Source: Dehalococcoidia bacterium (GTDB lineage Bacteria > Chloroflexota > Dehalococcoidia > Lucifugimonadales > UBA3495). From it: 64,000 bases of DNA. Both the position numbers and the translations under genes were made by a program. The stretch is taken from the NCBI GenBank assembly GCA_022827095.1, contig JAJDTP010000010.1, positions 1 to 64,000 on the forward strand, given 5' to 3'. Below are positions 1 through 64,000 of this stretch, in pieces; within the stretch, counting starts at the first letter, position 1; the number at the start of each line of letters is the position of its first letter. The notes beneath the pieces were generated by a model. It saw only the letters and a list, made by a program, of their open reading frames with translations, did not search any database and had not been told where the DNA came from.

Positions 1-1
1 C

Positions 2-910
2 CTGGTGTCCCGGGAGACCTTCGACCTGGTGCAGCAGGGACTCCACCAGCGGGCGCCCACGGTGCAGCGGCCCGCCAGGGCGGGGAGCCATTACCTGCTG
101 AGCGGTCTTTTGCGCTGCGGGGTGTGCGGCAAGTCCTACTCGGCCCAGGGCGCCAAGAGCGGGCAGTTCGCCTACTACGTCTGCTCCAGCCTGTTCCGCG
201 AAGGGGCCGGAGCCTGCACCGCCCGCTACCTGAACGCAACCAAGGTCGAGGACCTGGTGATCGAGAAGGTCCGGGAGCGGATTCTCACCGAGGAGACCAT
301 CACCGAACTGGTGACGTTGGTTGCCGAGGAGATCGACGCTTTGGCCGGCGAGGTCAACGGACGGCTGACGGCCATCAACAGCGAGCTTTCCGACGTGGAT
401 ACCCGGTTGGAGAGCCTCTACCAGGCGTTGGAGACACAGCAGTTGCCCCTGGAGGTCCTGTCGCCTCGCATCCTGGCCCTGAAGAGCCGCCAGGACCAGT
501 TGACGGCGGCGCGGGAGGAGGCCGAGTTCCAGTTGGAGCAGCGACGGGCGGAGCTGCCCACGTCGAAGGAGATCAAGGGGTACGTGGCGGACTTCCGCAC
601 ACTCTTCCAGGAAGGGACGTTTCCGGAGCGGAAGGCGCTGATCCGCAACTTCGTGCAGGGCATCGAGATCGTGGAGGACGAGGCTGTTCTGACGTACACT
701 ATACCCATGCCCCAGGACGGGGTGACGTCGGAATCGGCCCCGGTTCTTGATTTCGTCCAGTCCGGCCCACCAACAAGTACCTGGCGCAGGCAATCAGTAA
801 CCGAGACGCTCACTCATACATCGAGAAAATGGGCGGCCTTACAGGGCCATCTGTCTCATCGAGTCGTCATCGGCCTTTCCCTACGTGGGAGAGCAAGCAC
901 AGGCGGCCCA
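2..910 (+). CDS. Large serine recombinase, C-terminal part (cut by window edge, no stop of its own)
   Basis: This is the distal part of a large serine site-specific recombinase; the catalytic N-terminus lies before the window. Visible are the end of the Recombinase domain, a zinc ribbon with Cys pairs (LRCGVCGKSY near residue 38, then YYVCSS and GACTARY), and a long coiled coil with ELSDVDTRLE and AREEAEFQLEQRR stretches, the usual order in this family. The conserved end (FVQGIEIVEDEAVL) is reached near base 700. No stop codon follows: the frame stays open into the MFS gene whose ATG is at 911. The recombinase has therefore lost its normal end, or the two are read as a fusion. Such genes mark integrated mobile elements, so base 1 may be close to an element boundary. 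Confidence 0.8.
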
Positions 911-2218
911 ATGAAGGAGCGATCCGAAAGCCTTTCATTCCGGGAGCTGGTGAGAACGCGGAACTTCGGGCTGTTGTGGGGAGCGGGAGGCCTGTCCGCC
1001 GTCGGCGACCAGTTCGACCTGATAGCGTTCCCGTGGTTGGTGCTACTGGTCACTGGAGACCCGGTTGCGGTGGGAATAGTCCTGGCGGTGGGCAACGTGC
1101 CCGCCATTTTCTTCATGCTCATCGGTGGGTCGCTGGCGGACAGGTATTCACCTCGCTTGGTCATGCTGGCCAGCAACGGCGTGCGAATCGCGCTGGTTGC
1201 GGCTCTGGCCGCGCTGGTCCTGGCCGGGATGACGGATCTGTGGCTGATCTACGTGTTTGCGTTGCTCAAGGGGATCGCGGACTCATTCCACTATCCGGCG
1301 CAAATGGCGATGCTGCCACGCATCGTACCGGTGGAACTGCTGCGACCGGCGAATGCGGCGGTACATACGACGACCCAACTGAGCGGTTTCATAGGCCCGG
1401 CGTTGGCGGGAGGCCTCATAGCGTTTTTCAGCGGCGGTGCGGCCTCGGCGAGCGGGGCGAACAAGACCGGCATAGGGCTGGCGTTCTCGGTGGTGGCCCT
1501 GGTTTTGCTGGCCTCTTCCGTGATGCTCCTGCTTATAAGAATGGCCGGCCCCAGCCCGGCGTCGGCAGGGGAAGACGAGAAGGAACCCGGCATCCTCTCC
1601 TCCATTAGAGAAGGGATTCAGCATGTCCGCTCGGACGGGGCGATGCTCGCGGTCTTCCTACTCATCGTCGGGATGGAGCTTCTCATCCGGGGGCCGGTGA
1701 AGGTGGGGATTCCTGTTCTGGCCCACTCGCGGCTGGCGGAGGGCGCCTTGGCCCTGGGAGTGGTCACGTCGGCCTATGCGGGAGGGTCGGTGCTGGGCAC
1801 GGTCCTCGCCGGGGCGCTGCCCGCACCCAAAAGGGGGATGGGACTGGTCTTGATTGCAGTCTTCACTCTGGCCGGCATCCTTCTGATGCCCTTCGGTTTT
1901 CTGAGCGCGACGTGGCTGGTGGCGGCAATCATGCTGATCATCGGCGTAATGGGCGGATACGTCGGAATTCTGATCATCTCGTGGATTCAAGGCCGCACGC
2001 GGCAGGCGATCCTGGGCCGGGTGATGAGCCTGTTGCTGGTGGCCTCGGTCGCTGTGTCACCCATCTCGATAGCGGCTTCGGGTCCGCTGATAAGGCTGAG
2101 CCTGGAGTGGGTGTTCGTCATATCGGGTGGGATGTTGGCGGCGTTCGCCGTTGCTGTGGGGCTGCGGCCCGAGATACGCGGGATGCGGATGGCGGGCAAC
2201 CAGGACGGCGAGGACTGA
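911..2218 (+). CDS. MFS exporter (MFS_3 / EntS-like)
   Basis: A 435-residue major facilitator of the MFS_3 type, predicted to have about 12 membrane segments. The N-terminus (SFRELVRTRNFGLLWG) and the loop after helix 2 (GGSLADRYSPR) are typical of this group, which exports siderophores or small drugs by proton antiport. The substrate cannot be told from sequence. I chose the ATG at 911 because the protein then begins with the usual short cytoplasmic tail; the same frame is open upstream through the recombinase, so a fusion product is formally possible. The gene ends with tandem stops (TGA TAA). Confidence 0.82.
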   Translation: MKERSESLSFRELVRTRNFGLLWGAGGLSAVGDQFDLIAFPWLVLLVTGDPVAVGIVLAVGNVPAIFFMLIGGSLADRYSPRLVMLASNGVRIALVAALAALVLAGMTDLWLIYVFALLKGIADSFHYPAQMAMLPRIVPVELLRPANAAVHTTTQLSGFIGPALAGGLIAFFSGGAASASGANKTGIGLAFSVVALVLLASSVMLLLIRMAGPSPASAGEDEKEPGILSSIREGIQHVRSDGAMLAVFLLIVGMELLIRGPVKVGIPVLAHSRLAEGALALGVVTSAYAGGSVLGTVLAGALPAPKRGMGLVLIAVFTLAGILLMPFGFLSATWLVAAIMLIIGVMGGYVGILIISWIQGRTRQAILGRVMSLLLVASVAVSPISIAASGPLIRLSLEWVFVISGGMLAAFAVAVGLRPEIRGMRMAGNQDGED

Positions 2219-2233
2219 TAACCCATCCACATC

Positions 2234-2275
2234 GAGCCCTCAATCTGGGTTCCTGCTTTCGCAGGAACGACGAGT
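2234..2275. repeat. Fragment of a GGAATCC-type palindromic repeat
   Basis: The stretch reading TTCCTGCTTTCGCAGGAACG is a short perfect hairpin preceded by a degenerate 'AATCTGGG' flank. It matches the ends of the fuller copies at 15893-15990 and 61472-61574 (CTGCTTCCGCAGGAATGACG). Confidence 0.5.
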
Positions 2276-2279
2276 GCGG

Positions 2280-2654
2280 TTACTCGTCGGCTTCGTAGGG
2301 GTCCAGCCATCCGAAGCGGCGGAAGCTGACCCGGCCGGCGTCGCTGAACTCCACGCCCTCTGCCTCCAGCAGTTCGCGCTGGAGCAGTGCGCCCAGGCCC
2401 TCGCCGCGGGGGCTGATCTTGCCCTGGGCGTTGATCACCCGCTGCCAGGGTACGTCCGGGCGCTGGTCATCGGGATACCGGCCCAGGGATGCCAGGCAGA
2501 AGCCGACCATGCGCGGGGTGCAGCCGCCCACGATCTGGGCGATCTGCCCGTAGGTCGCCACCTGGCCGCGAGGGATCTGCCGCACGACCTCCAGGACTCG
2601 CTCGTACACCGGCGGTACGGCGGGCGCATCGTCCAACGGAATTGCATCGTCCAA
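2280..2654 (-). CDS. Alkyltransferase-like protein (ATL, MGMT fold without acceptor Cys)
   Basis: A protein of about 124 residues with the DNA-binding domain of O6-alkylguanine-DNA alkyltransferases (VYERVLEVVRQIPRGQVATYGQIA, here split: VYERVLEVV / RQIPRGQVATYGQIA). The active-site motif PCHRV is PWQRVIN, so the alkyl-accepting Cys is Trp. ATL proteins bind and flip alkylated guanine and hand the lesion to nucleotide excision repair instead of repairing it. No ATG precedes the domain. The best start is a TTG at 2654, 5 nt after the stop of the upstream membrane-protein gene, or the next TTG at 2636. The first residues are a duplicated IPLDDA coming from an 18-bp tandem repeat. Confidence 0.85.
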   Translation of the reverse strand: MDDAIPLDDAPAVPPVYERVLEVVRQIPRGQVATYGQIAQIVGGCTPRMVGFCLASLGRYPDDQRPDVPWQRVINAQGKISPRGEGLGALLQRELLEAEGVEFSDAGRVSFRRFGWLDPYEADE

Positions 2655-2661
2655 CGGAATT
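2626..2661. repeat. 18-bp tandem duplication at a gene junction
   Basis: GCATCGTCCAACGGAATT occurs twice in perfect tandem (2626-2643 and 2644-2661). It covers the stop codon of the membrane-protein gene and both candidate TTG starts of the ATL gene, adding one six-codon unit (IPLDDA) to the latter. Confidence 0.95.
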
Positions 2662-3226
2662 ACGCCGGGGCGTCGGGCGCGGCGACGTTGGCCTTGTTGG
2701 CGACGGCGGCCCAGGTGAGTTCGGTGAGCATCCGCACCGGGTCCAGGATCATCCACAGGACCGCGTTGTTGACGAAGTAAGCGTTGGCGAAGACCACGGC
2801 CCCCAGAATGGCCGGCAACACCGCGCCCACCTTGCCGGCCTTGCATCCGCACCGCAACAGGGCCACCGCCGACACGCTGCACGAGGCGATGAACAGGGGG
2901 TTGACCGTGCGCCAAACGTCTCCCCAGTAGTCGCCGAACAGCCCGGTGTACCCGTTGATGAAAACCGCCAGCGCAAGCGCCGCCAGGGCCAGGCTGCGCA
3001 CCCAGGCCGCGCGGCGGGTGCTCAGCCAGAACCACCAAGCGCCGGCAAAGCCCATCACCAGTGGGCCGATCTGCCACAGTTTCCATCCCCAGCCGGCCAC
3101 GCTCAGGTCGTTGGGGTCGGCTAGGTCCGTGTTTACCGTCCAGGCGAAGATGGCAAAGATGATGATTGCCGCGGCGGCGAGGGCGGCTACCGGGTCAAGG
3201 TCTCGGGGACGAAGGTAGTTGAGCAT
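2660..3226 (-). CDS. Unknown multi-pass membrane protein
   Basis: A 188-residue protein that I do not recognise. It has about five hydrophobic segments (near residues 12-30, 48-68, 76-94, 106-124 and 130-155) and short polar loops, so it is an inner-membrane protein. A Cys pair (LLRCGCKAG) lies on the loop near residue 124. It is followed 5 nt later by the ATL gene and is probably co-transcribed with it; the pairing gives no clear functional clue. Confidence 0.7.
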   Translation of the reverse strand: MLNYLRPRDLDPVAALAAAAIIIFAIFAWTVNTDLADPNDLSVAGWGWKLWQIGPLVMGFAGAWWFWLSTRRAAWVRSLALAALALAVFINGYTGLFGDYWGDVWRTVNPLFIASCSVSAVALLRCGCKAGKVGAVLPAILGAVVFANAYFVNNAVLWMILDPVRMLTELTWAAVANKANVAAPDAPA

Positions 3227-3249
3227 GGGACTGCCCGCTTATAGAGTTT

Positions 3250-3341
3250 CCGTCATCGCGGCGAATGCTGCGTGGCTATCTCAGCGGGGGAAGGCTAGTT
3301 ACACCGGCGAGATTGCCACGCTTCGCTCGCAATGACGGTTG
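3250..3341. repeat. TCATTGCGAG-type palindromic element (degenerate copy)
   Basis: The left end CGTCATCGCGGCGAATGCTG and the right end GCCACGCTTCGCTCGCAATG are imperfect inverted repeats around a short unrelated centre. The same core recurs at 7176, 9816, 10388, 38564, 50971 and 61306. Confidence 0.8.
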
Positions 3342-3356
3342 TGCCAATGCCGCCGA

Positions 3357-3695
3357 TTACCAGTTGACGAGGCCGGGCTTTTGCGCCTTCCAGCCGGCGT
3401 CGGAGGGGAAGACGGTTTCCATCTCGACGCGGCCAAGGTCGCCGTCAAACATGTGCTCCACGGCGGAACGCCACGCGACATAATGGGGCTGCTCGCGGTG
3501 GGTGGCGTGGGCCTCGCGGTTGGCGTAGACCTCGTAGAGGTAGAACTGGTTGGGGTTGTCGGGGCTGCGCAGGATGTCGAAGCGGAAGCAGTTTTCCTCG
3601 TCGCGGACGCTACCCTGGCCGTCGCCCAGGCTCGCCTTGGAAAACTCGTCGGCGTAGCCGTCCTTGATGTTGATGGTGACGAAAATGGCGTACAT
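3357..3695 (-). CDS. ABM-domain protein (putative quinol monooxygenase type)
   Basis: A 112-residue single-domain protein of the antibiotic-biosynthesis monooxygenase (ABM, YgiN-like) fold. The first strand (MYAIFVTINIKDGYADEF), the motif CFRFDILRSPDNPNQFYLYE and the helix with HREQPHYVAW follow the family consensus of a dimeric alpha+beta barrel. Members oxidise quinol-like aromatics without cofactor, degrade haem, or have no known substrate. It stands alone, with its start 97 bases from the divergent hydrolase gene at 3793, so the two may share a regulatory region. Confidence 0.82.
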   Translation of the reverse strand: MYAIFVTINIKDGYADEFSKASLGDGQGSVRDEENCFRFDILRSPDNPNQFYLYEVYANREAHATHREQPHYVAWRSAVEHMFDGDLGRVEMETVFPSDAGWKAQKPGLVNW

Positions 3696-3792
3696 GGTCG
3701 GGATTCCTCCTGTGAATTGAGGCGGGGGAACGAGTGTGTAGAGACACCGCCGGGCGAAATTATATCAGGCGGCCTCGTGCTAAAATGCCGCC

Positions 3793-4680
3793 ATGAGAAT
3801 GCCAATGTCCACCCCCAAAGACTGCCAAATCGACCTGCGCGGACTGCCCTTCCACTACCGCGACTGGGGCGGTCACGGCCGGCCGGTGCTGCTGCTGCAC
3901 GGCCTGGCGTCGACCTGCCACATCTGGGACCTGGTGGCGCCGTTGCTGGCCGAGGATTGTCGCGTGGTGGCGCTGGACCAGCGGGGGCACGGCCAGTCGG
4001 CCCAGGTGGACGACGGGTACGACTTTGCCACCGTGTCGGGCGACGCGGCGGCGTTCATCGGATCGCTGGAGTGGGAGCGACCTGTCATCGTCGGCCACTC
4101 CTGGGGCGCGGACGTGGCGCTGGAACTGGCGGCGGCCAAGCCGGACCTGGCAGCAGGCCTGATTTTCGTGGACGGTGGGACCATTGAGCCATCAGCGCGG
4201 CCCGGCTGGAGCCTGGAACAGGCCCGCGAGGATATGGCGCCGCCCATATTCACCGGCTTTACAGCCGACATGATGCGGGCGCGGGTGAGAGAGGGAGCGC
4301 GGTTCGGTCCGAATCCATCGGAGACGGTGATCAACGCGGTGCTGGCTAACTTCCGCATCTTGGAGGACGGGACCATCCAGTCCAACCTGCGCCGCGAGAA
4401 CCACCTGCGGATCATCGACGCGCTGTGGGACCACAAACCCTCGCAGCTCTACCCCACGCTGCAGTGTCCGGTGCTGATGCTGCCGGCTCGGCAGTCCACT
4501 CCCGACGCCATGGACCGGCGGTTCCGGCGGGAGGAGTCGATGGCCAGGGCGGCGTCGCTGATACCCACGAGCAAGACCGTGTGGCTGGAAGACAGCATCC
4601 ACGACGTTCCTCTCCAGCGTCCAGAACTGGTGGCGAACACCATCCGTGAGCACATCAAGAGCGGGTTCTTAGGCCGATAA
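3793..4680 (+). CDS. Alpha/beta-fold hydrolase
   Basis: A 295-residue hydrolase of the alpha/beta superfamily. The oxyanion-hole motif LLLHGLAS (near 34-40), the nucleophile elbow GHSWGADV (Ser103) and a C-terminal His in DSIHDVPLQRP (near 276) supply the catalytic elements; an acid is expected around 220-250. VVALDQRGHGQS is typical of the esterase, haloperoxidase and epoxide-hydrolase-like group. The substrate is unknown. ATG codons at residues 1, 3 and 5 leave the exact start open. Confidence 0.85.
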   Translation: MRMPMSTPKDCQIDLRGLPFHYRDWGGHGRPVLLLHGLASTCHIWDLVAPLLAEDCRVVALDQRGHGQSAQVDDGYDFATVSGDAAAFIGSLEWERPVIVGHSWGADVALELAAAKPDLAAGLIFVDGGTIEPSARPGWSLEQAREDMAPPIFTGFTADMMRARVREGARFGPNPSETVINAVLANFRILEDGTIQSNLRRENHLRIIDALWDHKPSQLYPTLQCPVLMLPARQSTPDAMDRRFRREESMARAASLIPTSKTVWLEDSIHDVPLQRPELVANTIREHIKSGFLGR

Positions 4681-4744
4681 TCCGAGAACAAAGAACCAAC
4701 GGCAAGCGAGACCTCAACCACCGCAACTCCAGGGAGGTTTGATC

Positions 4745-5620
4745 ATGACGACAGTAGGCTCCGGCAAGTACACCTACACCCTAGAAGAGAACTGGGCGCG
4801 CCTGCCCGAGGGCATGACCATGGGCAACGCTTCGGCGGTGGCGACCGACTCGCAGGACCGGGTTTACGTGTTCCAGCGCAAGGACCCGCCCGTGCTCATC
4901 TTCGGGCCGGGCGGCAACTATCTGGGGTCGTGGGGCGTGCGCGCCATCGACGAGGCCCACGGCATCTACATCCAGGACGACATCGTCTACATCACTGACC
5001 GCACCGACTCGGTGTGCGTGATCTTCACGTTGGACGGCAAGCCGCTGCAGGTCATCGGCGACCGGGGCGTCCACTCGGACACCGGGTGCGAGGTGCCCGG
5101 CGAGGTTTGCCCGCGCTCGGCGGGGCCGTTCAACTATCCCACCGAGATCGTGCCGGCGCCCAACGGCGACCTGTACGTGTCCGACGGATACCGCAACGCC
5201 CGGGTGCACCGCTTCTCCAGCGATGGACAGCTGAAGCAGTCCTGGGGCGAGCCGGGCAAAGGCGGCCCGGGCGAGTTCCACCTGCCCCATAGCATCGTGG
5301 CGCATCCCAATGGCAATCTCTACCTGTGCGACCGTGAGAACAACCGGATGCAGATCTACTCGCCCGACGGCGAGCATCTTGCCATGTGGGAGGACATGCG
5401 GCGGCCGCTGGACATCTCCATCGACAGCGAGGACAACCTGGTCATCAGCGAGGGCGGGGTGAACGGCATGTCGCCTCGCGTGAGCATCATGGACCCCGAC
5501 GGCAACGTTCTGGCCCGCTGGGATTCGCAGTCGGCGCACGGCAGCTGGGTCGATGTCCACGGCAACATCTACATGGCGCTGGGCGCGCAGGAGCGCGTGG
5601 ACAAGTACGTGCGGCAGTAG
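4745..5620 (+). CDS. NHL-repeat beta-propeller protein
   Basis: A 291-residue protein made of NHL-type repeats (VATDSQDRVYVFQRKDPPV, PNGDLYVSDGYRNARVHRFS, HPNGNLYLCDRENNRMQIYS, EDNLVISEGG) that fold into a propeller. It resembles the lyase domain of peptidyl-alpha-hydroxyglycine alpha-amidating lyase, but no catalytic set can be assigned safely. There is no signal peptide. I chose the ATG at 4745, 7 nt after a good Shine-Dalgarno (AGGGAGG), over an in-frame TTG at 4739. It follows the hydrolase gene by 64 bases and may share its transcript. Confidence 0.8.
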   Translation: MTTVGSGKYTYTLEENWARLPEGMTMGNASAVATDSQDRVYVFQRKDPPVLIFGPGGNYLGSWGVRAIDEAHGIYIQDDIVYITDRTDSVCVIFTLDGKPLQVIGDRGVHSDTGCEVPGEVCPRSAGPFNYPTEIVPAPNGDLYVSDGYRNARVHRFSSDGQLKQSWGEPGKGGPGEFHLPHSIVAHPNGNLYLCDRENNRMQIYSPDGEHLAMWEDMRRPLDISIDSEDNLVISEGGVNGMSPRVSIMDPDGNVLARWDSQSAHGSWVDVHGNIYMALGAQERVDKYVRQ

Positions 5621-5749
5621 GACGCTATCACCCGGTTGTCGCCAGCGTTGTAAATCGGCGATACGCCCCACAACAGAATATTGTTGCGGGGCGCGTCGTT
5701 CTGTTCCTGGATCGTATAAAGAGTTGTTGCAGCCCAGGAGTAGGCCGGT

Positions 5750-6349
5750 ATGGAAACGCCAACCCAATTTACGCAGGATCCGGACAAGGTGATCGAATCG
5801 GTCATTTACATGGCCGAACAATCCAAGGCTGACGCTTACTTCGGCGAACGCAAGGTGTATAAGCTGCTGTATTACGCCGACTGTGAAGCGTACAGGCAGC
5901 ACGGCGCGCCCATCACGGGCACCATGTACGTCCACTATCCTCATGGCCCGTTTCCGGAGAACTGGCAGACGTTGAAAAAAATGATGCTAACGGCCGGCGA
6001 TGTGCAGATATTGGGCAGCGACCCCCGGGAAGGTCGTAAGGATCGCGGACGCAACCTGATTTACCCGCAACGGTCGGTCAGGGAGGGCATCCTTACCCCG
6101 GAAGATTGCGCGATTCTGGCAGCGCAGGTAAAACGATTCGCCGGCTTCAACTTCGCGGGGATTGAAGAATACGTGCAGGAGGAAGCAGGATGGTTTACGA
6201 CGGATGACGGCGACACGATTCCGTATGAGGCGTCCGGAATTTCAGCCCCGCCGTTGAGCGCGGATGGGGTCAGGAGGGGGAACAGCATTGCTGAGAGACG
6301 TGCCCGGCAACAGGCCCCCGTACGAAGTCAGGGAGACAGCCCAGTTTGA
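5750..6349 (+). CDS. Panacea-domain antitoxin (SocA-like / DUF4065)
   Basis: A 199-residue protein with the Panacea domain (formerly DUF4065, SocA-like): the N-terminal helix with VIYMAEQSK, the signature KVYKLLYYADCEAYRQHG, TGTMYVHYPHGPFP and the C-terminal region ILTPEDCAILAAQVKRF. Panacea proteins neutralise many different toxin folds in two-gene toxin-antitoxin systems. A second small gene starts inside its 3' end with a strong ribosome binding site, the usual toxin-antitoxin layout. Its role as antitoxin is inferred from the domain and the overlap. Confidence 0.8.
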   Translation: METPTQFTQDPDKVIESVIYMAEQSKADAYFGERKVYKLLYYADCEAYRQHGAPITGTMYVHYPHGPFPENWQTLKKMMLTAGDVQILGSDPREGRKDRGRNLIYPQRSVREGILTPEDCAILAAQVKRFAGFNFAGIEEYVQEEAGWFTTDDGDTIPYEASGISAPPLSADGVRRGNSIAERRARQQAPVRSQGDSPV

Positions 6350-6587
6350 TGCTGACTGGCGCAGGGAAATCCAGCTTGGAAATCTGAATCCCATGTTGGC
6401 GCCTTCCGATTTGCTGTTCATCAAAATGCTGCTGGCGCAGCAACCCTACCTGGGCAGGTGGCAGCCAGGTACGCCTTACGATAGCCGCACCATAGCACTG
6501 GCCCGGGTCTTCGAGATTGGATATTACGTGGTCGAGGATGACCAAGCCGTTTACCTTGACAGCATCAGCTTTATTGGTGGGAGCTAA
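6288..6587 (+). CDS. Probable toxin partner of the Panacea antitoxin
   Basis: A 99-residue protein starting inside the Panacea gene. The TTG at 6288 lies 7 nt after AGGAGGGGG and is preferred over the ATG at 6264, which has no ribosome binding site; overlap with the antitoxin is then 62 bases. The body (YEVRETAQFDADWRREI, then a helical middle and the terminal strands RVFEIGYYVVEDD and AVYLDSISF) resembles the small RelE/ParE ribonuclease fold. The similarity is weak by eye and the catalytic residues are not assignable. The overlap with a Panacea gene is the stronger argument. Confidence 0.6.
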   Translation: MLRDVPGNRPPYEVRETAQFDADWRREIQLGNLNPMLAPSDLLFIKMLLAQQPYLGRWQPGTPYDSRTIALARVFEIGYYVVEDDQAVYLDSISFIGGS

Positions 6588-6699
6588 TCGGGGCTGTGAG
6601 CAGTGCTTGTGATACAATGCACCGTGCCGCTCGCTGCCAATGCAGTTGAGGGGTCGCTTCACCATCGATACAAGATTCGCTGCAATGCTTGGGTTTAAC

Positions 6700-7059
6700 A
6701 TGAAAGCATCTGAACTCATCACCCCAGAAGTAAACGAAAACATCCCCGAATTCGGTCCCGGAGACACCGTACGGGTCAACTTCCGGATTCGGGAGGGTAA
6801 CCGTGAGCGCGTGCAGGCCTTTCAGGGGGTGTGCATCCGGCGCACCCACGGCACCGGGCCGGCGGCCAACTTCACGGTTAGGCGGATCACCGCCGGGATC
6901 GGGATTGAACGCGTATTTCCGCTGCATTCCCCGCTGATCGAGTCGCTGGAAGTCACGCGGCAGGGTAAGGTCCGGCGAGCCAAGCTCTATTACCTGCGGG
7001 GACGGCAGGGCCGGGCCGCGCGCATCAAGGAACGGACGAGCTACCGCACCAATCGGTAG
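6700..7059 (+). CDS. rplS: 50S ribosomal protein L19
   Basis: A 119-residue L19, which sits at the 30S-50S interface. Clear family motifs are [48 protein letters not shown] and [21 protein letters not shown] chose the ATG at 6700 (MKASELI) because it matches the normal family length; an in-frame codon at 6640 would add an unconserved extension. It stands alone here, without the trmD or rimM neighbours common elsewhere. Confidence 0.96.
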
Positions 7060-7175
7060 GCGACATACCCGAAACGTTGACCGCCGCCCGCTGCCCCATC
7101 CGGCGCGGTTGCGGCGGTTTCGCATTTGCATATCCTGCGACTCACGCGGATCTCGATACAAGGGGTGGATAACGC

Positions 7176-7320
7176 TCACGCGCACCCAGTTTGTCATCGC
7201 GAGGAGCGCAGCGACGCGGCGATCCCGTTCCGGCGGCGGTGTCCGCTGCCCTAAAGAGATTGCCACCCCCGCATCAAGTGCGGAGTCGCAATGACAGGTT
7301 CCAGAAAGCGGGTAGCGTGA
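7176..7320. repeat. Nested-inverted-repeat element, copy left of priA
   Basis: The outer left end TCACGCGCACCCAGTTT (7176-7192) is followed by the GTCATCGCGAGGAGCGCAGC core. The right side carries GAGATTGCC, then GTCGCAATGACAG and a degenerate outer end AAAGCGGGTAGCGTGA. It occupies nearly all of the space between rplS and priA and ends about 20 nt before the priA start. Confidence 0.85.
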
Positions 7321-7340
7321 GGTGGATACGAGGTCGCACC

Positions 7341-9779
7341 GTGAACTACGCCGACGTCGCCATAGACGCTGACTGGATACCACCGGGCAAGACCTTTTCG
7401 TATCGGGTGCCTCGTCATCTTGCGGTGGAACCAGGGCAACTGGTCTGGGTGCAATTCGGCCGCAACATCGTGCAGGGGTTGGTCCTCAGCCTGGCGGACG
7501 CATCGGCGGTATCGGAGGAGGAAACGCGGGACATTCTGCACCCGGTGGAGCCGTCCCCGCTGGTTGGTTCGCTGGGGCTGGAGTTGGCGGCATGGCTGGG
7601 GCAAACCTACCGGTGCTCCCCTTTCGAGGCCGTTGCGCCGATGCTGCCGCCCGGTTTTCGGGCACAACAGCGGTCACGACTGACCGCGATCTCCGGCCTC
7701 GAGGATTCCGGTGAATTGGCGTCTTTCCGTGAAACTACGCAAGTTGCGTGGCGGGAACTGGCCGCCGCCTCCGGAGCCTCGGAGGAAATCACGTTCCTGA
7801 AGCGGATTGATCCGAGCCGCGCCAACGTCGCCCGACGGGAACTGCAGCGTCTCGTGTCCCGCGGACTGGTCCGCAAGGAGGTCAGCCTGCCGCGACCGCG
7901 ATCCCATCGTTATCGCCGTCTCCTGATACCCGGGCACCATCCCGATTCGGGAGGGAAGGAAGTGGCTGCTCCGCAAGCGCGGGCCACTCGGCAGGTGGAA
8001 CTGCTGGCAGCGGTGCGTGAGGCGGGGGCCGGCTACGAGACCACGGGAGTAGGACCCGCGGCGGATGCCCTTCTCCAGCGCGGTCTGGTGGGCGAGGAAT
8101 GGCAGCGGGTGCGCCCCGAGGTTCCTTCGGGGGTTGAGCCGTCGCATCCCGCTCCTGGAGCGCTGACGGCCGCTCAATCGGACGCTGTGGCCAGCGTCAC
8201 CGCCGCGCTGGACGACCCCAGTCTGCTGCCGCGCAGTTTTCTGTTGCACGGCGTCACCGGCAGCGGCAAGACCGAGGTGTACCTGCGCTCCATCGCCCAC
8301 GCGGTGGAGCAAGGTAAGCAGGCCATTTACCTGGTACCTGAGATCTCGCTGACCCCGCAGACGGTCGGCATGGTGAACGATCGCTTCCCCGGCCGCGTCG
8401 CCGTCCTGCACCATCGACTGACTGAAAGGCAGCGGTTCGAGCAGTGGTGGAACATTCGTGACGGGTTGGCCGACGTAATCGTAGGGCCCCGCAGCGCCCT
8501 GTTCGCTCCGACTGTCAATCTGGGCATAGTGATCGTTGATGAGGAGCACGAACCGGCGTACAAGCAGGACGAGCATCCTCCCTATTATCACGCACGCGAC
8601 TCTGCCCTGGCCCTGGCTCGCCGCTGTGGCGCCGTGGTGGTGATAGGTTCAGCCACCCCCGACGTGAGCACGTACTACGAAGCGACGCGGGGCCGGCATC
8701 ACCTGCTGCGATTGCCGGAGCGGGTTCCACGCCACGACGGACACGCTACGCCTTTGCCTGAAATCAGCGTGGTCGATATGCGCCGGGAACTCCGGGAGGG
8801 GAACCGCAGCGTTTTCAGCCGCACCCTCACCGAAGCCCTGGACTCAACGATAGCCAGCGGTCAGCAGGCGATCCTCTTTCTTAATCGTCGGGGCAGTGCG
8901 GCGTTCATGCAATGCCGCGACTGCGGGAGCGTGATCAACTGCAGCCAGTGCTCCGTCTCCTACGCCTTCCACCGCGAGTCGTCTCGGCTGATCTGCCACT
9001 ACTGCAATCGGCAACGGCGATTGCCCCGGGCCTGTCCGCAGTGTCGTGGGGGCCGCATTCGGGAGATGGGCGCCGGCACCGAGACGATCACTTCCGAGTT
9101 GCAGGAGCGCTATCCCGGCGTCGTCGTGGAACGGTGGGACTCGGACTCGGTTCGAAATCCGGCGGAGCTGGAGGCGGCGATGGGCCGGTTGGCCGGCGGT
9201 GAGGCGCAAGTTCTGGTGGGGACCCAGATGGTGGCCCGTGGGTTGGATCTCCCTAACGTCACATTATCCGCCGTGCTGCTGGCCGATCTGGGACTGAACC
9301 TGCCCGATTTTCGCGCCGGTGAAAGGGCGTTTGCCCTGCTCTGCCAAGTTGCCGGGCGGTCCGGCCGGGGCCATGAGCCCGGACGGGCGATTGTCCAAAC
9401 CTACCAGCCCGACCACTACGCTATCGCCGCGGCCGCAGCCCAGGACTACGGGGGATTCTACGGCACTGAAATTGCCGCCAGGCAACTGCAGGGCAACCCG
9501 CCCTTCAACCGGCTCGCCCAGATTGTGTGCGCCGACCTAAGCGTGCGCGCCGCACAACAGACCCTGGGGGAACTGGCCCAGTCCTGGAGGGAACAGGCCG
9601 CGCGTGACGGACGGACCGACATTGACATCATCGGTCCCACCCCGTGCCTGCCGGAGCGCGTTCGGGGCCGGTACCGTTGGCGGTTGTTGCTGCGTGGCCG
9701 CAGGATCTGGCAGTTCCTGGAAGGACGGAGTGTCCCGCGCAACTGCCGGATTGACATCGATCCCGTGCGGCTCGATTGA
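7341..9779 (+). CDS. priA: Primosomal replication restart helicase PriA
   Basis: An 812-residue 3'-5' helicase that restarts stalled replication forks. It has the N-terminal 3'-DNA-end binding domain (FSYRVPRHLAVEPGQLVWVQ), Walker A GVTGSGKTEVYLR, box DEEHEP, a zinc-binding insert with four CxxC pairs (CRDCG, CSQC, CHYC, CPQC) and helicase motifs VGTQMVARGLDLPNV and QVAGRSGRG. I chose the GTG at 7341 since the sequence before it derives from the repeat element at 7176-7320. A second full copy of that element follows the stop codon by 36 bases. Confidence 0.95.
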   Translation: MNYADVAIDADWIPPGKTFSYRVPRHLAVEPGQLVWVQFGRNIVQGLVLSLADASAVSEEETRDILHPVEPSPLVGSLGLELAAWLGQTYRCSPFEAVAPMLPPGFRAQQRSRLTAISGLEDSGELASFRETTQVAWRELAAASGASEEITFLKRIDPSRANVARRELQRLVSRGLVRKEVSLPRPRSHRYRRLLIPGHHPDSGGKEVAAPQARATRQVELLAAVREAGAGYETTGVGPAADALLQRGLVGEEWQRVRPEVPSGVEPSHPAPGALTAAQSDAVASVTAALDDPSLLPRSFLLHGVTGSGKTEVYLRSIAHAVEQGKQAIYLVPEISLTPQTVGMVNDRFPGRVAVLHHRLTERQRFEQWWNIRDGLADVIVGPRSALFAPTVNLGIVIVDEEHEPAYKQDEHPPYYHARDSALALARRCGAVVVIGSATPDVSTYYEATRGRHHLLRLPERVPRHDGHATPLPEISVVDMRRELREGNRSVFSRTLTEALDSTIASGQQAILFLNRRGSAAFMQCRDCGSVINCSQCSVSYAFHRESSRLICHYCNRQRRLPRACPQCRGGRIREMGAGTETITSELQERYPGVVVERWDSDSVRNPAELEAAMGRLAGGEAQVLVGTQMVARGLDLPNVTLSAVLLADLGLNLPDFRAGERAFALLCQVAGRSGRGHEPGRAIVQTYQPDHYAIAAAAAQDYGGFYGTEIAARQLQGNPPFNRLAQIVCADLSVRAAQQTLGELAQSWREQAARDGRTDIDIIGPTPCLPERVRGRYRWRLLLRGRRIWQFLEGRSVPRNCRIDIDPVRLD

Positions 9780-9815
9780 ATCTGCTGGCGGTGGGCGAGA
9801 CGATGATGATTGCCT

Positions 9816-9971
9816 TCACGCGTACCCAGTTTGTCATCGCGAGGAGCGCAGCGCCGCGGCGATCCCGTTGCGGAAAGGGATCCTGTTCCCATCACGAGAT
9901 TGCCACGCTGCGCTCGCAATGACAAGGGGTGGGCGCTCGCAATGACAGGTGGGGAAACTGGGTACGCGTGA
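9816..9971. repeat. Nested-inverted-repeat element with perfect 17-bp ends
   Basis: The ends TCACGCGTACCCAGTTT (9816-9832) and AAACTGGGTACGCGTGA (9955-9971) are perfect inverted repeats. Inside them lie the core GTCATCGCGAGGAGCGCAGC and its inverted counterpart GCTGCGCTCGCAATGAC. There is no coding capacity, which fits a MITE-like non-autonomous element. Confidence 0.93.
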
Positions 9972-10075
9972 GAGTGATCGCCATATTGACAACGTGAAGG
10001 ATTTTGGTGTATCAAATTGCCACTGCTTGCGCACCCCAATTCTAGGATTGGTAGCCTTGTCACGGAGGAGGAACC

Positions 10076-10327
10076 ATGCCTGACATCTATTACGCTCGGC
10101 CAAGCAATTTCCTTTCGGATCCTCGGGATCGCACGGTCATAGTCGGCGAGTCCGAAGAGGAAGTGCTCCAAAAGATGTTCGAGTATCTCGCCAGCCCTGA
10201 GGCCCAGGCCCGCTACCCCGGCGTCGACGACCCGACGGAGCTGGAGAACAACATCCGGACGTGCATCTTCAAGAAGGGCACCAAGGCCATCCACAACCGC
10301 CCGCCGGATGCGGAACCGGTCAAGTAG
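10076..10327 (+). CDS. Small protein of unknown function
   Basis: An 83-residue soluble protein that I do not recognise. It has no membrane segment; the N-terminus (MPDIYYARPSNFLSD) is followed by a helical middle (ESEEEVLQKMFEYLAS) and a basic-tailed end. A good Shine-Dalgarno (GGAGGAGG) precedes the ATG and a hairpin terminator follows, so it is a complete single-gene unit. Confidence 0.7.
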   Translation: MPDIYYARPSNFLSDPRDRTVIVGESEEEVLQKMFEYLASPEAQARYPGVDDPTELENNIRTCIFKKGTKAIHNRPPDAEPVK

Positions 10328-10353
10328 AGCGGCAAATTACTGCCCGTTATTCG

Positions 10354-10383
10354 CGCCCCCGCTCTTAGCAGACGGGGGCGTTT
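10354..10383 (+). terminator. Rho-independent terminator of the small gene at 10076
   Basis: CGCCCCCG (10354-10361) pairs perfectly with CGGGGGCG (10373-10380) around an 11-nt loop and is followed by TTTC. Confidence 0.75.
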
Positions 10384-10387
10384 CGGC

Positions 10388-10542
10388 GTAAGGGTTCAGA
10401 ATCCAGGAGGTTGTCATTGCGAGGCGCTTGCGCCGTGGCAATCTCGACACCGTAGCGGCAAGGTCCGCCTCAAAGGACTCCCTTACGCCAACGAGATTGC
10501 CGCGCTTCGCTCGCAATGACACCCGCAAGTCTGAACGGTTAC
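10388..10542. repeat. Nested-inverted-repeat element, second subfamily (GTAACCGTTCAGA ends)
   Basis: The outer ends GTAAGGGTTCAGA (10388-10400) and TCTGAACGGTTAC (10530-10542) enclose the TCATTGCGAGG and CTCGCAATGACA cores. Copies at 50971 and 61306 share these outer ends, which differ from the TCACGCGYACCCAGTTT ends of the other subfamily. Confidence 0.85.
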
Positions 10543-10594
10543 GTTTCGGCGAGCGGGTTGCCGTGCCTTTCCCCCGTGGCTATACTGCGGCATC

Positions 10595-11284
10595 ATGGCG
10601 ATCAATCCTGATGACTACCCGCCGGGGACCTACCAGGAACTTCCGTTGTTCCCGCTGAACAACGTGGTGCTTTTCCCCGGCATGCCCTTGCCCCTCCATA
10701 TTTTCGAGGAGCGGTACAAAGCCATGATCGGCGGCTGCGTCGACCGGGACGAACCCTTTGGAGTGCTGCTGATCAAGGAAGGCAACGAAGTTGGCGATCC
10801 TGCGGAACCTCATGCTATCGGGACCACGGCCCGTGTCTCGCAGGTGCAACGTCTGCAGGAAGGCCGGCTGAACATCCTGACCCGCGGCGAGACGCGGTTC
10901 GAGTTGCTGCAAACCGTGCAGACCGTGCCGCATCTGATTGGGTTGGTTCGGTTCATGGAAGACGACGAAGGCGACGTCTCCGCAACGGCGGTAGCCAACG
11001 TGCGCGAGCAATTCATCCAGTTGCAGCGTCAACTCACCGCCATGGCTGGTGGGTGGGACCGCGAAGTGACCGTTCCCGAAGAGCCCATCGCCCTGGCTCG
11101 CATCGCCTCCGCGACTTTGGCTGTCAGCCTGCCTCTGCCTCCCGATGTGAGGCAATCGCTGTTGGAAACCCCGACCGCCGGGGGGCAACTCGAGAAGTTG
11201 CAGACATTGATGCGCCAGGCCAATCGCATCGTCGCCGAACAAGCGGAGCAGAACACGCCGTTCAAAGGGCCGCGCCTGAACTGA
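10595..11284 (+). CDS. Lon N-terminal (substrate-binding) domain protein
   Basis: A 229-residue stand-alone LON_substr_bdg protein, without the ATPase or protease domains of Lon. The first half carries the signature ELPLFPLNNVVLFPGMPLPL and HIFEERYKAMI; the second half is helical (VANVREQFIQLQRQLTAM). Such proteins occur widely in bacteria and have no settled function; a role in protein quality control is only suggested by the fold. It converges on the Uma2 gene 11 bases downstream. Confidence 0.88.
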   Translation: MAINPDDYPPGTYQELPLFPLNNVVLFPGMPLPLHIFEERYKAMIGGCVDRDEPFGVLLIKEGNEVGDPAEPHAIGTTARVSQVQRLQEGRLNILTRGETRFELLQTVQTVPHLIGLVRFMEDDEGDVSATAVANVREQFIQLQRQLTAMAGGWDREVTVPEEPIALARIASATLAVSLPLPPDVRQSLLETPTAGGQLEKLQTLMRQANRIVAEQAEQNTPFKGPRLN

Positions 11285-11295
11285 CCCGGCGGCGT

Positions 11296-12051
11296 TTACT
11301 CCCGAGACTGCCGGCGGCGCAATTCCTCGCGCAGTTGGCGCGCTTCTTCCTCAGCCCGCTCGGCGCGGGCTTCGGCCCGTTCAGCGCGGGTTTCGGCCTG
11401 CTCGGCGCGGGTTTCGGCGGCGGCCAACGCCTCCAACGCTTCTACGAGATCCGGCAGGTATTCCCGCGTAACCGGGTCCCAGAATCGCAGCTGGCGGTTT
11501 TCCCAGTGCAACTCCAGGCCCAGGCTGGGACTGTAGCCGCGCACCAAGCCATCGTTATCGTAGTCGATTGGCAAGGGCCGGTACACGCCGTCTTCCAGCA
11601 CTTCGCCGGCCAGCGGGACATCGTGCCATTGCCCGCCACTGGGGTCGAACCGCCAGTATTCCCTGACCTCCAGGCGCGCGTAGATGTCGCGTTTCGCGGT
11701 GTAGTCATGCCGGCCGGTGCTCGGCGACCCGACTTCCAGTACGAAGTCCGGCGGCTGCCCGACTTCGCTGATGACGTATCCGTTGGCATCTTCAATGAGT
11801 TGAGCGGGAAAGGGGAGATCAAAGGCCGCCACGCAGTCGGGGCGGGGGGAGCGGCGAGCGTCGCGGGCCTCAAAACAAAGATAGCCCTCGCCCGATACCA
11901 GCGTGTTGGGCTGGCGTCGATAGTGGCTGCGCAGAACCTGATCGGTACGGGCGATGTGGGGGCGCTGTTTCATGCCGTCAGGAAGCGGGGGCGGGTCCGG
12001 CAACTCCGTGAGATTGGGATAGGCAGTGGCCGGCCGGGGTTTCGTGGTCAT
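11296..12051 (-). CDS. Uma2-family (DUF820) protein with C-terminal coiled coil
   Basis: A 251-residue Uma2 protein with the PD-(D/E)XK-like core: RPDCVAAFDLP, GQPPDFVLEVGSPSTG, YTAKRDIYARLEVREYWRFDP. The nuclease assignment is from the fold; no activity has been established for most members. The last 45 residues are a heptad coiled coil of repeated ETRAEQA and EARAERA units. The ATG at 12051 overlaps the TGA of the BtuF-like gene (ATGA), with GGGAGG upstream, so translation is probably coupled. It is one of four Uma2 genes in the window. Confidence 0.88.
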   Translation of the reverse strand: MTTKPRPATAYPNLTELPDPPPLPDGMKQRPHIARTDQVLRSHYRRQPNTLVSGEGYLCFEARDARRSPRPDCVAAFDLPFPAQLIEDANGYVISEVGQPPDFVLEVGSPSTGRHDYTAKRDIYARLEVREYWRFDPSGGQWHDVPLAGEVLEDGVYRPLPIDYDNDGLVRGYSPSLGLELHWENRQLRFWDPVTREYLPDLVEALEALAAAETRAEQAETRAERAEARAERAEEEARQLREELRRRQSRE

Positions 12052-12986
12052 GGGGAACCTCCCTGGCCGGATCCGTAAATGCGCCGCGCTCCGGCCTCGG
12101 GGACCATCCCCGAAAACAACTCGGGATGGATCATCTCGGCGAGTATCTCCAGGCCGGTGACGAGCCGAGGACCGGAACGGCTGGTGTAGTTGCTGGCGTC
12201 GATTACGTACACGCGGTCGTTCTGCACTGCGGGAAGTGACGCCCATCCCTCTTTTTCCGTGAGCAGGGGGATATCTTCCATACCCCGGGGCACTTCAAAA
12301 CCGCAGGGCATGACAACGATGACCTCGGGTTGGTTCTCGATGATGGCCTCCCATTCCAGCGGGAAGGAACCCATCTCCTTGTCGCCGAAGGAGTTGGCTC
12401 CCCCGGCCAGTTCAACCATTTCGGGAACCCAGTGGCCGCCGCACATCAATGGGTCGGTCCATTCAAGGTGCAGTACCCTGGGGTGGATATCAGCCAATTC
12501 AGCCCTCTGGGTGACGGTATCGATACGCTCCTGCATCCGGGCCGTGACCTGGTCGGCCATGGATTCAGTTCCGGTTGCGCGGCCCACGCGGCGCACGTCC
12601 TCGAGAACGTCGCCAAGGTACTGCGGGTCCAGGGATAGCACCTCGGGCTGCTTCTCCATGTTGGCGGTGGACTCGGCGACCTGCCGAGAAGAGACCGCTC
12701 AAACCTCGCAGATAGCCTGGGTCAGCAGCAGGTCCGGGTTGGCTGCATCGAGGATATCCTGGTCGATGTGGTAGATACCGAGACCCTCGGCGAGGCGTTC
12801 CGAAATCACGCGGCTGATCTCACCGCTGCTGGGCTGCGTGCCTTCGAAAACGCTGCGCACCACCCATGGCTTGTCTTTAGCCTGGGCCGGGTAGTCGCAC
12901 TCGTGGGTTACGCCGTAGAGCTGGTCCTCCAGCCCCAATGCGTAAACGATCTCGGTGGCGGAGGGTAGAAAAGAACAAATTCGCAT
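12048..12986 (-). CDS. BtuF-like substrate-binding protein, probable selenoprotein (TGA = Sec at residue 96)
   Basis: A 312-residue protein of the cobalamin/iron-type binding-protein fold (Peripla_BP_2, COG0614) read through one in-frame TGA at 12701-12699. The N-terminus [18 protein letters not shown] and [11 protein letters not shown], and downstream [20 protein letters not shown], are typical of the family. There is no signal peptide, so it may be cytoplasmic. Around the TGA the protein reads TQAICEV-TGA-AVSSRQ; from memory of the family this is LTQxxCEVCAVS, so TGA replaces the second Cys of a CxxC, giving CxxU. A SECIS-like hairpin starts directly after it. The gene lies 56 bases after the antiporter gene and ends in an ATGA overlap with a Uma2 gene. 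The alternative is a nonsense mutation. Confidence 0.85.
12664..12698 (-). promoter_or_regulatory. Bacterial SECIS-like hairpin downstream of the in-frame TGA
   Basis: Read on the minus strand directly after TGA: lower stem GCGGU (12698-12694), internal loop CUCUU, upper stem CUCGGC (12688-12683), apical loop AGGUC (12682-12678), upper stem GCCGAG (12677-12672), bulge UCC, lower stem ACCGC (12668-12664). All 11 base pairs are Watson-Crick. The loop starts 17 nt after the TGA. The E. coli fdhF SECIS has an AGGUCU loop at almost the same distance. Confidence 0.85.
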
Positions 12987-13042
12987 CGTGTCGCCTGCCT
13001 GTTAGTGACTGCGCGCATTGTAGCACCGGGCGCGAGGCGCCC

Positions 13043-15040
13043 CTAGTCCGCGTCCCGCTGAGCAGCCCGTTCCGCGCTTTCCGGCGGCTGCGCCGGCGTT
13101 GGACTGAACAGCTCGATGCGTTCTTCCAGGAACCTCCACAGGTCCTCGGTCGAGTCTTCGGCGGCCTGGGCGGCCGCTGCGGCGCGCACTTGCTCGATCG
13201 GCTGCGCGTCCGGGTCGGCCCAGTGGTTGAAGGACGGGCTCTCCACGTCCATCGCTTCAAAGGCGCTGGGGGCCGGCGGATCGGTTCGCCTAGGCGCCGG
13301 AGGAGCAATGAAGGTGTTGCGGAATACCGGCTGAAGAACCCGGTGGACGTGGAAGCCGGCAAACACCAGGGCGCCAGCGGACGCCAGAAGGAGGAACAGC
13401 GACAGCGGAACCGACAGGCTTCCCAGGGAGAAGAGCTGGATAATCAGCGGGATCATCAGCAGGACGCCGACGAGCAAGAAGGCTGTGGCCATGCCGTCGC
13501 GCAGGAGGGTGCGCAGGGTGAATCGCGCCGGCTGACCCGCGGTATCACGTACCGTCGCGCGAACGGTCAAGTTGGCGACCACCCGCAATTCGCGCCAGAT
13601 GGCTATGGCAGCGGGGATGTTGATGCCCACCGTGGCGCCGCCCAGGATCACGCCCAGCAGGGCGTGGGAAACGGACTCCGGCTCGGCCAGCAGATCGGGC
13701 ACGGTATACACTGCTGCGGTGCCGATGGCCGTGAGCACTGCGATGATGCAGATGTCGATGATGATGCGACGAACCGAGTTTTTCAGGAGGCGTCCCGTTT
13801 CTCCGGGCAGGGAGAACGCTGCCCAGAACGATTGAATGCCCAGGAAGATCACCAGATTTACTGCGAGAACCGCCGGCGGCGCGCGCCTCTCCAACCAGTC
13901 GTACGCCGGCGTCGCAAATTTGGAGGTCAGTGGCGCCAGGACCGCGGTGATCGCCGTAGCGATTGCCAGCACCGGCGCTACCACGGGACCAACCGCTGCG
14001 TTGGTGGCGCTCAGGTGCCCGATCGCCAGCGAAAACTCGCCCATTTGCGGCATGGTCATCCCCACCTGAAACGCGGTGCGCGACCGCCGGCCGGCCAGTA
14101 CCGCCCCGATCGTGTTGGCCAGCATCTTGCCACCCATGAACACTCCCACTACCACCAGGGCTGGCACGATGTAGTCATCCAGCGTCCGGTAATTGATGAG
14201 CATCCCGATGGAAAGGAAGAACAGCGCGCCGAACATGTCGCGCACCGGGTTGACCAGGCGCGTCACCCGTCCGGCGGCGTCGGTGTCGCCGATGACCACG
14301 CCGATCAGGAAGGCCCCGGCGGCCGCGGACAATCCGAGGAACTCTGCTCCCAACGCCAGGCCGAAGCAGCAGCCCAGCGAAGCCACCAGCAGGGTCTCGT
14401 CGGACTGCATCCGGGAGAGGAAGCGCATCAGGCGGGGCGCCAGCAGTGCGCCGAAAGCAAGGACCGCGATGCAGAAGATGCCCAGTTTCGCGGCCAACCA
14501 CCCCACGTCCGCCAGGTCGGTGGAACCAGTGGTAGCAAGGCCGGCCAGCAGGGTCAGCAGGATGACCGCGGCGAAGTCTTCCACAAGGAGGATGCCCACT
14601 ATGGTTTGGCCCCATCCGGCGCGCAGGTTGCCACTGTCCCGCAAACCCTTCAGGAGAATTGCCGAACTGCTGATGGCCATGGCGCCGCCGAGGTACAGGG
14701 CGTTGGCTCCGGATATGCCAAGCACCTTGTCGGCTATCAGCACTCCCAGGTAGGTCAGGGTGGAGATCTCCACCACGCCGATGACCAGCACGCGCAGACC
14801 GATCTCTCGGATCCGCCGCCATCCCAGCTCCAGGCCGATACCGAACAGCAGCAGGATCAGCCCGAGTTCGGCCAGCAACTCGATGGTGTCCAGGTTGCTG
14901 ATAACCGGATGCGGCAGGGTATACGGCCCGATGATCACCCCGGCAATGAGGTAACCAAGCACCGGCGGCTGCCATATCAGCCGGGCCAACGCCAGCCCAA
15001 CAGCCGCGATGGCCATGGCAATGGCGAAGTCTTTCAGCAA
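13043..15040 (-). CDS. Kef-type cation:proton antiporter (CPA2)
   Basis: A 665-residue membrane antiporter. The N-terminal part, to about residue 390, has the CPA2 core of about 12 helices (PPVLGYLIAGVIIGPYTLP, LLLFGIGLELGW, ISSSAILLKGL, GILLVEDFAAVILL, AAAGAFLIGVVIGD, MTMPQMGEFSLAIG). The later part adds further hydrophobic segments and a Pro-rich, acidic cytoplasmic tail (APPAPRRTDPP, LWRFLEERIELF). There is no RCK/TrkA-N nucleotide-binding domain. The transported cation (K+ or Na+) cannot be told. It heads a minus-strand run with the BtuF-like and Uma2 genes. Confidence 0.88.
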   Translation of the reverse strand: MLKDFAIAMAIAAVGLALARLIWQPPVLGYLIAGVIIGPYTLPHPVISNLDTIELLAELGLILLLFGIGLELGWRRIREIGLRVLVIGVVEISTLTYLGVLIADKVLGISGANALYLGGAMAISSSAILLKGLRDSGNLRAGWGQTIVGILLVEDFAAVILLTLLAGLATTGSTDLADVGWLAAKLGIFCIAVLAFGALLAPRLMRFLSRMQSDETLLVASLGCCFGLALGAEFLGLSAAAGAFLIGVVIGDTDAAGRVTRLVNPVRDMFGALFFLSIGMLINYRTLDDYIVPALVVVGVFMGGKMLANTIGAVLAGRRSRTAFQVGMTMPQMGEFSLAIGHLSATNAAVGPVVAPVLAIATAITAVLAPLTSKFATPAYDWLERRAPPAVLAVNLVIFLGIQSFWAAFSLPGETGRLLKNSVRRIIIDICIIAVLTAIGTAAVYTVPDLLAEPESVSHALLGVILGGATVGINIPAAIAIWRELRVVANLTVRATVRDTAGQPARFTLRTLLRDGMATAFLLVGVLLMIPLIIQLFSLGSLSVPLSLFLLLASAGALVFAGFHVHRVLQPVFRNTFIAPPAPRRTDPPAPSAFEAMDVESPSFNHWADPDAQPIEQVRAAAAAQAAEDSTEDLWRFLEERIELFSPTPAQPPESAERAAQRDAD

Positions 15041-15398
15041 TCCAGCGGATGCGTCTGACAGACCGGCTGCGAATATGGTAAGCGGGAACTCTATCTTAGA
15101 TCCCCCAATATCTGGAGCCTGCGGAACCCCGGCGCCAGCTCGAAACAGGACGGCCGGTACCGCGGACTAAGCCTGAAGGTTATTGTGGCAACGCTTGATT
15201 TCGAGCGTTCGGACTTATTGCCTCCGTCGCTCGGCGCGATCCCGCCGCCGGGACGGGGGCAAATATGTTGCCGCCGAGCGGCGCGAAATATGACGGGTTT
15301 CAGGCGACGCGTCCCGCGTGCTTGGGACGGGCGTCAGCAACGAATTCGGCGGTGACGGAAGTGCTGGGGGTCGCCACGGCGACCGAACCATAAAGCGG
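15041..15398. other. Intergenic region without a recognisable gene
   Basis: This stretch separates the antiporter gene, whose start is at 15040, from the OsmC gene end. It must hold the promoter for the antiporter run. I see only imperfect GC-rich dyads (CGTCGCTCGGCGCG against GCCGCCGAGCGGCGCG at 15221-15285) and no tRNA or riboswitch that I can defend. Confidence 0.5.
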
Positions 15399-15758
15399 TC
15401 AACGCTTTTTCCAGGTGTCTACCAGGTAGTTGCCCTGGTCGTCGTCCACGCCCCAGATCTTGAAATGGATGCGCACATCGGCGTAAAGGCTCACGTCGCC
15501 GGGCGTCGCTTCCGAGTCCCTGAAAGCCTCGGCGGTAACTTCCATGAAGTCCACCGGGGCGTCGTCAGTGAGGGCGATTCGCTCCACCATGTTCACGGCG
15601 CACGCGGTGATGCCTGAGAGAAACAGTTCCCCGGCTCCCACGGCATCACCGCCGCCGTCGTCGGCGACCCAATGATGCGTGCGAGCATTGCAGATCGCTC
15701 TGCCGTGGGTTCCCGAGCTGTACGTTTCCACGTGATAGGCCATTTCCAGTGCCATCAT
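15399..15758 (-). CDS. OsmC-family protein
   Basis: A 119-residue OsmC/Ohr-fold protein. The central helix carrying the reactive Cys (GELFLSGITACAVNMVERIA) and the strands DVSLYADVRIHFKIWG match the OsmC group. Members reduce organic hydroperoxides as dimers with two active-site cysteines. Only the helix Cys is clear here; another Cys (RAICNARTHH) lies near residue 24, so the spacing is not that of Ohr. Two ATG codons in a row (15758, 15755) make the start ambiguous by one residue. Confidence 0.8.
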   Translation of the reverse strand: MMALEMAYHVETYSSGTHGRAICNARTHHWVADDGGGDAVGAGELFLSGITACAVNMVERIALTDDAPVDFMEVTAEAFRDSEATPGDVSLYADVRIHFKIWGVDDDQGNYLVDTWKKR

Positions 15759-15892
15759 GCCCCCTTTGGAGTAACGCGCTCCGCAGATGTTCCCTTAGGG
15801 TGATATTGATCCACAGACCGCCTAAATCATAAACTATGTGGGGCTTCAACGCCAATCGCGCCAATCCTTGCCAGGGCCTTTCGATTATTCCC

Positions 15893-15990
15893 GTCATTCC
15901 AGACTTGATCCGGAATCCAGAGCTTTATGAATGTGGCGACGTCGCTGGTTGCTAACCGTTTCTGGATTCCGGCTTTCGCCGGAATGACGG
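15893..15990. repeat. CGGAATCCAGA-type palindromic repeat
   Basis: The left arm CCCGTCATTCCAGACTTGAT and CCGGAATCCAGA faces the right arm TCTGGATTCCGGCTTTCGCC and GGAATGACGG. It is non-coding and of the widespread NGTCATTCCGGCGAAAGCCGGAATCC type. Related pieces are at 2234 and 61472. Confidence 0.85.
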
Positions 15991-16048
15991 ATACTGGTGG
16001 TCGCGGAGCAATAATCGAAAGGCGCTGAATCCTTGCGGGGACGATAGA

Positions 16049-16747
16049 TTGAATAACGCGAGACAGGGGACATCAGATGGATTGTTGGGCGTCGTGGTGG
16101 TTGCTGCCGGGCGCAGCACTCGCATGGGCGGCACCGACAAGACCTTCGTGGACGTGCTTGGGGCTCCCCTGATCGCGTATACGCTCCGGCGCATCGCGCA
16201 ATCGGATGCGGTGGACCGGATCGTGTTGGTCGTCTCCGCCGACGCGCTCCCCGATGGTGAGGCGGTCGCACAGGAATTGGGCATTCCCAAGATCGCCGCG
16301 GTTTGCGCCGGCGGCGCGCGGCGCCAAGATTCGGTCTTGGCCGGGTTGGCCGCCATGGGTCGCCGGCGATGGGTCGCGATCCACGATGGAGCGCGGCCAT
16401 GCGTCACGCCCGATATTCTGAGCCGGGCTCTCCACGAAGTCCGGGAATCGGGCGCTGCCATTGCCGCGGTGCCGGTCAAGGATACGATCAAAGTGGTGGG
16501 CGACGGGCAGGTGATTTCGGCTACGCCCGACCGAGCGACTTTGTGGGCAGCGCAAACTCCACAGGCATTTGACTATCAAACGCTGTTGGACGCCCACCGC
16601 GCCGCGGATGTCGCATACACTGATGACGCGGCCATGGTTGAGGCTGCGGGCCACCGAGTCACGGTTTTCTGGGGTGACTACGACAATTTGAAGGTAACCA
16701 CTCCCGAAGACTTAGATGTCGCCAGATTGTTATTGGCCCGGGGATGA
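16049..16747 (+). CDS. ispD: 2-C-methyl-D-erythritol 4-phosphate cytidylyltransferase
   Basis: A 232-residue IspD, third enzyme of the non-mevalonate (MEP) isoprenoid pathway, joining CTP and MEP. The nucleotide-binding motif VVVAAGRSTRMGGTDKTF, the WVAIHDGARPCV motif, ATPDRATLWAAQTPQAF and YTDDAAMVEAAGHRV are all present. No ATG fits; the start is a TTG at 16049 or one of the TTG codons near 16082. ispF follows about 650 bases later with one unknown gene between them, so the two MEP-pathway genes are close but not fused. Confidence 0.95.
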   Translation: MNNARQGTSDGLLGVVVVAAGRSTRMGGTDKTFVDVLGAPLIAYTLRRIAQSDAVDRIVLVVSADALPDGEAVAQELGIPKIAAVCAGGARRQDSVLAGLAAMGRRRWVAIHDGARPCVTPDILSRALHEVRESGAAIAAVPVKDTIKVVGDGQVISATPDRATLWAAQTPQAFDYQTLLDAHRAADVAYTDDAAMVEAAGHRVTVFWGDYDNLKVTTPEDLDVARLLLARG

Positions 16748-16905
16748 GCCGAAACGGCTGCAAATGGGGTACGAGTCCGCTTGCAACATCGCGACCGGTA
16801 TGCATACGATGTTTAACGTCGTCCATTGTCACGGACAGGCGCGCGCATATGTGTCAGTAAAATTCGCGCGTTTGGACAAAGGGTTTCGACAAGCGGAGGA
16901 TCAGA

Positions 16906-17352
16906 ATGGTGGCCAGCACCGTCAACCGTCGCTCCCGGTACCGGGAGTATGCTCTATTCCTGCGCCTGAGCGCTGACCGGCTAGACATGGCGGTGGCCCC
17001 GGGTAGACTGGCGCATTTGCGCTCGAAAGTGAATACCGAGCGGAATACATTCCTGGTCTGGGTCATGGTCTGGTCCATTCTTGCTCTGATCTGCGTGGCG
17101 CCGCTGGCCATGCTCCTGATCGCTCATATGGACCTGCCCTCGCCCGCATTCGTAGCCACGCAAAGCGATGCCCTGTACTCGCAGCTCAGAATTGGCGATG
17201 AACCCACCAACGCGGACTTCGTCGCTTCTGGGTCCGCATTGGGATTCCTCGCAGCGATCATCATCGGTTATGCCCCGATCATCGCCTACGGCGGGCCGCT
17301 GAACGACATCGAGCACGCGCACCAAGTGCTCAAATCCGTCGAGCGAGGGTAG
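16906..17352 (+). CDS. Two-helix membrane protein of unknown function
   Basis: A 148-residue protein with a basic N-terminus and two clear membrane segments (FLVWVMVWSILALICVAPLA near residues 49-74; GSALGFLAAIIIGYAPIIAY near 109-130), separated by an outer loop of about 35 residues. The GGAGGATCAG before the ATG is a good ribosome binding site. It sits between ispD and ispF on the same strand, 41 bases before ispF, so it is probably co-transcribed. Function unknown. Confidence 0.7.
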   Translation: MVASTVNRRSRYREYALFLRLSADRLDMAVAPGRLAHLRSKVNTERNTFLVWVMVWSILALICVAPLAMLLIAHMDLPSPAFVATQSDALYSQLRIGDEPTNADFVASGSALGFLAAIIIGYAPIIAYGGPLNDIEHAHQVLKSVERG

Positions 17353-17393
17353 GCGCGGAACCCGGCTCGCAGTCCGCCCCGTCGAGATAGTCG

Positions 17394-17873
17394 GTGCAGT
17401 ATCGAGTAGGCACCGGAGCCGACGCCCATGCCCTCGCCCCTGGGCGGGCATTGGTGCTCGGCGGCGTAACGATCCCGCACCCCACCGGCCTCGCCGGCCA
17501 CAGCGACGGCGACGTGCTCAGCCATGCCATGATCGATGCTTTGCTGGGGGCAGCCGGCGCCGGCGACATTGGCGCGCACTTCCCGCCCGGCGACCCGTCC
17601 CTGGCTGGAATCAGCAGCCTGATCCTGCTGGAACGCACGGTCGGAGTACTGGCGGAGGGCGGTTGGTGCATCGCCAACGTTGATGCTACAATGCTCGCGC
17701 AACGTCCCCGGCTGTCACCCCACGTGCCGCTGATGCGCCAGAACATCGCCACCGCACTTTCGGTCGAGCAGTCGCAGATCAGTGTTAAAGCAACCACCAC
17801 CGATTACCTGGGATTCACCGGGCGGGAAGAGGGCATAGCGGCTGTGGCCGTGGCGTTGTTGTGCCGGCCTTGA
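17394..17873 (+). CDS. ispF: 2-C-methyl-D-erythritol 2,4-cyclodiphosphate synthase
   Basis: A 159-residue IspF, the cyclising step of the MEP pathway; trimeric and metal-dependent. Motifs: VGTGADAHALAPG (metal-binding Asp and His), GLAGHSDGDVLSHAMIDALLG, IGAHFPP, and the terminal KATTTDYLGFTGREEGIA. The start is a GTG at 17394. It is followed by cysS after 51 bases; ispDF-cysS linkage is common in bacteria. Confidence 0.96.
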   Translation: MQYRVGTGADAHALAPGRALVLGGVTIPHPTGLAGHSDGDVLSHAMIDALLGAAGAGDIGAHFPPGDPSLAGISSLILLERTVGVLAEGGWCIANVDATMLAQRPRLSPHVPLMRQNIATALSVEQSQISVKATTTDYLGFTGREEGIAAVAVALLCRP

Positions 17874-17924
17874 CACCGCACGCAATTCAACAGCCCGCTA
17901 CCGCCGTCGTCCAACCGGTTTAGT

Positions 17925-19298
17925 ATGAAGCTCTACAACACCCTGAGCGGACAGGTCGAGGAGTTCGTTCCCGCCGCAGATAACCTGGTCAAGATGTACG
18001 TGTGCGGAGTGACCCCGTATTCCGCTACCCACGTCGGACACGCGTTGAGTTACGTGGTCTTTGACACCCTGCGGCGATATCTGGAGCACAAGGGATACGA
18101 GGTTCGTCATATCCAGAACTTTACGGATATCGACGACAAGATAATCCAGAGGGCACAGGAATCCGGCGTCTCCGAGGATGAGCTGGTTGAAGAATTCATC
18201 GGGGACTATTTCCATACGATGGACGCCCTGAACATCCAGCGGGCCTCGGAATATCCCCGGGCCACCCGCGAGATTCCGCGGATCATCGACGCCATCGCCG
18301 GCCTGATCGACCGGGGACATGCCTATCCGGCCGCCGGCGACGTCTATTTCCGCGTGACCAGCAAGGACGACTACGGCAAGCTCAGCCACCGCACCCTGGA
18401 CAGCATGATCGCCGGCGCGCGCATCCAGGTAGATGAAAGCAAAGAGCACCCCATGGATTTCGTCCTTTGGAAAGGCGCCAAGCCCGGCGAGCCTTCATGG
18501 GAGAGCCCGTGGGGACCTGGTCGACCCGGCTGGCACATAGAGTGCACCGCCATGTCCCTGGAGTATCTTGGCGAGCAATTGGACATCCACGGCGGCGGAC
18601 AGGACCTCGTGTTCCCGCACCACGAAAACGAAATCGCACAGAGCGAATGCTACACCGGAGCCAAGCCGTTCGCCCGCTACTGGATGCATAACGGTCTCCT
18701 GCAGTTTGGTTCCGACAAGATGAGCAAGTCGCTGGGCAATTTGGTGTCCGTGGCGGAGGCGCTGGAACGCTACAGCCCCGACGCCATGAGACTGTACTTC
18801 CTCAGCAGTCACTACCGCAGTCCCCTGGCGTACAGCGACGAGGGCGCCGCCGCGGTGGAGCGAAGCCTGGAGCGGGTGCGTAGGGCGCTGGTCCCCGGCA
18901 ACGGCTCCGGCCCCGAGGTCGATGCGGAAACCCACCGAGCCAGGTTCTCGGCGGCCATGGACGACGATCTTAATACGCCCCAGGCTGTGGCCGCCCTGTT
19001 TGACCTGGCCCGGGACATCAATCGCGGCCGTGACGCCGGCCAGAGTATCGGCTCCGGTCAGGACGTCCTGCGGGAACTGGGAGGCGTGCTGGGCCTTACC
19101 TTCGACGGTCGTGCGTCGTCGGAGGATAGTCTGGCTGCGGCTCCATTCATCGACCTGCTGGTGTCGATACGAACCGAACTGCGGTCCGCCCGCCAGTTCG
19201 CCCTCGCGGACCAGATCCGGGATGGCCTGGCCCAGCAGGGCGTGACCCTGGAAGACGGCCCCCAAGGCACCCAGTGGCAGCAGCAGGCGACCGAATAG
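17925..19298 (+). CDS. cysS: Cysteinyl-tRNA synthetase
   Basis: A 457-residue class I aminoacyl-tRNA synthetase charging tRNA-Cys. The HIGH-type motif is THVGHALSYVVFD, the zinc and cysteine site is around CGVTPYS and GWHIECTAMS, HHENEIAQSE is present and KMSKS is DKMSKSLGN. The length is normal for bacterial CysRS. It lies downstream of ispF on the same strand. Confidence 0.97.
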   Translation: MKLYNTLSGQVEEFVPAADNLVKMYVCGVTPYSATHVGHALSYVVFDTLRRYLEHKGYEVRHIQNFTDIDDKIIQRAQESGVSEDELVEEFIGDYFHTMDALNIQRASEYPRATREIPRIIDAIAGLIDRGHAYPAAGDVYFRVTSKDDYGKLSHRTLDSMIAGARIQVDESKEHPMDFVLWKGAKPGEPSWESPWGPGRPGWHIECTAMSLEYLGEQLDIHGGGQDLVFPHHENEIAQSECYTGAKPFARYWMHNGLLQFGSDKMSKSLGNLVSVAEALERYSPDAMRLYFLSSHYRSPLAYSDEGAAAVERSLERVRRALVPGNGSGPEVDAETHRARFSAAMDDDLNTPQAVAALFDLARDINRGRDAGQSIGSGQDVLRELGGVLGLTFDGRASSEDSLAAAPFIDLLVSIRTELRSARQFALADQIRDGLAQQGVTLEDGPQGTQWQQQATE

Positions 19299-19341
19299 AC
19301 CCAGGGACGCGGTTGAAAGCATCCGGACGGCGGGGTTTCAA

Positions 19342-19713
19342 ATGCTTGATGCAACGATAATTGGCGGGGCGGCGTTGCTGCTGTCGATCCTCGCGTTGGT
19401 AGGTGGAAGTCTGTTTCGCCTAGGTAGGATCACTGCGCAAGTCGACCAACTGGACAAGCGGGTTGGACGGTTGGAAGTGCGCGTTGAACAAGTTGCCCAG
19501 GAAGTGCGCGCCGTTAGCGACGAATTGCGTGGGGAAATGCGGGAGCTGCGCGACGAATTGCGTGCCGAGCTGCGCGAGATGCGCGAGGAAATGCGTGCCG
19601 AGCTGCGCGAGATGCGCGAGGAAACGCGACGCAATCACGACCAGTTGTTGATAGCTTTGGCCAATCATAACCACGACGAAACTGGTCAGGCCATTTTTCG
19701 CAACCCGCTGTGA
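19342..19713 (+). CDS. Small membrane-anchored hendecad coiled-coil protein
   Basis: A 123-residue protein: one N-terminal membrane helix (IIGGAALLLSILALVGGSLF), then a charged coiled coil of 11-residue units (two exact DNA repeats of 33 bp at 19561-19593 and 19594-19626, unit RAELREMREE plus M or T), ending in NHDQLLIALANHNHDETGQA. The same end motif closes the protein at 28672-29154. The gene overlaps the GlcD-type gene by 4 nt (GTGA). Function unknown; the shared C-terminus argues for a real family. Confidence 0.78.
   Translation: MLDATIIGGAALLLSILALVGGSLFRLGRITAQVDQLDKRVGRLEVRVEQVAQEVRAVSDELRGEMRELRDELRAELREMREEMRAELREMREETRRNHDQLLIALANHNHDETGQAIFRNPL
19561..19626 (+). repeat. 33-bp tandem repeat coding for hendecads
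   Basis: Two copies (19561-19593 and 19594-19626) differ only at the last codon (ATG against ACG). Each encodes one 11-residue coiled-coil unit. Confidence 0.95.
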
Positions 19714-21143
19714 ACACCACTGCGAACCGCCGCAATTGGCCTGCCGTTGCCGCTAATCTGGCGGACGTCGCAGGAAGGGAAAACGTCCTGACGGACGAGG
19801 CGTCGCTCGACCGTTACTCGGCCGATGCCCTGACGCCGTATCGGGCCTACTACGCCGACGCCGCTTTCGACCGCCTGGCCGACGTCGTGGTGCGGCCGGC
19901 GGATGCCGCCCAAGTTTCTCAGATCGTCGAGCTGGCACAGCGCGCCGGCGTTCCGGTGATACCGTACGGCGGCGGCACCGGGGTGATGGGCGGGATCCTG
20001 CCCGTGCGCGGCGGGATCATCCTGGACCTTGGCCGGCTCAATCGCGTGATCAACATCGACCCGGTCTCGCGAACGGCGGAGGTTGAAGCCGGATTGATCC
20101 TGCAGGACCTGTACGACGCGCTGGAACCCCACGGGCTCATGCCGGGACATGATCCGTACAGCGTTCCCATCGCTAGCGTGGCCGGAACCATCTCCACCAA
20201 CGGCGTCGGCTACCGCGCCGCCGCCTTCGGCCCCATGGGCGATCAGGTAGTGGCGCTGGAAGTCGTTCTTCCCGACGGCCGCATCATCAACACCCGGCCC
20301 GTGCCCAAGCAATCCTCCGGTCCTGATCTGAACCACCTGTTCATCGGCAGCGAGGGTACCTTCGGCGTGATCACTCGGGCCACCCTGCGTGTGTTCCGCA
20401 AGCCTGAGGCCGCCGAGTACGCCACCTTTGAGTTCGCCGATTTCGATGCAGGTTTCGCGGCTGTAACGGAGATGGGGGCCCTGGGCATCCGCCCCACGCT
20501 CCTGGACCTGACCGAGGACAGCGAGGGGGTCCTGCTGCACTTGCTCTTCGAAGGTTACCGGGAAGGTGTGGACGCGGCGATGCGTCGCACTCTGTCCGTT
20601 TGCGACGAAGCCGGCGGGTGGAACGTGGGCCCGGAGCCGACCCTGTCCTATTGGAAACACCGCCACGACTCGGCAATGAACTATCGTGAGACGGCCCTGG
20701 GTCGTCCTCGCGAAGAACGCTGGCGGCGGCAATGGGGTCGCACCTTTGACTACCTGCACATGAGCCTGCCCGCCGACCGGGTGCTGGAGTACCGGCGTCG
20801 CGCCGACCGGTTGCTGGAGGCCCGGAAGATCAAGGTGGTGGAATACTGCCTGTGGAGCCGGCCTGAGTTCTTTTCGATGCTGGTGGTGCCCGACGGCGAC
20901 CGCCGGGTGGTGGGTCGGGACGGCTATGATCCCGACGTGCGGGACAACCTGGCGGCCGGCGTGGATGAGGTGCTCACGCTGGCCCAGGACATGGGCGGGG
21001 TCATGGAGTATTGCCATGGCGTCGGCATCAAGCTGCATCATTTGTTGGGTCGTGAACTGGGCGTGAGCCGGGATGCGCTGCTGGATATCAAGCGGGCCCT
21101 GGATCCGGCTGGCATCATGAATCCGGGGAAATTGACGCTGTAG
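19710..21143 (+). CDS. FAD-binding oxidase/dehydrogenase, GlcD type
   Basis: A 477-residue flavoprotein of the VAO/PCMH family that oxidises 2-hydroxyacids such as glycolate or D-lactate. The FAD-binding half has VVVRPADAAQVSQIVELA, VIPYGGGTGVMGG, SVAGTISTNGVGYRAAAFGP and FIGSEGTFGVITRATLRV. The C-terminal half has SLPADRVLEYRRR and the terminal VSRDALLDIKRALDP. The GTG start at 19710 overlaps the preceding TGA, so translation is coupled. A 2-hydroxyacid dehydrogenase gene lies nearby (21819), hinting at 2-hydroxyacid metabolism. Confidence 0.9.
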   Translation: MNTTANRRNWPAVAANLADVAGRENVLTDEASLDRYSADALTPYRAYYADAAFDRLADVVVRPADAAQVSQIVELAQRAGVPVIPYGGGTGVMGGILPVRGGIILDLGRLNRVINIDPVSRTAEVEAGLILQDLYDALEPHGLMPGHDPYSVPIASVAGTISTNGVGYRAAAFGPMGDQVVALEVVLPDGRIINTRPVPKQSSGPDLNHLFIGSEGTFGVITRATLRVFRKPEAAEYATFEFADFDAGFAAVTEMGALGIRPTLLDLTEDSEGVLLHLLFEGYREGVDAAMRRTLSVCDEAGGWNVGPEPTLSYWKHRHDSAMNYRETALGRPREERWRRQWGRTFDYLHMSLPADRVLEYRRRADRLLEARKIKVVEYCLWSRPEFFSMLVVPDGDRRVVGRDGYDPDVRDNLAAGVDEVLTLAQDMGGVMEYCHGVGIKLHHLLGRELGVSRDALLDIKRALDPAGIMNPGKLTL

Positions 21144-21176
21144 CGCATCCGACAGCGGGACCAGGATCACTGCTGA

Positions 21177-21198
21177 GGGCGGGTTCTAACCCGCCCTT
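21177..21198 (+). terminator. Terminator after the GlcD-type gene
   Basis: GGGCGGGTT (21177-21185) pairs perfectly with AACCCGCCC (21188-21196), followed by TTCATC. Confidence 0.65.
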
Positions 21199-21239
21199 CA
21201 TCATGTCCGAAGGCAATATAATGTATCGTATAATATCCG

Positions 21240-21268
21240 TTGACGGAATATAGTGCGCCATGTATCAT
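21240..21268 (+). promoter_or_regulatory. Sigma-70-type promoter of the small gene at 21318
   Basis: TTGACG (21240-21245) and TATCAT (21263-21268) are separated by exactly 17 nt. It is an unusually AT-rich patch in this genome (AATATAATGTATCGTATAAT lies just upstream). Confidence 0.6.
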
Positions 21269-21317
21269 TGATTCAAATGATCACCGGCTATCACTATTAG
21301 CCAAGAGGAGCAAGCAA

Positions 21318-21608
21318 ATGGTTACCGCAATCAATCCTGAAACCGAAACCAAGTCCGCGGTTGCCGAAACCGCCGAGGCGTCCGCTGAGTCCGCCGCCGT
21401 CGACGTTTCCGCGATCCCGGAAACCCCGGCCGAGCTGCTCGAGCAGTGGGAATCCACCCGCAAGCCGTCCGTGCAGGCGACCATCGTGGCGAGCTTCGTC
21501 GCCCTGTGGAACATCGTGGCCGGCCCGGGAATGACCGACCAGGCACGCCTGGAGCGCGAGATTGCTGAGACTCGCGGCTACCGGGATGGTTTCACCAAGC
21601 TGGTCTAA
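21318..21608 (+). CDS. Unknown 96-residue protein in its own strong transcription unit
   Basis: A protein I do not recognise. The first 40 residues are Ala/Glu/Thr-rich and probably disordered (ETKSAVAETAEASAES); residues 44-96 look folded and helical (PAELLEQWESTRKPSVQATI, then VASFVALWNIVAGPGMTDQA, then REIAETRGYRDGFTKLV). The ATG at 21318 is preceded by AAGAGGAG. With a good promoter upstream and two strong hairpins downstream, it looks like an independent, well-expressed gene. Confidence 0.75.
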   Translation: MVTAINPETETKSAVAETAEASAESAAVDVSAIPETPAELLEQWESTRKPSVQATIVASFVALWNIVAGPGMTDQARLEREIAETRGYRDGFTKLV

Positions 21609-21626
21609 TCAGCCATCACCCGACAA

Positions 21627-21697
21627 GGACGGCGCGGCCCTCCCCGCGCCGTCCCGCAGTTGACCAGGGCCGTCGCAGCAATGCGGCGGTCTTTTTG
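21627..21697 (+). terminator. Double terminator after the small gene
   Basis: The first hairpin has GGACGGCGCGG (21627-21637) paired with CCGCGCCGTCC (21644-21654). The second has CCGTCGCA (21670-21677) paired with TGCGGCGG (21682-21689), followed directly by TCTTTTTG, a typical intrinsic terminator. Confidence 0.85.
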
Positions 21698-21818
21698 TAT
21701 GCAGAACATCCGGCCAAAATCTCCGAATGTAATACTGGCAACAGGAACCACGCGATACTACAATCGGGAACACGGCGTCCCATTCAGGCGTCGCCATTAC
21801 ATTTGGCGGTGAGTTGCC

Positions 21819-22799
21819 ATGTCGACCCCTCGCGCATTCGTTACCCGCACACTGCTGCCGGAGGCTCTGGACATAATCCGTGAGGTCGCGGACGTGACCG
21901 TGTGGCCGGAGGAAACGCCGCCGCCCGTGGATGAGCTGCGGCGGCACGCCGGTGATTCCGACGGCATCCTGACCACCATCATGGACCGTGTGGACTCTGA
22001 TCTGCTGGACGCGGCGCCAAACCTGCGGGCGATCAGCCAACTTGCGGTGGGCCTGGACAACGTGGATGTAGCCGAGGCGACACGCCGCGGCATTCCCGTT
22101 GGCTACACGCCCGGCGTGTTGGCCAAGTCCACCGCCGACCTTGCCATGGCATTGCTGCTGGGCGCGGCGCGGCGCACGTCCGAAAGCGAGCGCTGGCTGC
22201 GCGGCGGCGGGTGGCAGATCCAGTTTCACCCGACCCACTGGCTGGGACAGGACGTGCACGAAGCCTGCCTGGGCATCGTGGGGTTGGGGCAGATCGGCCG
22301 GGAGATTGCCAAGCGCGCTCGCGGGTTTGACATGGACATCGTCTACCACTCGCGCACCCGTTACCCCGACGTGGAGGCCCAATACGGCCTGCGCTACGCC
22401 GAGTTCCCCGACCTGCTGGGCCAGGCCGATTTCGTTGTGCTCAGCGTGCCCCTGACGCCGCAGACGCACCACCTCATCAGCGGGCCGCAGTTGGCCATGA
22501 TGAAACCCTCGGCCATCCTCATCAACGTGTCGCGCGGGCCAGTGGTGGATCCGGTCGCCTTGCATGAGGCGCTGCGCGACAGGCAGATCGCGCGGGCCGC
22601 CCTGGATGTGACGTCGCCTGAACCCATCTCGATAGATGACCCGCTGCTGACCGTGGACAACCTGGTCATCACGCCCCACATCGGGAGCGCCGCGCTGCCC
22701 ACCCGGCTGAACACCATGAAACTGGCTGCGCGCAACCTGGTGGCCGGTCTCAGGGGCGAGCCCATGGAAGCGTGTGCTAACGGGGAGGCGCTGGGGTAG
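21819..22799 (+). CDS. D-isomer-specific 2-hydroxyacid dehydrogenase (glyoxylate/hydroxypyruvate reductase type)
   Basis: A 326-residue NAD(P)-dependent dehydrogenase. The Rossmann motif is GIVGLGQIGREIAKRARGFD. Catalytic residues are Arg in INVSRGPVVD, Glu in DVTSPEPI and His in VITPHIGSAA. The N-terminal substrate domain has AISQLAVGLDNVDVAEATRR. It is closest to GyaR/GRHPR-like enzymes reducing glyoxylate or hydroxypyruvate, but substrate specificity is not fixed by these motifs. Confidence 0.9.
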   Translation: MSTPRAFVTRTLLPEALDIIREVADVTVWPEETPPPVDELRRHAGDSDGILTTIMDRVDSDLLDAAPNLRAISQLAVGLDNVDVAEATRRGIPVGYTPGVLAKSTADLAMALLLGAARRTSESERWLRGGGWQIQFHPTHWLGQDVHEACLGIVGLGQIGREIAKRARGFDMDIVYHSRTRYPDVEAQYGLRYAEFPDLLGQADFVVLSVPLTPQTHHLISGPQLAMMKPSAILINVSRGPVVDPVALHEALRDRQIARAALDVTSPEPISIDDPLLTVDNLVITPHIGSAALPTRLNTMKLAARNLVAGLRGEPMEACANGEALG

Positions 22800-22842
22800 G
22801 CGTTCCCAACCGTGTCTGTACGGCTGCCTATTGACGCCCTAT

Positions 22843-23616
22843 TCAGGTCATAGTGCCGGCGAACCTGCGAATGTCATCCGCGGCTTTTTCTTGAAAATCT
22901 CGGAGGACGGGATACTGTGTGTCCGCGTTCCGCGTGATGTACAAACGTTCGCGGCGACCTAGCTCCTCGATATCTTCGTGGACAACCAAGCTGATGAACG
23001 GCAACTGCGCCTTTTGAAATTCCAGAAGCGAGATCGCTACATTCTTTGCCTTATCGTTGCCCCGGACGCCGAACACGTAGAAATCCCGGTTATCGTGCCT
23101 CAAAGTCCAGTCAACGCCGCTAGGGTAGTCCGCTAGAGGGAACAGATCAGGCTGAGGCTCGAATCGAGCAAAGTCCGTATAGACGCAATTTTCGAGGTCT
23201 TCGTAAAACGCGCTCCTGACGGTCTCTCTGTTCCAATACCGCATATTGCAAATTTTTTGAACGCAGCCGGCAAACTGCATAATGCCTTCGTACACCCGTT
23301 CGGTTAGCGTGTCCAGATAAAGATCACCATCATCAATTTGCGCGCCACAATTGATGATGATGCTGTCGAATATCCGGCGGCGCGCATCGGAGTTCACGTC
23401 GTAGGTGTAGGACAGGCGCATCAGGCTCATTCCGAAGTCACAAAGGCGGATATATTCCCCGCCGCGAGGACTCTCGACGACGAAAATGTCAACCATATCG
23501 CCGTCTTCGTGGTAGACCGGCAATATCAGTTGAAAATGGCCGGGTCGGCGCTCGTACAGTTCGAATGCCGATGCCGGCGTATTCTGTAAAGCGTTTCTGA
23601 CGCTATGGATGTCCAT
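22843..23616 (-). CDS. DUF1828-domain protein
   Basis: A 257-residue soluble protein. The N-terminal half matches DUF1828 as I know it (VDIFVVESPRGGEYIRLCDF, GMSLMRLSYTYDV, IIINCGAQIDDGDLYL). The C-terminal half (GVDWTLRHDNRDFYVFGVRG, KNVAISLLEFQKAQLPF) resembles a nuclease-like DUF1829 region, without assignable active residues. It overlaps the upstream partner by 14 nt. Pairs like this occur in accessory, often defence-linked, regions; that role is inference. Confidence 0.7.
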   Translation of the reverse strand: MDIHSVRNALQNTPASAFELYERRPGHFQLILPVYHEDGDMVDIFVVESPRGGEYIRLCDFGMSLMRLSYTYDVNSDARRRIFDSIIINCGAQIDDGDLYLDTLTERVYEGIMQFAGCVQKICNMRYWNRETVRSAFYEDLENCVYTDFARFEPQPDLFPLADYPSGVDWTLRHDNRDFYVFGVRGNDKAKNVAISLLEFQKAQLPFISLVVHEDIEELGRRERLYITRNADTQYPVLRDFQEKAADDIRRFAGTMT

Positions 23617-24103
23617 CGAAAAGCGTGCCTTGCACTAAATCAGGAAAGTAATCGGGGTAATTGGGGACGCTCACATCGCCGAAAAATGCCCGCAGGCACT
23701 CTTCAAACGTGCTGTACCGGTTGGTGAGCGCACGATCCTTTTCTTGCGGGTGAGCGCTGCCAGAGCTCATTTCCACCTCGGTCACGCGGTGGATGTGCGG
23801 CTGGGCATAATGTTGGTCAGGTTGGGTACTGAATTCGCCGTGTGGCCCGTTGTAACGGATCAGGGTGACTATGGGTACGGTGGGGTTCCCGGTTCGGTAA
23901 CGGAGCCCGACCGAAAAATTCTCTATAAACGTGAGGTTTTGTCGAACGAATACCGAGAAGCACAGGTTACCGTCGGATACGCGCTCCAATTGCAAGTCGC
24001 ATCGTCGTTGACGATGTTCCTGGCGGTAACCTCTGGCAGGATCCTTTTCCACAATCCGTTTAGGCTGGCTAATGAGGTCCTGGATCTGTTGGTCATTCAA
24101 CAT
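23603..24103 (-). CDS. Unknown partner of the DUF1828 protein
   Basis: A 166-residue protein beginning MLNDQQIQDLISQPKRIVEK. It has beta-rich segments (CDLQLERVSDGNLCFSVFVR, NFSVGLRYRTG) and DQHYAQPHIHRVTE, and ends VQGTLFDGHP. I do not recognise it firmly; it may be the DUF6978-type protein often found beside DUF1828. The ATG at 24103 is preferred, though a TTG at 24139 would add 12 residues. It overlaps the DUF1828 gene by 14 nt, so the two are translated together. Confidence 0.65.
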   Translation of the reverse strand: MLNDQQIQDLISQPKRIVEKDPARGYRQEHRQRRCDLQLERVSDGNLCFSVFVRQNLTFIENFSVGLRYRTGNPTVPIVTLIRYNGPHGEFSTQPDQHYAQPHIHRVTEVEMSSGSAHPQEKDRALTNRYSTFEECLRAFFGDVSVPNYPDYFPDLVQGTLFDGHP

Positions 24104-24379
24104 GACAATATTGTCAGTAGAGGCCGATGATATTGGCAAGCCCCTGGGTTCGCAACTTTATGATACATGGGCTCCGTTCTGACCAACAGCACGCCGGTTC
24201 ATCGCTTTGGGCGTTAACGAGCCGCAGGAATCTGGCCGCTCAAGTTGTTGATGTCTTTCGCGCCAATCCGGCTGGCGCTAATGACGGCAGTTCTGGCCGA
24301 TGCGCTCGCGGCGTATGCTATGATATGCGCTCTAATCGGGGTTGTCCCCGTCACCCGTTCTCCAGGAGTTCCGATTACG

Positions 24380-24688
24380 ATGACCACCCCGACGGTTTCC
24401 GTCCAACTTGAAAGCCGCGACACCCTGGGCAAGAAGGTCAAAGCGCTGCGCCGTGAAGGCATCGTGCCTGTTCATCTCTACGGCAAGGGCGTCGAATCCC
24501 GCCCTCTGCAGTGCGAGGTTCGCACCCTGCTTCAGGCCATCAGCCGCGCCGGGGGTGAGTACGGCCAACCGCTCCGCGTGTCCATCGCCGGCGAATCCGG
24601 CGAGTACACCGCCGTTGCCTCGGAGATCCAGTGGCAACCCCGCACCGGCGACGTTCTCCACGTCGACTTCAGGACCGTTGCTCAATAG
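24380..24688 (+). CDS. rplY: 50S ribosomal protein L25 (short form)
   Basis: A 102-residue L25, which binds 5S rRNA. The signature is VQLESRDTLGKKVKALRREG, IVPVHLYGKGVESRPLQCE and DVLHVDFRTV. It lacks the C-terminal TL5/CTC extension of the longer form. The ATG at 24380 follows CCAGGAG; longer in-frame upstream sequence has no family match. Confidence 0.9.
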   Translation: MTTPTVSVQLESRDTLGKKVKALRREGIVPVHLYGKGVESRPLQCEVRTLLQAISRAGGEYGQPLRVSIAGESGEYTAVASEIQWQPRTGDVLHVDFRTVAQ

Positions 24689-24781
24689 CCGGTCCCAACC
24701 AGCGACGCCGGCAAGCGACGCCGTCACCGCCAACCCCAGTCAGGGCCGATAGCGCCCGCCGCGCCAGCCTGGGAGGCTACT

Positions 24782-25552
24782 ATGTACCTGGTTTTCCTCA
24801 GTGAATCCGGCTTGACCGGCCTCAGCGCAGACGATCCCAGTCAGCCGCACCATGTCCACGCCGGATTGCTGGTGCAGGAGAGCCAGTACATCTCCATGAC
24901 CGGTGAATTCGATGCCCTGGTCCGGCGGCACTTAGGCTCTCCCGCCGGTACCGACGGCGTCCCGAACGAGCTCCGCCCTGGCGACCTTTACCAGGGCAAA
25001 GGGTACTTCCGCTCGTGGCGGCCGGAGCGCAGGGGTGAGCTCATCCAGGATTGCCTGAGTATCCTGATCCGCCGCGAAGTTCCGCTCCTGGTGTCGTACA
25101 TCGATAAAGCCCAGTTCCTGAGCGCGAGCAAGACGGAGGGCAACTCCCTCTACGGCAACTCGGACCCGTCACAGTTGGCCTTCAGCCGGTTCCTGCTGGC
25201 CCTGACGATGTTCCTTGATGAGAACGTGATGTCGCAGATGAACCCCGACGACATCATGCAGTCGGTGTGGAACGTCAACGACTACGCGATGCTGATGGCG
25301 GGATCGCAGTCCACGTCAATCTCGTTGGCGTTGGACGAATTCCTGAGCGAGGAGAACGATTCCATCAACCCCAATATGTACGACGACCTGATGATAGCCC
25401 CGGCCGCCACCAGCGTGGGCGGGCAACTGGCGTCGCTATGCGCCTATGTCATCCGCCGGTGGCTCCAGCAGCCCAACATTACCCACGGGTACTTTGACGC
25501 CCTGCGCGACGGGCGAGTCCTGCAGGTGGTCTACCCCTACCAGTTCGACTGA
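24782..25552 (+). CDS. DUF3800-like protein with altered first motif
   Basis: A 256-residue protein of the DUF3800 type, an RNase H-like fold. The N-terminus YLVFLSESGLTG corresponds to the usual YxxxDESGdtG, but the conserved Asp is Ser. Later parts (ELIQDCLSILIRREVPLLVS, ASLCAYVIRRWLQQP) fit the family; the usual second acidic motif is degenerate (NMYDDLMIAP). Loss of the first Asp suggests a non-catalytic member. A strong terminator follows. Confidence 0.65.
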   Translation: MYLVFLSESGLTGLSADDPSQPHHVHAGLLVQESQYISMTGEFDALVRRHLGSPAGTDGVPNELRPGDLYQGKGYFRSWRPERRGELIQDCLSILIRREVPLLVSYIDKAQFLSASKTEGNSLYGNSDPSQLAFSRFLLALTMFLDENVMSQMNPDDIMQSVWNVNDYAMLMAGSQSTSISLALDEFLSEENDSINPNMYDDLMIAPAATSVGGQLASLCAYVIRRWLQQPNITHGYFDALRDGRVLQVVYPYQFD

Positions 25553-25587
25553 GCAGCGGCCGAGCCGCCGCTGACCGTGAATGGGTC

Positions 25588-25619
25588 AAGCCTCGGCCGG
25601 CAATCCGGCCGGGGCTTTT
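25588..25619 (+). terminator. Rho-independent terminator before secA
   Basis: AAGCCTCGGCCGG (25588-25600) pairs over 13 positions, one of them T-G, with CCGGCCGGGGCTT (25605-25617), with a CAAT loop and a TTTTC tail. Confidence 0.9.
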
Positions 25620-25656
25620 CAACGTACCCGGGGCATCCTTGCTATACTGGCACGGT

Positions 25657-25682
25657 GTTCCGTCTTTCCCAAAAGACGGAAC
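25657..25682 (+). promoter_or_regulatory. Perfect hairpin in the secA leader
   Basis: GTTCCGTCTTT (25657-25667) pairs with AAAGACGGAAC (25672-25682) around CCCA. It ends 15 nt before the secA ATG, next to the weak Shine-Dalgarno TTGAGG. A possible -10 (TATACT, 25643-25648) lies just upstream, so the hairpin would be in the 5' untranslated leader. Confidence 0.6.
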
Positions 25683-25697
25683 GGTTGAGGCATTCCT

Positions 25698-28346
25698 ATG
25701 GTTACCTTATTGAAAAAGATAGTGGGCGATACGCCCGAACGCGCCGCCGAGAAACTTCGCGGGCAACTTGTGCCACGGGTCAATCGCCTGGAAGATTCCA
25801 TGCGGGCATTGACTGACAACGAGCTCGGCGCGAAGACCAACGAGTTTCGCCGCCGAATGGATGATGGCGCATCCCTTGACGATCTTCTGCCCGAGGCCTT
25901 CGCCGTGGTCCGCGAGGCTGCCCGCCGCACCCTGGGCCAGCGACATTACGACGTGCAGCTCATCGGCGGCGCCGTGCTGCACCAGGGCAAGATCTCCGAG
26001 ATGAAAACGGGCGAAGGCAAGACCCTCGTCGCAACCCTGCCGGCGTTCCTCAACGCGGTCACCGGCGACGGTGTCCACATCGTCACCGTCAACGATTACC
26101 TGGCCCGGCGCGACCCGGTGTGGATGGGCCCTATCTACCATCTGCTGGGCCTTACCGTGGGCTGTCTTCAGCACGACGCAGCGTACCTCTACGATCCGGA
26201 ACTCACCGACGTGGGTCGCGGTGGTTTTCCTTACCTGACGCCGGTGTCCCGGGCGGAGGCATATCGAGCCGACATTCTCTACGGCACCAACAACGAGTTC
26301 GGGTTTGACTATCTCCGCGACAATATGTCGGTGGACGCCGACCTGCAGGTTCAGACCCGTATCGCCGGCCGGCCAACGCATCACTTCGCCATCGTGGACG
26401 AGGTGGACAACATCCTGATCGATGAAGCCCGGACTCCCCTGATTATCAGCGGACCCGCGCAACAGCCAGTGGAGCACTATTCGAACTGCGCCCGGCTGGC
26501 GCCCCGCTTGCGGGAATACGAAGACTACACCGTAGACGAGCGCACCCAGGCCATCTCCCTCACCGAGGAGGGCATCGGCAGGGCTGAGCGTCACCTGCGC
26601 GTTGACAACCTGTACGATCCCGAAAACTTCCACCTGGTCCAATACGTGGAAAACGCGGTGGTGGCCCAAGTCCAGAAGGTGAAGGACAAGGACTACGTGA
26701 TCAGTAATGGCGAGGTCGTCATCGTCGACGAGTTCACCGGGCGCCTGCAATATGGTCGTCGCTGGTCCGACGGCCTCCACCAGGCCGTGGAAGCCAAGGA
26801 GGGGGTTAAGGTCCAGCGGGAAAGCGTCACCTACGCCACCATCACCCTGCAGAATTACTTCCGCATGTACCGCAAACTGGCCGGCATGACCGGTACCGCC
26901 GTCACCGAGGCCGACGAGTTCTACAAAATCTATGGCCTGGAAGTGGTCGCGGTTCCTACGAACCTGCCCATGGTCAGGGACGATGCCAGCGACCTGATAT
27001 TCCCCACCGCCGAGGGCAAGTGGCAGGCGGTCATCGACAACATCATCCAGCGGTCGGATTCAGGGCAGCCGGTTCTGGTGGGCACCACCTCCATCGAAAC
27101 GTCAGAGGCCCTCAGCGACCGCCTGCGCCGTCGCGGCGTGCAGCACCAGGTGCTCAACGCTCGCAACCACGAGCAGGAAGCATCGATTGTCGCCCAAGCC
27201 GGTCGCTCCGGCGCCGTCACCGTTTCCACCAACATGGCCGGTCGGGGCACCGACATCGTGCTGGGCGGCGCCGACACCGACCGGGAGGACTGGCGGGAGG
27301 AACACAACCGGGTCATTTCCCTGGGCGGCCTGCACGTCATAGGTACGGAGCACCACGAAGCGCGGCGGGTTGACAATCAGCTACGTGGCCGAGCCGGACG
27401 CCAGGGCGACCCGGGCAGCAGCCAGTTTTTCGTGGCCCTGGAGGACGAGCTGATGCAGCGCTTCGGCGGCGACCGCATCAAGAACGTGATGAACTGGACC
27501 GGCCTCAACGACGATGAGCCCCTGGAGAACAAGCTCATCACCAAGTCCATCTCCAGCGCGCAGGTCAAGGTTGAGGGTCATCACTTCGACATGCGCAAGC
27601 ACCTGCTCAACTTCGACGACGTGCTCAACCAGCAACGATCGGTCATCTACGAACAGCGCTCCCAAATCCTCGCCAGCGAGGGGCTCCGCGAACGGATCCT
27701 GGACATGCTGGGGGCCGAGTTCGACCGGCTGGTTTCCAACTACCTGCAAGCCCGCCACGCCGATGACTGGGACGCGGACGGTTTCGTGGCGGCGCTGCGG
27801 CAGATCTGTCCGCCGACGGCCGAGATCGACACGGCGGAGAAGGTACTGACGCTGCGCCGCGATCACATCGAGGACATCCTGGACGATTACGCAGAGACGC
27901 TCTACGAGGCCAAGGAACGCTCCCTAGGCCCGGAGAACATGGGGATCCTGGTCCGCTTGCTGCTGCTCAAGTCCATCGATACCCATTGGGTGAACCACCT
28001 GACACACATGGAAAACCTGCGAACCGGCGTGGGGCTGCAGGCCGTGGGACAACGGGACCCGCTGACGGTCTATCGCTCCGAGGGTCAACGCGCCTTCGCC
28101 GAATTGACCCGGCAGATGCAGCGCGAGGTCACCCACACGCTCTTCCACGTTACGCTGGCTCCGGAAGCGCCCACGCCACGGGCTCCCGAAAACGGAAACA
28201 CCCGAGCGCCGGTGAGCCCCATGGCCGCCGTATCCCCGGGACGTTCCACTCCCGCACCGCGCGGCGGGCGCAAGATTGGGCGCAACTCCAAGTGCCCATG
28301 CGGCAGCGGCAAGAAGTACAAGCGCTGCTGTGGCGCGGTTGCGTGA
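25698..28346 (+). CDS. secA: Preprotein translocase ATPase SecA
   Basis: An 882-residue SecA motor that drives proteins through SecYEG. Walker A is MKTGEGKT, the DEAD-type box is IVDEVDNILIDEART, followed by KLAGMTGTAVTEADEF, STNMAGRGTDIVLGG and RGRAGRQGDPGSSQF. The helical wing and scaffold lie in the C-terminal third. The last residues form the SecB/lipid-interacting zinc motif (NSKCPCGSGKKYKRCCG). The length is normal. A hairpin lies in its leader. Confidence 0.97.
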   Translation: MVTLLKKIVGDTPERAAEKLRGQLVPRVNRLEDSMRALTDNELGAKTNEFRRRMDDGASLDDLLPEAFAVVREAARRTLGQRHYDVQLIGGAVLHQGKISEMKTGEGKTLVATLPAFLNAVTGDGVHIVTVNDYLARRDPVWMGPIYHLLGLTVGCLQHDAAYLYDPELTDVGRGGFPYLTPVSRAEAYRADILYGTNNEFGFDYLRDNMSVDADLQVQTRIAGRPTHHFAIVDEVDNILIDEARTPLIISGPAQQPVEHYSNCARLAPRLREYEDYTVDERTQAISLTEEGIGRAERHLRVDNLYDPENFHLVQYVENAVVAQVQKVKDKDYVISNGEVVIVDEFTGRLQYGRRWSDGLHQAVEAKEGVKVQRESVTYATITLQNYFRMYRKLAGMTGTAVTEADEFYKIYGLEVVAVPTNLPMVRDDASDLIFPTAEGKWQAVIDNIIQRSDSGQPVLVGTTSIETSEALSDRLRRRGVQHQVLNARNHEQEASIVAQAGRSGAVTVSTNMAGRGTDIVLGGADTDREDWREEHNRVISLGGLHVIGTEHHEARRVDNQLRGRAGRQGDPGSSQFFVALEDELMQRFGGDRIKNVMNWTGLNDDEPLENKLITKSISSAQVKVEGHHFDMRKHLLNFDDVLNQQRSVIYEQRSQILASEGLRERILDMLGAEFDRLVSNYLQARHADDWDADGFVAALRQICPPTAEIDTAEKVLTLRRDHIEDILDDYAETLYEAKERSLGPENMGILVRLLLLKSIDTHWVNHLTHMENLRTGVGLQAVGQRDPLTVYRSEGQRAFAELTRQMQREVTHTLFHVTLAPEAPTPRAPENGNTRAPVSPMAAVSPGRSTPAPRGGRKIGRNSKCPCGSGKKYKRCCGAVA

Positions 28347-28373
28347 CCAACCTCGTTCGACGCCGGCAGAAAT

Positions 28374-28396
28374 GGGGCGGGTTTTAAACCCGCCCC
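28374..28396. terminator. Palindromic terminator after secA
   Basis: GGGGCGGGTTT (28374-28384) and AAACCCGCCCC (28386-28396) form a perfect 11-bp stem. It lies between convergent secA and the YHS gene and may serve both. Confidence 0.75.
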
Positions 28397-28421
28397 GTTC
28401 CTTGTACGGCGATGACTCTGC

Positions 28422-28655
28422 CTATTGTCCGCGACGGAACAGGCGGCGCACGAATGTGACCGGCTGGGGTTGCGGCTCCTCCATGGCGATGGGCTTGTTG
28501 CGGCCAGACGCCCATCCTTCCGGGTCTCGCTCGAAGGCGATGCGGCATCCTGGGGCGCAGAAGTAGTAGGTCTGCCCCGCGTGCTCGCTGGTCCCGCCGT
28601 TAGGATTATCGGTGTCCACCTGCATGAGGCAGATTGGGTCGGTTGCGGTTGCCAT
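28422..28655 (-). CDS. YHS-domain protein
   Basis: A 77-residue protein with a YHS domain (DPICLMQVDTDN, then EHAGQTYYFCAPGCRIAF), the small Cys-containing metal-binding module found in or beside heavy-metal ATPases. The ATG at 28655 gives the expected MATATDPIC start. It is the last gene of a minus-strand run after copA, which supports a role in copper handling. Confidence 0.85.
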   Translation of the reverse strand: MATATDPICLMQVDTDNPNGGTSEHAGQTYYFCAPGCRIAFERDPEGWASGRNKPIAMEEPQPQPVTFVRRLFRRGQ

Positions 28656-28671
28656 GTCGATTACCTGCTTG

Positions 28672-29154
28672 TTAGTTGTCGGCGGGCGCGGGTTCAGTCT
28701 CCGGCGGGAGCGTGAATACGGCCTGGCCATTGGCGCTGTGCGTATGATTGACCAGGGCTAGTATCAGTTGCTGATGGCTGCGGCGAATTTCCCGCAGAAC
28801 TTCATCCTTGGCAGCGTCAATTTTTACTTCCAGTTCTGTTCTGGTGTTGGTGATTTCTTGCCGCAGCTCGGCTTTCGCGTCGGCGATTTCTTGCCGCAGT
28901 TCGGCTTTGGCTTTGAAAACTTCCAGCTTGGTAGCCGCGATTTCCTCTTTGAGCTCCAGTTTGGTGGCCGCGATTTCCTCTTTGAGTTCTACTTTGTTAG
29001 CGGCCACCTCATTGCGGAGAGCGTTGGACTCTTCACGCGAAGGCATCCGACCAACACGGAAGGCCATGAGAGCAATGGCCACTGCGATGGCGCCCTGGCT
29101 GCCAATGAGTGCAACTATTATGGGCATAAAGTTGGTAGCGCTCGCCGTTTCCAT
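28672..29154 (-). CDS. Membrane-anchored hendecad coiled-coil protein
   Basis: A 160-residue protein with one N-terminal membrane helix (IIVALIGSQGAIAVAIALMA) followed by a coiled coil of 11-residue units (VELKEEIAATK, LELKEEIAATK, AELRQEIADAK, AELRQEITNTR, TELEVKIDAAK) with one 7-residue unit between. The end is RSHQQLILALVNHTHSANGQ, matching the end of the protein at 19342-19713. It lies between copA and the YHS gene. Function unknown. Confidence 0.78.
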   Translation of the reverse strand: METASATNFMPIIVALIGSQGAIAVAIALMAFRVGRMPSREESNALRNEVAANKVELKEEIAATKLELKEEIAATKLEVFKAKAELRQEIADAKAELRQEITNTRTELEVKIDAAKDEVLREIRRSHQQLILALVNHTHSANGQAVFTLPPETEPAPADN

Positions 29155-29231
29155 GATCCGCTCTCATTACGCGATGCGTGGACGTACTTTCACCGCGATT
29201 GTATCAGCACTATGGCAAAGTGCGATACTCA

Positions 29232-31553
29232 TCAGACGGGCGTCCGTCTCAGCCGCAGGGAGTTGCTCACCACGCTGACCGAGCTGAACGCCATAGCAAG
29301 GGCGGCCAGTATGGGGTTCAGGAACCCGGCATCGCCGAAGAAAAACCCCAAGCCCGAGGGTACGCCACCCAGCGCGGTGAACACCGGATATAGCGCGCCC
29401 GCGGCCACCGGGATCAGCAGCGTGTTGTAGAAGAAGGCCCAGAACAGGTTCTGCCGGATGGTTCGCATCGTGGTTCGGGACATTCTCAACGCGGTGGCAA
29501 CGCCCATGAGATCGTCACGCATCAGCGTGACGTCTGCCGTTTCCCGGGCGATGTCGGTCCCGCCGCCCATGGCTATCCCGACATTGGCCCGGGCCAGCGC
29601 CGGCGCGTCGTTGATGCCGTCGCCGGCCATCGCGACTGTGTGTCCGTCGGCTTGCATCCTGGCGATGGTATCCGCTTTGTCGGCGGGCAACATTCCGGAG
29701 TGGTACTCGTCGATGCCGCATTCGGAAGCCACCGCCGCCGCAACCTCGGCGCGATCACCCGAGAGCATCACCGTCCGCACCCCCATTTGATGCAGCGCCG
29801 CCACCGCTGCCGGCGCACCGGGCTTCACTGTGTCGGCGACTGCGATGACACCGATGATGCGCCCGGCCAGGGCCACGAACATGGGCGTAGCTCCGCCTGC
29901 GGCGAGTTGGGCGGCCGCCGTGATCAGCTCGGCGTCCGTCGATGCATCGACCTGTTCCATGAGCGCAGCGTTTCCAACCGCTACCCCTTGTTCGGCGACC
30001 ACGGCGGTCACGCCAGCGCCGGCGTGGGCAACGAAATCCGTAGGCGGGGCGACCGCCAAACCGTCGACTTGAGCCCGGCGCATCACCGCGCGACCTATAG
30101 GGTGCTCCGACAGAGTTTCGACTGACGCCGCGTAACGCAGCACGTCGGTCGTGCGAACGCCCGGCGCGGGCATGATGTCGGTGACCTCCGGTTGCCCCGT
30201 GGTCAGGGTTCCGGTCTTGTCCAGGGCAACGACGTCCACGCGATGAGCGGTTTCCAGCGCGGCGGCGCTGCGAATCAGGATGCCCCGCTCCGCGCTTCGG
30301 CCCACCCCGACGATGATGGCGGTGGGCGTCGCCAGTCCCAGCGCGCACGGGCAGGCGATGATGAAAACCGCGACCAGGGTCAGCATAGCGTACCGCACCG
30401 ACGGGTCCGGCCCGAGGAACAGCCACAGCACCGCCGCGGCCAATGCAATCAGGCCGACGGCCGGCACGAACCAGGCCGCGACGCGATCGGCCAGTCGCTG
30501 CACCGGAGCTGCCGAGCCCTGGGCCTCTTCCACCAGCCGGATCACCTGGGCGAGCGTCGTATCCGCGCCCACCCGCGTGGCCCGCATCAGTACTGCGCCG
30601 GTTTCGTTCAGGGTGCCGGCGAACACGGAGTCGCCGACGGACTTTTCGGCCGGCATACTCTCACCGGTCACCGACGACTGGTCGACGATGGTTGCGCCGC
30701 TGGTTACTTCGCCATCGACCGGTATCTGCTCGCCCGGGCGCACGGCCAGCGTGTCACCGGTTTCGACGCTTTCAATGGGCACATCCGATATGGATCCATC
30801 CGCGGCCATGAGGTGCGCGGTTTGGGGCCGCAGGTCCAGCAGCCGTTCGATTGCGCCCGACGTGCGGGACAGGGCACGGGCCTCCAGCCAGCGGCCGAGG
30901 AGGATCAACGCGACGATTATGGCCGCCATGTCGAAGTGCAACTGGTGCCCGGCCGGTGCAGCAAATGTACCGGCAGCGATCAGGCTGATCAGGATCACCA
31001 AGACGCTGTAGCCGTATGCCACCGATGTGCCCAGGCCGATCAGTGTGTGCATGTTAGGCTGCAACCGCCGAATTCCGGCCCAACCCGCGGTGTAGAACGA
31101 CCATCCGGCCCACAGCTGCACCGGTGTCGCCACCGCCCACAGCAGCAGAGGGTACCACCACATGGACAACAAATCGGGCGTCCATGGCAGAGCCGGGAAA
31201 CTGCCCAGCAGCAGCGCGGCCCCGCCCACCGCTGCTACGATCAGCCGGACCCTAAGGCGTTTTTCCTCCCGGGCCCGGGGCCCGTCACTTCGACTGCCGT
31301 CATTGTCAATCGACTGCGGGTTGGTGTCGAGACGGTATCCGGCGTCGGCGACCGCCTTGGCCAATCTTTCCAGATCAGGCGATGCGGCGCCGCCATCGTC
31401 CAGGCTGATGGTTGCCCGCTCGGTCGCCAGGTTGACGCTCACCTCGGTCACGCCTTCGACGGAACGCAGGGCTTCACCCACATGATAGACGCACGCGGCA
31501 CACGTCATCCCGGCAACGGGGAGAACAATGGTGTTTTGGGATGACTGAGACAT
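29232..31553 (-). CDS. copA: Copper-translocating P-type ATPase
   Basis: A 773-residue P1B-type ATPase exporting Cu(I). The N-terminal metal-binding domain has GMTCAACVYHVG (Cys18, Cys21). Transmembrane CPC is in IACPCALGLATPTA (near 401), the phosphorylation site is DKTGTLTTG (near 445), the actuator loop is SSVTGESMPAEKS and the hinge GDGINDAPAL (near 650). The length is typical. It heads a run with a coiled-coil protein and a YHS protein. Confidence 0.95.
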   Translation of the reverse strand: MSQSSQNTIVLPVAGMTCAACVYHVGEALRSVEGVTEVSVNLATERATISLDDGGAASPDLERLAKAVADAGYRLDTNPQSIDNDGSRSDGPRAREEKRLRVRLIVAAVGGAALLLGSFPALPWTPDLLSMWWYPLLLWAVATPVQLWAGWSFYTAGWAGIRRLQPNMHTLIGLGTSVAYGYSVLVILISLIAAGTFAAPAGHQLHFDMAAIIVALILLGRWLEARALSRTSGAIERLLDLRPQTAHLMAADGSISDVPIESVETGDTLAVRPGEQIPVDGEVTSGATIVDQSSVTGESMPAEKSVGDSVFAGTLNETGAVLMRATRVGADTTLAQVIRLVEEAQGSAAPVQRLADRVAAWFVPAVGLIALAAAVLWLFLGPDPSVRYAMLTLVAVFIIACPCALGLATPTAIIVGVGRSAERGILIRSAAALETAHRVDVVALDKTGTLTTGQPEVTDIMPAPGVRTTDVLRYAASVETLSEHPIGRAVMRRAQVDGLAVAPPTDFVAHAGAGVTAVVAEQGVAVGNAALMEQVDASTDAELITAAAQLAAGGATPMFVALAGRIIGVIAVADTVKPGAPAAVAALHQMGVRTVMLSGDRAEVAAAVASECGIDEYHSGMLPADKADTIARMQADGHTVAMAGDGINDAPALARANVGIAMGGGTDIARETADVTLMRDDLMGVATALRMSRTTMRTIRQNLFWAFFYNTLLIPVAAGALYPVFTALGGVPSGLGFFFGDAGFLNPILAALAMAFSSVSVVSNSLRLRRTPV

Positions 31554-31951
31554 GTTATCGGGTCTCCGACGCGTTCACGCAGCGCTCGGGCGGGACTATG
31601 TTCATTGTAGCAGCGGCCACGTTTCCGCGGCAGAGAGATTCAGACCGGAGCCGAGCGCGTCGGGGGCTTGTGCCCGTCAAGCGGTGGTATGCTCGTGGTC
31701 GGCTCGCGGTCAGGCATTCAGTGCGCCGGTCGGCGGTCGCTTGGCATAACCTACTGAAGTGGCGCACGCGGGCCTGGTGGCAAACCGAGCTTCTTCAGAG
31801 ATCCAGTACCCTCATTCCCCTGTATCTATTTAACATAACGGACACGATGCATGCCATGCATTCTTCCTTTTGGTCTCATCCGCGGTCCATCCCGGCCTGA
31901 GTGGTGTCTTATAATTAATGCAGCGAAGCATATTCGCAGGAGGTGGAAGCA
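31554..31951. other. Divergent intergenic region between copA and leucine dehydrogenase
   Basis: No gene is supported here. A -10-like TATAAT (31910-31915) lies 22 bases before a strong AGGAGGT ribosome binding site (31938-31944) for the gene at 31952, without an obvious -35. The copA promoter must also lie here, but I see no clear CsoR or CueR operator dyad. Confidence 0.45.
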
Positions 31952-33019
31952 ATGGACGTACTGAATACGATGGTCAGCCGTGGGCATGAGCAGGTGACGA
32001 TGTACAGCGACCCTGAGTCCGGGTTGCGGGGTATTATCGCCATCCACGACACCACCCTGGGGCCTTCCTGCGGCGGGACCCGGATGTGGCCCTACGCCAC
32101 CGAACAGGAAGCCCTGACCGACGCGCTGAACCTCTCCCGTGCCATGACCTACAAGTCTGCGGCCGCAGGGCTGCACCTGGGCGGCGGCAAAGGCGTCATC
32201 ATCGGCGATCCTCGAACCGACAAAACGGAGTCGTTGCTGCGAGCCTGGGGCCGGTTCGTCGATACGCTGGGCGGTCGCTACCTCACCACCACCGACGTGG
32301 GCACCACCGGGCGAGACCTGGAGGCCGTGCGCCAGGAAACGGAACACGTGGTGGGTCTGGACGTAACCCTGGGCGGCAGCGGGGACACGTCCGTTATGAC
32401 CGGCCTGGGAATCTACATGGGCATGAAGGCCTGCGCCGCCGATGTCTGGGGCACCGACGACCTGCGTGGCCGCACCGTCGCGATGCAGGGGTTCGGCAAA
32501 GTGGCCACCCACACGGCGGGTCACCTTCTGGAGGACGACGTTCGCATCATCGCCACCGATGTCAACGAGATGGCCCTGGATCGCGCGCGCCAGATGGGCG
32601 TCAAGGTGGTCGGGCCCGACGAGATCTACGACACAGACTGCGACATCTTCGCTCCGTGCGCGCTGGGCGGCGTAATCAACTCGGCCACCATTGACCGCCT
32701 GCGATGCCGGATCGTTGCGGGCGGCGCCAACAACCAGCTGATGACCGCCGAGGACGGCGAGGAACTGCATCGCCGGGGAATCGTCTACGCGCCCGACTTC
32801 CTGATCAACGCCGGGGGCATCATCAACGCCGCGGCCGAGATCGGCCAGGCGTACAACCCGGACCGTTCTCGCCAGCAAACGGAGCGTATCCACGAGCAGA
32901 TGTCCGAGGTGCTGACCACGTCCCGCAAGCAGGAGATCTCCACGGCCCGGGCGGCAGACATCCTGGCGGAGTCCCGGTTGCACTCGGTACGGAACATGCG
33001 GCGCATCTGGCGGGGATAA
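31952..33019 (+). CDS. Leucine dehydrogenase-type amino acid dehydrogenase
   Basis: A 355-residue member of the Glu/Leu/Phe/Val dehydrogenase family, NAD-dependent oxidative deaminase of branched-chain amino acids. The substrate domain has GPSCGGTRMWPY, LSRAMTYKSAAAGLHLGGGK (catalytic Lys) and TTTDVGTTGRDLE. The Rossmann domain has VAMQGFGKVATHTAGHLL, and INSATIDRLRCRIVAGGANN follows. The length favours leucine over glutamate dehydrogenase. The ATG at 31952 has an ideal AGGAGG. A strong terminator follows. Confidence 0.9.
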   Translation: MDVLNTMVSRGHEQVTMYSDPESGLRGIIAIHDTTLGPSCGGTRMWPYATEQEALTDALNLSRAMTYKSAAAGLHLGGGKGVIIGDPRTDKTESLLRAWGRFVDTLGGRYLTTTDVGTTGRDLEAVRQETEHVVGLDVTLGGSGDTSVMTGLGIYMGMKACAADVWGTDDLRGRTVAMQGFGKVATHTAGHLLEDDVRIIATDVNEMALDRARQMGVKVVGPDEIYDTDCDIFAPCALGGVINSATIDRLRCRIVAGGANNQLMTAEDGEELHRRGIVYAPDFLINAGGIINAAAEIGQAYNPDRSRQQTERIHEQMSEVLTTSRKQEISTARAADILAESRLHSVRNMRRIWRG

Positions 33020-33041
33020 CCCCGTCCAAGTCGCGCATATG

Positions 33042-33078
33042 AAGAAGCCCCACGGTGGGCAATACCGTGGGGCTTCTT
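33042..33078. terminator. Strong bidirectional terminator
   Basis: AAGAAGCCCCACGGT (33042-33056) pairs perfectly over 15 bp with ACCGTGGGGCTTCTT (33064-33078). It lies between convergent leucine dehydrogenase and DUF3179 genes. Confidence 0.92.
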
Positions 33079-33107
33079 GCCTTGACGGTGTGGCTGAGGC
33101 GTTGAGA

Positions 33108-34484
33108 TCAGCCGGCGCCCTGATACACGACGGTATCGGGGCGGTACACGGCCCACGAGAACCAGAGCTGGCCGATCCGGCCCGGCACCGGGGTCAGTTG
33201 CTCGCCCTCCAGCGGCCCGTGGATGGCGCGGCCGAATATGTCCCACTGACTGCCGGTCTGTTGGTCCACGATGTGACCTTCAGCGTCCGGCGCGAAGGTC
33301 AGCATGTTGCCGTCGGGTCCTCGCGAGGAAAAGATTCCGGCGGTGCCTACGTCCCGTCCTCTGGCTATCGACCCGGAATCCAGAGCGGACGCGGTTCCGG
33401 GCGACCAGAAGACCACGATGTCCTGGCCGGCCACGGATGCGGCGACCACTCGCTCTTCGGCCAGCGTGGTGAACGAGACCGCCCAGGCCTCGTTGCCGCG
33501 CTCCACGGCCGCGACCCGCTCGACGGCCGGCAACCTGGGATCTTTTTCGCCCCGGAACAGGAACGGTTCGCTGCCGGGCCGGTCGTAACCGGCATATGGG
33601 TTCTGCCCGTAGGCGCGACCCGAGTCCGGCCGCGAAAGGACCTGGCCGTCGGGGTGAGCGGCTTTGAAGTCTGCCCAGGATACGATGGACAGGTAAAGTT
33701 GCTCCAGCTTGCGGCCGGCGAAATGTCCGATGACGCCCTCGCCGCCCACTTCCTGCCACCAGGTTTCAGTCTGGCGGTCGTACATCAGCAGGTTGCTTTG
33801 GCGCAGCGCGCCGGTGGTTCCGAAGTCGAGGACCGTTCCGTCAACCGTCCGCCTGTACACGAAGGCGGTGTTGCAGAGCGGTCAAAACGTGATGACCACC
33901 GGCTCTCCCCCCACGGTGTCGTTGACCAGTTCGTGCCAGACCATTACCTGCACGGGGTACGCGCGAACGTCGCCGTTGAGGTCCACGACCTGCACGGGCT
34001 CAAGATCGTCGAGCCAGAGGTCGGCATCGTCAATCGACTCGAACTGCGGGTCGTCGATGGATGGGATACCATCTTTGGGCGGTCCGCCGGTCATGATCTC
34101 GTCGAAAGAGATCGTCGTCCGCGTGAAGTCCGTGTCCCACTGCGCCCGCAGGAGACGTTGGTAGCGCCTGCGGGCCTCCTCAGCCTCGGCGTCGGGAACG
34201 GTTTGCACCATGCTCTCGGGGGAGGACATCAGCGGGGCAGCCGTGGGGAGAGCGGTGGCAGCGGCAGCCATCGCAGCCGTCGGCAATGGCGTGGCGGCCT
34301 CGGCGAGGGCTACGGTGGGCAGGTCGGCAGCCGGCTCCAGGGTTGGGAACGCCTCGGTTGTAGGAGCGAGGGGAGCCGCCCAGGGTTCGCTGTTTAGTCC
34401 CTCTTCGGTGGGGGTGCAGGCCAGGGCCGTGGCTAACAGCAGAAGTATGCCGGCCAACACGAAAAGGCGGCCGGCTAAGTTCAT
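33108..34484 (-). CDS. DUF3179 lipoprotein, probable selenoprotein (TGA = Sec at residue 201)
   Basis: A 458-residue protein read through one in-frame TGA at 33884-33882. It starts with a lipoprotein signal (LFVLAGILLLLATALAC, lipobox LATALAC) and a low-complexity Ala/Pro/Thr spacer, then DUF3179: GDVRAYPVQVMVWHELVNDT, VGGEPVVITF-TGA-PLCNTAF, VDGTVLDFGTTGALRQSNL, MYDRQTETWWQE. In the family as I know it the motif is TFCPLCNT, so TGA replaces the first Cys of CxxC, giving UxxC. A hairpin follows at SECIS distance. It lies 32 bases downstream of a peptide-type permease gene and is likely the last gene of that cassette. DUF3179 has no established function; a redox or metal role is suggested by the UxxC. 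A nonsense mutation is the alternative. Confidence 0.85.
33845..33881 (-). promoter_or_regulatory. SECIS-like hairpin downstream of the in-frame TGA in the DUF3179 gene
   Basis: On the minus strand, 13 nt after the TGA, CCGCCU (33868-33863) pairs perfectly with AGGCGG (33854-33849); the apical loop UCGUGUAC begins 20 nt after the TGA and contains G and U. CCG directly after the TGA can pair with CGG at 33847-33845. The loop is less canonical than that of the BtuF-like gene. Confidence 0.65.
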
Positions 34485-34516
34485 TGCCAGGAGCGGAAGG
34501 GCTTTGGCTATCAAGG

Positions 34517-35446
34517 TTAGCGTCCTCGCAGACGCGGATCCAAAACGTCGCGAAGGGCGTCGCCGAGGAGATTGAAGCCCATCACAACCGCAAAGATCGC
34601 CACGCCCGGAAAGATGCCGACCCAAGGGGCGGTCAGCACGTGTTCCTGGGCGGCTCGGGTGAGCATTCCGCCCCAACTGGGTTGGTCGGGCGGCGCCCCA
34701 ACGCCCAGGAAGGACAGGGAGGCTTCGATGATGATGGCGAAGCCAAGGTAGTACGTCGCTAGCACCAGATAGATGGCGAAGCAGTTGGGCACGATATGCC
34801 GGAATATGACGCGCCACGGGGGAGCGCCGATGGCCTGCGCCGCCGTTACGTAGTCCAACTCCTTGATGGACAGCACCTGGGACCTCACCGTGCGGATCAC
34901 CGGGGCAATCATCCCGATCACGATGGCAAGGATCACATTGTTGAGTGACGAGCCGAGCACCGCGACAATAGCCAGCGCGATGATCAATCCGGGCAACGCC
35001 ATCAGCGCGTCCACGACCCTTTGCGCCGACATGTCTATGATGCCGCCGGCGTACGCCAGGGCAACGCCGATGATGAAGCTGGCGGTGATTCCGATAAGGA
35101 CGCTCCCGAGCCCGACGTACAGGCTGATGCGGGCCCCGTAGATCAACCTGCTGAGAACGTCGCGTCCCACATGGTCGGTGCCGAGCAGGAACTGGGAATT
35201 GGGCGGTATGTACACCGTTGAACCACCCTCACGACCTTCAGGGAGTTCTCGAGCGCCGTAGGGAGCAAGAACCGGCGCCATAAGTGCAACGATCACTAGC
35301 GCCAGCACCAGGATGCCGCCGATGGCTCCCAGGGGCTTGCGGCGCGTAAAGCGGTTAACCTCCCGGAGGCTGGCTGCGGCCGGCTGCAGCATCCCCGCTC
35401 GCGGTGGGGCGGCTACCTCGGCGCGCTGATTGGTTTGATTCGCCAT
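34517..35446 (-). CDS. ABC transporter permease, DppC/OppC type (cassette 1)
   Basis: A 309-residue inner-membrane permease for peptides or similar solutes. It has an N-terminal OppC_N segment (NRFTRRKPLGAIGGILVLA), the motif FLLGTDHVGRDVLSRLIYGAR, about six helices and the EAA loop (TAAQAIGAPPWRVIFRHIVPNC). The end is LLGDALRDVLDPRLRGR. It closely resembles the second-cassette copy at 38848. I chose the ATG at 35446 (MANQTNQ). Confidence 0.92.
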   Translation of the reverse strand: MANQTNQRAEVAAPPRAGMLQPAAASLREVNRFTRRKPLGAIGGILVLALVIVALMAPVLAPYGARELPEGREGGSTVYIPPNSQFLLGTDHVGRDVLSRLIYGARISLYVGLGSVLIGITASFIIGVALAYAGGIIDMSAQRVVDALMALPGLIIALAIVAVLGSSLNNVILAIVIGMIAPVIRTVRSQVLSIKELDYVTAAQAIGAPPWRVIFRHIVPNCFAIYLVLATYYLGFAIIIEASLSFLGVGAPPDQPSWGGMLTRAAQEHVLTAPWVGIFPGVAIFAVVMGFNLLGDALRDVLDPRLRGR

Positions 35447-35510
35447 GAGTACGAACACTCCTCACGGAACAACGGCCATAGAACGCAGAATGTCCCTTTA
35501 CGCCCGCAAC

Positions 35511-36473
35511 CTACGAGTACCTGATCCTGGGGTCCAGTATTCCGTACAGGATGTCGATGATCAGGTTCAACAACAGCACCACGGCGGCGGCCAGCAGGAC
35601 AACGCCCTGAACGACGACGAAGTCACGGTGGATGATGGCGTCGATCAGATATCGTCCGACACCGGGTATCACGAAGATCGATTCGATGATGATTGTGCCG
35701 CCCAGCAGTCGACCGAATTGATAGCCGGAAACGGTGATCACTGGCAAAAGGGCGTTTTTCAATGCGTGGCGACCCACTACCATCCACTCGTTCAGTCCCT
35801 TGGACCGGGCGGTTCTCATGTAGTCTTCCCGCATCACCTCCAGCATGGCGGAACGGGCCACCCTGGCCGTAAATGCCATGTCATGAAAAGCTAGAACCAG
35901 CGCAGGGAAGATCAACTGCTGGATGTTGGTGAAGGGGTCGCCCCATAAGGTAGCGTAGCCCAAGGGAGGCAACCAGCCAGCGAAATAGGTCAGGCCGTAG
36001 ATTACCAGGATGCCCAGCCAGAAAGTGGGTAGAGCTATGCCCACCAGCGCCAGAAGCCGGCTGATGTGGTCCAGGAATGAATCCTGCTTGACCGCAGATA
36101 ACACTCCTAAAGGCACGGCGGCGATGAAGGCCAGCACGATTGCCAGTATCGCCAGTTCAAGGGTGATGAAGAACCGGTCCTTCAGGTCATCCAGGACCGG
36201 GGTTCCGTACCAGACCGAGTCGCCAAAATCACCCTGGAGGATTTTCCACAGCCAGTCGCCGTACTGGATGTAAACCGGACGGTCCAGCCCGAGTTCTCGC
36301 TGAACGCGTTTGATGTCCTCTTCGGTGACCTTGCCGCCGTCGCCCTCCTCGCCCGTCAAGATCATCATGGCGGCGTCGCCCGGAACGATCCAGAAGAGGC
36401 CAAACACCAGGATTGTGGCGAGCAGTATAGTGGGTATGAACAGCAGGCCCCTACGGGCTATGTATGCGTACAC
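35511..36473 (-). CDS. ABC transporter permease, DppB/OppB type (cassette 1)
   Basis: A 320-residue permease partner of the DppC-type protein. The N-terminus YIARRGLLFIPTILLATILV, the family signature (RVQRELGLDRPVYIQYGDWL) and the EAA loop (RTARSKGLNEWMVVGRHALK) are clear, ending GILDPRIRYS. It lies between the binding protein and DppC genes, all on the minus strand. Confidence 0.93.
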   Translation of the reverse strand: MYAYIARRGLLFIPTILLATILVFGLFWIVPGDAAMMILTGEEGDGGKVTEEDIKRVQRELGLDRPVYIQYGDWLWKILQGDFGDSVWYGTPVLDDLKDRFFITLELAILAIVLAFIAAVPLGVLSAVKQDSFLDHISRLLALVGIALPTFWLGILVIYGLTYFAGWLPPLGYATLWGDPFTNIQQLIFPALVLAFHDMAFTARVARSAMLEVMREDYMRTARSKGLNEWMVVGRHALKNALLPVITVSGYQFGRLLGGTIIIESIFVIPGVGRYLIDAIIHRDFVVVQGVVLLAAAVVLLLNLIIDILYGILDPRIRYS

Positions 36474-36557
36474 CTTCCACCTTCAGTCTGTGAGCGTCGA
36501 CCGCGCAGTGATTGAACAATGCGCCCCAGGAAGCCGGGGCGCATCACTCATCGAAGA

Positions 36558-38408
36558 TTACGGCTGATAACCGGTTTCGGAGGGTTGCTCACGGTCCGGG
36601 TCGAACCAGACGTGGTCCCATTTGTGAATTTGCTGGACGGTGGGCGGCAGGTGGAAGTTCCGGATGCGGTAGTCCAACGCACCGCCGGCTCCTCCCCAGA
36701 AATACACTACCAGGTGGCTGCTACCGGTGTGTAGTATGTCAGCGATTTCCTCCAGGTGACCCTGGCGGACGCGCTGGTCGATAGCCCGGTTCTGCAAGTC
36801 GATCAACTCATCGATCCGGTCGTTTTGCCAATTTTGCGGGTTGCGCAGAACGTCCTGCAGATAGAATTGGTTGAGAATGTCCGCCGGGTCGGTCAGGATG
36901 ATGCCCGTTCCGACGGTGGAGATTTCGTGCGTTCCGTCTCGCATAACGGCGTACATGGTCGCCAGATCGTTGGGAACGATTTCGATATCGATGCCCACAT
37001 CCTGACGCAACTGCTCGCCAGCGACTTCCGCCGCCGGCAACGTAGGAATAGCGTTGCGGGTGTTCATTTTCACGGATATGCCGTCAGGGTATCCGGCTTC
37101 GGTCAGCAACCGCTTGGCTTCCGCAATCGCGGCGGTGCGATCTTCGGTAAATGCCGGATGGTTAGCGCGTAGTTCGTCCAGATCCTCGACCACCCCTGGC
37201 GAGAAGAAAGTGCCGGGTTTGCCAAAGCCTCTGACCGCACGCTCGATGCCCAGATCCCGGTCCAGGCCCAGGTAAAAGGCCTGGCGAACCCGCTCGTCGT
37301 CAAACGGTGGCTTGGCATTGTTGAGGAAGAACGCTTCGAAACCGGCGCTGGGAAGGATCAGGGCTCGTACCTGGCCGTCGGTCTCCTCTTCCAACACCGC
37401 CATGGCTTCGGGGCGGTTGACGCCGGTAAATGGATTGAAGGTTCCCAGCACCTGGCCGGCTTGCAGTGCGGCAATCCGGCGAGCTGTATCAGGGATGAGG
37501 TGCACGATAATGCCATCGAAGAACGGGCGACCTTCCTTGAAGTACGTCTCGTTGCGCGCGAAGGTGTAGCTCACGTCCTTCTGCCACCCGTCGAGCAGCC
37601 AGGGGCCGGAGCCGATCAGGTTTTCCGGCTGGTTGGCCTGCTCCTGCGTCAGATCTTCCGCGATGTGCTTGGGGTACATCTTCATGTAGTCCGACGCCAG
37701 GTTCGGCATGAAGGTGGGAGCCTGGTACTTCAGGGGCACGCGCACAGTCTTGTTATCGATCACCTCGGCGGTTTGATGCTCATAAAACGCGCGGAGGAAT
37801 CCGGTGCGCGCCCGCTGAGCCCCTGGCAGGGTGATGCGGTCAAGGCTAAACACCACGTCCTCCGCGGTCACCGGCATGCCGTCCGACCAAGTGGCGTCCT
37901 TCAGATGGAACACGAACTCGGTACCGTCGTCGCTGACTTCCCATGTTTCGGCCAGGTCACCGATAATTTCGCTGGGCTTGACCGGGTTGTACTCGACCAG
38001 TTGGTTGAACCGGGGGCTGGAAGGCATCAGGGTGGTGTTGAGGGAACCACCGTAGTGGACGTCCCAGAACCCCGGGTTGCTGTTGCCAACCATGGGGAAC
38101 GTGCCACGGTAATGCTTGCCCTCGCCTTCTTGCCACCAGTCCGGGCGTTCGTCGATTGCCACCGGTGTCGGGACCGGTATAGCGGTTGGCGTTGCATCAA
38201 GAACCCGTGTCGGCATAGGCGTGAACGTCGGGGTCGGGGCAGCCGGGGCCGAACTACCGGAGGCCGCAGGCTGGGACTGTTCAACCTGGCTGGGGGCGGT
38301 GCTGGGCTCGGGCGCGGTGGTTCCACCGCAGGCCAGCCCGACTACCAACAGGGCTGCGCAGCTCACGAGCAACAACCATTGGGGTCTCCCGATTCGTCGG
38401 AACTTCAT
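36558..38408 (-). CDS. ABC transporter solute-binding lipoprotein, family 5 (cassette 1)
   Basis: A 616-residue SBP_bac_5 protein (DppA/OppA type). It has a lipoprotein signal (LLVSCAALLVVGLACGG, lipobox LVVGLAC), an Ala/Pro/Thr-rich spacer, then the binding fold (LAETWEVSDDGTEFVFHLKD, TWSDGMPVTAEDVVFSLDRI). The ATG at 38408 removes an unlikely longer leader. Peptide is only one possible ligand; the family also binds nickel, sugars and opines. No ATPase gene follows. Confidence 0.92.
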   Translation of the reverse strand: MKFRRIGRPQWLLLVSCAALLVVGLACGGTTAPEPSTAPSQVEQSQPAASGSSAPAAPTPTFTPMPTRVLDATPTAIPVPTPVAIDERPDWWQEGEGKHYRGTFPMVGNSNPGFWDVHYGGSLNTTLMPSSPRFNQLVEYNPVKPSEIIGDLAETWEVSDDGTEFVFHLKDATWSDGMPVTAEDVVFSLDRITLPGAQRARTGFLRAFYEHQTAEVIDNKTVRVPLKYQAPTFMPNLASDYMKMYPKHIAEDLTQEQANQPENLIGSGPWLLDGWQKDVSYTFARNETYFKEGRPFFDGIIVHLIPDTARRIAALQAGQVLGTFNPFTGVNRPEAMAVLEEETDGQVRALILPSAGFEAFFLNNAKPPFDDERVRQAFYLGLDRDLGIERAVRGFGKPGTFFSPGVVEDLDELRANHPAFTEDRTAAIAEAKRLLTEAGYPDGISVKMNTRNAIPTLPAAEVAGEQLRQDVGIDIEIVPNDLATMYAVMRDGTHEISTVGTGIILTDPADILNQFYLQDVLRNPQNWQNDRIDELIDLQNRAIDQRVRQGHLEEIADILHTGSSHLVVYFWGGAGGALDYRIRNFHLPPTVQQIHKWDHVWFDPDREQPSETGYQP

Positions 38409-38847
38409 TGGCGAACCCTCCCGATGCAAGTAGTTGGAAAGTGGGCAACTGGACAAGCGTCAGCCGCCTGGTATCGCTGGCTAGACTGGGTCGGCCAGTG
38501 TGGGGGGATGCTACTTACAAGGTTGCCGCTTGTCAAATGGTGATTGTCAACACCGTGGCAGGCTCACGCGCACCCAGTTTTGCTAGAAGTATCATTGAGA
38601 GCGAAGCGCGGCAATCTCGTCAGGGCAGCGGACGCCGTCGCGGGAACGGGATCGCCACGTCGCTGTGCTCCTCGCGATGACAAACCGGGTACGCGTGAGC
38701 GTGGCAGGATAAACATCGGTTACGAGGGCTCCTTGATAGATCACAACATCGTACCGATGAGCGATCAAAAAGCCGTCCCGACACATGGCTAGCGTCGGGG
38801 CGGCTGACTATCCGATTGGACGATTCTGGGCTGTTTCCGGTGGGTGG
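38409..38847. other. Intergenic region between the two ABC cassettes
   Basis: There is no gene here. It holds the upstream region of cassette 1 and a nested-inverted-repeat element (38564-38698, listed separately). The rest, 38700-38847, has no feature I can name apart from being the 3' flank of cassette 2. Confidence 0.6.
38564..38698. repeat. Nested-inverted-repeat element between ABC cassettes
   Basis: The outer ends TCACGCGCACCCAGTTT (38564-38580) and AAACCGGGTACGCGTGA (38682-38698) are inverted repeats with two mismatches. The inner parts are ATCATTGAGAGCGAAGCGCG and CTCCTCGCGATGACA. Confidence 0.9.
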
Positions 38848-39759
38848 CTAGCGTCCGCGAAGGCGTGGGTCCAGCACGTCGCGCAGGGCGTCGCCCAGGA
38901 CGTTGAAGGCCAGCACGGCGATGAATATGAAGATGCCGGGGAAGACCAGCAGCCAGATGCCCGTTTCCGGCGTTTCACGGCTGGCCACCGTAAGGATCCC
39001 GCCCCAGCTGGGCTCGTCGGGCGGCGCGCCCACGCCCAGGAAGCTCAGCGACGCCTCGATGATGATCGCGAACCCGAGGTAGTAGGTCGCCATGATGATG
39101 TAGATGGCGAGGCAGTTGGGCATGATGTGGCGGAACACGATGCGCTGGGGGCGCGCGCCGATGGCTCTTGCGGCGGTCACGTAGTCCATTTCCTTGAGCG
39201 TGAGCACCTGGGAACGCACGGTGCGGATCACGGGAGCGAGCATACCGATGACGATGGCCAGGATGACGTTGTTCAGCGAGGAGCCCAGCACGGCCATGAT
39301 GGCCAGCGCCAGGATCAGTCCGGGGATCGACATCAGGGCGTCCACCACCCGCTGGAACGCCAGGTCAACGAAGCCGCCCGCGTAGGTGCTGGTGATGCCC
39401 AGCACGAAGCCCGCGGTTATCCCGATCAGGACGCTGCCTAGGCCGACGTAGAGCGATATCCAAGTTCCATGCAGCACGCGCGCCAGAATGTCCCTTCCGA
39501 TGACGTCCGTCCCCATGGGGAATTCTCGGCTGGGCGCGAGGAAGATGTCGCCCACGGAGGCGTAGGGGTCCGGGACCGGCAGGATGGCCAACCGGGATGC
39601 AATGGCGACAATAATAAGGATGAGGGCGGTGACGCCGCCGACCGCACCGAGTGGTTTCCGGCGCGCGGTCTCCACCGTAGAGTGGTACGCGGCGGGAATC
39701 GCCAGGAGCGCATTGCGAACTGGAGAGCCGCTCTCTGCGGCGAGGTCGCTGGTAGCCAT
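38848..39759 (-). CDS. ABC transporter permease, DppC/OppC type (cassette 2)
   Basis: A 303-residue permease with the same layout as the cassette-1 copy: TARRKPLGAVGGVTALILII, FPMGTDVIGRDILARVLHGT, TAARAIGARPQRIVFRHIMP and the end NVLGDALRDVLDPRLRGR. Long stretches are identical between the two copies, so they are duplicates. Confidence 0.92.
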   Translation of the reverse strand: MATSDLAAESGSPVRNALLAIPAAYHSTVETARRKPLGAVGGVTALILIIVAIASRLAILPVPDPYASVGDIFLAPSREFPMGTDVIGRDILARVLHGTWISLYVGLGSVLIGITAGFVLGITSTYAGGFVDLAFQRVVDALMSIPGLILALAIMAVLGSSLNNVILAIVIGMLAPVIRTVRSQVLTLKEMDYVTAARAIGARPQRIVFRHIMPNCLAIYIIMATYYLGFAIIIEASLSFLGVGAPPDEPSWGGILTVASRETPETGIWLLVFPGIFIFIAVLAFNVLGDALRDVLDPRLRGR

Positions 39760-39785
39760 GGTCTGCTCCGTTGATATTCGGTACG

Positions 39786-40754
39786 TTACTGGTAGCGGAT
39801 CCGTGGGTCGAGTATCCCGTAGATAAGGTCGATGACCAGGTTCAGGAACATGACCACCGCGGCCACCAGCACCACCACCGCCTGGATCACGACGAAGTCA
39901 CGATGCAGGATTGCGTCGATCAGCATGTTCCCAATGCCGGGAACAAGGAAGATCACCTCGACGATCACGACGCCGCCCAGCAGCCGGCCGAACTGATAGC
40001 CCGACACGGTGATGATCGGCAACAGGGCGTTTTTCAGGGCGTGTCGACCGATTACGCCCATCTCCGTCAGCCCTTTGGCCCGAGCCGTTCGAACGTAGTC
40101 GTCCCGCATCGTTTCAAGCATGGACGAGCGGGTGACCCGAGCGGTGAACGCAAGATCATGGAATGCGATGGCCAACGCGGGGAACACCATCTGCTGCAGG
40201 TTGGTCAGCGGCTGCTCCCAAAGGTTGGCGTAGTCCAACGGCGGTAACCAGTCGAATACGTAGGCCAGGACATAGGTTACGACGATCGCAATGAGGAAAG
40301 TGGGCATGGCGATGCCCAGCAGGGCTATCAACCGACTGACGTAGTCAAGCTTGGTATCCTGCTTGACCGCGGAAATGATGCCCAAAGGAACCGCGATGAT
40401 GAAGGCCATCCCCATGCCCATCACCGCCAGTTGGACCGTGGTGACGAATCGTCCGCCAAGCTCGTCGATCACCGGGGTTTGATACCACAGGGATTCTCCC
40501 AGGTCGCCCCGAACCATGTCCCATAGCCAGTCGGCGTACTGGATGTGGACGGGCCGGTCCAGGCCCAGCTTGGCGCGCAACCGTTCGACGTCCTCCAGGC
40601 TGACGCGTCCGCCCTCGTTCGGGTCATTGCCCGTGAGGATGAGCATGGCCGTGTCGCCAGGCACGATCCACATCAGCAGGAAGATGATGATGGTCACGAT
40701 GAGGATGGTGGGTATGAAGAGGAGCAACCTCCTCACGATATAGGTGGTCATCAT
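39786..40754 (-). CDS. ABC transporter permease, DppB/OppB type (cassette 2)
   Basis: A 322-residue permease: YIVRRLLLFIPTILIVTIII, RLRAKLGLDRPVHIQYADWL, the EAA loop RTARAKGLTEMGVIGRHALK and the end GILDPRIRYQ. It is a paralogue of 35511-36473. The order binding protein - B - C is the same in both cassettes. Confidence 0.93.
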   Translation of the reverse strand: MMTTYIVRRLLLFIPTILIVTIIIFLLMWIVPGDTAMLILTGNDPNEGGRVSLEDVERLRAKLGLDRPVHIQYADWLWDMVRGDLGESLWYQTPVIDELGGRFVTTVQLAVMGMGMAFIIAVPLGIISAVKQDTKLDYVSRLIALLGIAMPTFLIAIVVTYVLAYVFDWLPPLDYANLWEQPLTNLQQMVFPALAIAFHDLAFTARVTRSSMLETMRDDYVRTARAKGLTEMGVIGRHALKNALLPIITVSGYQFGRLLGGVVIVEVIFLVPGIGNMLIDAILHRDFVVIQAVVVLVAAVVMFLNLVIDLIYGILDPRIRYQ

Positions 40755-40818
40755 GCCTCCCGGGAACGGGCCTGGCGATCGTCAAATTTCTCCGTAGGCA
40801 GCAGAAGCCCGGTCTCGC

Positions 40819-42741
40819 CTACGGCTGGTAGCCGGTGCCGATCGGAGGCTTTTCCGCGTCCTCGTCCCACCACATGTGGTCCAGCTTGTGGATCATCTGG
40901 ATGGTCCTGGGGATGTGGTAGTTGCGGATCCGGTAGTCCAGGGTGCCGCCGGCGTGCATCCAGCCGGTGGGCAGGTAGTGAGGCACCTCGGCCCGCAGGA
41001 GTTCAACCATCTGCGCGAACAGCTCCTTGCGCTTTTCCGGATCCAGTTCCTTGGCCTGCTCGGCCTTGAGCCGTTCAAACTCGGTGGTGGTCCAGTTGCC
41101 GGAGTTGCGCATGGTGTCGATTCCGTACCACTGGTTCAGGATGTCGGAGGGGTCCGGCAAGATGATGCCGCTGCCGCAGCCGACGATCACGCCGTAGTCG
41201 TTGCTGCGCCACTTGGCGTACAGCGTCGCCACGTCGCTGGACTCGATGGTCATGTCCAGGCCCAGCTCGCGCTTCCAGATGTCGCTGACCAGCTGTGCGG
41301 AGGTCGCGGTGCAGCCCGTCAGGATGGACGTGATGGTTCCGCTGAAGCCGTCGGGATATCCGGCTTCGGCAAGGAGTCGGCGGGCTTCGTCCAGATCGGC
41401 CTGGGCCTTGGTGCCGTCGGCGTCACGGCGGTAGCCGGGGAGCTCGTAGAGCGCTTCGACGCTCTCGTTGGGAGCGAACCCAACGTGGAAGTGCGTGCCC
41501 ACGGTGCCGTTGCCGCGCAGGATCTTCTCGACAATCTCTTCCTGGTCGATGACCATCCAGAGGGCGGTGCGCACCCGGGGGTCGTCGTAGGGCTCGACCA
41601 GCCAGTTGAAGTTGAGACCGGCACGCTGCACGTTCGGCATGAACAGCGCCCGCATGCGGCCGTCGGTGTCCTCCTCCAACTGTTCGACGAATTCGGTGTA
41701 GGTGGACAGCACCGGATAGTACGTCCCGTCGGCCTGGCCTACCTTCAGCGTCGCGATGGAGCGAGCCACGTCCTGGATCAGGAAGACCTTGAAGCCGTCG
41801 AAGTACGGTCGGGGAGCCTTGAAGTAGTCGTCATTCCTGACGTACTCGTAGGACTCCTGCTTCTGCCAGCTGCCGTCCTTGTAGATGAAGGGGCCGGACC
41901 CGATCATGTTCTCCGGACAACAGTTGACGTCCTCCTGGCTCAGCGGCCCGGCAACGTGCTCCGGGTACATCTTCATGTAGTCGGAGGCGAGGTTGACCAT
42001 GAAGGTGGCCGCCGGGAACTTGATGGGCATCCGCACCGTCCGTTCGTCGATCACCTCCGCGGTCTTGTGCTCATAGAAGTTGCGGAGGCTGTTGGTGCGG
42101 CCGCGGAAGGCGTCGGGGAGGGTAATGCGGTCCAGGCTGAAGACGATGTCGCTGGCCTTCACCGGCTGCCCGTCGGACCAGTTCGCTTCGGCCAGATAGA
42201 AGGTGTACACCGTTCCGTCTTCGCTGACGTCCCAACTTTCGGCCAGATCCCCGATGATCTCTTCAGGGTTCACCGGGTTGTATTCCACCAACTGGTTGAA
42301 CCTGACTCCGGAAGGCGTGAGCGTGGTGGTCAGGCTCGCCCCGTAGTGGACATCCCAGAAGCCGGGGTTGTTCCGAGCCACCCACTTCATGGTGCGGCCG
42401 TGCTTGCCACGAGTGACCCAGTCGGTTTCGGGGGCCTGAACCTCCACCGGCTGTACCGTGGGCGTCGGTTCCGCCGCCGCCGCGGCGGGAGCAGAGCTTC
42501 CGGAAGATGCTGCCGGCTGGGCCGGCGCTGCGGCGGCGGTGGGTTGGGCCGCCTGGGACGAACCTCCGGACGGCGCGGCCGCGGGCGCTGATTGCGAACC
42601 TGTGGCTGCGCTGGCGGGGGCCGAAGAAGTATCCGATTCGGGGGCGGTTGCCGCTCCACCGCAGGCAATCACGAATGTCAGCGTGAGCGAAATAGCGATC
42701 AGGATCAGGGCAGTCGGGGTCGTTTTGCGGCGTCGTTTCAT
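40819..42741 (-). CDS. ABC transporter solute-binding lipoprotein, family 5 (cassette 2)
   Basis: A 640-residue SBP_bac_5 protein. The lipoprotein signal is ILIAISLTLTFVIACGG (lipobox FVIAC), followed by a long Ala/Pro/Ser/Gln spacer and the binding fold (GDLAESWDVSEDGTVYTFYL, NWSDGQPVKASDIVFSLDRI). It shares the passage NPGFWDVHYG and the TLPSD-type loops with the cassette-1 protein. Ligand unknown; no ATPase gene in the cassette. Confidence 0.92.
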   Translation of the reverse strand: MKRRRKTTPTALILIAISLTLTFVIACGGAATAPESDTSSAPASAATGSQSAPAAAPSGGSSQAAQPTAAAAPAQPAASSGSSAPAAAAAEPTPTVQPVEVQAPETDWVTRGKHGRTMKWVARNNPGFWDVHYGASLTTTLTPSGVRFNQLVEYNPVNPEEIIGDLAESWDVSEDGTVYTFYLAEANWSDGQPVKASDIVFSLDRITLPDAFRGRTNSLRNFYEHKTAEVIDERTVRMPIKFPAATFMVNLASDYMKMYPEHVAGPLSQEDVNCCPENMIGSGPFIYKDGSWQKQESYEYVRNDDYFKAPRPYFDGFKVFLIQDVARSIATLKVGQADGTYYPVLSTYTEFVEQLEEDTDGRMRALFMPNVQRAGLNFNWLVEPYDDPRVRTALWMVIDQEEIVEKILRGNGTVGTHFHVGFAPNESVEALYELPGYRRDADGTKAQADLDEARRLLAEAGYPDGFSGTITSILTGCTATSAQLVSDIWKRELGLDMTIESSDVATLYAKWRSNDYGVIVGCGSGIILPDPSDILNQWYGIDTMRNSGNWTTTEFERLKAEQAKELDPEKRKELFAQMVELLRAEVPHYLPTGWMHAGGTLDYRIRNYHIPRTIQMIHKLDHMWWDEDAEKPPIGTGYQP

Positions 42742-43095
42742 GATGCGAACCTCCGTTTGCGCTGCGCCGGGCAGCCGGTCAGGTGAACAACCCGGTCATC
42801 ACCAGTCATGACATTGTCAGAAATGTGCCCATACACTCCAGAATGACAACCAAATATCGGCAGCTGAATCGATGTTGGCAAGACTAATACGTCGCCCAGC
42901 AGCCTGTAAAGACGAATTTCGTTATGTTAGCGACGCAGCAATATCATTTCAGTTGATAGATCGTATTATCATCGAGCGCAATCCACGTGTGCGCTGACGC
43001 GGGACGCTGTGGCCTGCCGGCGAGCCAAATGAGGAGAGGCGCCTCGTTATTGGGCGCCTCTCCTGTAGGTCATGGCGTTTGCGTTGTCAGTTCGG
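42742..43095. other. Intergenic region upstream of ABC cassette 2
   Basis: There is no gene here. Positions 42830-42990 are AT-richer than their surroundings and probably carry the promoter of the cassette. The strong hairpin at 43032-43064 belongs to the 3' end of the propeller-protein gene. Confidence 0.5.
43032..43064 (-). terminator. Terminator after the PQQ-like propeller gene
   Basis: AGGAGAGGCGCC (43032-43043) pairs perfectly over 12 bp with GGCGCCTCTCCT (43053-43064). Confidence 0.85.
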
Positions 43096-44562
43096 TTAGC
43101 GCGCCAACGCGACCAGCGTCCCGCCATCCGCTGACGTCGGGACGAGGACCAAGCCCCCCGCCGCGATGGGCGACGCCGTTATGGGGCCGCCCAGTCGCGT
43201 TTCCCAGGCGGTCGAACCGTCGGCGATATTCAGGCCAATCACCCGGCCATGTTCATCACCCACCAACGCGATTGGCCCCGCGGTAGTAGCAGGCGCCGTG
43301 ATGTCTGCCTCTACGTCGATCTCCCAGAGCACCGAGCCGTCCCGGGAGTCCAGCGCTGTCACCGGGCCGATCGCGTCCGCGACCACCAGGGTCGTGCCAG
43401 ACAGCGCCGGTTGATAGGGTTGGTCTTCCACGCTCCAGGACGACCACACGGATCCCTGTTGCTGCGGGACCTGTTGGGTGAAACCCCACACCAACAGCAA
43501 CGTTCGCCAGTACAGGATCTGCCGCTCCAACGGATACCGGTGTCCCTGGTAGTCGATGCCCCAGATTCGTCCGTTGAAACTACTGAAGTGCAGCAGGTCA
43601 TCTGTGGCGATGGGGCCACCGCGGACCCACCGGGAGCGCCCGGCATCATAGATCATACGCCGCTTTCCGGTCTTGGCGTCTATGACGTGCACGTTGGCGT
43701 CGTTGGCGGTGGCGATCACTTTGCCGTCGATTACGGCCGGCGGCGCGATCACCCAATCCCTGAGCCGATACTCCCAGAGGGTTTTGCCATCGGCGGCGTC
43801 CAGGGCGAGGAGACGGTTCTTGTCGCTTTCCGCCACGTAGAGCCGGCCGTCGGCGACGGTGGGCGAGGGCAATGAGGCCGTCCGCAGCCGGCGCGACCAA
43901 ACGACTTCGCCAGTGTCAGCATGCAAGGCGGACACCAGGCCGGGTCGAAACACGACGAACACCAGCCCATCGGACACCGCTGGCGTCACTCCGGCAATGA
44001 GCCTGGAGTCGTACCGCCACGCCACCGCGCCCGATGCACGGTCCAGCGCCGTGACATTGCCATCTTCGTCGGTGACGTACACTCGGTCTCCCAGGACCGC
44101 CGGAGGCGCCACGATGGGAGCGCCGGCGACGTAACGCCACGCCGGCGTGGGGGTGGTTCCCGGAGCAAGATCAAATGGGTCGCCTGAGGCGAGGTTGGTA
44201 ACCCCCCGCCCAGCCTGGGGCCAATCGCCCGGCGCGACAGCGGCCCCGGTATCGCCGATCCGCGTGGATGGGTCCGGCGGGTCGGGTGGCAGCCCGGTGT
44301 ATCCCCACAGCACCCAGATGACCAGGCCCAGCAGGGGCAGCACGATCATGGCGATGCGGGCCAGTCGGCTGCGCAAAAAGCCCAGGCGGAGGCGCCGTGA
44401 GCGTTGGCGTGCCTCCTCTTCGGCGATCGTCTCCAAGCCCGAAAAAGCCCCGCAGCCGGCGCACCGGATGCGGTCTGCCTCCATTGCGCCGGCTTCCACT
44501 ATCGGGTTGAGATGGCCGCAAAACCGGCAGAAAACGACGTTGTCATGTGTGTCGTGTGCCAT
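43096..44562 (-). CDS. Membrane-anchored PQQ-like beta-propeller protein with zinc ribbon
   Basis: A 488-residue protein. The N-terminus is a zinc ribbon (FCRFCGHLNP with Cys12 and Cys15, RCAGCGAF with Cys34 and Cys37), then a basic stretch and one membrane helix (IAMIVLPLLGLVIWVLWGYT, near 70-90). The rest is a propeller of PQQ-type repeats (DRVYVTDEDGNVTALDRASG, DGLVFVVFRPGLVSALHADT, DGRLYVAESDKNRLLALDAA). The ribbon would face the cytoplasm and the propeller the outside. No PQQ cofactor site is evident; such proteins often act as scaffolds. Confidence 0.82.
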   Translation of the reverse strand: MAHDTHDNVVFCRFCGHLNPIVEAGAMEADRIRCAGCGAFSGLETIAEEEARQRSRRLRLGFLRSRLARIAMIVLPLLGLVIWVLWGYTGLPPDPPDPSTRIGDTGAAVAPGDWPQAGRGVTNLASGDPFDLAPGTTPTPAWRYVAGAPIVAPPAVLGDRVYVTDEDGNVTALDRASGAVAWRYDSRLIAGVTPAVSDGLVFVVFRPGLVSALHADTGEVVWSRRLRTASLPSPTVADGRLYVAESDKNRLLALDAADGKTLWEYRLRDWVIAPPAVIDGKVIATANDANVHVIDAKTGKRRMIYDAGRSRWVRGGPIATDDLLHFSSFNGRIWGIDYQGHRYPLERQILYWRTLLLVWGFTQQVPQQQGSVWSSWSVEDQPYQPALSGTTLVVADAIGPVTALDSRDGSVLWEIDVEADITAPATTAGPIALVGDEHGRVIGLNIADGSTAWETRLGGPITASPIAAGGLVLVPTSADGGTLVALAR

Positions 44563-44628
44563 GATGGCAGCGACACCCTCCCGTTGGCCGGGCTCAGCCG
44601 GAGAGAGCAGGTTGCAGGTTGGGGCGGT

Positions 44629-46080
44629 TTAGAAGGCCGGGCGTTGCAGAACCGCGGGATCGATCCGGCGACGGACGCGCTGGCCGTCGTCGGGCGTACC
44701 CAGCAACTCCCCCTTGTCGACCATCACCTTGCCACGCAGGATCACCGTGGTCGGCCATCCGAAGATTTCCCAACCTTCCCACGGGCTGTAGTCGCGCAGG
44801 TGCAGGTCGTCCATGGTGAGGCGCTTGTGGATGGTGGGATCGATGATGGCGAAGTCGGCGTCGCTGCCGGGGGCGATGACACCCTTTTGCGGGTACATGC
44901 CCAGCAGGCGGGCGGCGTTGGTGGCGGTGATGTTGGCGAACTGGGTGAGGGACATGCCCCGCCGCACGACGGCTTCGGTGTAGTTGACGCCCATGCGGAT
45001 CTCGATGCCGATGTTGCCGCCCCGCATGTCCTGCACGTTGAGGCCGGCCGTCTTGTCCAGGTAGGTGGTGAAGCTGCTGTCGGTGGCGGTGAAGGTCAGG
45101 TTGTTTCCCAGGAGGCCGCTCCACAGATCGGTGCCGTCTTCCGGATATTTCAGGGATGGGTAGGTGTGGTACTTCATGCCGTCAGGCTCGCGATACTGAA
45201 AGGCGTTGAAGGACAGAGCCAGCGTGAGCACCTCGCCGTACACGGCTTGGCCCCGGCTCCGGGCGGCGGCCACCGCGTTGACGCCGTCGCTGCCCGTGAC
45301 GTGGACGAAGTACATGCCGGCGCCGTTCTGCTCCGCGATGCGTATCACGTCGCGGAAGGCCACGTCTTCGACTTCCTTGGAGTGGATGAGGTGGGCGTTG
45401 TACCAGTCCCACATGCCGCGCTGTTGCGCCAGCAGGTAGTTGTACATGACGATCTCATCGTCCTCCGCGTGCACGGCCAGGACACCGTCGTGGCGTGCCA
45501 ATTGCGCGGTGAGATCGGTGAGACGGCCGTTGTCGATGCGGCCCGTGGGTGTGAGCGACAGCGGCGGGTCCGCCGGCGGGCGGATGTTGGTGGTGAAGAT
45601 CTTCACGCTGGGGAAATCGTTGTTGATCAATTCGCCCACGCGGGCGATGCTGTCGGCGGTATTGCTGGTTCGGTAGATCACGTGCGCCGAATAGTCGGCG
45701 TAGGTATTTCCCTCCCACACTGACAGGAAGTCGAGGATGCCGCCGACCAGTTCTCCCTCGTTGGGCGCCGGCGCGAAGTCCACCACCGTGGTGGTCCCGC
45801 CCCAGATGGCGCCCAGGGAGTGCTCCAGGGGGCCGGCGTTGGGCACGCCTTCCACCTGCTGGTGCACACCGGGTTGCACGTTGGCGGCGGCGTGAATATG
45901 CGGCTCAATGCCACCAGGGGTTACGATCCTGCCGGTTGCGTCGATGGTCTGCACCGCCTCGTCGGTCAAGGTACCCGGCGCGCCGATGGCGACGATGCGA
46001 CCATCCTGCACGCCGACGTCTACGGAGGCTGCCTCGGTGGGCATTACAACGGTTCCACCGGTGATCAGCAAGTCAAACAT
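44629..46080 (-). CDS. Dihydropyrimidinase/hydantoinase-type amidohydrolase
   Basis: A 483-residue cyclic-amide hydrolase of the amidohydrolase superfamily. Metal ligands: HxH in GGIEPHIHAAA, a Lys in SVKIFTTNI as the likely carbamylated bridge, His in VLAVHAEDDE and YFVHVTGSDG, and an Asp near PGSDADFAIID. The first motif is usually GGIDPHTH; here it is EPHIH. Allantoin, hydantoin or dihydropyrimidine are all possible substrates. A Uma2 gene lies 38 bases upstream on the same strand. Confidence 0.88.
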   Translation of the reverse strand: MFDLLITGGTVVMPTEAASVDVGVQDGRIVAIGAPGTLTDEAVQTIDATGRIVTPGGIEPHIHAAANVQPGVHQQVEGVPNAGPLEHSLGAIWGGTTTVVDFAPAPNEGELVGGILDFLSVWEGNTYADYSAHVIYRTSNTADSIARVGELINNDFPSVKIFTTNIRPPADPPLSLTPTGRIDNGRLTDLTAQLARHDGVLAVHAEDDEIVMYNYLLAQQRGMWDWYNAHLIHSKEVEDVAFRDVIRIAEQNGAGMYFVHVTGSDGVNAVAAARSRGQAVYGEVLTLALSFNAFQYREPDGMKYHTYPSLKYPEDGTDLWSGLLGNNLTFTATDSSFTTYLDKTAGLNVQDMRGGNIGIEIRMGVNYTEAVVRRGMSLTQFANITATNAARLLGMYPQKGVIAPGSDADFAIIDPTIHKRLTMDDLHLRDYSPWEGWEIFGWPTTVILRGKVMVDKGELLGTPDDGQRVRRRIDPAVLQRPAF

Positions 46081-46118
46081 GGTAAGCCTCCTGGGTGGTG
46101 TATCGCGTGGAGATCACG

Positions 46119-46907
46119 TCAGTGACCGAGATCCGATTGGCCCAACTGGGCCCGCAGTTGGCGGATGGTTTCCTGGGCGTTGGCCAGTTCGTCCTGCGTG
46201 ACGGCCAGTTCGTCCTGGGTAATGGCCAGGGCATCTTCCGCAGCTTGCCGGTCATCATCGGCCGCGTCGATGTTGCGCAGAAAACTCCGGGTGGTCGGGT
46301 TCCAGAAGAGCAGCCATCCGCTATCCCAGCAGAGCCACAGGTCAAGCACCGCGCTGTAACCCCAGATTGAGCCATCCGGTGCCGTGGTTGTTTCGATGGG
46401 CACGTAGCCGCCGTCGACCAGCCGGTCGCCGCCCAGCGGGGCGTCATGGAACTCGCCGCCGGTGGGATCGAAGCGCCAGTACTCGCGGATGCCGATGCGG
46501 GCGTAGTCCCGTCGTTTCACCACCATGTCACGCTGTCCGGTGGTTTTCGAGGCGATTTCGAGGGCGAAATCGGGCGGTTTACCGGCTATCCAGGTCATGT
46601 AGCCGTTACGCGGCCAGATGGTGTCGACGTCGACGTCGAAGGCAATGTAGCAGTCCGGCTCGTAACGGCTGTTCAGGCTGTCGCGGTCGTAATAGAGATG
46701 GCTGTCACCCGAGATCAGCGTGTTGGGGCGTCCGCGCAGGTGCCGGCGCAGGGTGCTCATCACGTCGGTGAAGTGGGGTTCCTGGTGCATGGCGTCGGGC
46801 AGCGGAGGCGGGTCGTTGGAGATGAACCGGTCAGGATCAGCCCAGTCAGGTATGGGAGCGCCAGGTTCCAGGTCCAGTGATTGCAGCGCAAGGGTCTCGG
46901 TGGTCAT
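46119..46907 (-). CDS. Uma2-family (DUF820) protein with coiled-coil tail
   Basis: A 262-residue Uma2 protein: RYEPDCYIAFDVD, GKPPDFALEIASKTTGQRD, RRDYARIGIREYWRFDPTGG. The tail has heptad repeats (AITQDELAVTQDELANAQET). The ATG at 46907 gives the family-like MTTETL start. It closely resembles the copies at 11296 and 55472. Confidence 0.87.
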   Translation of the reverse strand: MTTETLALQSLDLEPGAPIPDWADPDRFISNDPPPLPDAMHQEPHFTDVMSTLRRHLRGRPNTLISGDSHLYYDRDSLNSRYEPDCYIAFDVDVDTIWPRNGYMTWIAGKPPDFALEIASKTTGQRDMVVKRRDYARIGIREYWRFDPTGGEFHDAPLGGDRLVDGGYVPIETTTAPDGSIWGYSAVLDLWLCWDSGWLLFWNPTTRSFLRNIDAADDDRQAAEDALAITQDELAVTQDELANAQETIRQLRAQLGQSDLGH

Positions 46908-46978
46908 GGTTCGCCTCGCATGGCAGCGCGCCATCTGCGACGATGGTAACACATACGCCCCAGCCGCAGGACGGCAGA

Positions 46979-48109
46979 TCAACTCAGCGCCTGCGCCAGG
47001 TCAGCTATCAGGTCGTCCACATTCTCCAGGCCCACGGACACCCGCAGCAGGTCGTCGGGCGTGGGGCTTTCCGGCCCCTCGATGGAGGCCCGGTGCTCGA
47101 TGAGGCTCTGCGTCCCGCCGAGGCTGGTGGCGCGGACGAACAACCGTACCCGGGCCGCTACGTCCATGGCGGCGTCCCGTCCGCCGGCGACCTGGAACGA
47201 CAGCATCCCGCCGAAGTCGGACATCTGCCGAGCCGCGATGTCGTGGCCCGGATGGTCAGGCAGTCCCGGGTAGTGCACTGCGGACACTCGCGGGTTGTCC
47301 TGCAGGAAGCGGGCCAGGCGTCCGGCGTTGGCCGAATGGTGCGGCATTCGCGCCGGGAGAGTGCGGATGCCGCGCAGGGTGAGCCAACAATCGAATGGAG
47401 ACGGTACCGCGCCACACAGGTTCTGGATCAGCCGCACCCGCTGAAGGAAAGCGGAGTCCTCGCGGCTGACCACGGCGCCACCGGTGACGTCCTCGTGTCC
47501 GCTGAGGTACTTGGTGGTTGAGTGCACCACCAGGTCCGCGCTCAGTTCGAAGGGCCGTTGCAGCATCGGACTGGCCCAGGTGTTGTCGCAGGCGCACAGC
47601 GCTCCGGCAGATTTCGCGATTTCGGCCATCTCGGCGATGTCAGTGATCTTGAGTAACGGGTTGGACGGCGTTTCGACCCAGATCAGGCGGGTGTTGGGCA
47701 GCACGGACCGGCGAACGGAATCCGCGTCGGTCATGTCGACGAAACTGGCTTGCAGACCCCAGGGAGCGAAAATCTCGCGAAGCATTTTCGAGGTGCCGTG
47801 GTAACAGTCATCCGGCGCGATGACGTGGTCGCCCGGGGCAAGGGCCTGGAACACCGCAGCGGTCGCGGCCGAACCGGAACCGAAAGCGGCGGCCTCCGCG
47901 CGACCCGCTTCCCCGCCCTCCAGCAACGCGAGGCACTGCTCAAGGGCGCGGCGGTTGGGGTTGTCCACGCGGGAGTAGACGAAGCCGCGCGAATATTCGC
48001 CGTCGGGGTCGCGCTCGAAGGTGGTCGAGAGGTAGATGGGCGGCGCGACGGCGCCCGTTTCCCCGTCGATCCGGTGGGCGGCCTGGGCGGCGATGGTTTC
48101 GGGGTTCAT
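46979..48109 (-). CDS. Cys/Met metabolism PLP enzyme (cystathionine gamma-synthase/lyase type)
   Basis: A 376-residue PLP-dependent enzyme. Motifs: PIYLSTTFERDPDGEYSRGF, YSRVDNPNRRALEQCLALLE, AAFGSGSAATAAVF, WVETPSNPLLKITDI and the PLP-Lys in VVHSTTKYLSGHEDVTGG. Synthase and lyase activities are not separable by eye. It lies 98 bases after another PLP enzyme gene on the same strand. Confidence 0.9.
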   Translation of the reverse strand: MNPETIAAQAAHRIDGETGAVAPPIYLSTTFERDPDGEYSRGFVYSRVDNPNRRALEQCLALLEGGEAGRAEAAAFGSGSAATAAVFQALAPGDHVIAPDDCYHGTSKMLREIFAPWGLQASFVDMTDADSVRRSVLPNTRLIWVETPSNPLLKITDIAEMAEIAKSAGALCACDNTWASPMLQRPFELSADLVVHSTTKYLSGHEDVTGGAVVSREDSAFLQRVRLIQNLCGAVPSPFDCWLTLRGIRTLPARMPHHSANAGRLARFLQDNPRVSAVHYPGLPDHPGHDIAARQMSDFGGMLSFQVAGGRDAAMDVAARVRLFVRATSLGGTQSLIEHRASIEGPESPTPDDLLRVSVGLENVDDLIADLAQALS

Positions 48110-48207
48110 TGGCGGCCCTCAATTGTCCAACGAATTTGCCCCGGCAATTGGCGGGTTTGCGGGTCGTCAGACGCTCACTTTGCTGAATTCCGGCGCCGGC
48201 TCGCTGA

Positions 48208-49314
48208 TCAATATGGTTTCCGGGTGTAGTGGCTGATTATATCGACCATGCGACGGTTGGTGTCGCCATCCTTGACGGCGATGCGAAACCAGCGGTTGTC
48301 CAGGCTGGAAGCCGTTGCCGACGCATCCCGCAGGAAGAGTTTCTCGCTCCGGCAGCAGGAGATGAACGTGCGGGCCGTTGGACCATCCGCCGGCAGTTGG
48401 CAGAGCAGATAGTTGGCGACGCCGGGAACAATCCTGAAATCAGCCAATGCCAACAGGCTTTCTCGCAGCTGTTCCCGGAGGCAGTGGGTCTCATCGTAGC
48501 GCCTGCGGTAGTATTCCGCGTCCTGCAAAGCCGTCACCGCCGCGATTTGACCGGGCAAGCTTACTGCCCACGGCGGCGTCAACCGCCGCAGGGGATCAAT
48601 CAGACCGGGAGGGCCGCAAAGGTATCCCACACGGAGGCCGCTGAGAGCGTAGACCTTGGACATTGACTTGGAGACAATCACGTTCTCGCTTGTGGCGGCG
48701 AACTGCTCCAGGGACTCTCCGGCATCAACGTAATCTACGTAGGTTTCGTCAATCCACACCAGAGTTCGAGGTGATACCCGAGACAGGACGTCGATCAGAT
48801 CCCGCCGAGGAATGTGCCTCCCGGTGGGGTTGTTCGGGTTCACGATGGCCGCCAGGTCGTATCCGCGGCTGAGCGGCTCGAGGAGCCGCGCAGTATCCAC
48901 GCGAAAGCCATCGTCAGGACTCAAGGTCAAGCGATCAACACGGCATCCGACTACATTTTCGGCGACGTGAGCGTACTCGCCGTAGGTGGGCTCCAACAGC
49001 AGTATCCGAGATTCGGCGCTCAACCATTCTCTGAATGCCTGGAAGATGAGATTGGATGAACCGGCTCCGGGCAACACCGACCTTTTGCCGACTCCACGGG
49101 TCTCCGCAATTCGGTTAGTCAGCCCTTCGCTCCCGGTTGGGGGAGACGTCCGCATGGCCCAGTCCAGGAGTTGGCCCAGGATGCGGGATACCTGAGGCGA
49201 TGGAGGAAACCAGGCATCCAGCACGTCGGCGCTGATGACTTCATCAATCTGATCGAGACTATCGAATTCGTTGCCAATGGCATCGAAAAATGCGCCGCCA
49301 TGATAGCTGGTCAT
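48208..49314 (-). CDS. Class I/II aminotransferase, HisC/CobD-like
   Basis: A 368-residue fold-type I PLP enzyme. VLPGAGSSNLIFQAFREWLS, PTYGEYAHVAENV, AAIVNPNNPTGRHIPRRDL, VWIDETYVDYV and the PLP-Lys motif SKSMSKVYALSGLRVGYLCG are the histidinol-phosphate aminotransferase/CobD pattern. There is no his operon nearby, so the substrate is unknown. It starts 34 bases after the GMC gene ends and is probably in the same run. Confidence 0.85.
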   Translation of the reverse strand: MTSYHGGAFFDAIGNEFDSLDQIDEVISADVLDAWFPPSPQVSRILGQLLDWAMRTSPPTGSEGLTNRIAETRGVGKRSVLPGAGSSNLIFQAFREWLSAESRILLLEPTYGEYAHVAENVVGCRVDRLTLSPDDGFRVDTARLLEPLSRGYDLAAIVNPNNPTGRHIPRRDLIDVLSRVSPRTLVWIDETYVDYVDAGESLEQFAATSENVIVSKSMSKVYALSGLRVGYLCGPPGLIDPLRRLTPPWAVSLPGQIAAVTALQDAEYYRRRYDETHCLREQLRESLLALADFRIVPGVANYLLCQLPADGPTARTFISCCRSEKLFLRDASATASSLDNRWFRIAVKDGDTNRRMVDIISHYTRKPY

Positions 49315-49348
49315 GCGGAGACCCTCATGGTTGGTACACCGACGCGGC

Positions 49349-50902
49349 TCACGCGTCTGCCTTGATGAACTCCGACACCCGCTCGCTGATCATGATTGTC
49401 GTGGCGTTGGTGTTGGCCCGGATCACGTCGGGCATGACGGAGGCGTCGGCCACGCGCAGGCCCTCGATGCCGTGGACCTGGCCGTGCTGGCTGACCACGG
49501 CCATCGGGTCGCTGGCGGGACCCATCTTGCAGGTGCCGGCGATGTGGTGCTGGGTGTAGGCGTTGCGGAGGATCCAGTTGTCCAGCGCGTCATCGCTGAC
49601 CAGGTCGGCGTCCAACGGATTGAGCCGCTCGACGATGAACTCCTTGAACGGCGATTCGCCGGCGATTTCCAATGCCTTTCGGATGGCCTGGCGCATGCGC
49701 TGGCGGTCGTAGGGATCGCTGAACAGTTGGTAGTCGAGATCCGGTTGGACCGCCGGGTCGGTGGATTGCAGCGACAGACGGCCGAACCCCACCGCGTTTT
49801 GCAGGCCCACGCTCAGGCCGAAGTGGAAGCCGGAGCCGTCGTAGCTGATGCTGGACGGGCGGTGTTCGCTGGTCATCAGCGTGGGCGTGATCTGGAAGTC
49901 GGCCTTGGTCGGCGAATCGTCGGCACTCCAGCGCAGGCCCACCTGGATGTTGGGCGCAAAGGTGTCAGGCTCCTCGCCCTCGCCGCGGAACAGGATGTAG
50001 GCGGCGGGATGGTCGCGGAAGTTCATGCCCACGCCGGGCAGCTCGTGGTTCACCGGGATGCCCATCTCGCGCAGGTGGTCGGCGGGGCCGATGCCCGACA
50101 GCAGCAGGATCTGTGCAGAGCCGATGGTGCCGCTGCACAGGACGATTTCCCTGCCTTCCACGATGAAGATCTCGCCGCCGCTCTCCACCTCGACGCCCAC
50201 AGCCTTGTTGCCGTCGAGTACCACGCGGCGGGCGTGGATGTTCCCCCGCACCGTCAGGTTGAGGCGGTGGCGAGCGGTGCTGAGGAAGGTCAGGGAGGTG
50301 CTCATGCGCACGCCGTCGATGTTGTTCATCGGCCGAGGCGAAACGGCGGTGTAGCAGTCGGGCGCGTTCTGGTCGGGGTGCTCGGGGATGCCCAGGCGCA
50401 CGCAGGCATCGTAAAAAGCGGTGTTGAAGGGAAGCCAGTCCTGGCGTTTGGGCCGGCGCACCGGCAGCGGACCCTCCGAACCGTGGAAGTCGTCGCCGCT
50501 GTAGTCCCAGTCGTTCTCCAGCTTGCGGAAGAAGGGCAGGCAGTCGGTGAACTTCCACTCGTCATTGCCCCACTCGGCCCACAGGTCGTAGTCCTCGGGG
50601 ATGCCGCGGAAGACAACCTGGCCGTTGATCGACGACGAGCCGCCCATGGCCTTGCCGCGCGGGATGACCATCGGCTCGTCCTGCAACGGGGTAGCCCGCC
50701 CGCGCAGGTCCCAGCTGTGAGGGCCGTAGGCGGAGAGCCAGGTGTTATTGCCCTGCTTCAGATCTCCGGGAAGATGCTCGAAGTCAGGATAGTCGGGGCC
50801 GGCCTCCAGCAGGATTACCGATTTGTCGGTCATTTCGGAAAGACGGGTGGCCATGACACAGCCGGCAGAACCGCCGCCGACCACGATGTAGTCGTACTGC
50901 AT
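49349..50902 (-). CDS. GMC-family FAD oxidoreductase (choline dehydrogenase type)
   Basis: A 517-residue flavoenzyme oxidising an alcohol. The FAD Rossmann motif is YDYIVVGGGSAGCVMATRLS; GMC signature 1 lies in RGKAMGGSSSINGQVVFRG, signature 2 in GTIGSAQILLLSGIGP, and the C-terminal catalytic His region in HHIAGTCKMGPASDP. Substrate unknown. The ATG at 50902 follows AAGGAG; a longer start has no support. Confidence 0.92.
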   Translation of the reverse strand: MQYDYIVVGGGSAGCVMATRLSEMTDKSVILLEAGPDYPDFEHLPGDLKQGNNTWLSAYGPHSWDLRGRATPLQDEPMVIPRGKAMGGSSSINGQVVFRGIPEDYDLWAEWGNDEWKFTDCLPFFRKLENDWDYSGDDFHGSEGPLPVRRPKRQDWLPFNTAFYDACVRLGIPEHPDQNAPDCYTAVSPRPMNNIDGVRMSTSLTFLSTARHRLNLTVRGNIHARRVVLDGNKAVGVEVESGGEIFIVEGREIVLCSGTIGSAQILLLSGIGPADHLREMGIPVNHELPGVGMNFRDHPAAYILFRGEGEEPDTFAPNIQVGLRWSADDSPTKADFQITPTLMTSEHRPSSISYDGSGFHFGLSVGLQNAVGFGRLSLQSTDPAVQPDLDYQLFSDPYDRQRMRQAIRKALEIAGESPFKEFIVERLNPLDADLVSDDALDNWILRNAYTQHHIAGTCKMGPASDPMAVVSQHGQVHGIEGLRVADASVMPDVIRANTNATTIMISERVSEFIKADA

Positions 50903-51232
50903 AGCGGATAGGTATCTCCTTGATGAGGTTGCGTTGGTGGGGATTTTAGCATGGGGTGACACAATCATCCGTATGTGTTCGGAATTCAGGAGGTTGCCAT
51001 TGCGAGACGCTTGCGTCGTGGCAATCTCGACGCCGTAGCAGCAACGTTTGGCCCAACGGACTCCCCTGCATCAACGAGATTGCCGCGCTACGCTCGCAAT
51101 GACACCTGTCCCGCAACTCTGAACGGTTACGATCATCCCGGGAACATGTTGGGGCAAACCGAGCGATTGCTATAATGCCGACCACTACGCCCGCTCAGAT
51201 TTTGAAACGGTGGCGTTTGACGGGGTGAAGCG
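50903..51232. other. Divergent intergenic region, mostly repeat element
   Basis: It lies between the GMC gene (minus) and the Uma2 gene (plus). About half is the element at 50971-51130. The remaining bases before 51233 carry no clear promoter, although GGGGTGAAGCG precedes the ATG. Confidence 0.5.
50971..51130. repeat. Nested-inverted-repeat element, second subfamily
   Basis: The left end GTATGTGTTCGGA is degenerate and the right end TCTGAACGGTTAC (51118-51130) is intact. Inside are the inverted cores CCATTGCGAGACGCTTGCG and GCTACGCTCGCAATGACA. Confidence 0.85.
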
Positions 51233-51790
51233 ATGACGACAACCCAACCGAAACTGCTGACTGCCGATGATCTGCTGCGACTGCACAGCGAAGGGGTGAA
51301 AGGCGAGTTGATCATGGGGGTGCTGGACGAAAAAGTGTCATCGGGATTGGAACATGGCGAGATAGTGGGTAACGTACTCAGCCCACTGCATCAATTCGTC
51401 AAGCCGCGCCGGTTGGGTCGGGTATTTGGCTCAGATACGGGCATACTGCTGGAACGAGATCCTGACACAGTGCGGGAGCCAGACGTCGCGTTCATATCCG
51501 CTGAGCGGCTGCCGCTGAATGTGAGGGTACGACGCTATTCCGAGGTGGTTCCCGATCTGGTGGTTGAGGTGGTGTCTCCCAACGACCGGCCAATTCCGCT
51601 GTTCGACAAGGCACAGATGTGGCTGCGGTTCGGAGCGCAGTTAGTGTGGATTGTCAACCCGGAGGCCCGGACGATTACGGCATTGCCCCAGTCCGGCCCG
51701 ACGCGGACGTTCACGGCGGCCGACACGCTGGACGGCGGCGACGTGCTGCCGGGCTTCACCTGCCCGGTGCAGTATATTTTCGAGGTGTAA
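51233..51790 (+). CDS. Uma2-family (DUF820) protein, short form
   Basis: A 185-residue Uma2 protein of the common cyanobacterial-like type: TADDLLRLHSEGVKGELIMG, EPDVAFISAERLP, VPDLVVEVVSPNDRP, KAQMWLRFGAQLVWIVNPEA. It differs from the three longer copies in this window and has no coiled-coil tail. Confidence 0.9.
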   Translation: MTTTQPKLLTADDLLRLHSEGVKGELIMGVLDEKVSSGLEHGEIVGNVLSPLHQFVKPRRLGRVFGSDTGILLERDPDTVREPDVAFISAERLPLNVRVRRYSEVVPDLVVEVVSPNDRPIPLFDKAQMWLRFGAQLVWIVNPEARTITALPQSGPTRTFTAADTLDGGDVLPGFTCPVQYIFEV

Positions 51791-51828
51791 GTGACCCGGC
51801 CCATAGAGCCGCAGCCCATACCGAAATC

Positions 51829-53301
51829 CTATCCTTCGTTCGATTGGCGCGCCGCTTTCGCGATCCCGCGAATCATCCCCCGAAACACGGCGGCGTGTAC
51901 CGGCCAGACCAGGTACCAGTAGGCCAGACCGACCAGCCCCACCGGGTCGAACTCGGCGGTCTGGTGGATCACCGCACCATGGCCGTCCTCCGCCGGAGTG
52001 ACCTCAAATTGCAGCCACGCCCGGCCGGGCAGTTTCATTTCCGCGCAGAACCGGACCGTACGGTTTGGTTCGTATTTTTCCACTCGCCACCAGTCCACGG
52101 CGTCGCCCACGGCCAGGTCGGACGGGTCGCGCCGGCCCCGTCGCACGCCGACGCCTCCGACCAGGAGGTCGATGAAACCACGCACGCGCCACAGCCAATT
52201 TCCGAAATACCAGCCGGTATCGCCGCCGATGCGTCGGATCGGCGCAAAGGCTTCTTGAGGGGAGGCAGACACGACTACGGATCGTCCGTCCACCAGGCGC
52301 GTGCCGAAACGAACGCCGCCCCAACTCCGTGCCTTCCCCGAGGATGACAGCGCATCGGACCAACGGGTTTCGGCGACCTGCTGGTCTTCGTTCCTCATCG
52401 CCGCGGCGATGGCATCCCTGACTCCGATGGGGCGAATCGGGAAGGCATCGAACGCGGCCGGATCCCTCACCACGCTGGCGTTGCGCAGGCTGTCGATCAG
52501 CTTGCGCCCAACCCGCGCGTACAGGGGCGTTACCAGTCCCAACCACAAGCTCGACAGGCGAGGGGTGAGCACCGGTACCGGCAGCATCGCACGGCGTAGT
52601 CCTCGCAACCTCGCGTACTCCCGCATCAACTCGCCGTAGGACACCACGTCTGCGCCGCCGATCTCGAATACGCGGTGGCCATGCACCGGCAACTTGATGG
52701 CGCGGCGCAGGTATTCCAACAGGTCGTTGATGGCGATGGGTTGCGCAGCGACCTCCACCCATCGCGGCGTGATCATGACCGGCAATCGCTCCACCAATGC
52801 CCGCACCATCTCAAAGGAAACGCCACCGGAACCGATGACAACGGATGCGCGAAACTCGATGACCGGGACACCAGACTCCCTGAGGATGTCACCCACCTGC
52901 CGCCGACTGTTGAGGTGATTCGACGCGTCGGGCGCATCGGCGCCCAGTCCGCCCAGGTAGACAATGCGGCGGATGCCGGCCTCCCGTGCGGCTTCGGCGA
53001 AGTTCCGGGCGCACTGCCGTTCCTCTTCAGCGAAGTCTCCGGAGGAGCCCATGGAGTGCACCAGGTAGAAGGCCACATCGAGGCCGCGCATCGCCTTCAC
53101 CAGGGAGGCTCGGTCCAGTAGATCGCCCCGCACCGCCTCGGTGGATTCCGACAACCGGCTCCGCAGGTTCTCAGGCCGACGCGCTACGCAACGGACGCGG
53201 TAGCCGTCGCGTTGCAGGATGCCGAGCAGTCTCCCGCCTACATAGCCGGTGGCCCCGGTGAGGCAGATGCGAGGGTTGTCACCGATGGCCGTGATGTCCA
53301 T
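51829..53301 (-). CDS. SDR/NAD-binding protein fused to DUF2867
   Basis: A 490-residue two-domain protein. The N-terminal atypical SDR domain has ICLTGATGYVGGRLLGILQR (Gly-rich NAD(P) motif) and VAFYLVHSMGSSGDF. The C-terminal DUF2867 domain (GWYFGNWLWRVRGFIDLLVG, HGAVIHQTAEFDPVGLVGLA) has a SRPBCC-like fold. This fusion is common in bacteria and has no defined substrate. ATG 53301 is used; a TTG at 53328 is possible. Confidence 0.85.
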   Translation of the reverse strand: MDITAIGDNPRICLTGATGYVGGRLLGILQRDGYRVRCVARRPENLRSRLSESTEAVRGDLLDRASLVKAMRGLDVAFYLVHSMGSSGDFAEEERQCARNFAEAAREAGIRRIVYLGGLGADAPDASNHLNSRRQVGDILRESGVPVIEFRASVVIGSGGVSFEMVRALVERLPVMITPRWVEVAAQPIAINDLLEYLRRAIKLPVHGHRVFEIGGADVVSYGELMREYARLRGLRRAMLPVPVLTPRLSSLWLGLVTPLYARVGRKLIDSLRNASVVRDPAAFDAFPIRPIGVRDAIAAAMRNEDQQVAETRWSDALSSSGKARSWGGVRFGTRLVDGRSVVVSASPQEAFAPIRRIGGDTGWYFGNWLWRVRGFIDLLVGGVGVRRGRRDPSDLAVGDAVDWWRVEKYEPNRTVRFCAEMKLPGRAWLQFEVTPAEDGHGAVIHQTAEFDPVGLVGLAYWYLVWPVHAAVFRGMIRGIAKAARQSNEG

Positions 53302-53349
53302 CGTGACACCCGGCTTCGTCGGTTCCAATGTGGCCGCGACGACTCGCCG

Positions 53350-54201
53350 TTAGAACCCCACCATCCACCCGGCGAAGCGCTCCAGCAGCCCTTCCTCGCC
53401 AATGGCGACCAGGCTGTTGGCCGCCGTATCCACGTCGATTCGCCCGTAGGCCAGCAGCAGGTACGTATTGGCATTGCAGGCCACTACCATGTCGATATCG
53501 CCCGGGCTGGGGTGTAGGCCGTACCCTATATCCACGCTATCAGGTTCCACCACCACGTCGATGGCCTCGGAATCGGACAGCGCGAAGTGGTACCGGATTT
53601 CCTGCGACGGTGGGTCGTCGCCCGGGTTGTAGGCCGAACGGAGCCAGCGCTCGGACATCCCCAGCAGCACCGGAATCGCGTCCGGGTGCAGGGCGGCCTG
53701 CGGGTCGAACGCGCTGCGGATGTCCCAGTCGTGCACGGCCAGTTCCTGAATGCGCTGGCTGACGTATTCGCGGGCCGTCATGGTGCCCCGGCGGGGGTGC
53801 CAGCAATCGCAATGCCAATCGTCTCCGGAGAAACCGTCCAGCAACAGATGCAGGGCGCGGTAGTTGCGCTCAAAGGTGGGCACCAGTTCGTCGCCCAGCG
53901 AAATGGAGTAGGCGATGTCGGCGTCCGCGTTTGCGGCCGACATCGCCATATTGTCCACGGGTGCGCTGAAGCCGGGGGGCGGCGCGGAATCACCCTGGCG
54001 ACCGCGGGTCATGCTGGCTATTTGACGTTCGGCGCGATTGGTCAGATGGCCGGCCACGTCGCGCACGGTCCAGGCATCGCACGCCGAGTGGCGGCGCAGG
54101 TCATTCGGTGACAGGCCGCTCAGGAATTCGTTCAGTCTTCGGGCCAGCGTCCCAATTACCGCTACTTCCTGTTGGATTTCTGCTTCGTCATAGGAAGTCA
54201 T
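53350..54201 (-). CDS. Maleylpyruvate isomerase-like (MDMPI/DinB fold) protein 1
   Basis: A 283-residue protein with the MDMPI N-terminal four-helix fold: RHSACDAWTVRDVAGHLTNR, QRIQELAVHDWDIRSAF (metal His candidates), then a C-terminal sterol-carrier-like region (MVVACNANTYLLLAYGRIDV). Actinobacterial relatives use mycothiol; whether that thiol exists here is unknown. It is a paralogue of the next upstream gene. Confidence 0.78.
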   Translation of the reverse strand: MTSYDEAEIQQEVAVIGTLARRLNEFLSGLSPNDLRRHSACDAWTVRDVAGHLTNRAERQIASMTRGRQGDSAPPPGFSAPVDNMAMSAANADADIAYSISLGDELVPTFERNYRALHLLLDGFSGDDWHCDCWHPRRGTMTAREYVSQRIQELAVHDWDIRSAFDPQAALHPDAIPVLLGMSERWLRSAYNPGDDPPSQEIRYHFALSDSEAIDVVVEPDSVDIGYGLHPSPGDIDMVVACNANTYLLLAYGRIDVDTAANSLVAIGEEGLLERFAGWMVGF

Positions 54202-54253
54202 CGTATCCCGCACCTGCAAATATCCTATCGGATTGGTTCAATGGATGATGTAT

Positions 54254-55114
54254 CTACAACCCGCCGAACCAACGGCCGAGGTTTCTCAACGATACGTGGG
54301 CGATGGTATCGGCGGTTTGGGAGACCCGAACCCGGCCGGCGCGTTTGGCGGTGTTCCAGTCCACCCGGTTGTAAAGACAAAGCAGGTAGGTGTTGGCGTC
54401 GGAGCGAATGGTCAGCTCGGGTTGGTTTTCGGGCGAGCATGCGGACACAGTGTAGCCGTCTCCGGTGACAACCACGTCGTGCTCCAGCGTCGCGCCCTCG
54501 GCTCCGCCGCCGATCTCGAAGCGATACACGGCTGGCGTCGTCAACGGCGCGGTGGGCCGGAAGCACAACTGGTACCACATTTCCGATGCTGGCAGCAGCG
54601 CGACGATCCCGTCGGCGTCCAAGTCGCCCTGTCCCGTATCGCCGGCGCGCATATCCCAGTCGTGGATCACCAGTTCCTGGATCCGGAGGTCGACGTAACT
54701 CTCGGCGGACATGGTGCCGCGCCGGCGGTGCCAGCAGCCGATGGACCAATCGGTCCAATCCTGCAGCATTACGTCGAGATCTTCGTAGTTCTGACGGAAA
54801 ACGTCGAGCAGGTCGTCGCCCCAATCATGCCGGATCTGCACGTTGCTGGTGGCGTTGGCCGCCTGCACTTGGTCCGGCGTTGCCAGGAGGGTCTCCCCTT
54901 CCGGTGGCCCGCCCTCGCCGGCCAGACCCCGGCGCATGGCCTCCTGCTGGCGGACGGCGCCGCCGGCCAGATGGGCCGCCACGGTTCCCACGTCCCACTC
55001 CGAGCAAGCGGACTGGGCGTTCAGGTCTTCGGCGGAACTGGATGAAAGGCGGCCGTGGATGTCTCCGGCCAGCCGTTTGATCAGGGCAATTTTGGTAGCT
55101 ACATCCATGGGCAT
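54254..55114 (-). CDS. Maleylpyruvate isomerase-like (MDMPI/DinB fold) protein 2
   Basis: A 286-residue paralogue of 53350-54201: SACSEWDVGTVAAHLAGGAV, RIQELVIHDWDMRAGD, SDANTYLLCLYNRVDWNTAK. The two genes lie 52 bases apart in tandem, indicating local duplication. Start ATG 55114, since longer sequence has no match. Substrate unknown. Confidence 0.78.
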   Translation of the reverse strand: MPMDVATKIALIKRLAGDIHGRLSSSSAEDLNAQSACSEWDVGTVAAHLAGGAVRQQEAMRRGLAGEGGPPEGETLLATPDQVQAANATSNVQIRHDWGDDLLDVFRQNYEDLDVMLQDWTDWSIGCWHRRRGTMSAESYVDLRIQELVIHDWDMRAGDTGQGDLDADGIVALLPASEMWYQLCFRPTAPLTTPAVYRFEIGGGAEGATLEHDVVVTGDGYTVSACSPENQPELTIRSDANTYLLCLYNRVDWNTAKRAGRVRVSQTADTIAHVSLRNLGRWFGGL

Positions 55115-55471
55115 AGCGCTTCGCCTCCACGCGTTTGATTGGTCGGTTTGTGGACGCGGCAAGTGTATCACGGTGGAGCGGTGGCAAGGATTCCGGTGAT
55201 GGGCGAGACACTCGTGCGCCTGAATGCAGGCACCTCCAGCGGAGCCGGCGTTCGGGCTATTGGCGGGCCTGTTACGGCGCCAGGCAGGCAAGGTATCCGA
55301 GCGGTGGAGTGAGGCCGGGGAACCTCTACGGATGTTCCCGCTACGAGTGCAATACGAATGCGCCCGCCGGTTTGCTCACCGTTGCCGAGTCACATGGCGA
55401 CAGTATGCACTCCAAAGGTACCCACTCGGCATGGAACCCGTCCCACGCGGCGCGGCAAAACTGCCAGCGGG
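55115..55471. other. Intergenic region without a recognisable gene
   Basis: It lies between the MDMPI pair and a Uma2 gene, all on the minus strand. I see no repeat element, RNA gene or strong hairpin; it presumably holds the promoter for the MDMPI pair. Confidence 0.45.
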
Positions 55472-56245
55472 TTATGCTTGCGGTGGGTTTTGCAGCATCT
55501 GCTCCAGCTGACTGATGCGGGCTTCGGCGGCCAGGCGGGCGGCTCTTTCTTCGTCCCGCTGGGCTTCGGCGGCTCGCAGGGCAATTCTCGCAGCGTCCCG
55601 GTCCTCCTCCAACTCTGATGGGTCCTGGAGGAACGACCGCGTTCTCCAGTCGTAAAACCGCAGCCGGCTCCGGTCCCAGCACAGGTACAGTTCCAGTACC
55701 GCGCTGTAACCCCGAATCACCCCTGCGGCGTCCGGCGTTACTTCAATCCTTTGGTACACACCGTTGACCAACCGATCACCGGCCAAAGGCGCGTCGTGGA
55801 ACCGGACTCCGGTGTAATCGAACCGCCAATATTCAGGTATGCCGAGCCGGGCGTAGTCGTCGCGCTTGGTGGTGTAATCGCGACGGCCGGTGTGTTCCGA
55901 GGCCACCTCCAGCACGAAATCCGGCGGCTTGCCCACCCGGTCGATTTCATAGCCGTTGTTGTTGGTGAGGGCGGCGCGGTCAACGCCGAAAGCAATCGTC
56001 ATATCAGGATATGGCGCGTGGGGCAGTTGGCTTCGCGTAGCGCAGACGTAGCCGTTGCCGCTGACCAGCACGGTGGAGTCATCGCGTAGCGCGTCAAAGA
56101 AACGAGCTACGGTGTTCATCACGGCGCGCAGCTCGAAGTTTTCGGTTTGGCGCATGTCGTTTTCGCGAGGCGGGTCCGGCAAAGGCGGCAGCCGGGCGTC
56201 CTCAGATCCGCCCGGCTGGATTTTGGCTTTGCTTGGAGTAGTCAT
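55472..56245 (-). CDS. Uma2-family (DUF820) protein with coiled-coil tail
   Basis: A 257-residue Uma2 protein: PYPDMTIAFGVDRA, GKPPDFVLEVASEHTGRRD, KRDDYARLGIPEYWRFDYTG. The tail is a coiled coil (RIALRAAEAQRDEERAARLA). It starts at ATG 56245. The next upstream gene, a BNR protein, ends 48 bases before it. Confidence 0.87.
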   Translation of the reverse strand: MTTPSKAKIQPGGSEDARLPPLPDPPRENDMRQTENFELRAVMNTVARFFDALRDDSTVLVSGNGYVCATRSQLPHAPYPDMTIAFGVDRAALTNNNGYEIDRVGKPPDFVLEVASEHTGRRDYTTKRDDYARLGIPEYWRFDYTGVRFHDAPLAGDRLVNGVYQRIEVTPDAAGVIRGYSAVLELYLCWDRSRLRFYDWRTRSFLQDPSELEEDRDAARIALRAAEAQRDEERAARLAAEARISQLEQMLQNPPQA

Positions 56246-56293
56246 GAGCCGTTGTTCCTGAACAGAGAAACGCGGCACGGACAATCGTCGCGT

Positions 56294-57283
56294 TCAGTTG
56301 GGGAACCACATCACCGAGGATATCTCGCTGAATTCCCGGTTGAACTTGCTCCACGACGCGCCGGCGTCGGCGGACTGGTACAGGTAGCCGTACCGGCTGC
56401 CGGCCAGCAGGAAGTCGGGGTTCTGCGGCTGGGAGTTCACCACCCACATCGCCGTGTTGGGCTCAACGGGCAGGGACAGGCTATTCCAGGTTGCTCCCGC
56501 GTCGGTGGAGCGCATGACCACTCCGGTGGACCCAGGGGTGGTATCGCCAAAGGTGGTGAAGATGGTCTGGGGGTCGTCGGCCTTTACCTTGATGCCCCGG
56601 GGGTATCCCAGGGGGAAGTTCTGCCGCACGTCCAGGTTCCGCCACGAGCCACCGTCATCGTCGCTCAGGAACACGTCGTCATTCACCATCACCACCACCC
56701 GGTGGGGCGGGCCGGCCGTTACGGTGACGTTATGGATGTCCATGTTGGGAATTTCCTGGTGCGGCACCGTCTCCCAGGTGTCGCCGCCGTCGGAGCTGTG
56801 GCGCAGGCCATCCACCTCGATGCCCACCCAGATGCTGTTGCCGTTGGTGGGGTCGATGGCGATTCCGGTAACCCGCGGCACGCCCACCGCCGGGCACTCC
56901 GCGGCCACTTCGCAGGGCCGGTGTTCCCAGGAGGCTCCGCCATCCCTGGTGCGATAGATCTGGCACGGGTTGGGTGTGCCGGTGCCGGCGAAGCCCACCT
57001 GCGGGTTGGAGGGATCGAAGGCGATGGCCCAGACGGCGACGCCGTCCATGGGTGTGCTGACCGCGTGCCAGGTATCGCCGTTGTCGTCGCTGCGGATGAT
57101 GCCCTTGTCACACCCGGCCAGCACGCTGCTTTCGGTGCCGGGGATCGGCGTCAGGCAGCGCACCACGGCGTCCGAGTGAATGCCCTGCGTGATGCCCACG
57201 CGCCGCCAGGACTCGCCGCTGTCGACGCTCCGCATGACGCCCTGCCCGGCGGTTCCTACCAAAATAGTGATTCCGTCTGCCAT
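56294..57283 (-). CDS. BNR/sialidase-like repeat propeller protein
   Basis: A 329-residue beta-propeller of VPS10/BNR-type repeats with Asp-box motifs (MRSVDSGESWRRVG, IRSDDNGDTWHAV, YRTRDGGASWEH, RHSSDGGDTWETV, FLSDDDGGSWRNL, MRSTDAGATWNSL, YQSADAGASWSKF). It has no signal peptide and no sialidase active site that I can see. It starts at ATG 57283. Function unknown; proteins like this are often of the photosystem-stability-factor/BNR group. Confidence 0.85.
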   Translation of the reverse strand: MADGITILVGTAGQGVMRSVDSGESWRRVGITQGIHSDAVVRCLTPIPGTESSVLAGCDKGIIRSDDNGDTWHAVSTPMDGVAVWAIAFDPSNPQVGFAGTGTPNPCQIYRTRDGGASWEHRPCEVAAECPAVGVPRVTGIAIDPTNGNSIWVGIEVDGLRHSSDGGDTWETVPHQEIPNMDIHNVTVTAGPPHRVVVMVNDDVFLSDDDGGSWRNLDVRQNFPLGYPRGIKVKADDPQTIFTTFGDTTPGSTGVVMRSTDAGATWNSLSLPVEPNTAMWVVNSQPQNPDFLLAGSRYGYLYQSADAGASWSKFNREFSEISSVMWFPN

Positions 57284-57351
57284 GGTGATGCCTCCTTCAG
57301 GATAGCGTCCGGTCATTTGGGCAACATGATACCGTTGGTGACAAACTCTTG

Positions 57352-57972
57352 CTATGCCGAACGGCCAGTATCCTCGCACAGTTCCCGGCAGATGGCCGCC
57401 ACGTCCGCATCCACCGCCTCCGGATTGTCGAACCGCCGATGCGGTTCCAAGATTGGCTGCCACCCCGGCCGCATCCAGTCATACACGTCGAGCCAGGTTT
57501 TGACGCCGTCGACCGGGTCGGGTGCAGGCCGACGATTGCGCAAGCGCGCAAAGATCACATCTTCGGGCGGGTCGAGATGAACCCTGACGGGAGTCAACCC
57601 GCGATCCGAAGCAATTTTTTCGAGGGGACTACGGATCCATTCCCGGAGGGCGCTTGAATCGAAGACGACCACCTGCCCCTGGTCCAGCAATTCCTCAGCG
57701 CGTCGGTCGAGCGCATCAAAGACGCGTTTGTTTTCTGGCCCGTCGTATCTCGGAATGCCGTGGACGATGGCACGTCGGTGTCGGTCGATGTTCAAGATCA
57801 CCGCGCGGCACCGCTCCGCCACCAGTTCGCCGAAGTAGGATTTTCCGCTGCCGGGCAACCCGTAGAGAATCAACAGTCCCGGAGAGCCTGGCTCGCGGGC
57901 GGACTGAGACAGGGACCGGACAATCTCCATGTCCCTGTCTATCGTGTCTCGTGTCCCGTCCTTTTGGAGCAC
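57352..57972 (-). CDS. P-loop kinase (zeta-toxin/AAA_33-like)
   Basis: A 206-residue ATP-binding protein. Walker A is LLILYGLPGSGKSYFGELVA, with NIDRHRRAIVHG as the usual Asp-Arg segment of AAA_33 kinases, VVVFDSSALREW, and the lid DPPEDVIFARLRNR. It could be a small-molecule or RNA-end kinase; substrate unknown. ATG at 57972 or 57930 (MEIVRS). It lies 7 bases downstream of the MFS gene and is probably co-transcribed. Confidence 0.8.
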   Translation of the reverse strand: MLQKDGTRDTIDRDMEIVRSLSQSAREPGSPGLLILYGLPGSGKSYFGELVAERCRAVILNIDRHRRAIVHGIPRYDGPENKRVFDALDRRAEELLDQGQVVVFDSSALREWIRSPLEKIASDRGLTPVRVHLDPPEDVIFARLRNRRPAPDPVDGVKTWLDVYDWMRPGWQPILEPHRRFDNPEAVDADVAAICRELCEDTGRSA

Positions 57973-57979
57973 GGGTAGG

Positions 57980-59512
57980 TCAGTCGCCGTTGCCGGAAGT
58001 GGCTGGCGCCGGGGATGTTCCCGCCGGGGCGGGCGCCGCCGGTTCCGCCGGAGTGGCGCCGGTGCGGAACTCGGGCGGGAGTTCGTCCTCCCAATCCGGC
58101 ACCTGATGATGGTGGGTGTCCGGCAGGAACAGGATGGCGATGACGCCGCCCAGGCTCATGATGAACGATAGCAGGATCGTCCAGCAGTACGGGTTGTCCA
58201 AAATCGTCGGGAACCCGAGCTCGCGCACGCCGATGAGCAGCAGGCTGCCCAGGCCGGCGCCAGATGCCATGCCGGCGCCGGCGCCCATCATCTGGAACCC
58301 GTAGGCGCTGCCGATGGGCGCGTTGCCGTAGTACTGGCGGTTGATGATGGGGAACGCCGACATCTCGCCACCGAACCCGATACCGAAGAGGACGGCGAAC
58401 AGGTAGAACATCCAGGCGTCGTTGGCGAACAGCAGGATGAGCACCGGCAGGACCTGCAACGCAAAGCACACGGCCATCACCCACTTGCTGCCCAGCAGAT
58501 CGGCGGCGACCGGAACCCCGAAACGGGTCACCGTGCTCACCAGGCTCATGGTGGCGGCCGCGCCGGCTCCGATAGCCGTTGCCCCGAGGAGCGCCGGGTC
58601 CTGGATCCCCTGATAGCCACCGGCAGGGCGCAGGGCTTCCACTACCATGATGGGCAGGAAGACGATGACAATGCTGTGGCCGGCGCACCCCCAATAGTGG
58701 ATGCCGACCAGGTTCCAGAAAGCGGGCGTCTTGCGCACCTGCTGGAGGAACACCCGCGCGCGCTCCTTGGCCCCGGCTCCGGTGGTCGGAGCACGCCGGG
58801 GAGCTTCGGATGCATCGGCGCCCAGCTGGCGCACCCCCGCATCTTCAGGGGAGTTGTAGAAAACACGGGTCAGGAGCAGGAGGATTATTCCGCCCAGGAT
58901 CCCGGGGATCCAGAAAGCCATCCTCACGCCGATGGTGTCGGGCTCCAGCCACGGGAACAGGCCCGTCCAATGCTGCCCGGGACCCACGGAGAAGAAGACC
59001 ACCAGTCCCAGCATGATGGGCGGCGCAATCACCGGGCCGAACCCCTGTGACGACTGCAGAATGCCCATGCCCAGGCCGAGATGCCGGCGGAACCAGGACG
59101 TGACCGATACCGTCAGCGGGACCTGGAAGATGCCCATGGATGCGCTCAGCATCACACCGAAGAACAGGTAGAGCTGCCAGATCTCCGTCATGAAGCCGGT
59201 GAGAATCATCCCGGCGATGTACAGAGAGGCTCCCAAAGTCATGGTGAACCGTGCGCCGTAGCGATCGCCCAGCCAACCTGAAGGTGGACCAAAAACGCCG
59301 GACACCACCCACTGCAACGAGAATGCCAGCAGGATGACGCCCTCGCTCCAGCCGAACACCTCGGAAATGATGGGAACAATCGCAGGGAACGACATCCGGA
59401 ACGACGATGACACCAGCCGCATCATCGCGGTGATGGCGACTATCGCCCAAGCGTAGTGGACGCGATAGCCGATCAGCGTAAACTGATCGGGGCGGAGGTT
59501 AACTACGGCCAT
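57980..59512 (-). CDS. MFS transporter (OFA/monocarboxylate type)
   Basis: A 510-residue transporter with about 12 helices. It has GYRVHYAWAIVAITAMMRLV, VSGVFGPPSGWLGDRYGARF, TVSVTSWFRRHLGLGMGILQ and the long central loop ASEAPRRAPTTGAGAKERAR. These match the oxalate/formate and monocarboxylate-like MFS group. The C-terminus is Pro/Ala-rich. Substrate unknown. Confidence 0.85.
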   Translation of the reverse strand: MAVVNLRPDQFTLIGYRVHYAWAIVAITAMMRLVSSSFRMSFPAIVPIISEVFGWSEGVILLAFSLQWVVSGVFGPPSGWLGDRYGARFTMTLGASLYIAGMILTGFMTEIWQLYLFFGVMLSASMGIFQVPLTVSVTSWFRRHLGLGMGILQSSQGFGPVIAPPIMLGLVVFFSVGPGQHWTGLFPWLEPDTIGVRMAFWIPGILGGIILLLLTRVFYNSPEDAGVRQLGADASEAPRRAPTTGAGAKERARVFLQQVRKTPAFWNLVGIHYWGCAGHSIVIVFLPIMVVEALRPAGGYQGIQDPALLGATAIGAGAAATMSLVSTVTRFGVPVAADLLGSKWVMAVCFALQVLPVLILLFANDAWMFYLFAVLFGIGFGGEMSAFPIINRQYYGNAPIGSAYGFQMMGAGAGMASGAGLGSLLLIGVRELGFPTILDNPYCWTILLSFIMSLGGVIAILFLPDTHHHQVPDWEDELPPEFRTGATPAEPAAPAPAGTSPAPATSGNGD

Positions 59513-59640
59513 AATCCTCTCCCTTAAGGGAGGCAGTATGCTCTTGCGTCCGATACTGTGTCAAGGAAATTATTCGCGAGAGGACCGACCATGCCGTCCA
59601 GCAAAATGCACGCGGTCAGGATGGTGTTCACATGCGAGCG

Positions 59641-60426
59641 TTAACGGGGTCGCGCCGGCGCGGAACCCAGGTGGCTGCCGGCGTCGACCAGGATGGTCTC
59701 CCCGGTCACGTGCTCCGCGCCTTCGATGAGCCAGACCACCGGCTCCGACACGGTTTCGGGAGTGCCGGCCGAACCCAGCGGGGCGGACGCGGCGTATCGG
59801 TCGATGAAGCCCTGATAGTTCTCCTCACCCAATCCCTCACGCCACCAGCGCGTCTGCATCACGCCCGGACATACCGCGTTGACCCGGATTTCCGGCGCCA
59901 GGGCCCTGGCCAGTGAGTAGGTCATCACGTTCAGCGCCGCCTTGGACGCCGCGTAGGCGATGGAACTGCCGGAGCCGCTGAAGCCCGATCCCGACGACAC
60001 GTTAACGATGGCTCCTATGCCCTGCTCCTGCATGGCCGGCGTAACGGCGCGCACCATCTGGAACGCGCCGACCACGTTCACCGAGAGGACCCGCTGGAAG
60101 TCCTCCGATGACAAACCTTCCAGGTCGTAATGGGGAACGATCACCGATGTGGCGGCGTTGTTCACCAACCCGTCGATCCGCCCCCATTTTTCCAACGCCG
60201 TCGCCGCCATGCGCCGGCAGTCCTCGTCCACGGACACGTCGGCCTGGCACAGGATGGCCTCACCACCCACGCTGCGGCAGGATTCCGCGGTAGCCTGCGC
60301 CTCGGCCTCGCTTTTGGTGTAGTTGATGACCAGCCGGCCGCCCTTGGCTGCCAGGCGCTGGGCGACCGCAGCCCCAAGGCCGGTGGCCGATCCCGTCACG
60401 ATGAATACGCCGTCCTTGATTTCCAT
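59641..60426 (-). CDS. Short-chain dehydrogenase/reductase 1
   Basis: A 261-residue classical SDR. The cofactor motif is FIVTGSATGLGAAVAQRLAA, with LVNNAATS for NNAG, the catalytic Ser in NVSSGSGFSGSG, and YAASKAALN (Tyr-xxx-Lys). NAD(P)-dependent; substrate unknown. ATG 60426 is the family-like start. It is divergent from the second SDR gene. Confidence 0.9.
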   Translation of the reverse strand: MEIKDGVFIVTGSATGLGAAVAQRLAAKGGRLVINYTKSEAEAQATAESCRSVGGEAILCQADVSVDEDCRRMAATALEKWGRIDGLVNNAATSVIVPHYDLEGLSSEDFQRVLSVNVVGAFQMVRAVTPAMQEQGIGAIVNVSSGSGFSGSGSSIAYAASKAALNVMTYSLARALAPEIRVNAVCPGVMQTRWWREGLGEENYQGFIDRYAASAPLGSAGTPETVSEPVVWLIEGAEHVTGETILVDAGSHLGSAPARPR

Positions 60427-60550
60427 CTGGCTCGCTCCAATATCATGCCGTTGCAGAGTGCGCCGATTATAGCGAACGGGGATGCTCAACTTGACCCGCC
60501 CAATGGGGCGGCTACAATCGTTCAATCATCAAGTAGCAGGAGGCGGAACC

Positions 60551-61303
60551 ATGCGGCTGGAAAACAAGGTTGCCATCATCAGCGGCGGAGCCAGGGGGAT
60601 GGGCGCCCAGGAGGCCCGGCTGTTCGCATCTGAGGGCGCGAGGGTGGTCATCGGCGACATCCTGGACGACGCCGGTCGGCAGACCGAGGCCGAGATCAAC
60701 GAGACGGGCGCCGAATGCCTCTTCGTTCACCTTGACGTGACCAGCGAGGAGGACTGGCGCAATGCGGTGGCGGCCGCAGTGTCCCGCTTTGGCAAGGTGG
60801 ATATCCTGGTCAACAACGCCGGCATCTCCACCCGGGGCGGCATCGAGGACATGACCGCCGAGCAGTGGGAGCGCACCATGGACATCAACGTGAAGGGCGT
60901 GTTCCTGGGCACCCGCGAGGTCATACCGGCCATGAGGGATGCCGGTGGCGGCTCCATCATCAACATCTCGTCCGGCGCCGGCATCGCTCCCGCTCCCGGG
61001 ACCTCAGGGGCCTATGCGGCCAGCAAGGGAGCCGTGCGCTTGTTCACCAAGTCCACCGCCATTCAGTACGCTGGCGAGGGCATCCGGTGCAACTCTGTGC
61101 ATCCCGGCCCGATCCAGACGCCCATGCTGGGCGACACTCCGGAGGACGAGGAGCGCATCGCCGCTCAGGTGGGCCGGGTGCCGCTGGGGCGGGTGGGCCA
61201 GCCGATTGAGATCGCCTATGGTGTGCTGTATCTCGCCAGCGACGAGTCGTCATTCGTAACCGGCTCCGAGGTGGTGATCGACGGTGGGCGGACGGCTCAG
61301 TAA
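60551..61303 (+). CDS. Short-chain dehydrogenase/reductase 2
   Basis: A 250-residue classical SDR: AIISGGARGMGAQEARLFAS, ILVNNAGISTRGG, IINISSGAGIAPAP and YAASKGAVRLFTKS. It resembles the 3-alpha/20-beta hydroxysteroid-type branch. The ATG at 60551 has AGGAGGCGG upstream. Its start is about 125 bases from the divergent SDR 1 start. Confidence 0.92.
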   Translation: MRLENKVAIISGGARGMGAQEARLFASEGARVVIGDILDDAGRQTEAEINETGAECLFVHLDVTSEEDWRNAVAAAVSRFGKVDILVNNAGISTRGGIEDMTAEQWERTMDINVKGVFLGTREVIPAMRDAGGGSIINISSGAGIAPAPGTSGAYAASKGAVRLFTKSTAIQYAGEGIRCNSVHPGPIQTPMLGDTPEDEERIAAQVGRVPLGRVGQPIEIAYGVLYLASDESSFVTGSEVVIDGGRTAQ

Positions 61304-61305
61304 TC

Positions 61306-61468
61306 GTAACCGTTCAGAGTTGCGGGAAAGTGTCATTGCGAGCGCAGCGCGGCAATCTCGTTGGCATAGGGAAGTCCTTTGGGGCAGGTGTTGCTGCTAC
61401 GGCGCCGAGATTGCCACGGCGCAAATGCCTCGCAATGACATAGGACTTGCGCAGTTGAGAGCCTTTAC
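61306..61468. repeat. Nested-inverted-repeat element, second subfamily
   Basis: The left end GTAACCGTTCAGA (61306-61318) is intact and begins 2 bases after the stop of SDR 2. The right end (GAGAGCCTTTAC) is degenerate. Inside are GTCATTGCGAGCGCAGCGCG and CGCAAATGCCTCGCAATGAC. Confidence 0.85.
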
Positions 61469-61471
61469 ACT

Positions 61472-61574
61472 CGTCATTCCCGGGAAAGCGAGAATCCAGT
61501 GGCCGAAATCGTTAACAGTGTTCCAGTTTCGTTCACCATAAAGTCAATGGATTCCTGCTTCCGCAGGAATGACG
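61472..61574. repeat. GGAATCC-type palindromic repeat
   Basis: The left arm CGTCATTCCCGGGAAAGCG and GAATCCAGT faces the right arm GGATTCCTGCTTCCGCAGG and AATGACGG. It directly follows the element at 61306, so two repeat families lie side by side. Confidence 0.75.
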
Positions 61575-61790
61575 GGTTTGTAATTTCAAGTGCGTAAGTC
61601 CTATGACAACGTTGCTGAAGTCTGAACCGATACCAGTAATCGACCCGCCGCATGTGGTTGTGGAGTGGATGCCTGACTACGTCGATCAAAGGAGAGTAGC
61701 CGTATCGATACAGAACCGGCACGGCAAGCGGCCGCCGAGGTAAACAAGGCCCTGTTTTTCGCCGGGCTGTCACTTGCCGTTTTCGCCGCC

Positions 61791-62930
61791 ATGAGCGCGG
61801 TCCTGATCGTTCCGCCGCTGCTGGTGGAGATCGGGGCCGACTTGAAAGTCTCGGTGCCGGTGGCTGGGCAGTTGGCTACGGCGACTTTCGCGGCCTGGGC
61901 GGCGTCGTTGCTATGCGTGGGGCCTCTTTCCGACTCGTTAGGACGACGCCCGGTTGCGTTGGCTGGGTTGGCGATACTCGCCGTGTCCGCGCTGGCGTCG
62001 GCGTTCGCGCCCAACATCGAGATTCTGTTGGCGTTCCGCGCGTTGACCGGTTTGGCCGGAGGCACGCTCCCACCGACTGCGGTCGGAGTGTTGTCGGATG
62101 TCATTTCACCGGCCCGGCGCGCCCAGGCGATTACTGCCATGTTGGCTATACAAGGCGTGGTCGCCGGGGTAACGGTGCCAATGGTGGCGGTGTTGGCAGA
62201 CTTGGGCGGGTGGCGGCTTCCCTTTGTGGTCGTTGGCGCGTTACTGGCTTCGGCGCTGTTGGTCAACTGGGTGTGGTTCCCGAAGGACAACCGCCAGCGA
62301 ACTCGAAACTTTGCGTTTGTTTCCCGGTACGTCTCTCTGCTTTCGTTGCGTTATTTCCGGGTGGCGATCGCGGTCGGCGCAGCGCAGCGCGTTTCGTTCT
62401 GGGCCACGCTCAGCTTCTTTCCTGCCCACTTGCTGCTCGCTTACGACGTGCCTCTCGCGCTGGTAGCACTGCCGCTGGCGATCACCGCCGTAGGCCAGGT
62501 AGTGGGCAGCTATTCGGCGGCGTATGTGGCGAACAATAAACATCGCATCGCCCTGCTGGCGGGCACTTCAATCGCGGGTGGCCTTTGCGCGTGCCTGTTC
62601 TTCTCGGTCGACCTGGGGCTCTGGTTGGCGGTGGCGGTGGTGGCAATTGGCGCGGGGTTCCTGAGCGTTCTGATGCCCGCCCTGGTTGCGCTCAGCACCG
62701 AATACTCGGGAGAGTCCAAGTCCACCGGAGCCAGCCTGATGGGATTTACCAACCAGTCCTCGGGCGCGCTGGGGGCCGCCGCCGGCGGCGTTTTGCTGGC
62801 TGGCGTGGGCTACGCCGGTATTGGATACATGTGCCTCGCGGTGACCATCGCCAGCGCCCTGATGACCCCTCTCTTTGGCCGGAGGTTTGGAGAAGTGGCC
62901 GGCCGCGCCGCCGCCGAGACTGCTGGCTAA
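61791..62930 (+). CDS. MFS transporter (drug-efflux type), start uncertain
   Basis: A transporter of at least 379 residues with the pattern LLCVGPLSDSLGRRPVALAG, FRALTGLAGGTLPPTAVGVL and AQAITAMLAIQGVVAG. The first ATG (61791) falls inside the first membrane helix, because in-frame sequence upstream (ALFFAGLSLAVFAAMSAVLI) is clearly part of it. No ATG, GTG or TTG fits better upstream. An ATC at 61704 lies 7-8 nt after AAAGGAG, so it may be a rare start or a mutated ATG. Confidence 0.82.
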   Translation: MSAVLIVPPLLVEIGADLKVSVPVAGQLATATFAAWAASLLCVGPLSDSLGRRPVALAGLAILAVSALASAFAPNIEILLAFRALTGLAGGTLPPTAVGVLSDVISPARRAQAITAMLAIQGVVAGVTVPMVAVLADLGGWRLPFVVVGALLASALLVNWVWFPKDNRQRTRNFAFVSRYVSLLSLRYFRVAIAVGAAQRVSFWATLSFFPAHLLLAYDVPLALVALPLAITAVGQVVGSYSAAYVANNKHRIALLAGTSIAGGLCACLFFSVDLGLWLAVAVVAIGAGFLSVLMPALVALSTEYSGESKSTGASLMGFTNQSSGALGAAAGGVLLAGVGYAGIGYMCLAVTIASALMTPLFGRRFGEVAGRAAAETAG

Positions 62931-62962
62931 GGGCTTTACCGGCGGGACTGAACCAAGTCAAG

Positions 62963-62996
62963 AAAACCGCCCCGGCATATCAGCCGGGGCGGTTTT
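62963..62996. terminator. Bidirectional terminator between convergent genes
   Basis: AAAACCGCCCCGGC (62963-62976) pairs perfectly over 14 bp with GCCGGGGCGGTTTT (62983-62996). T-runs on both strands fit both the MFS gene and the converging hydrolase gene. Confidence 0.93.
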
Positions 62997-63024
62997 CAGG
63001 CTCGTCAAGCCGAGTGGGCTGGAT

Positions 63025-63783
63025 CTAGACGCCAGCGGCCACCGGCGCGTGGGCCCTGAAGAATCCGCGCACCTGCTCAACTGTGGTGGCCTTGAGATCG
63101 GGGTCTTCCTTCCAGGGCCACGCCGTCGTCTGGGCGTTGGGCGCCAGAGCGACCATGTCCATCGCGGCCTGGAGAGAGTGGGACGGGGTGTCGTCCGGCA
63201 TTACCAGCAGCGGGGTCTGGCAGGCGCGGGCGAAGGCCCGGTCGACGCTGTAAAAGAAGTCCGGCTGCACTCGATAAAGGTTGTGTAAGTATTGTTGGAT
63301 GGTATCCATCGAGATGTCCGGCCGGCCAGCGGTCAACTCGGGAGCCCAGACATCGATCCCCGAGTCGTACATGGCGTCCGGCGTCGCATCGGCATGGCCG
63401 ACCGGCTGGCACAGCACCGCCGCGCGCACGCGATTGGGCGCCTTCTTGATCAGCGTCATCGCAAACGGCCCGCCGATGCAGAAGCCTATAAAGAGGAACT
63501 CGTCGATGCCAAGGTGGTCCATCAGGCCCAACTGGTCGTCGGCGAACGCGCCCCACGGGTCTTCGACCTGGACCGGCCCGGTGGACTGGCCTCCCTGGGC
63601 GTTGCGCTGGTCCATGGTGATGCAACGGAACTCGTTGCTGAACTCGTCGAACGCGTTGATGACTTGCCTCGGCCAACCGCTCATGATGGAGTTCAATCCG
63701 CCGCCGGGTGTGCAGAGGATCGGGAATCCGGAACCCTTTTCTTCGTAATGAATGGTGACATCGCCTCTGGTGTAGAACGGCAT
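63025..63783 (-). CDS. Alpha/beta-fold hydrolase with Cys nucleophile
   Basis: A 252-residue alpha/beta hydrolase. The Gly-rich motif ILCTPGGGLN replaces the usual HG loop, VRC-type strands are ITMDQRNAQGG, and the nucleophile elbow is FIGFCIGGPFAMT, with Cys in place of Ser. Dienelactone hydrolases also have a Cys elbow, but the rest looks more like a general alpha/beta hydrolase. Substrate unknown. Confidence 0.8.
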   Translation of the reverse strand: MPFYTRGDVTIHYEEKGSGFPILCTPGGGLNSIMSGWPRQVINAFDEFSNEFRCITMDQRNAQGGQSTGPVQVEDPWGAFADDQLGLMDHLGIDEFLFIGFCIGGPFAMTLIKKAPNRVRAAVLCQPVGHADATPDAMYDSGIDVWAPELTAGRPDISMDTIQQYLHNLYRVQPDFFYSVDRAFARACQTPLLVMPDDTPSHSLQAAMDMVALAPNAQTTAWPWKEDPDLKATTVEQVRGFFRAHAPVAAGV

Positions 63784-63879
63784 TGCAATTTCTCCTTGGT
63801 ATCGTGTCGAGGAGGCCTCCGGGCGATTGTAACTTGGGGCTTGGGGTTGTCAAGGCGGGCCGGACACGCGGCGGGAAAC

Positions 63880-63986
63880 GTCAGAAGCAAGATTTGCCGG
63901 ATTTCAGGATTGGCAGGATTGGGTTGGTCGGCGCATGGGCGGCGGCATCCTGAAAATCCGAAAATCTTGTAAATCCTGGTTCTGAC
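63880..63986. repeat. ATCCTG-type palindromic repeat
   Basis: The ends GTCAGAA (63880-63886) and TTCTGAC (63980-63986) are perfect inverted repeats. Inside, AAGATTTGCCGGATTTCAGG faces ATCCTGAAAATCCGAAAATC. It is non-coding and a third repeat family, distinct from the other two. Confidence 0.75.
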
Positions 63987-64000
63987 AACTCCTGAAAGTG

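Follow-up and report, generated by a model that had tools for sequence, protein, structure and literature searches.

The window, by which we mean the whole 64,000-nucleotide stretch of DNA that was analyzed (Dehalococcoidia bacterium, Chloroflexota; assembly GCA_022827095.1, contig JAJDTP010000010.1, positions 1 to 64,000 of the forward strand), carries a pair of overlapping forward-strand genes between a gene for an NHL-repeat protein (4745–5620; PF01436) on the left and rplS (6640–7059), identified as ribosomal protein L19 by PF01245, TIGR01024, and synteny, on the right. Both flanking genes also lie on the forward strand. The first gene of the pair, panA (5750–6349), encodes a 199-aa Panacea-domain protein, the predicted antitoxin, which matches the Pfam family SocA_Panacea (PF13274) with an E-value of 1.9e-13 and 51.7 bits (cut-off, 25.7). 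The second, a panT-like gene (6288–6587), is read from a TTG start into a 99-aa predicted toxin whose structural model has a RelE/ParE fold. The genes share 62 bases (6288–6349) in two different frames, and a Shine–Dalgarno sequence, AGGAGG, lies within panA at positions 6272–6277 of the same strand, 10 bases 5′ of the TTG. To the right of the pair, a possible −10 region for rplS, TGTGATACAAT (6608–6618, forward strand), was recognized by eye from its likeness to sequence at several sites that have no pair, and the rplS start common to the genus is probably an in-frame ATG at 6700. No tandem repeats were found at the locus, and a sigma-70 consensus scan of positions 5600–6800 reported no site.

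Gene calling placed the start of the small ORF at an in-frame ATG (6264) upstream of the TTG at 6288. Because close orthologs at two other loci (L006 and L007) retain the TTG together with AGGAGGGGGAA, and both lack the ATG at 6264, TTG 6288 is the likely start; AGGAGG is kept in both, and an alternative GTG at 6300 is absent from one of the two. The panT-like ORF is a real gene under selection. Pairwise comparisons among the window, genome G749, and genome G742, with the overlap excluded, yielded dN/dS values of 0.11, 0.17, and 0.15 at dS 0.26–0.34, and the corresponding values for panA were 0.10, 0.18, and 0.16. The window's genome also has a paralogous pair on another contig, in which the small protein is 35% and the Panacea protein 48% identical to those of the window and the genes are convergent. 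Since this paralog stands free, on the strand opposite to its Panacea gene, the small ORF is a gene separate from panA rather than a piece of it. A preliminary description of the locus had named a C-terminal fragment as the finding that would undo its proposal; the small gene has its own start and its own selection in addition to the free-standing paralog. The arrangement given in that description, a Panacea gene overlapped over 62 bases by a small ORF with a TTG start and AGGAGG, is confirmed by the sequence, the PF13274 match, and the starts of the orthologs.

The predicted model of the panA product has a mean pLDDT of 80.9, with values below 50 for residues 193–199. Its C-terminal helix (residues 171–188) is modeled with moderate confidence, and we liken it, as a resemblance only, to the neutralizing Phd-like helices that another Panacea antitoxin carries at its C-terminus, as described in the part of PMC10440598 that was available. 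In a search for fold relatives of the Panacea protein, the best match was DarTG (7yk3), which was only weak (E 4e-3, TM 0.44–0.45) and was not used.

The structure of the small protein was predicted from 15 aligned family members, giving a model with a mean pLDDT of 86.4, a pTM of 0.77, and the element order b1-a1-a2-b2-b3-b4. The top Foldseek matches were RelBE2 (E 8.5e-5), HigB2 (E 2.7e-4), and RelBE1 (E 4.2e-4). When chains were compared by VIA-align, 83 of 998 reached a Z-score of 8, among them 5ceg ParE (Z 12.4, rmsd 2.4, 86 aligned), PaaA2-ParE2 (Z 12.2, rmsd 2.5, 86 aligned), RelBE2 (Z 11.1, rmsd 2.2, 83 aligned), and E. coli RelE (Z 10.8, rmsd 2.3, 80 aligned). The preliminary description had found the protein RelE/ParE-like only at its terminal strands and had suggested that the fold may be new. 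Neither suggestion is supported by structure prediction of the small protein alone, in which residues 10–99 align with ParE and RelE toxins; because the model has all six RelE/ParE elements, the protein is predicted to have the complete fold, which is therefore not new.

The family is harder to place by sequence. Pfam PF05016 gave no match to the small protein of the window, and its matches elsewhere in the family stayed below threshold (E 0.083 for one of 15 members; E 0.041 and 14.9 bits, with a cut-off of 23, for the paralog). Searches of Pfam, PHROGs, NCBIfam, PADLOC, PDB sequences, plasmids, and viral contigs with the small protein or its family returned nothing significant, and a viral structure search with the model returned no match at E 0.001. 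The toxin family is thus unrecognized by sequence in any library used, and it looks new at that level. More distant Panacea partners at six loci (L019, L025, L026, L028, L032, and L035) look RelE/ParE-like by eye; only those of L035 (E 0.003) and L019 (E 0.004) touch the family profile, and Pfam found no toxin match for L019, L026, L032, and L035 or for L025, the last with an approximate query. Elsewhere in the genome of the window, on contigs C9, C14, and C31 (L101–L103), there are three ParE_toxin matches over the Pfam cut-off.

A profile of the 15 members was searched against 197 genomes, 14 of them in the genus of the window, with the best 24 candidates scored for many genomes. Among the best 24 candidates per genome, the partner was matched in 10 of the 14 genus genomes and in none of the other 183. 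The Panacea subfamily occurs in the same 10 genus genomes and is missing from the same four that have no partner. When 393 genomes of the class were searched with the small protein as a single sequence, only the window's own genome gave a match. At the phylum level, 12 of 400 genomes have a Panacea match at E 1e-10, and the matches outside the window's genome are 24–34% identical. Panacea loci on named contigs, 18 in number, are labeled Dehalococcoidia, Chloroflexota/Chloroflexi, or SAR202, plus one Bacteroidetes (L023), where no partner was detected beside the Panacea gene; these loci are not independent, because 17 of the 18 belong to genomes already counted. Since the Panacea protein has no match in plasmids and the Panacea family none in viral contigs, those collections point to neither a phage nor a plasmid as carrier.

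Panacea genes of other kinds were also encountered. On contig C1 of the window's genome (L003 1372–2294), a third Panacea protein, of another type, stands beside a transposase-like ORF (by eye); the protein encoded after the Panacea gene, 127 aa long with hydrophobic stretches (by eye) and no Pfam match, is possibly a membrane-acting PanT. At L029 (1216–2679), an HTH-Panacea protein precedes a MazEF-like pair, both labels being assigned by eye.

The chromosomal site at which the window pair lies could be followed across the genus. rplS was found in all 14 genus genomes, and the site could be assessed in 13, the contig of G743 ending within it; in each of the 13 it lies between the NHL gene and rplS. 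A pair is present in five (G000, which is the window's genome, and G742, G744, G747, and G749), a toxin relic in one (G745), and the site is empty in seven (G739, G740, G741, G746, G748, G750, and G751). In the window, the pair is placed between the stop codon of the NHL gene and TGTGATACAAT, which by eye resembles the TGTGCTATAAT that stands 5′ of rplS at several of the empty sites. The two genes of a pair appear to come and go together, at fixed positions in the chromosome. G742 carries two different pairs, one after the other, at its rplS site. The DNA between them (L007 3831–4026) consists of rplS-leader-like sequence (by eye) together with a 76-base, 97% copy of the 3′ end of the NHL gene, suggesting that unequal recombination fused two alleles of the site.

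To describe how closely the two genes are tied, we tallied 26 Panacea places. The partner is intact at 19, divergent at one (the open partner of L075/L019, E 0.004 to the family profile), frameshifted or truncated at four (G739:C46:34868, G742:C26:7432, G743:C435, and G747:C45), and absent at one (G745:2240005); the remaining place is cut by a contig end. The toxin-less Panacea gene of G745 (L012 2983–4184) retains no trace of a toxin and is followed by an ORF that looks retropepsin-like by eye. Conversely, two of 24 partner matches have no assigned Panacea gene: one is a further fragment of the G743 gene that is broken by a frameshift, and the other is the rplS-site relic of G745, which contains a stop and has no Panacea gene. 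Every intact partner found has a Panacea gene beside it. Such mostly one-sided decay, in which the partner breaks and the Panacea gene stays open, is expected of a toxin and its antitoxin; the counts are small, and frameshifts in metagenome assemblies may be errors. The exception is the nrd-site Panacea gene of G745 (L021), which has a frameshift close to its C-terminus and an intact partner next to it. Across the 19 intact pairs, tree distances of the Panacea proteins and their partners agree with a Mantel r of 0.71, a value reached in none of 5000 label shuffles and inflated by shared descent within one genus.

Where a Panacea place has some partner (24 places), 18 pairs are tandem and six are convergent. 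Because the window pair is tandem and its paralog in the same genome is convergent, the tie between the genes is independent of gene order. All six convergent pairs adjoin the same gene (74–100% identical), presumably ribonucleotide-reductase-like, a name given from its sequence; of the 16 loci searched, the remaining 10 had no match to it. In four of these pairs (L002, L014, L015, and L018), the genes overlap by 8 bases, in which the two stop codons are nested in the pattern YTANNTGA (regions L002 1786–1818 and L014/L015/L018 3520–3552). One convergent pair has a frameshifted partner (G743), and one has a frameshifted Panacea gene (G745).

Comparison of related pairs suggests that the partner can change behind its Panacea gene. 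G745 contains two tandem Panacea–toxin arrays (L009 3001–4898 and L016 2009–3847) with near-identical 5′ parts and unlike toxins, and in each an abrupt identity cliff falls inside or at the end of panA. Compared in steps of 60 bases, the DNA of copies a and b of L009 is 92–100% identical from about 180 bases 5′ of panA to codon 120, and that of L016 is 95–100% identical from 60 bases 5′ of panA to codon 160; after one transitional 60-base step (80–81%), identity is 38–66% (L009) and 52–68% (L016) across the end of panA and the toxin. At the protein level, Panacea residues 1–125 of the arrays are 98–99% identical and the toxins 46%. Between G747 and the window, identity is 80% over Panacea residues 1–125, 94% over residues 126–160, 45% in the tail, and 34% in the toxin. 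Given these identities in G745 and G747, a near-constant antitoxin core can precede different toxins of one family, and judged from the alignments, toxins seem to have been exchanged in some places while the Panacea core before them changed little. The same pattern of identities would result from gene conversion of the 5′ part.

The cliffs also suggested that the C-terminal third of the Panacea protein sets toxin specificity, an idea that we rejected as a general rule after examining the 19 pairs. With the Panacea protein cut at positions 125–150, the partial r for the C-terminal part given the N-terminal part was 0.05–0.10, compared with 0.43–0.47 for the reverse; a cut at 115 gave 0.25 and 0.29, and a cut at 100 gave 0.27 and 0.15, so toxin identity tracks the N-terminal part more closely at most cuts. 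In sliding windows over 18 pairs, r peaked at 0.68 for Panacea residues 101–130 and was 0.60 for the tail. Divergence of the tail in the cliff cases may simply follow the exchanged DNA, because the tail overlaps the toxin gene.

We interpret the locus as a type II toxin–antitoxin module of the Panacea kind, in which a predicted toxin is silenced by the Panacea protein, with a probability of roughly 0.7. The preliminary description had likewise predicted a Panacea toxin–antitoxin pair with a TTG start, and conservation, co-occurrence, and the decay pattern lend it support. panA and the panT-like gene would constitute a two-gene (PanAT) module: the Panacea protein would be made first from the same transcript, with its partner coupled to it through the 62-base overlap, and would bind and silence the small protein, which when free would block growth. 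Such co-transcription is not general, because six pairs are convergent. With less assurance, the small protein may act in the manner of ParE, binding and blocking an essential machine with no cutting of mRNA. Gyrase is the first candidate for that target, a tentative and on balance doubtful one.

The arrangement resembles PanAT systems in that the Panacea protein comes first, a small second gene follows within 100 bases, and the pair is kept across genomes. In the available part of PMC8832971, which reports 1,268 predicted Panacea pairs, a pair is defined by two genes at most 100 nt apart in an arrangement kept in at least two species, and here the tandem pair occurs at the rplS site in the window and four further genomes, one per species, with a PF13274 score 26 bits above its cut-off. 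The same part names ParE among the domains of predicted PanTs, mentions eight PanT candidates that were not toxic in E. coli, and, in the first part of its section 5, describes antitoxin-first and toxin-first orders only. RelE/ParE is among the common folds of the wider network of PMC10440598, again in the part available. The pairs described here differ in that the partner matches no sequence family and six pairs are convergent. SocAB of Caulobacter has an antitoxin with the same Pfam domain name, but panA is far under the cut-off of the NCBIfam SocA equivalog (NF047745; 13.4 versus 190 bits). ParE toxins (ParDE and PaaA2-ParE2) share the complete fold in the model (best Z 12.2–12.4), but there is no PF05016 match over cut-off here, and the antitoxin is a Panacea protein rather than ParD or PaaA. 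The mRNA nucleases RelE, HigB2, and YoeB share the modeled fold as well (best chains, Z 10.8–11.1), but the C-terminal catalytic stretch of RelE is absent here and the window copy is acidic. The kind of system is known and the fold is ordinary; what is unusual is the convergent copies and the apparent exchange of toxins. Among the matches listed in a literature search by title and abstract opening, none dealt with this family or with Panacea pairs in convergent order.

Alternatively, the toxin of this module might be an mRNA nuclease that depends on the ribosome, like RelE or HigB, but with a rearranged active site, which we consider unlikely. RelBE2 and HigB2 are the top Foldseek matches by E-value (8.5e-5 and 2.7e-4), and RNases and gyrase inhibitors cannot be told apart by this fold (PMC10440598, available part). 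The last strand of the small-protein model ends at residue 95 of 99. E. coli RelE runs about 17 residues past its last strand, and this C-terminal stretch contains R81 and Y87, which we take to be catalytic, as we do R61. A stretch that could carry R81 and Y87 is absent from the model, which ends four residues after its last strand, and R61 aligns with Glu 76 only in a very weak match of the profile to E. coli RelE (16 columns, E 0.36). The pI of the window protein is 4.59, compared with 9.67 for RelE; among 14 family members it varies between 4.59 and 9.50, and L021, with a C-terminal extension, has a pI of 10.88. Acidity is therefore not shared by the family. Because the catalytic stretch of RelE is absent and the window protein is acidic, a non-nuclease, ParE-like inhibitor is weakly favored; the sub-threshold level of the PF05016 matches in the family counts against a ParE-like target.

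Somewhat less probable still is a conserved module in which the RelE/ParE-fold protein is not toxic and serves as a regulator or toxin derivative bound by the Panacea protein. The six convergent pairs, the broken or missing partner at five of 26 Panacea places, and persistence beside housekeeping genes would suit a harmless protein, but loss is one-sided, with the partner breaking and the Panacea gene open (one Panacea C-terminal frameshift excepted), and the fold is that of a toxin. The idea that the small ORF is a fragment or arose by chance, spanning the 3′ end of a lone Panacea gene and the DNA downstream of it, as overlap with panA and a TTG start might suggest, is refuted in practice by the present results, namely dN/dS of 0.11–0.17 outside the overlap, a homolog on the opposite strand, and a confident, compact model.

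The toxin–antitoxin reading can be extended, speculatively and with rather low probability, to a genus-specific family that holds its Panacea core and promoter near constant and swaps the toxin, together with the overlapping Panacea tail, like a cassette. If this were true, arrays would arise in which a single antitoxin core is set against several different toxins, the toxins would have a target or trigger (phage-encoded inhibitors, for example) that is under diversifying pressure, and the module would work even with its genes facing each other. Toxins of the RelE/ParE fold are normally inhibited by an antitoxin tail that is partly disordered. Since none of the ten characterized pairs in Table 1 of PMC8832971, as far as the available part goes, is labeled RelE/ParE, the window pair would be a clean way to ask how a Panacea protein silences this fold. 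The G745 arrays and the comparison of G747 with the window provide a natural test of what decides specificity, and the tail-to-tail pairs test whether a toxin–antitoxin module needs an operon.

Follow-up and report, generated by a model that had tools for sequence, protein, structure and literature searches.

Selenoproteins of the DUF3179 family were reportedly first described by Zhang and Gladyshev in 2007, in a study of the deltaproteobacterial symbiont of Olavius algarvensis. Two reviews, of 2022 and 2026, tabulate DUF3179 (pfam11376, UxxC/T) as a prokaryotic selenoprotein family and credit it to Zhang and Gladyshev 2007 (PMC9312934, PMC13188914). Because both list it, the gene described here, which lies in a 64,000-nt stretch of DNA from a Dehalococcoidia bacterium (contig JAJDTP010000010.1; the window), is a new member of a family already known; the preliminary description of this DNA, which did not know DUF3179 as a selenoprotein family, was mistaken on this point. 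Like the listed family, the gene belongs to PF11376 and carries a UxxC motif (UPLC). It differs from the family as reported from the Olavius algarvensis symbiont in its Dehalococcoidia lineage, its several selenocysteine (Sec) paralogues and a measured covariation of the SECIS hairpin. New here are the many Sec paralogues across the order, with four or more changes between Sec and Cys on a tree, an internal duplication, and a predicted Rieske-like fold of each half. The literature searched, which was covered in part, contains no statement of a DUF3179 duplication or Rieske-like fold, and the word "Rieske" is absent from the 2026 review (PMC13188914). Until now mostly an entry in tables of selenoproteins, the family is common, and present in multiple copies, in a large Dehalococcoidia order.

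The gene and its surroundings are listed in Table 1. In the translation of 33108-34484 (minus strand), the residues around the TGA codon are VVITF-U-PLCNTAF. PF11376 matches across the TGA over its full length (model positions 1-292 of 292) at 324.7 bits against a curated cut-off of 27 (E 7.8e-97); both halves therefore lie within one DUF3179 domain, and the reading frame is conserved downstream of the codon. The final TGA, at 33110-33108, is a true stop, and the Pfam domain and the homologues stop just short of it. A search of NCBIfam gave no match. A standard bacterial gene call would split the gene in two at the internal TGA. The preliminary description had placed an in-frame TGA at 33884-33882 between intact halves of a DUF3179 protein; its coordinates and motif were exact, the family assignment is borne out by the full-length Pfam match, and the frame, whose loss after the TGA it had named as contrary evidence, is kept.

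Table 1. Features of the DUF3179 locus, in window coordinates
Feature	Position	Strand	Basis or remark
DUF3179 gene, almost certainly for a selenoprotein	33108..34484	minus	458 codons, one in-frame TGA; PF11376 match
Predicted signal peptide with lipobox, ...LLLLATALAC, Cys23	34416..34484	minus	sequence; lipobox pattern match
First repeat, predicted Rieske-like fold, with UxxC	33621..34019	minus	AlphaFold2 pLDDT 95.1, VIA-align
In-frame TGA, putative Sec codon, residue 201, U of UxxC	33882..33884	minus	TGA or Cys codon in homologues
UPLC motif (Sec201, Cys204)	33873..33884	minus	UxxC or CxxC in 83/83 rows of alignment A2
Putative SECIS hairpin, CCGCCU-UCGUGUAC-AGGCGG	33849..33868	minus	14-33 nt after TGA, 8-nt loop; conserved place, covariation
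Second repeat, predicted Rieske-like fold, without UxxC	33135..33527	minus	HHalign to first repeat; VIA-align Z up to 7.7 for model residues 230-349
Terminator-like GC-rich hairpin, AAGAAGCCCCACGGT/ACCGTGGGGCTTCTT	33042..33077	minus	after gene, between convergent genes; read from sequence
ABC transporter permease, OppC/DppC type	34517..35458	minus	ends ~33 nt upstream of DUF3179 gene
ABC transporter permease, DppB type	35511..36473	minus	
Solute-binding protein, family 5	36558..38456	minus	
Heavy-metal P-type ATPase with HMA domain	29232..31553	minus	~1.5 kb past DUF3179 gene end

To follow the TGA column among relatives, DUF3179 genes were aligned from the family of the source genome, where 47 of 50 genomes have at least one. 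The column has TGA in 69 rows of this set and TGC or TGT in 39, the other rows being second-repeat matches or gaps; since some loci are duplicated among the rows, distinct genes were counted by the DNA flanking the codon, which gave 59 with TGA and 38 with Cys. Every same-genus orthologue found has TGA at this column, as do several paralogous subfamilies, and it exchanges there with Cys only, with no other residue. Among named organisms of many phyla (80 loci), 83 matches have Cys and 4 have TGA, two of the four (L133 and L134) being same-genus genes already counted. The closest named relatives, at 91% and 89% identity, are OX638345.1 of an uncultured Dehalococcoidia bacterium and the Chloroflexota MAG RHO3_bin_54, respectively. 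A tree of 174 sequences, made with the site masked by a quick method under a simple model, has at least four Sec/Cys switches that are forced by its starred branches. Many putative Sec paralogues of DUF3179 are present across the source Dehalococcoidia order. The preliminary description had assigned the TGA to the first Cys of a CxxC, and the alignment has TGA or Cys at that column; unrelated residues, which it regarded as evidence against a selenoprotein, were found in none of the homologues aligned.

Several other DUF3179 arrangements were encountered. The source genome has a second DUF3179 gene about 35 kb distant (G000:C3:68086-69009; locus L061, 4071-5066, minus strand), with TGA at the same column and belonging to the UTLCGTG subfamily. 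Three tandem DUF3179 genes occur at L192 and L199 (~4990-8510, plus strand). At L173, L184 and L190 (~6100-7330, plus strand), relatives that adjoin a normal copy have DPRTN instead of CPLCN and so lack the redox pair. One TGA form (UPLCNT; L165, 1914-2939, plus strand) comes from a MAG with the label Nitrospinota and falls apart from the clade of the source gene on the tree. TAG-bearing relatives were considered as a second recoding and rejected; where they can be aligned, the site is Cys and the TAG is elsewhere.

The hairpin downstream of the TGA lies exactly where the preliminary description had put it, with the 6-bp stem and 8-nt loop given there. For each gene, the longest Watson-Crick stem about 10-37 nt after the codon was compared with that in 300 synonymous recodings. 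Perfect stems with 6 or more pairs (6-7 bp) are found in 50 of the 59 TGA genes, in none of the 38 Cys genes and in about 3% of the recodings. For the source gene alone, 4% of synonymous recodings match its hairpin, and the gene contains two further 6-bp hairpins; by itself this hairpin is weak evidence, while across relatives the pattern is far beyond chance. The stem sequences differ by subfamily (CCGCCU/AGGCGG, GCGCCU/AGGCGC, CGGGCAU/AUGCCCG, CCGGUC/GACCGG and CYGGAAU/AUUCCRG) and their place is fixed. Two alignments, one for each stem register suggested by the folds, were examined for covariation. The 7-bp register has 91.6% of its cells paired and shows 30 two-sided changes, a count equalled in 0 of 500 shuffles, and in the 6-bp register of the source gene 100% of cells are paired with two-sided changes in 4 of 6 pairs, although these cell counts are not independent events because many arise from few subfamily splits. 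Registers slid from the 7-bp register pair at most 58% of cells. Neither alignment shows any variation at a G and a U of the loop (columns 25 and 26), which is owed in part to a conserved valine codon. An Rfam search returned no family at gathering score. The covariance test that the preliminary description had proposed thus found stem pairs that covary, in a hairpin confined to the TGA forms and, as judged from sequence, this hairpin is a bacterial-type SECIS.

The source genome also encodes the selenocysteine machinery: tRNA-Sec with the anticodon UCA (66 bits), SelB (355 bits), SelA (541 bits) and SelD (376 bits), the complete set of sel genes for which the preliminary description had suggested a search. 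Its SelD gene (G000:C20:25694-26614, locus L131) carries an in-frame TGA of its own, and SelD is therefore probably a selenoprotein too. SelA scores above cut-off in 43 of the 50 family genomes, most of those without it being incomplete, and is present in 100 of 118 sampled genomes of the order; among the matches listed, it was not found in at least five order genomes that have the TGA form (G075, G084, G104, G127 and G154; 74-91% complete). In the proposed mechanism, SelB and Sec-tRNA(UCA) would insert selenocysteine at UGA codon 201, and the SECIS hairpin 14-33 nt downstream would guide this decoding.

Because the TGA is internal to DUF3179 and shares its column with Cys, and because a covarying SECIS and a full Sec machinery accompany it, we regard the gene product as almost certainly a selenoprotein, in agreement with the preliminary description; that it is both a selenoprotein and exported is very likely. 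An open frame by itself would also fit a changed code, in which this lineage reads UGA as some other amino acid, or readthrough without selenium, but we consider this highly improbable: UGA is still a normal stop, at which the DUF3179 gene itself ends, the exchange is with Cys alone, the genome holds tRNA-Sec (UCA), SelA, SelB and SelD, and only TGA genes have the hairpin. A lone in-frame stop also has the look of a broken gene, as do the extra stops seen elsewhere in some DUF3179 family members, but sequencing error, or decay of the gene through a nonsense mutation, was rejected as having a negligible chance of being correct, on the conservation of the TGA at one column in same-genus orthologues and paralogous subfamilies, with the frame conserved past it and a covarying hairpin behind it.

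The predicted product begins with a signal peptide and a lipobox pattern, and 11 of 12 same-genus orthologues have a lipobox in the corresponding position; the DUF3179 selenoprotein is probably exported and lipid-anchored, as had been proposed before. On profile comparison, the conserved part that follows consists of two homologous repeats, which HHalign aligns with each other at E 6.2e-22 and which mark an internal duplication; UxxC occurs in the first repeat only. In 83 sequences close to the source gene, H86, E87, N90, D91, C/U103, C106, D138 and W145 (model numbering) are invariant; in a wider subfamily set the Glu, the Asn, the Asp and both Cys/Sec positions are still invariant, and the His is not.

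From the motif and the neighbouring genes, the likely role of the protein is extracytoplasmic thiol/selenol redox chemistry. The first repeat alone holds the putative redox pair Sec-x-x-Cys, after an HExxND segment, and this pair most likely would cycle between selenol/thiol and selenenyl-sulfide in a protein sitting at the outer surface of the cell membrane. In other phyla, glutaredoxin, a thioredoxin-fold protein, a DsbD_TM/CcdA-like protein and a TlpA-like lipoprotein are each found nearby in 4-5 of ~80 loci, a hint of a redox role. In the source genus the gene has a peptide-type ABC transporter and a metal P-type ATPase as neighbours, and neither suggests thiol redox. The OppC/DppC-type permease gene is probably co-transcribed with the DUF3179 gene, and a related permease adjoins it at eight further loci in seven genomes of the genus, with L049 and L134 representing the same place. 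The HMA-domain ATPase lies about 1.5 kb past the gene end, in an order kept in L133, and together with the soft-metal-like UxxC and the invariant His, Glu, Asn and Asp shortly before it in the sequence, it would suit a metal site, for instance in a chaperone or sensor of copper or mercury, in place of a redox couple. However, a convergent Glu/Leu dehydrogenase gene intervenes before the ATPase, the ATPase is seen in only one nearby relative (though most loci are too short to reach its place), and thiol-redox proteins are among the neighbours in other phyla. We therefore consider a metal site unlikely and favour thiol/selenol redox as the function of the DUF3179 selenoprotein, with confidence and doubt in equal measure.

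Structure prediction with AlphaFold2 gave a pLDDT of ~95, both for the two repeats together and for the first one by itself. When the model of the pair was compared with the PDB using VIA-align, the best 50 rows were all Rieske-fold proteins (Z up to 7.7), and Rieske-fold chains matched model residues 72-172 and 230-351 separately; the first repeat alone reached Z values of up to 8.9, with most matches spanning 90-98 residues at 2.4-3.6 A. At the sequence level, HHalign profile comparison found DUF3179 and Rieske domains not to be homologous in sequence, 13 DUF3179 members scanned permissively against Pfam gave no Rieske match, and the PDB contains no sequence relative of DUF3179. Because profile homology is absent and the Foldseek E-values for Rieske-fold matches of the predicted models are only 0.03-0.07, the resemblance is structural only, and because of these same E-values we say that each repeat is probably, and not certainly, Rieske-like in its predicted fold.

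By fold, the first repeat best matches NirD, the small subunit of nitrite reductase (PDB 3c0d, 2jo6 and 4aiv; Z 8.9, 97 residues, rmsd 3.6, Foldseek probability 1.00, identity 8%). NirD likewise has a Rieske-like fold without cluster ligands, and is a single cytoplasmic domain without CxxC; DUF3179, in contrast, is a tandem pair, is predicted to be exported and has UxxC. Rieske ferredoxins (PDB 3gce and 2qpz) match the predicted fold over ~92-94 aligned residues (Z 8.8-8.9), but DUF3179 has neither their C-x-H...C-x-x-H ligands nor profile-level similarity to them. An earlier placement of UxxC on Rieske box II (CPxH) was dropped, as the motif spacing puts box II at the later DRQT segment and UxxC upstream of it. 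With Rieske-fold chains as the best matches of both halves, DUF3179 might be supposed to transfer electrons as a Rieske [2Fe-2S] protein in which Sec is one of the cluster ligands. This is very doubtful, as the ligand motif is found in 0 of 96 DUF3179 sequences and in 21 of 21 control Rieske domains and, by motif reading, an invariant Asp and a Thr or Ser occupy the Cys and His places of box II and UxxC lies upstream of both Rieske boxes. Under the preferred thiol/selenol redox reading, the mature protein would consist of two predicted Rieske-like beta domains without the [2Fe-2S] ligand motif. More specifically, we tentatively propose that DUF3179 is a tandem cluster-less Rieske fold whose redox site, Cys-x-x-Cys/Sec-x-x-Cys, lies at another place on the scaffold. 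If this is true, the fold was previously unrecognised for selenoproteins, and with DUF3179 a new type of thiol/selenol redox protein would act outside the cytoplasm, found in many phyla, with Sec forms strongly expanded in one Chloroflexota order. The predicted Rieske-like tandem fold and the invariant HExxND and UxxC residues make DUF3179 a testable redox or metal-binding hypothesis.

Another known kind of exported selenoprotein, the BtuF-type cobalamin-binding protein with CxxU, has a candidate in the same window. A Peripla_BP_2 gene at 12051-12986 (minus strand), probably the first selenoprotein candidate of the preliminary description, has an in-frame TGA at 12701-12699, a CxxU motif and a 6-bp hairpin downstream; it fits the listed BtuF-type selenoprotein, which, unlike DUF3179, belongs to PF01497.
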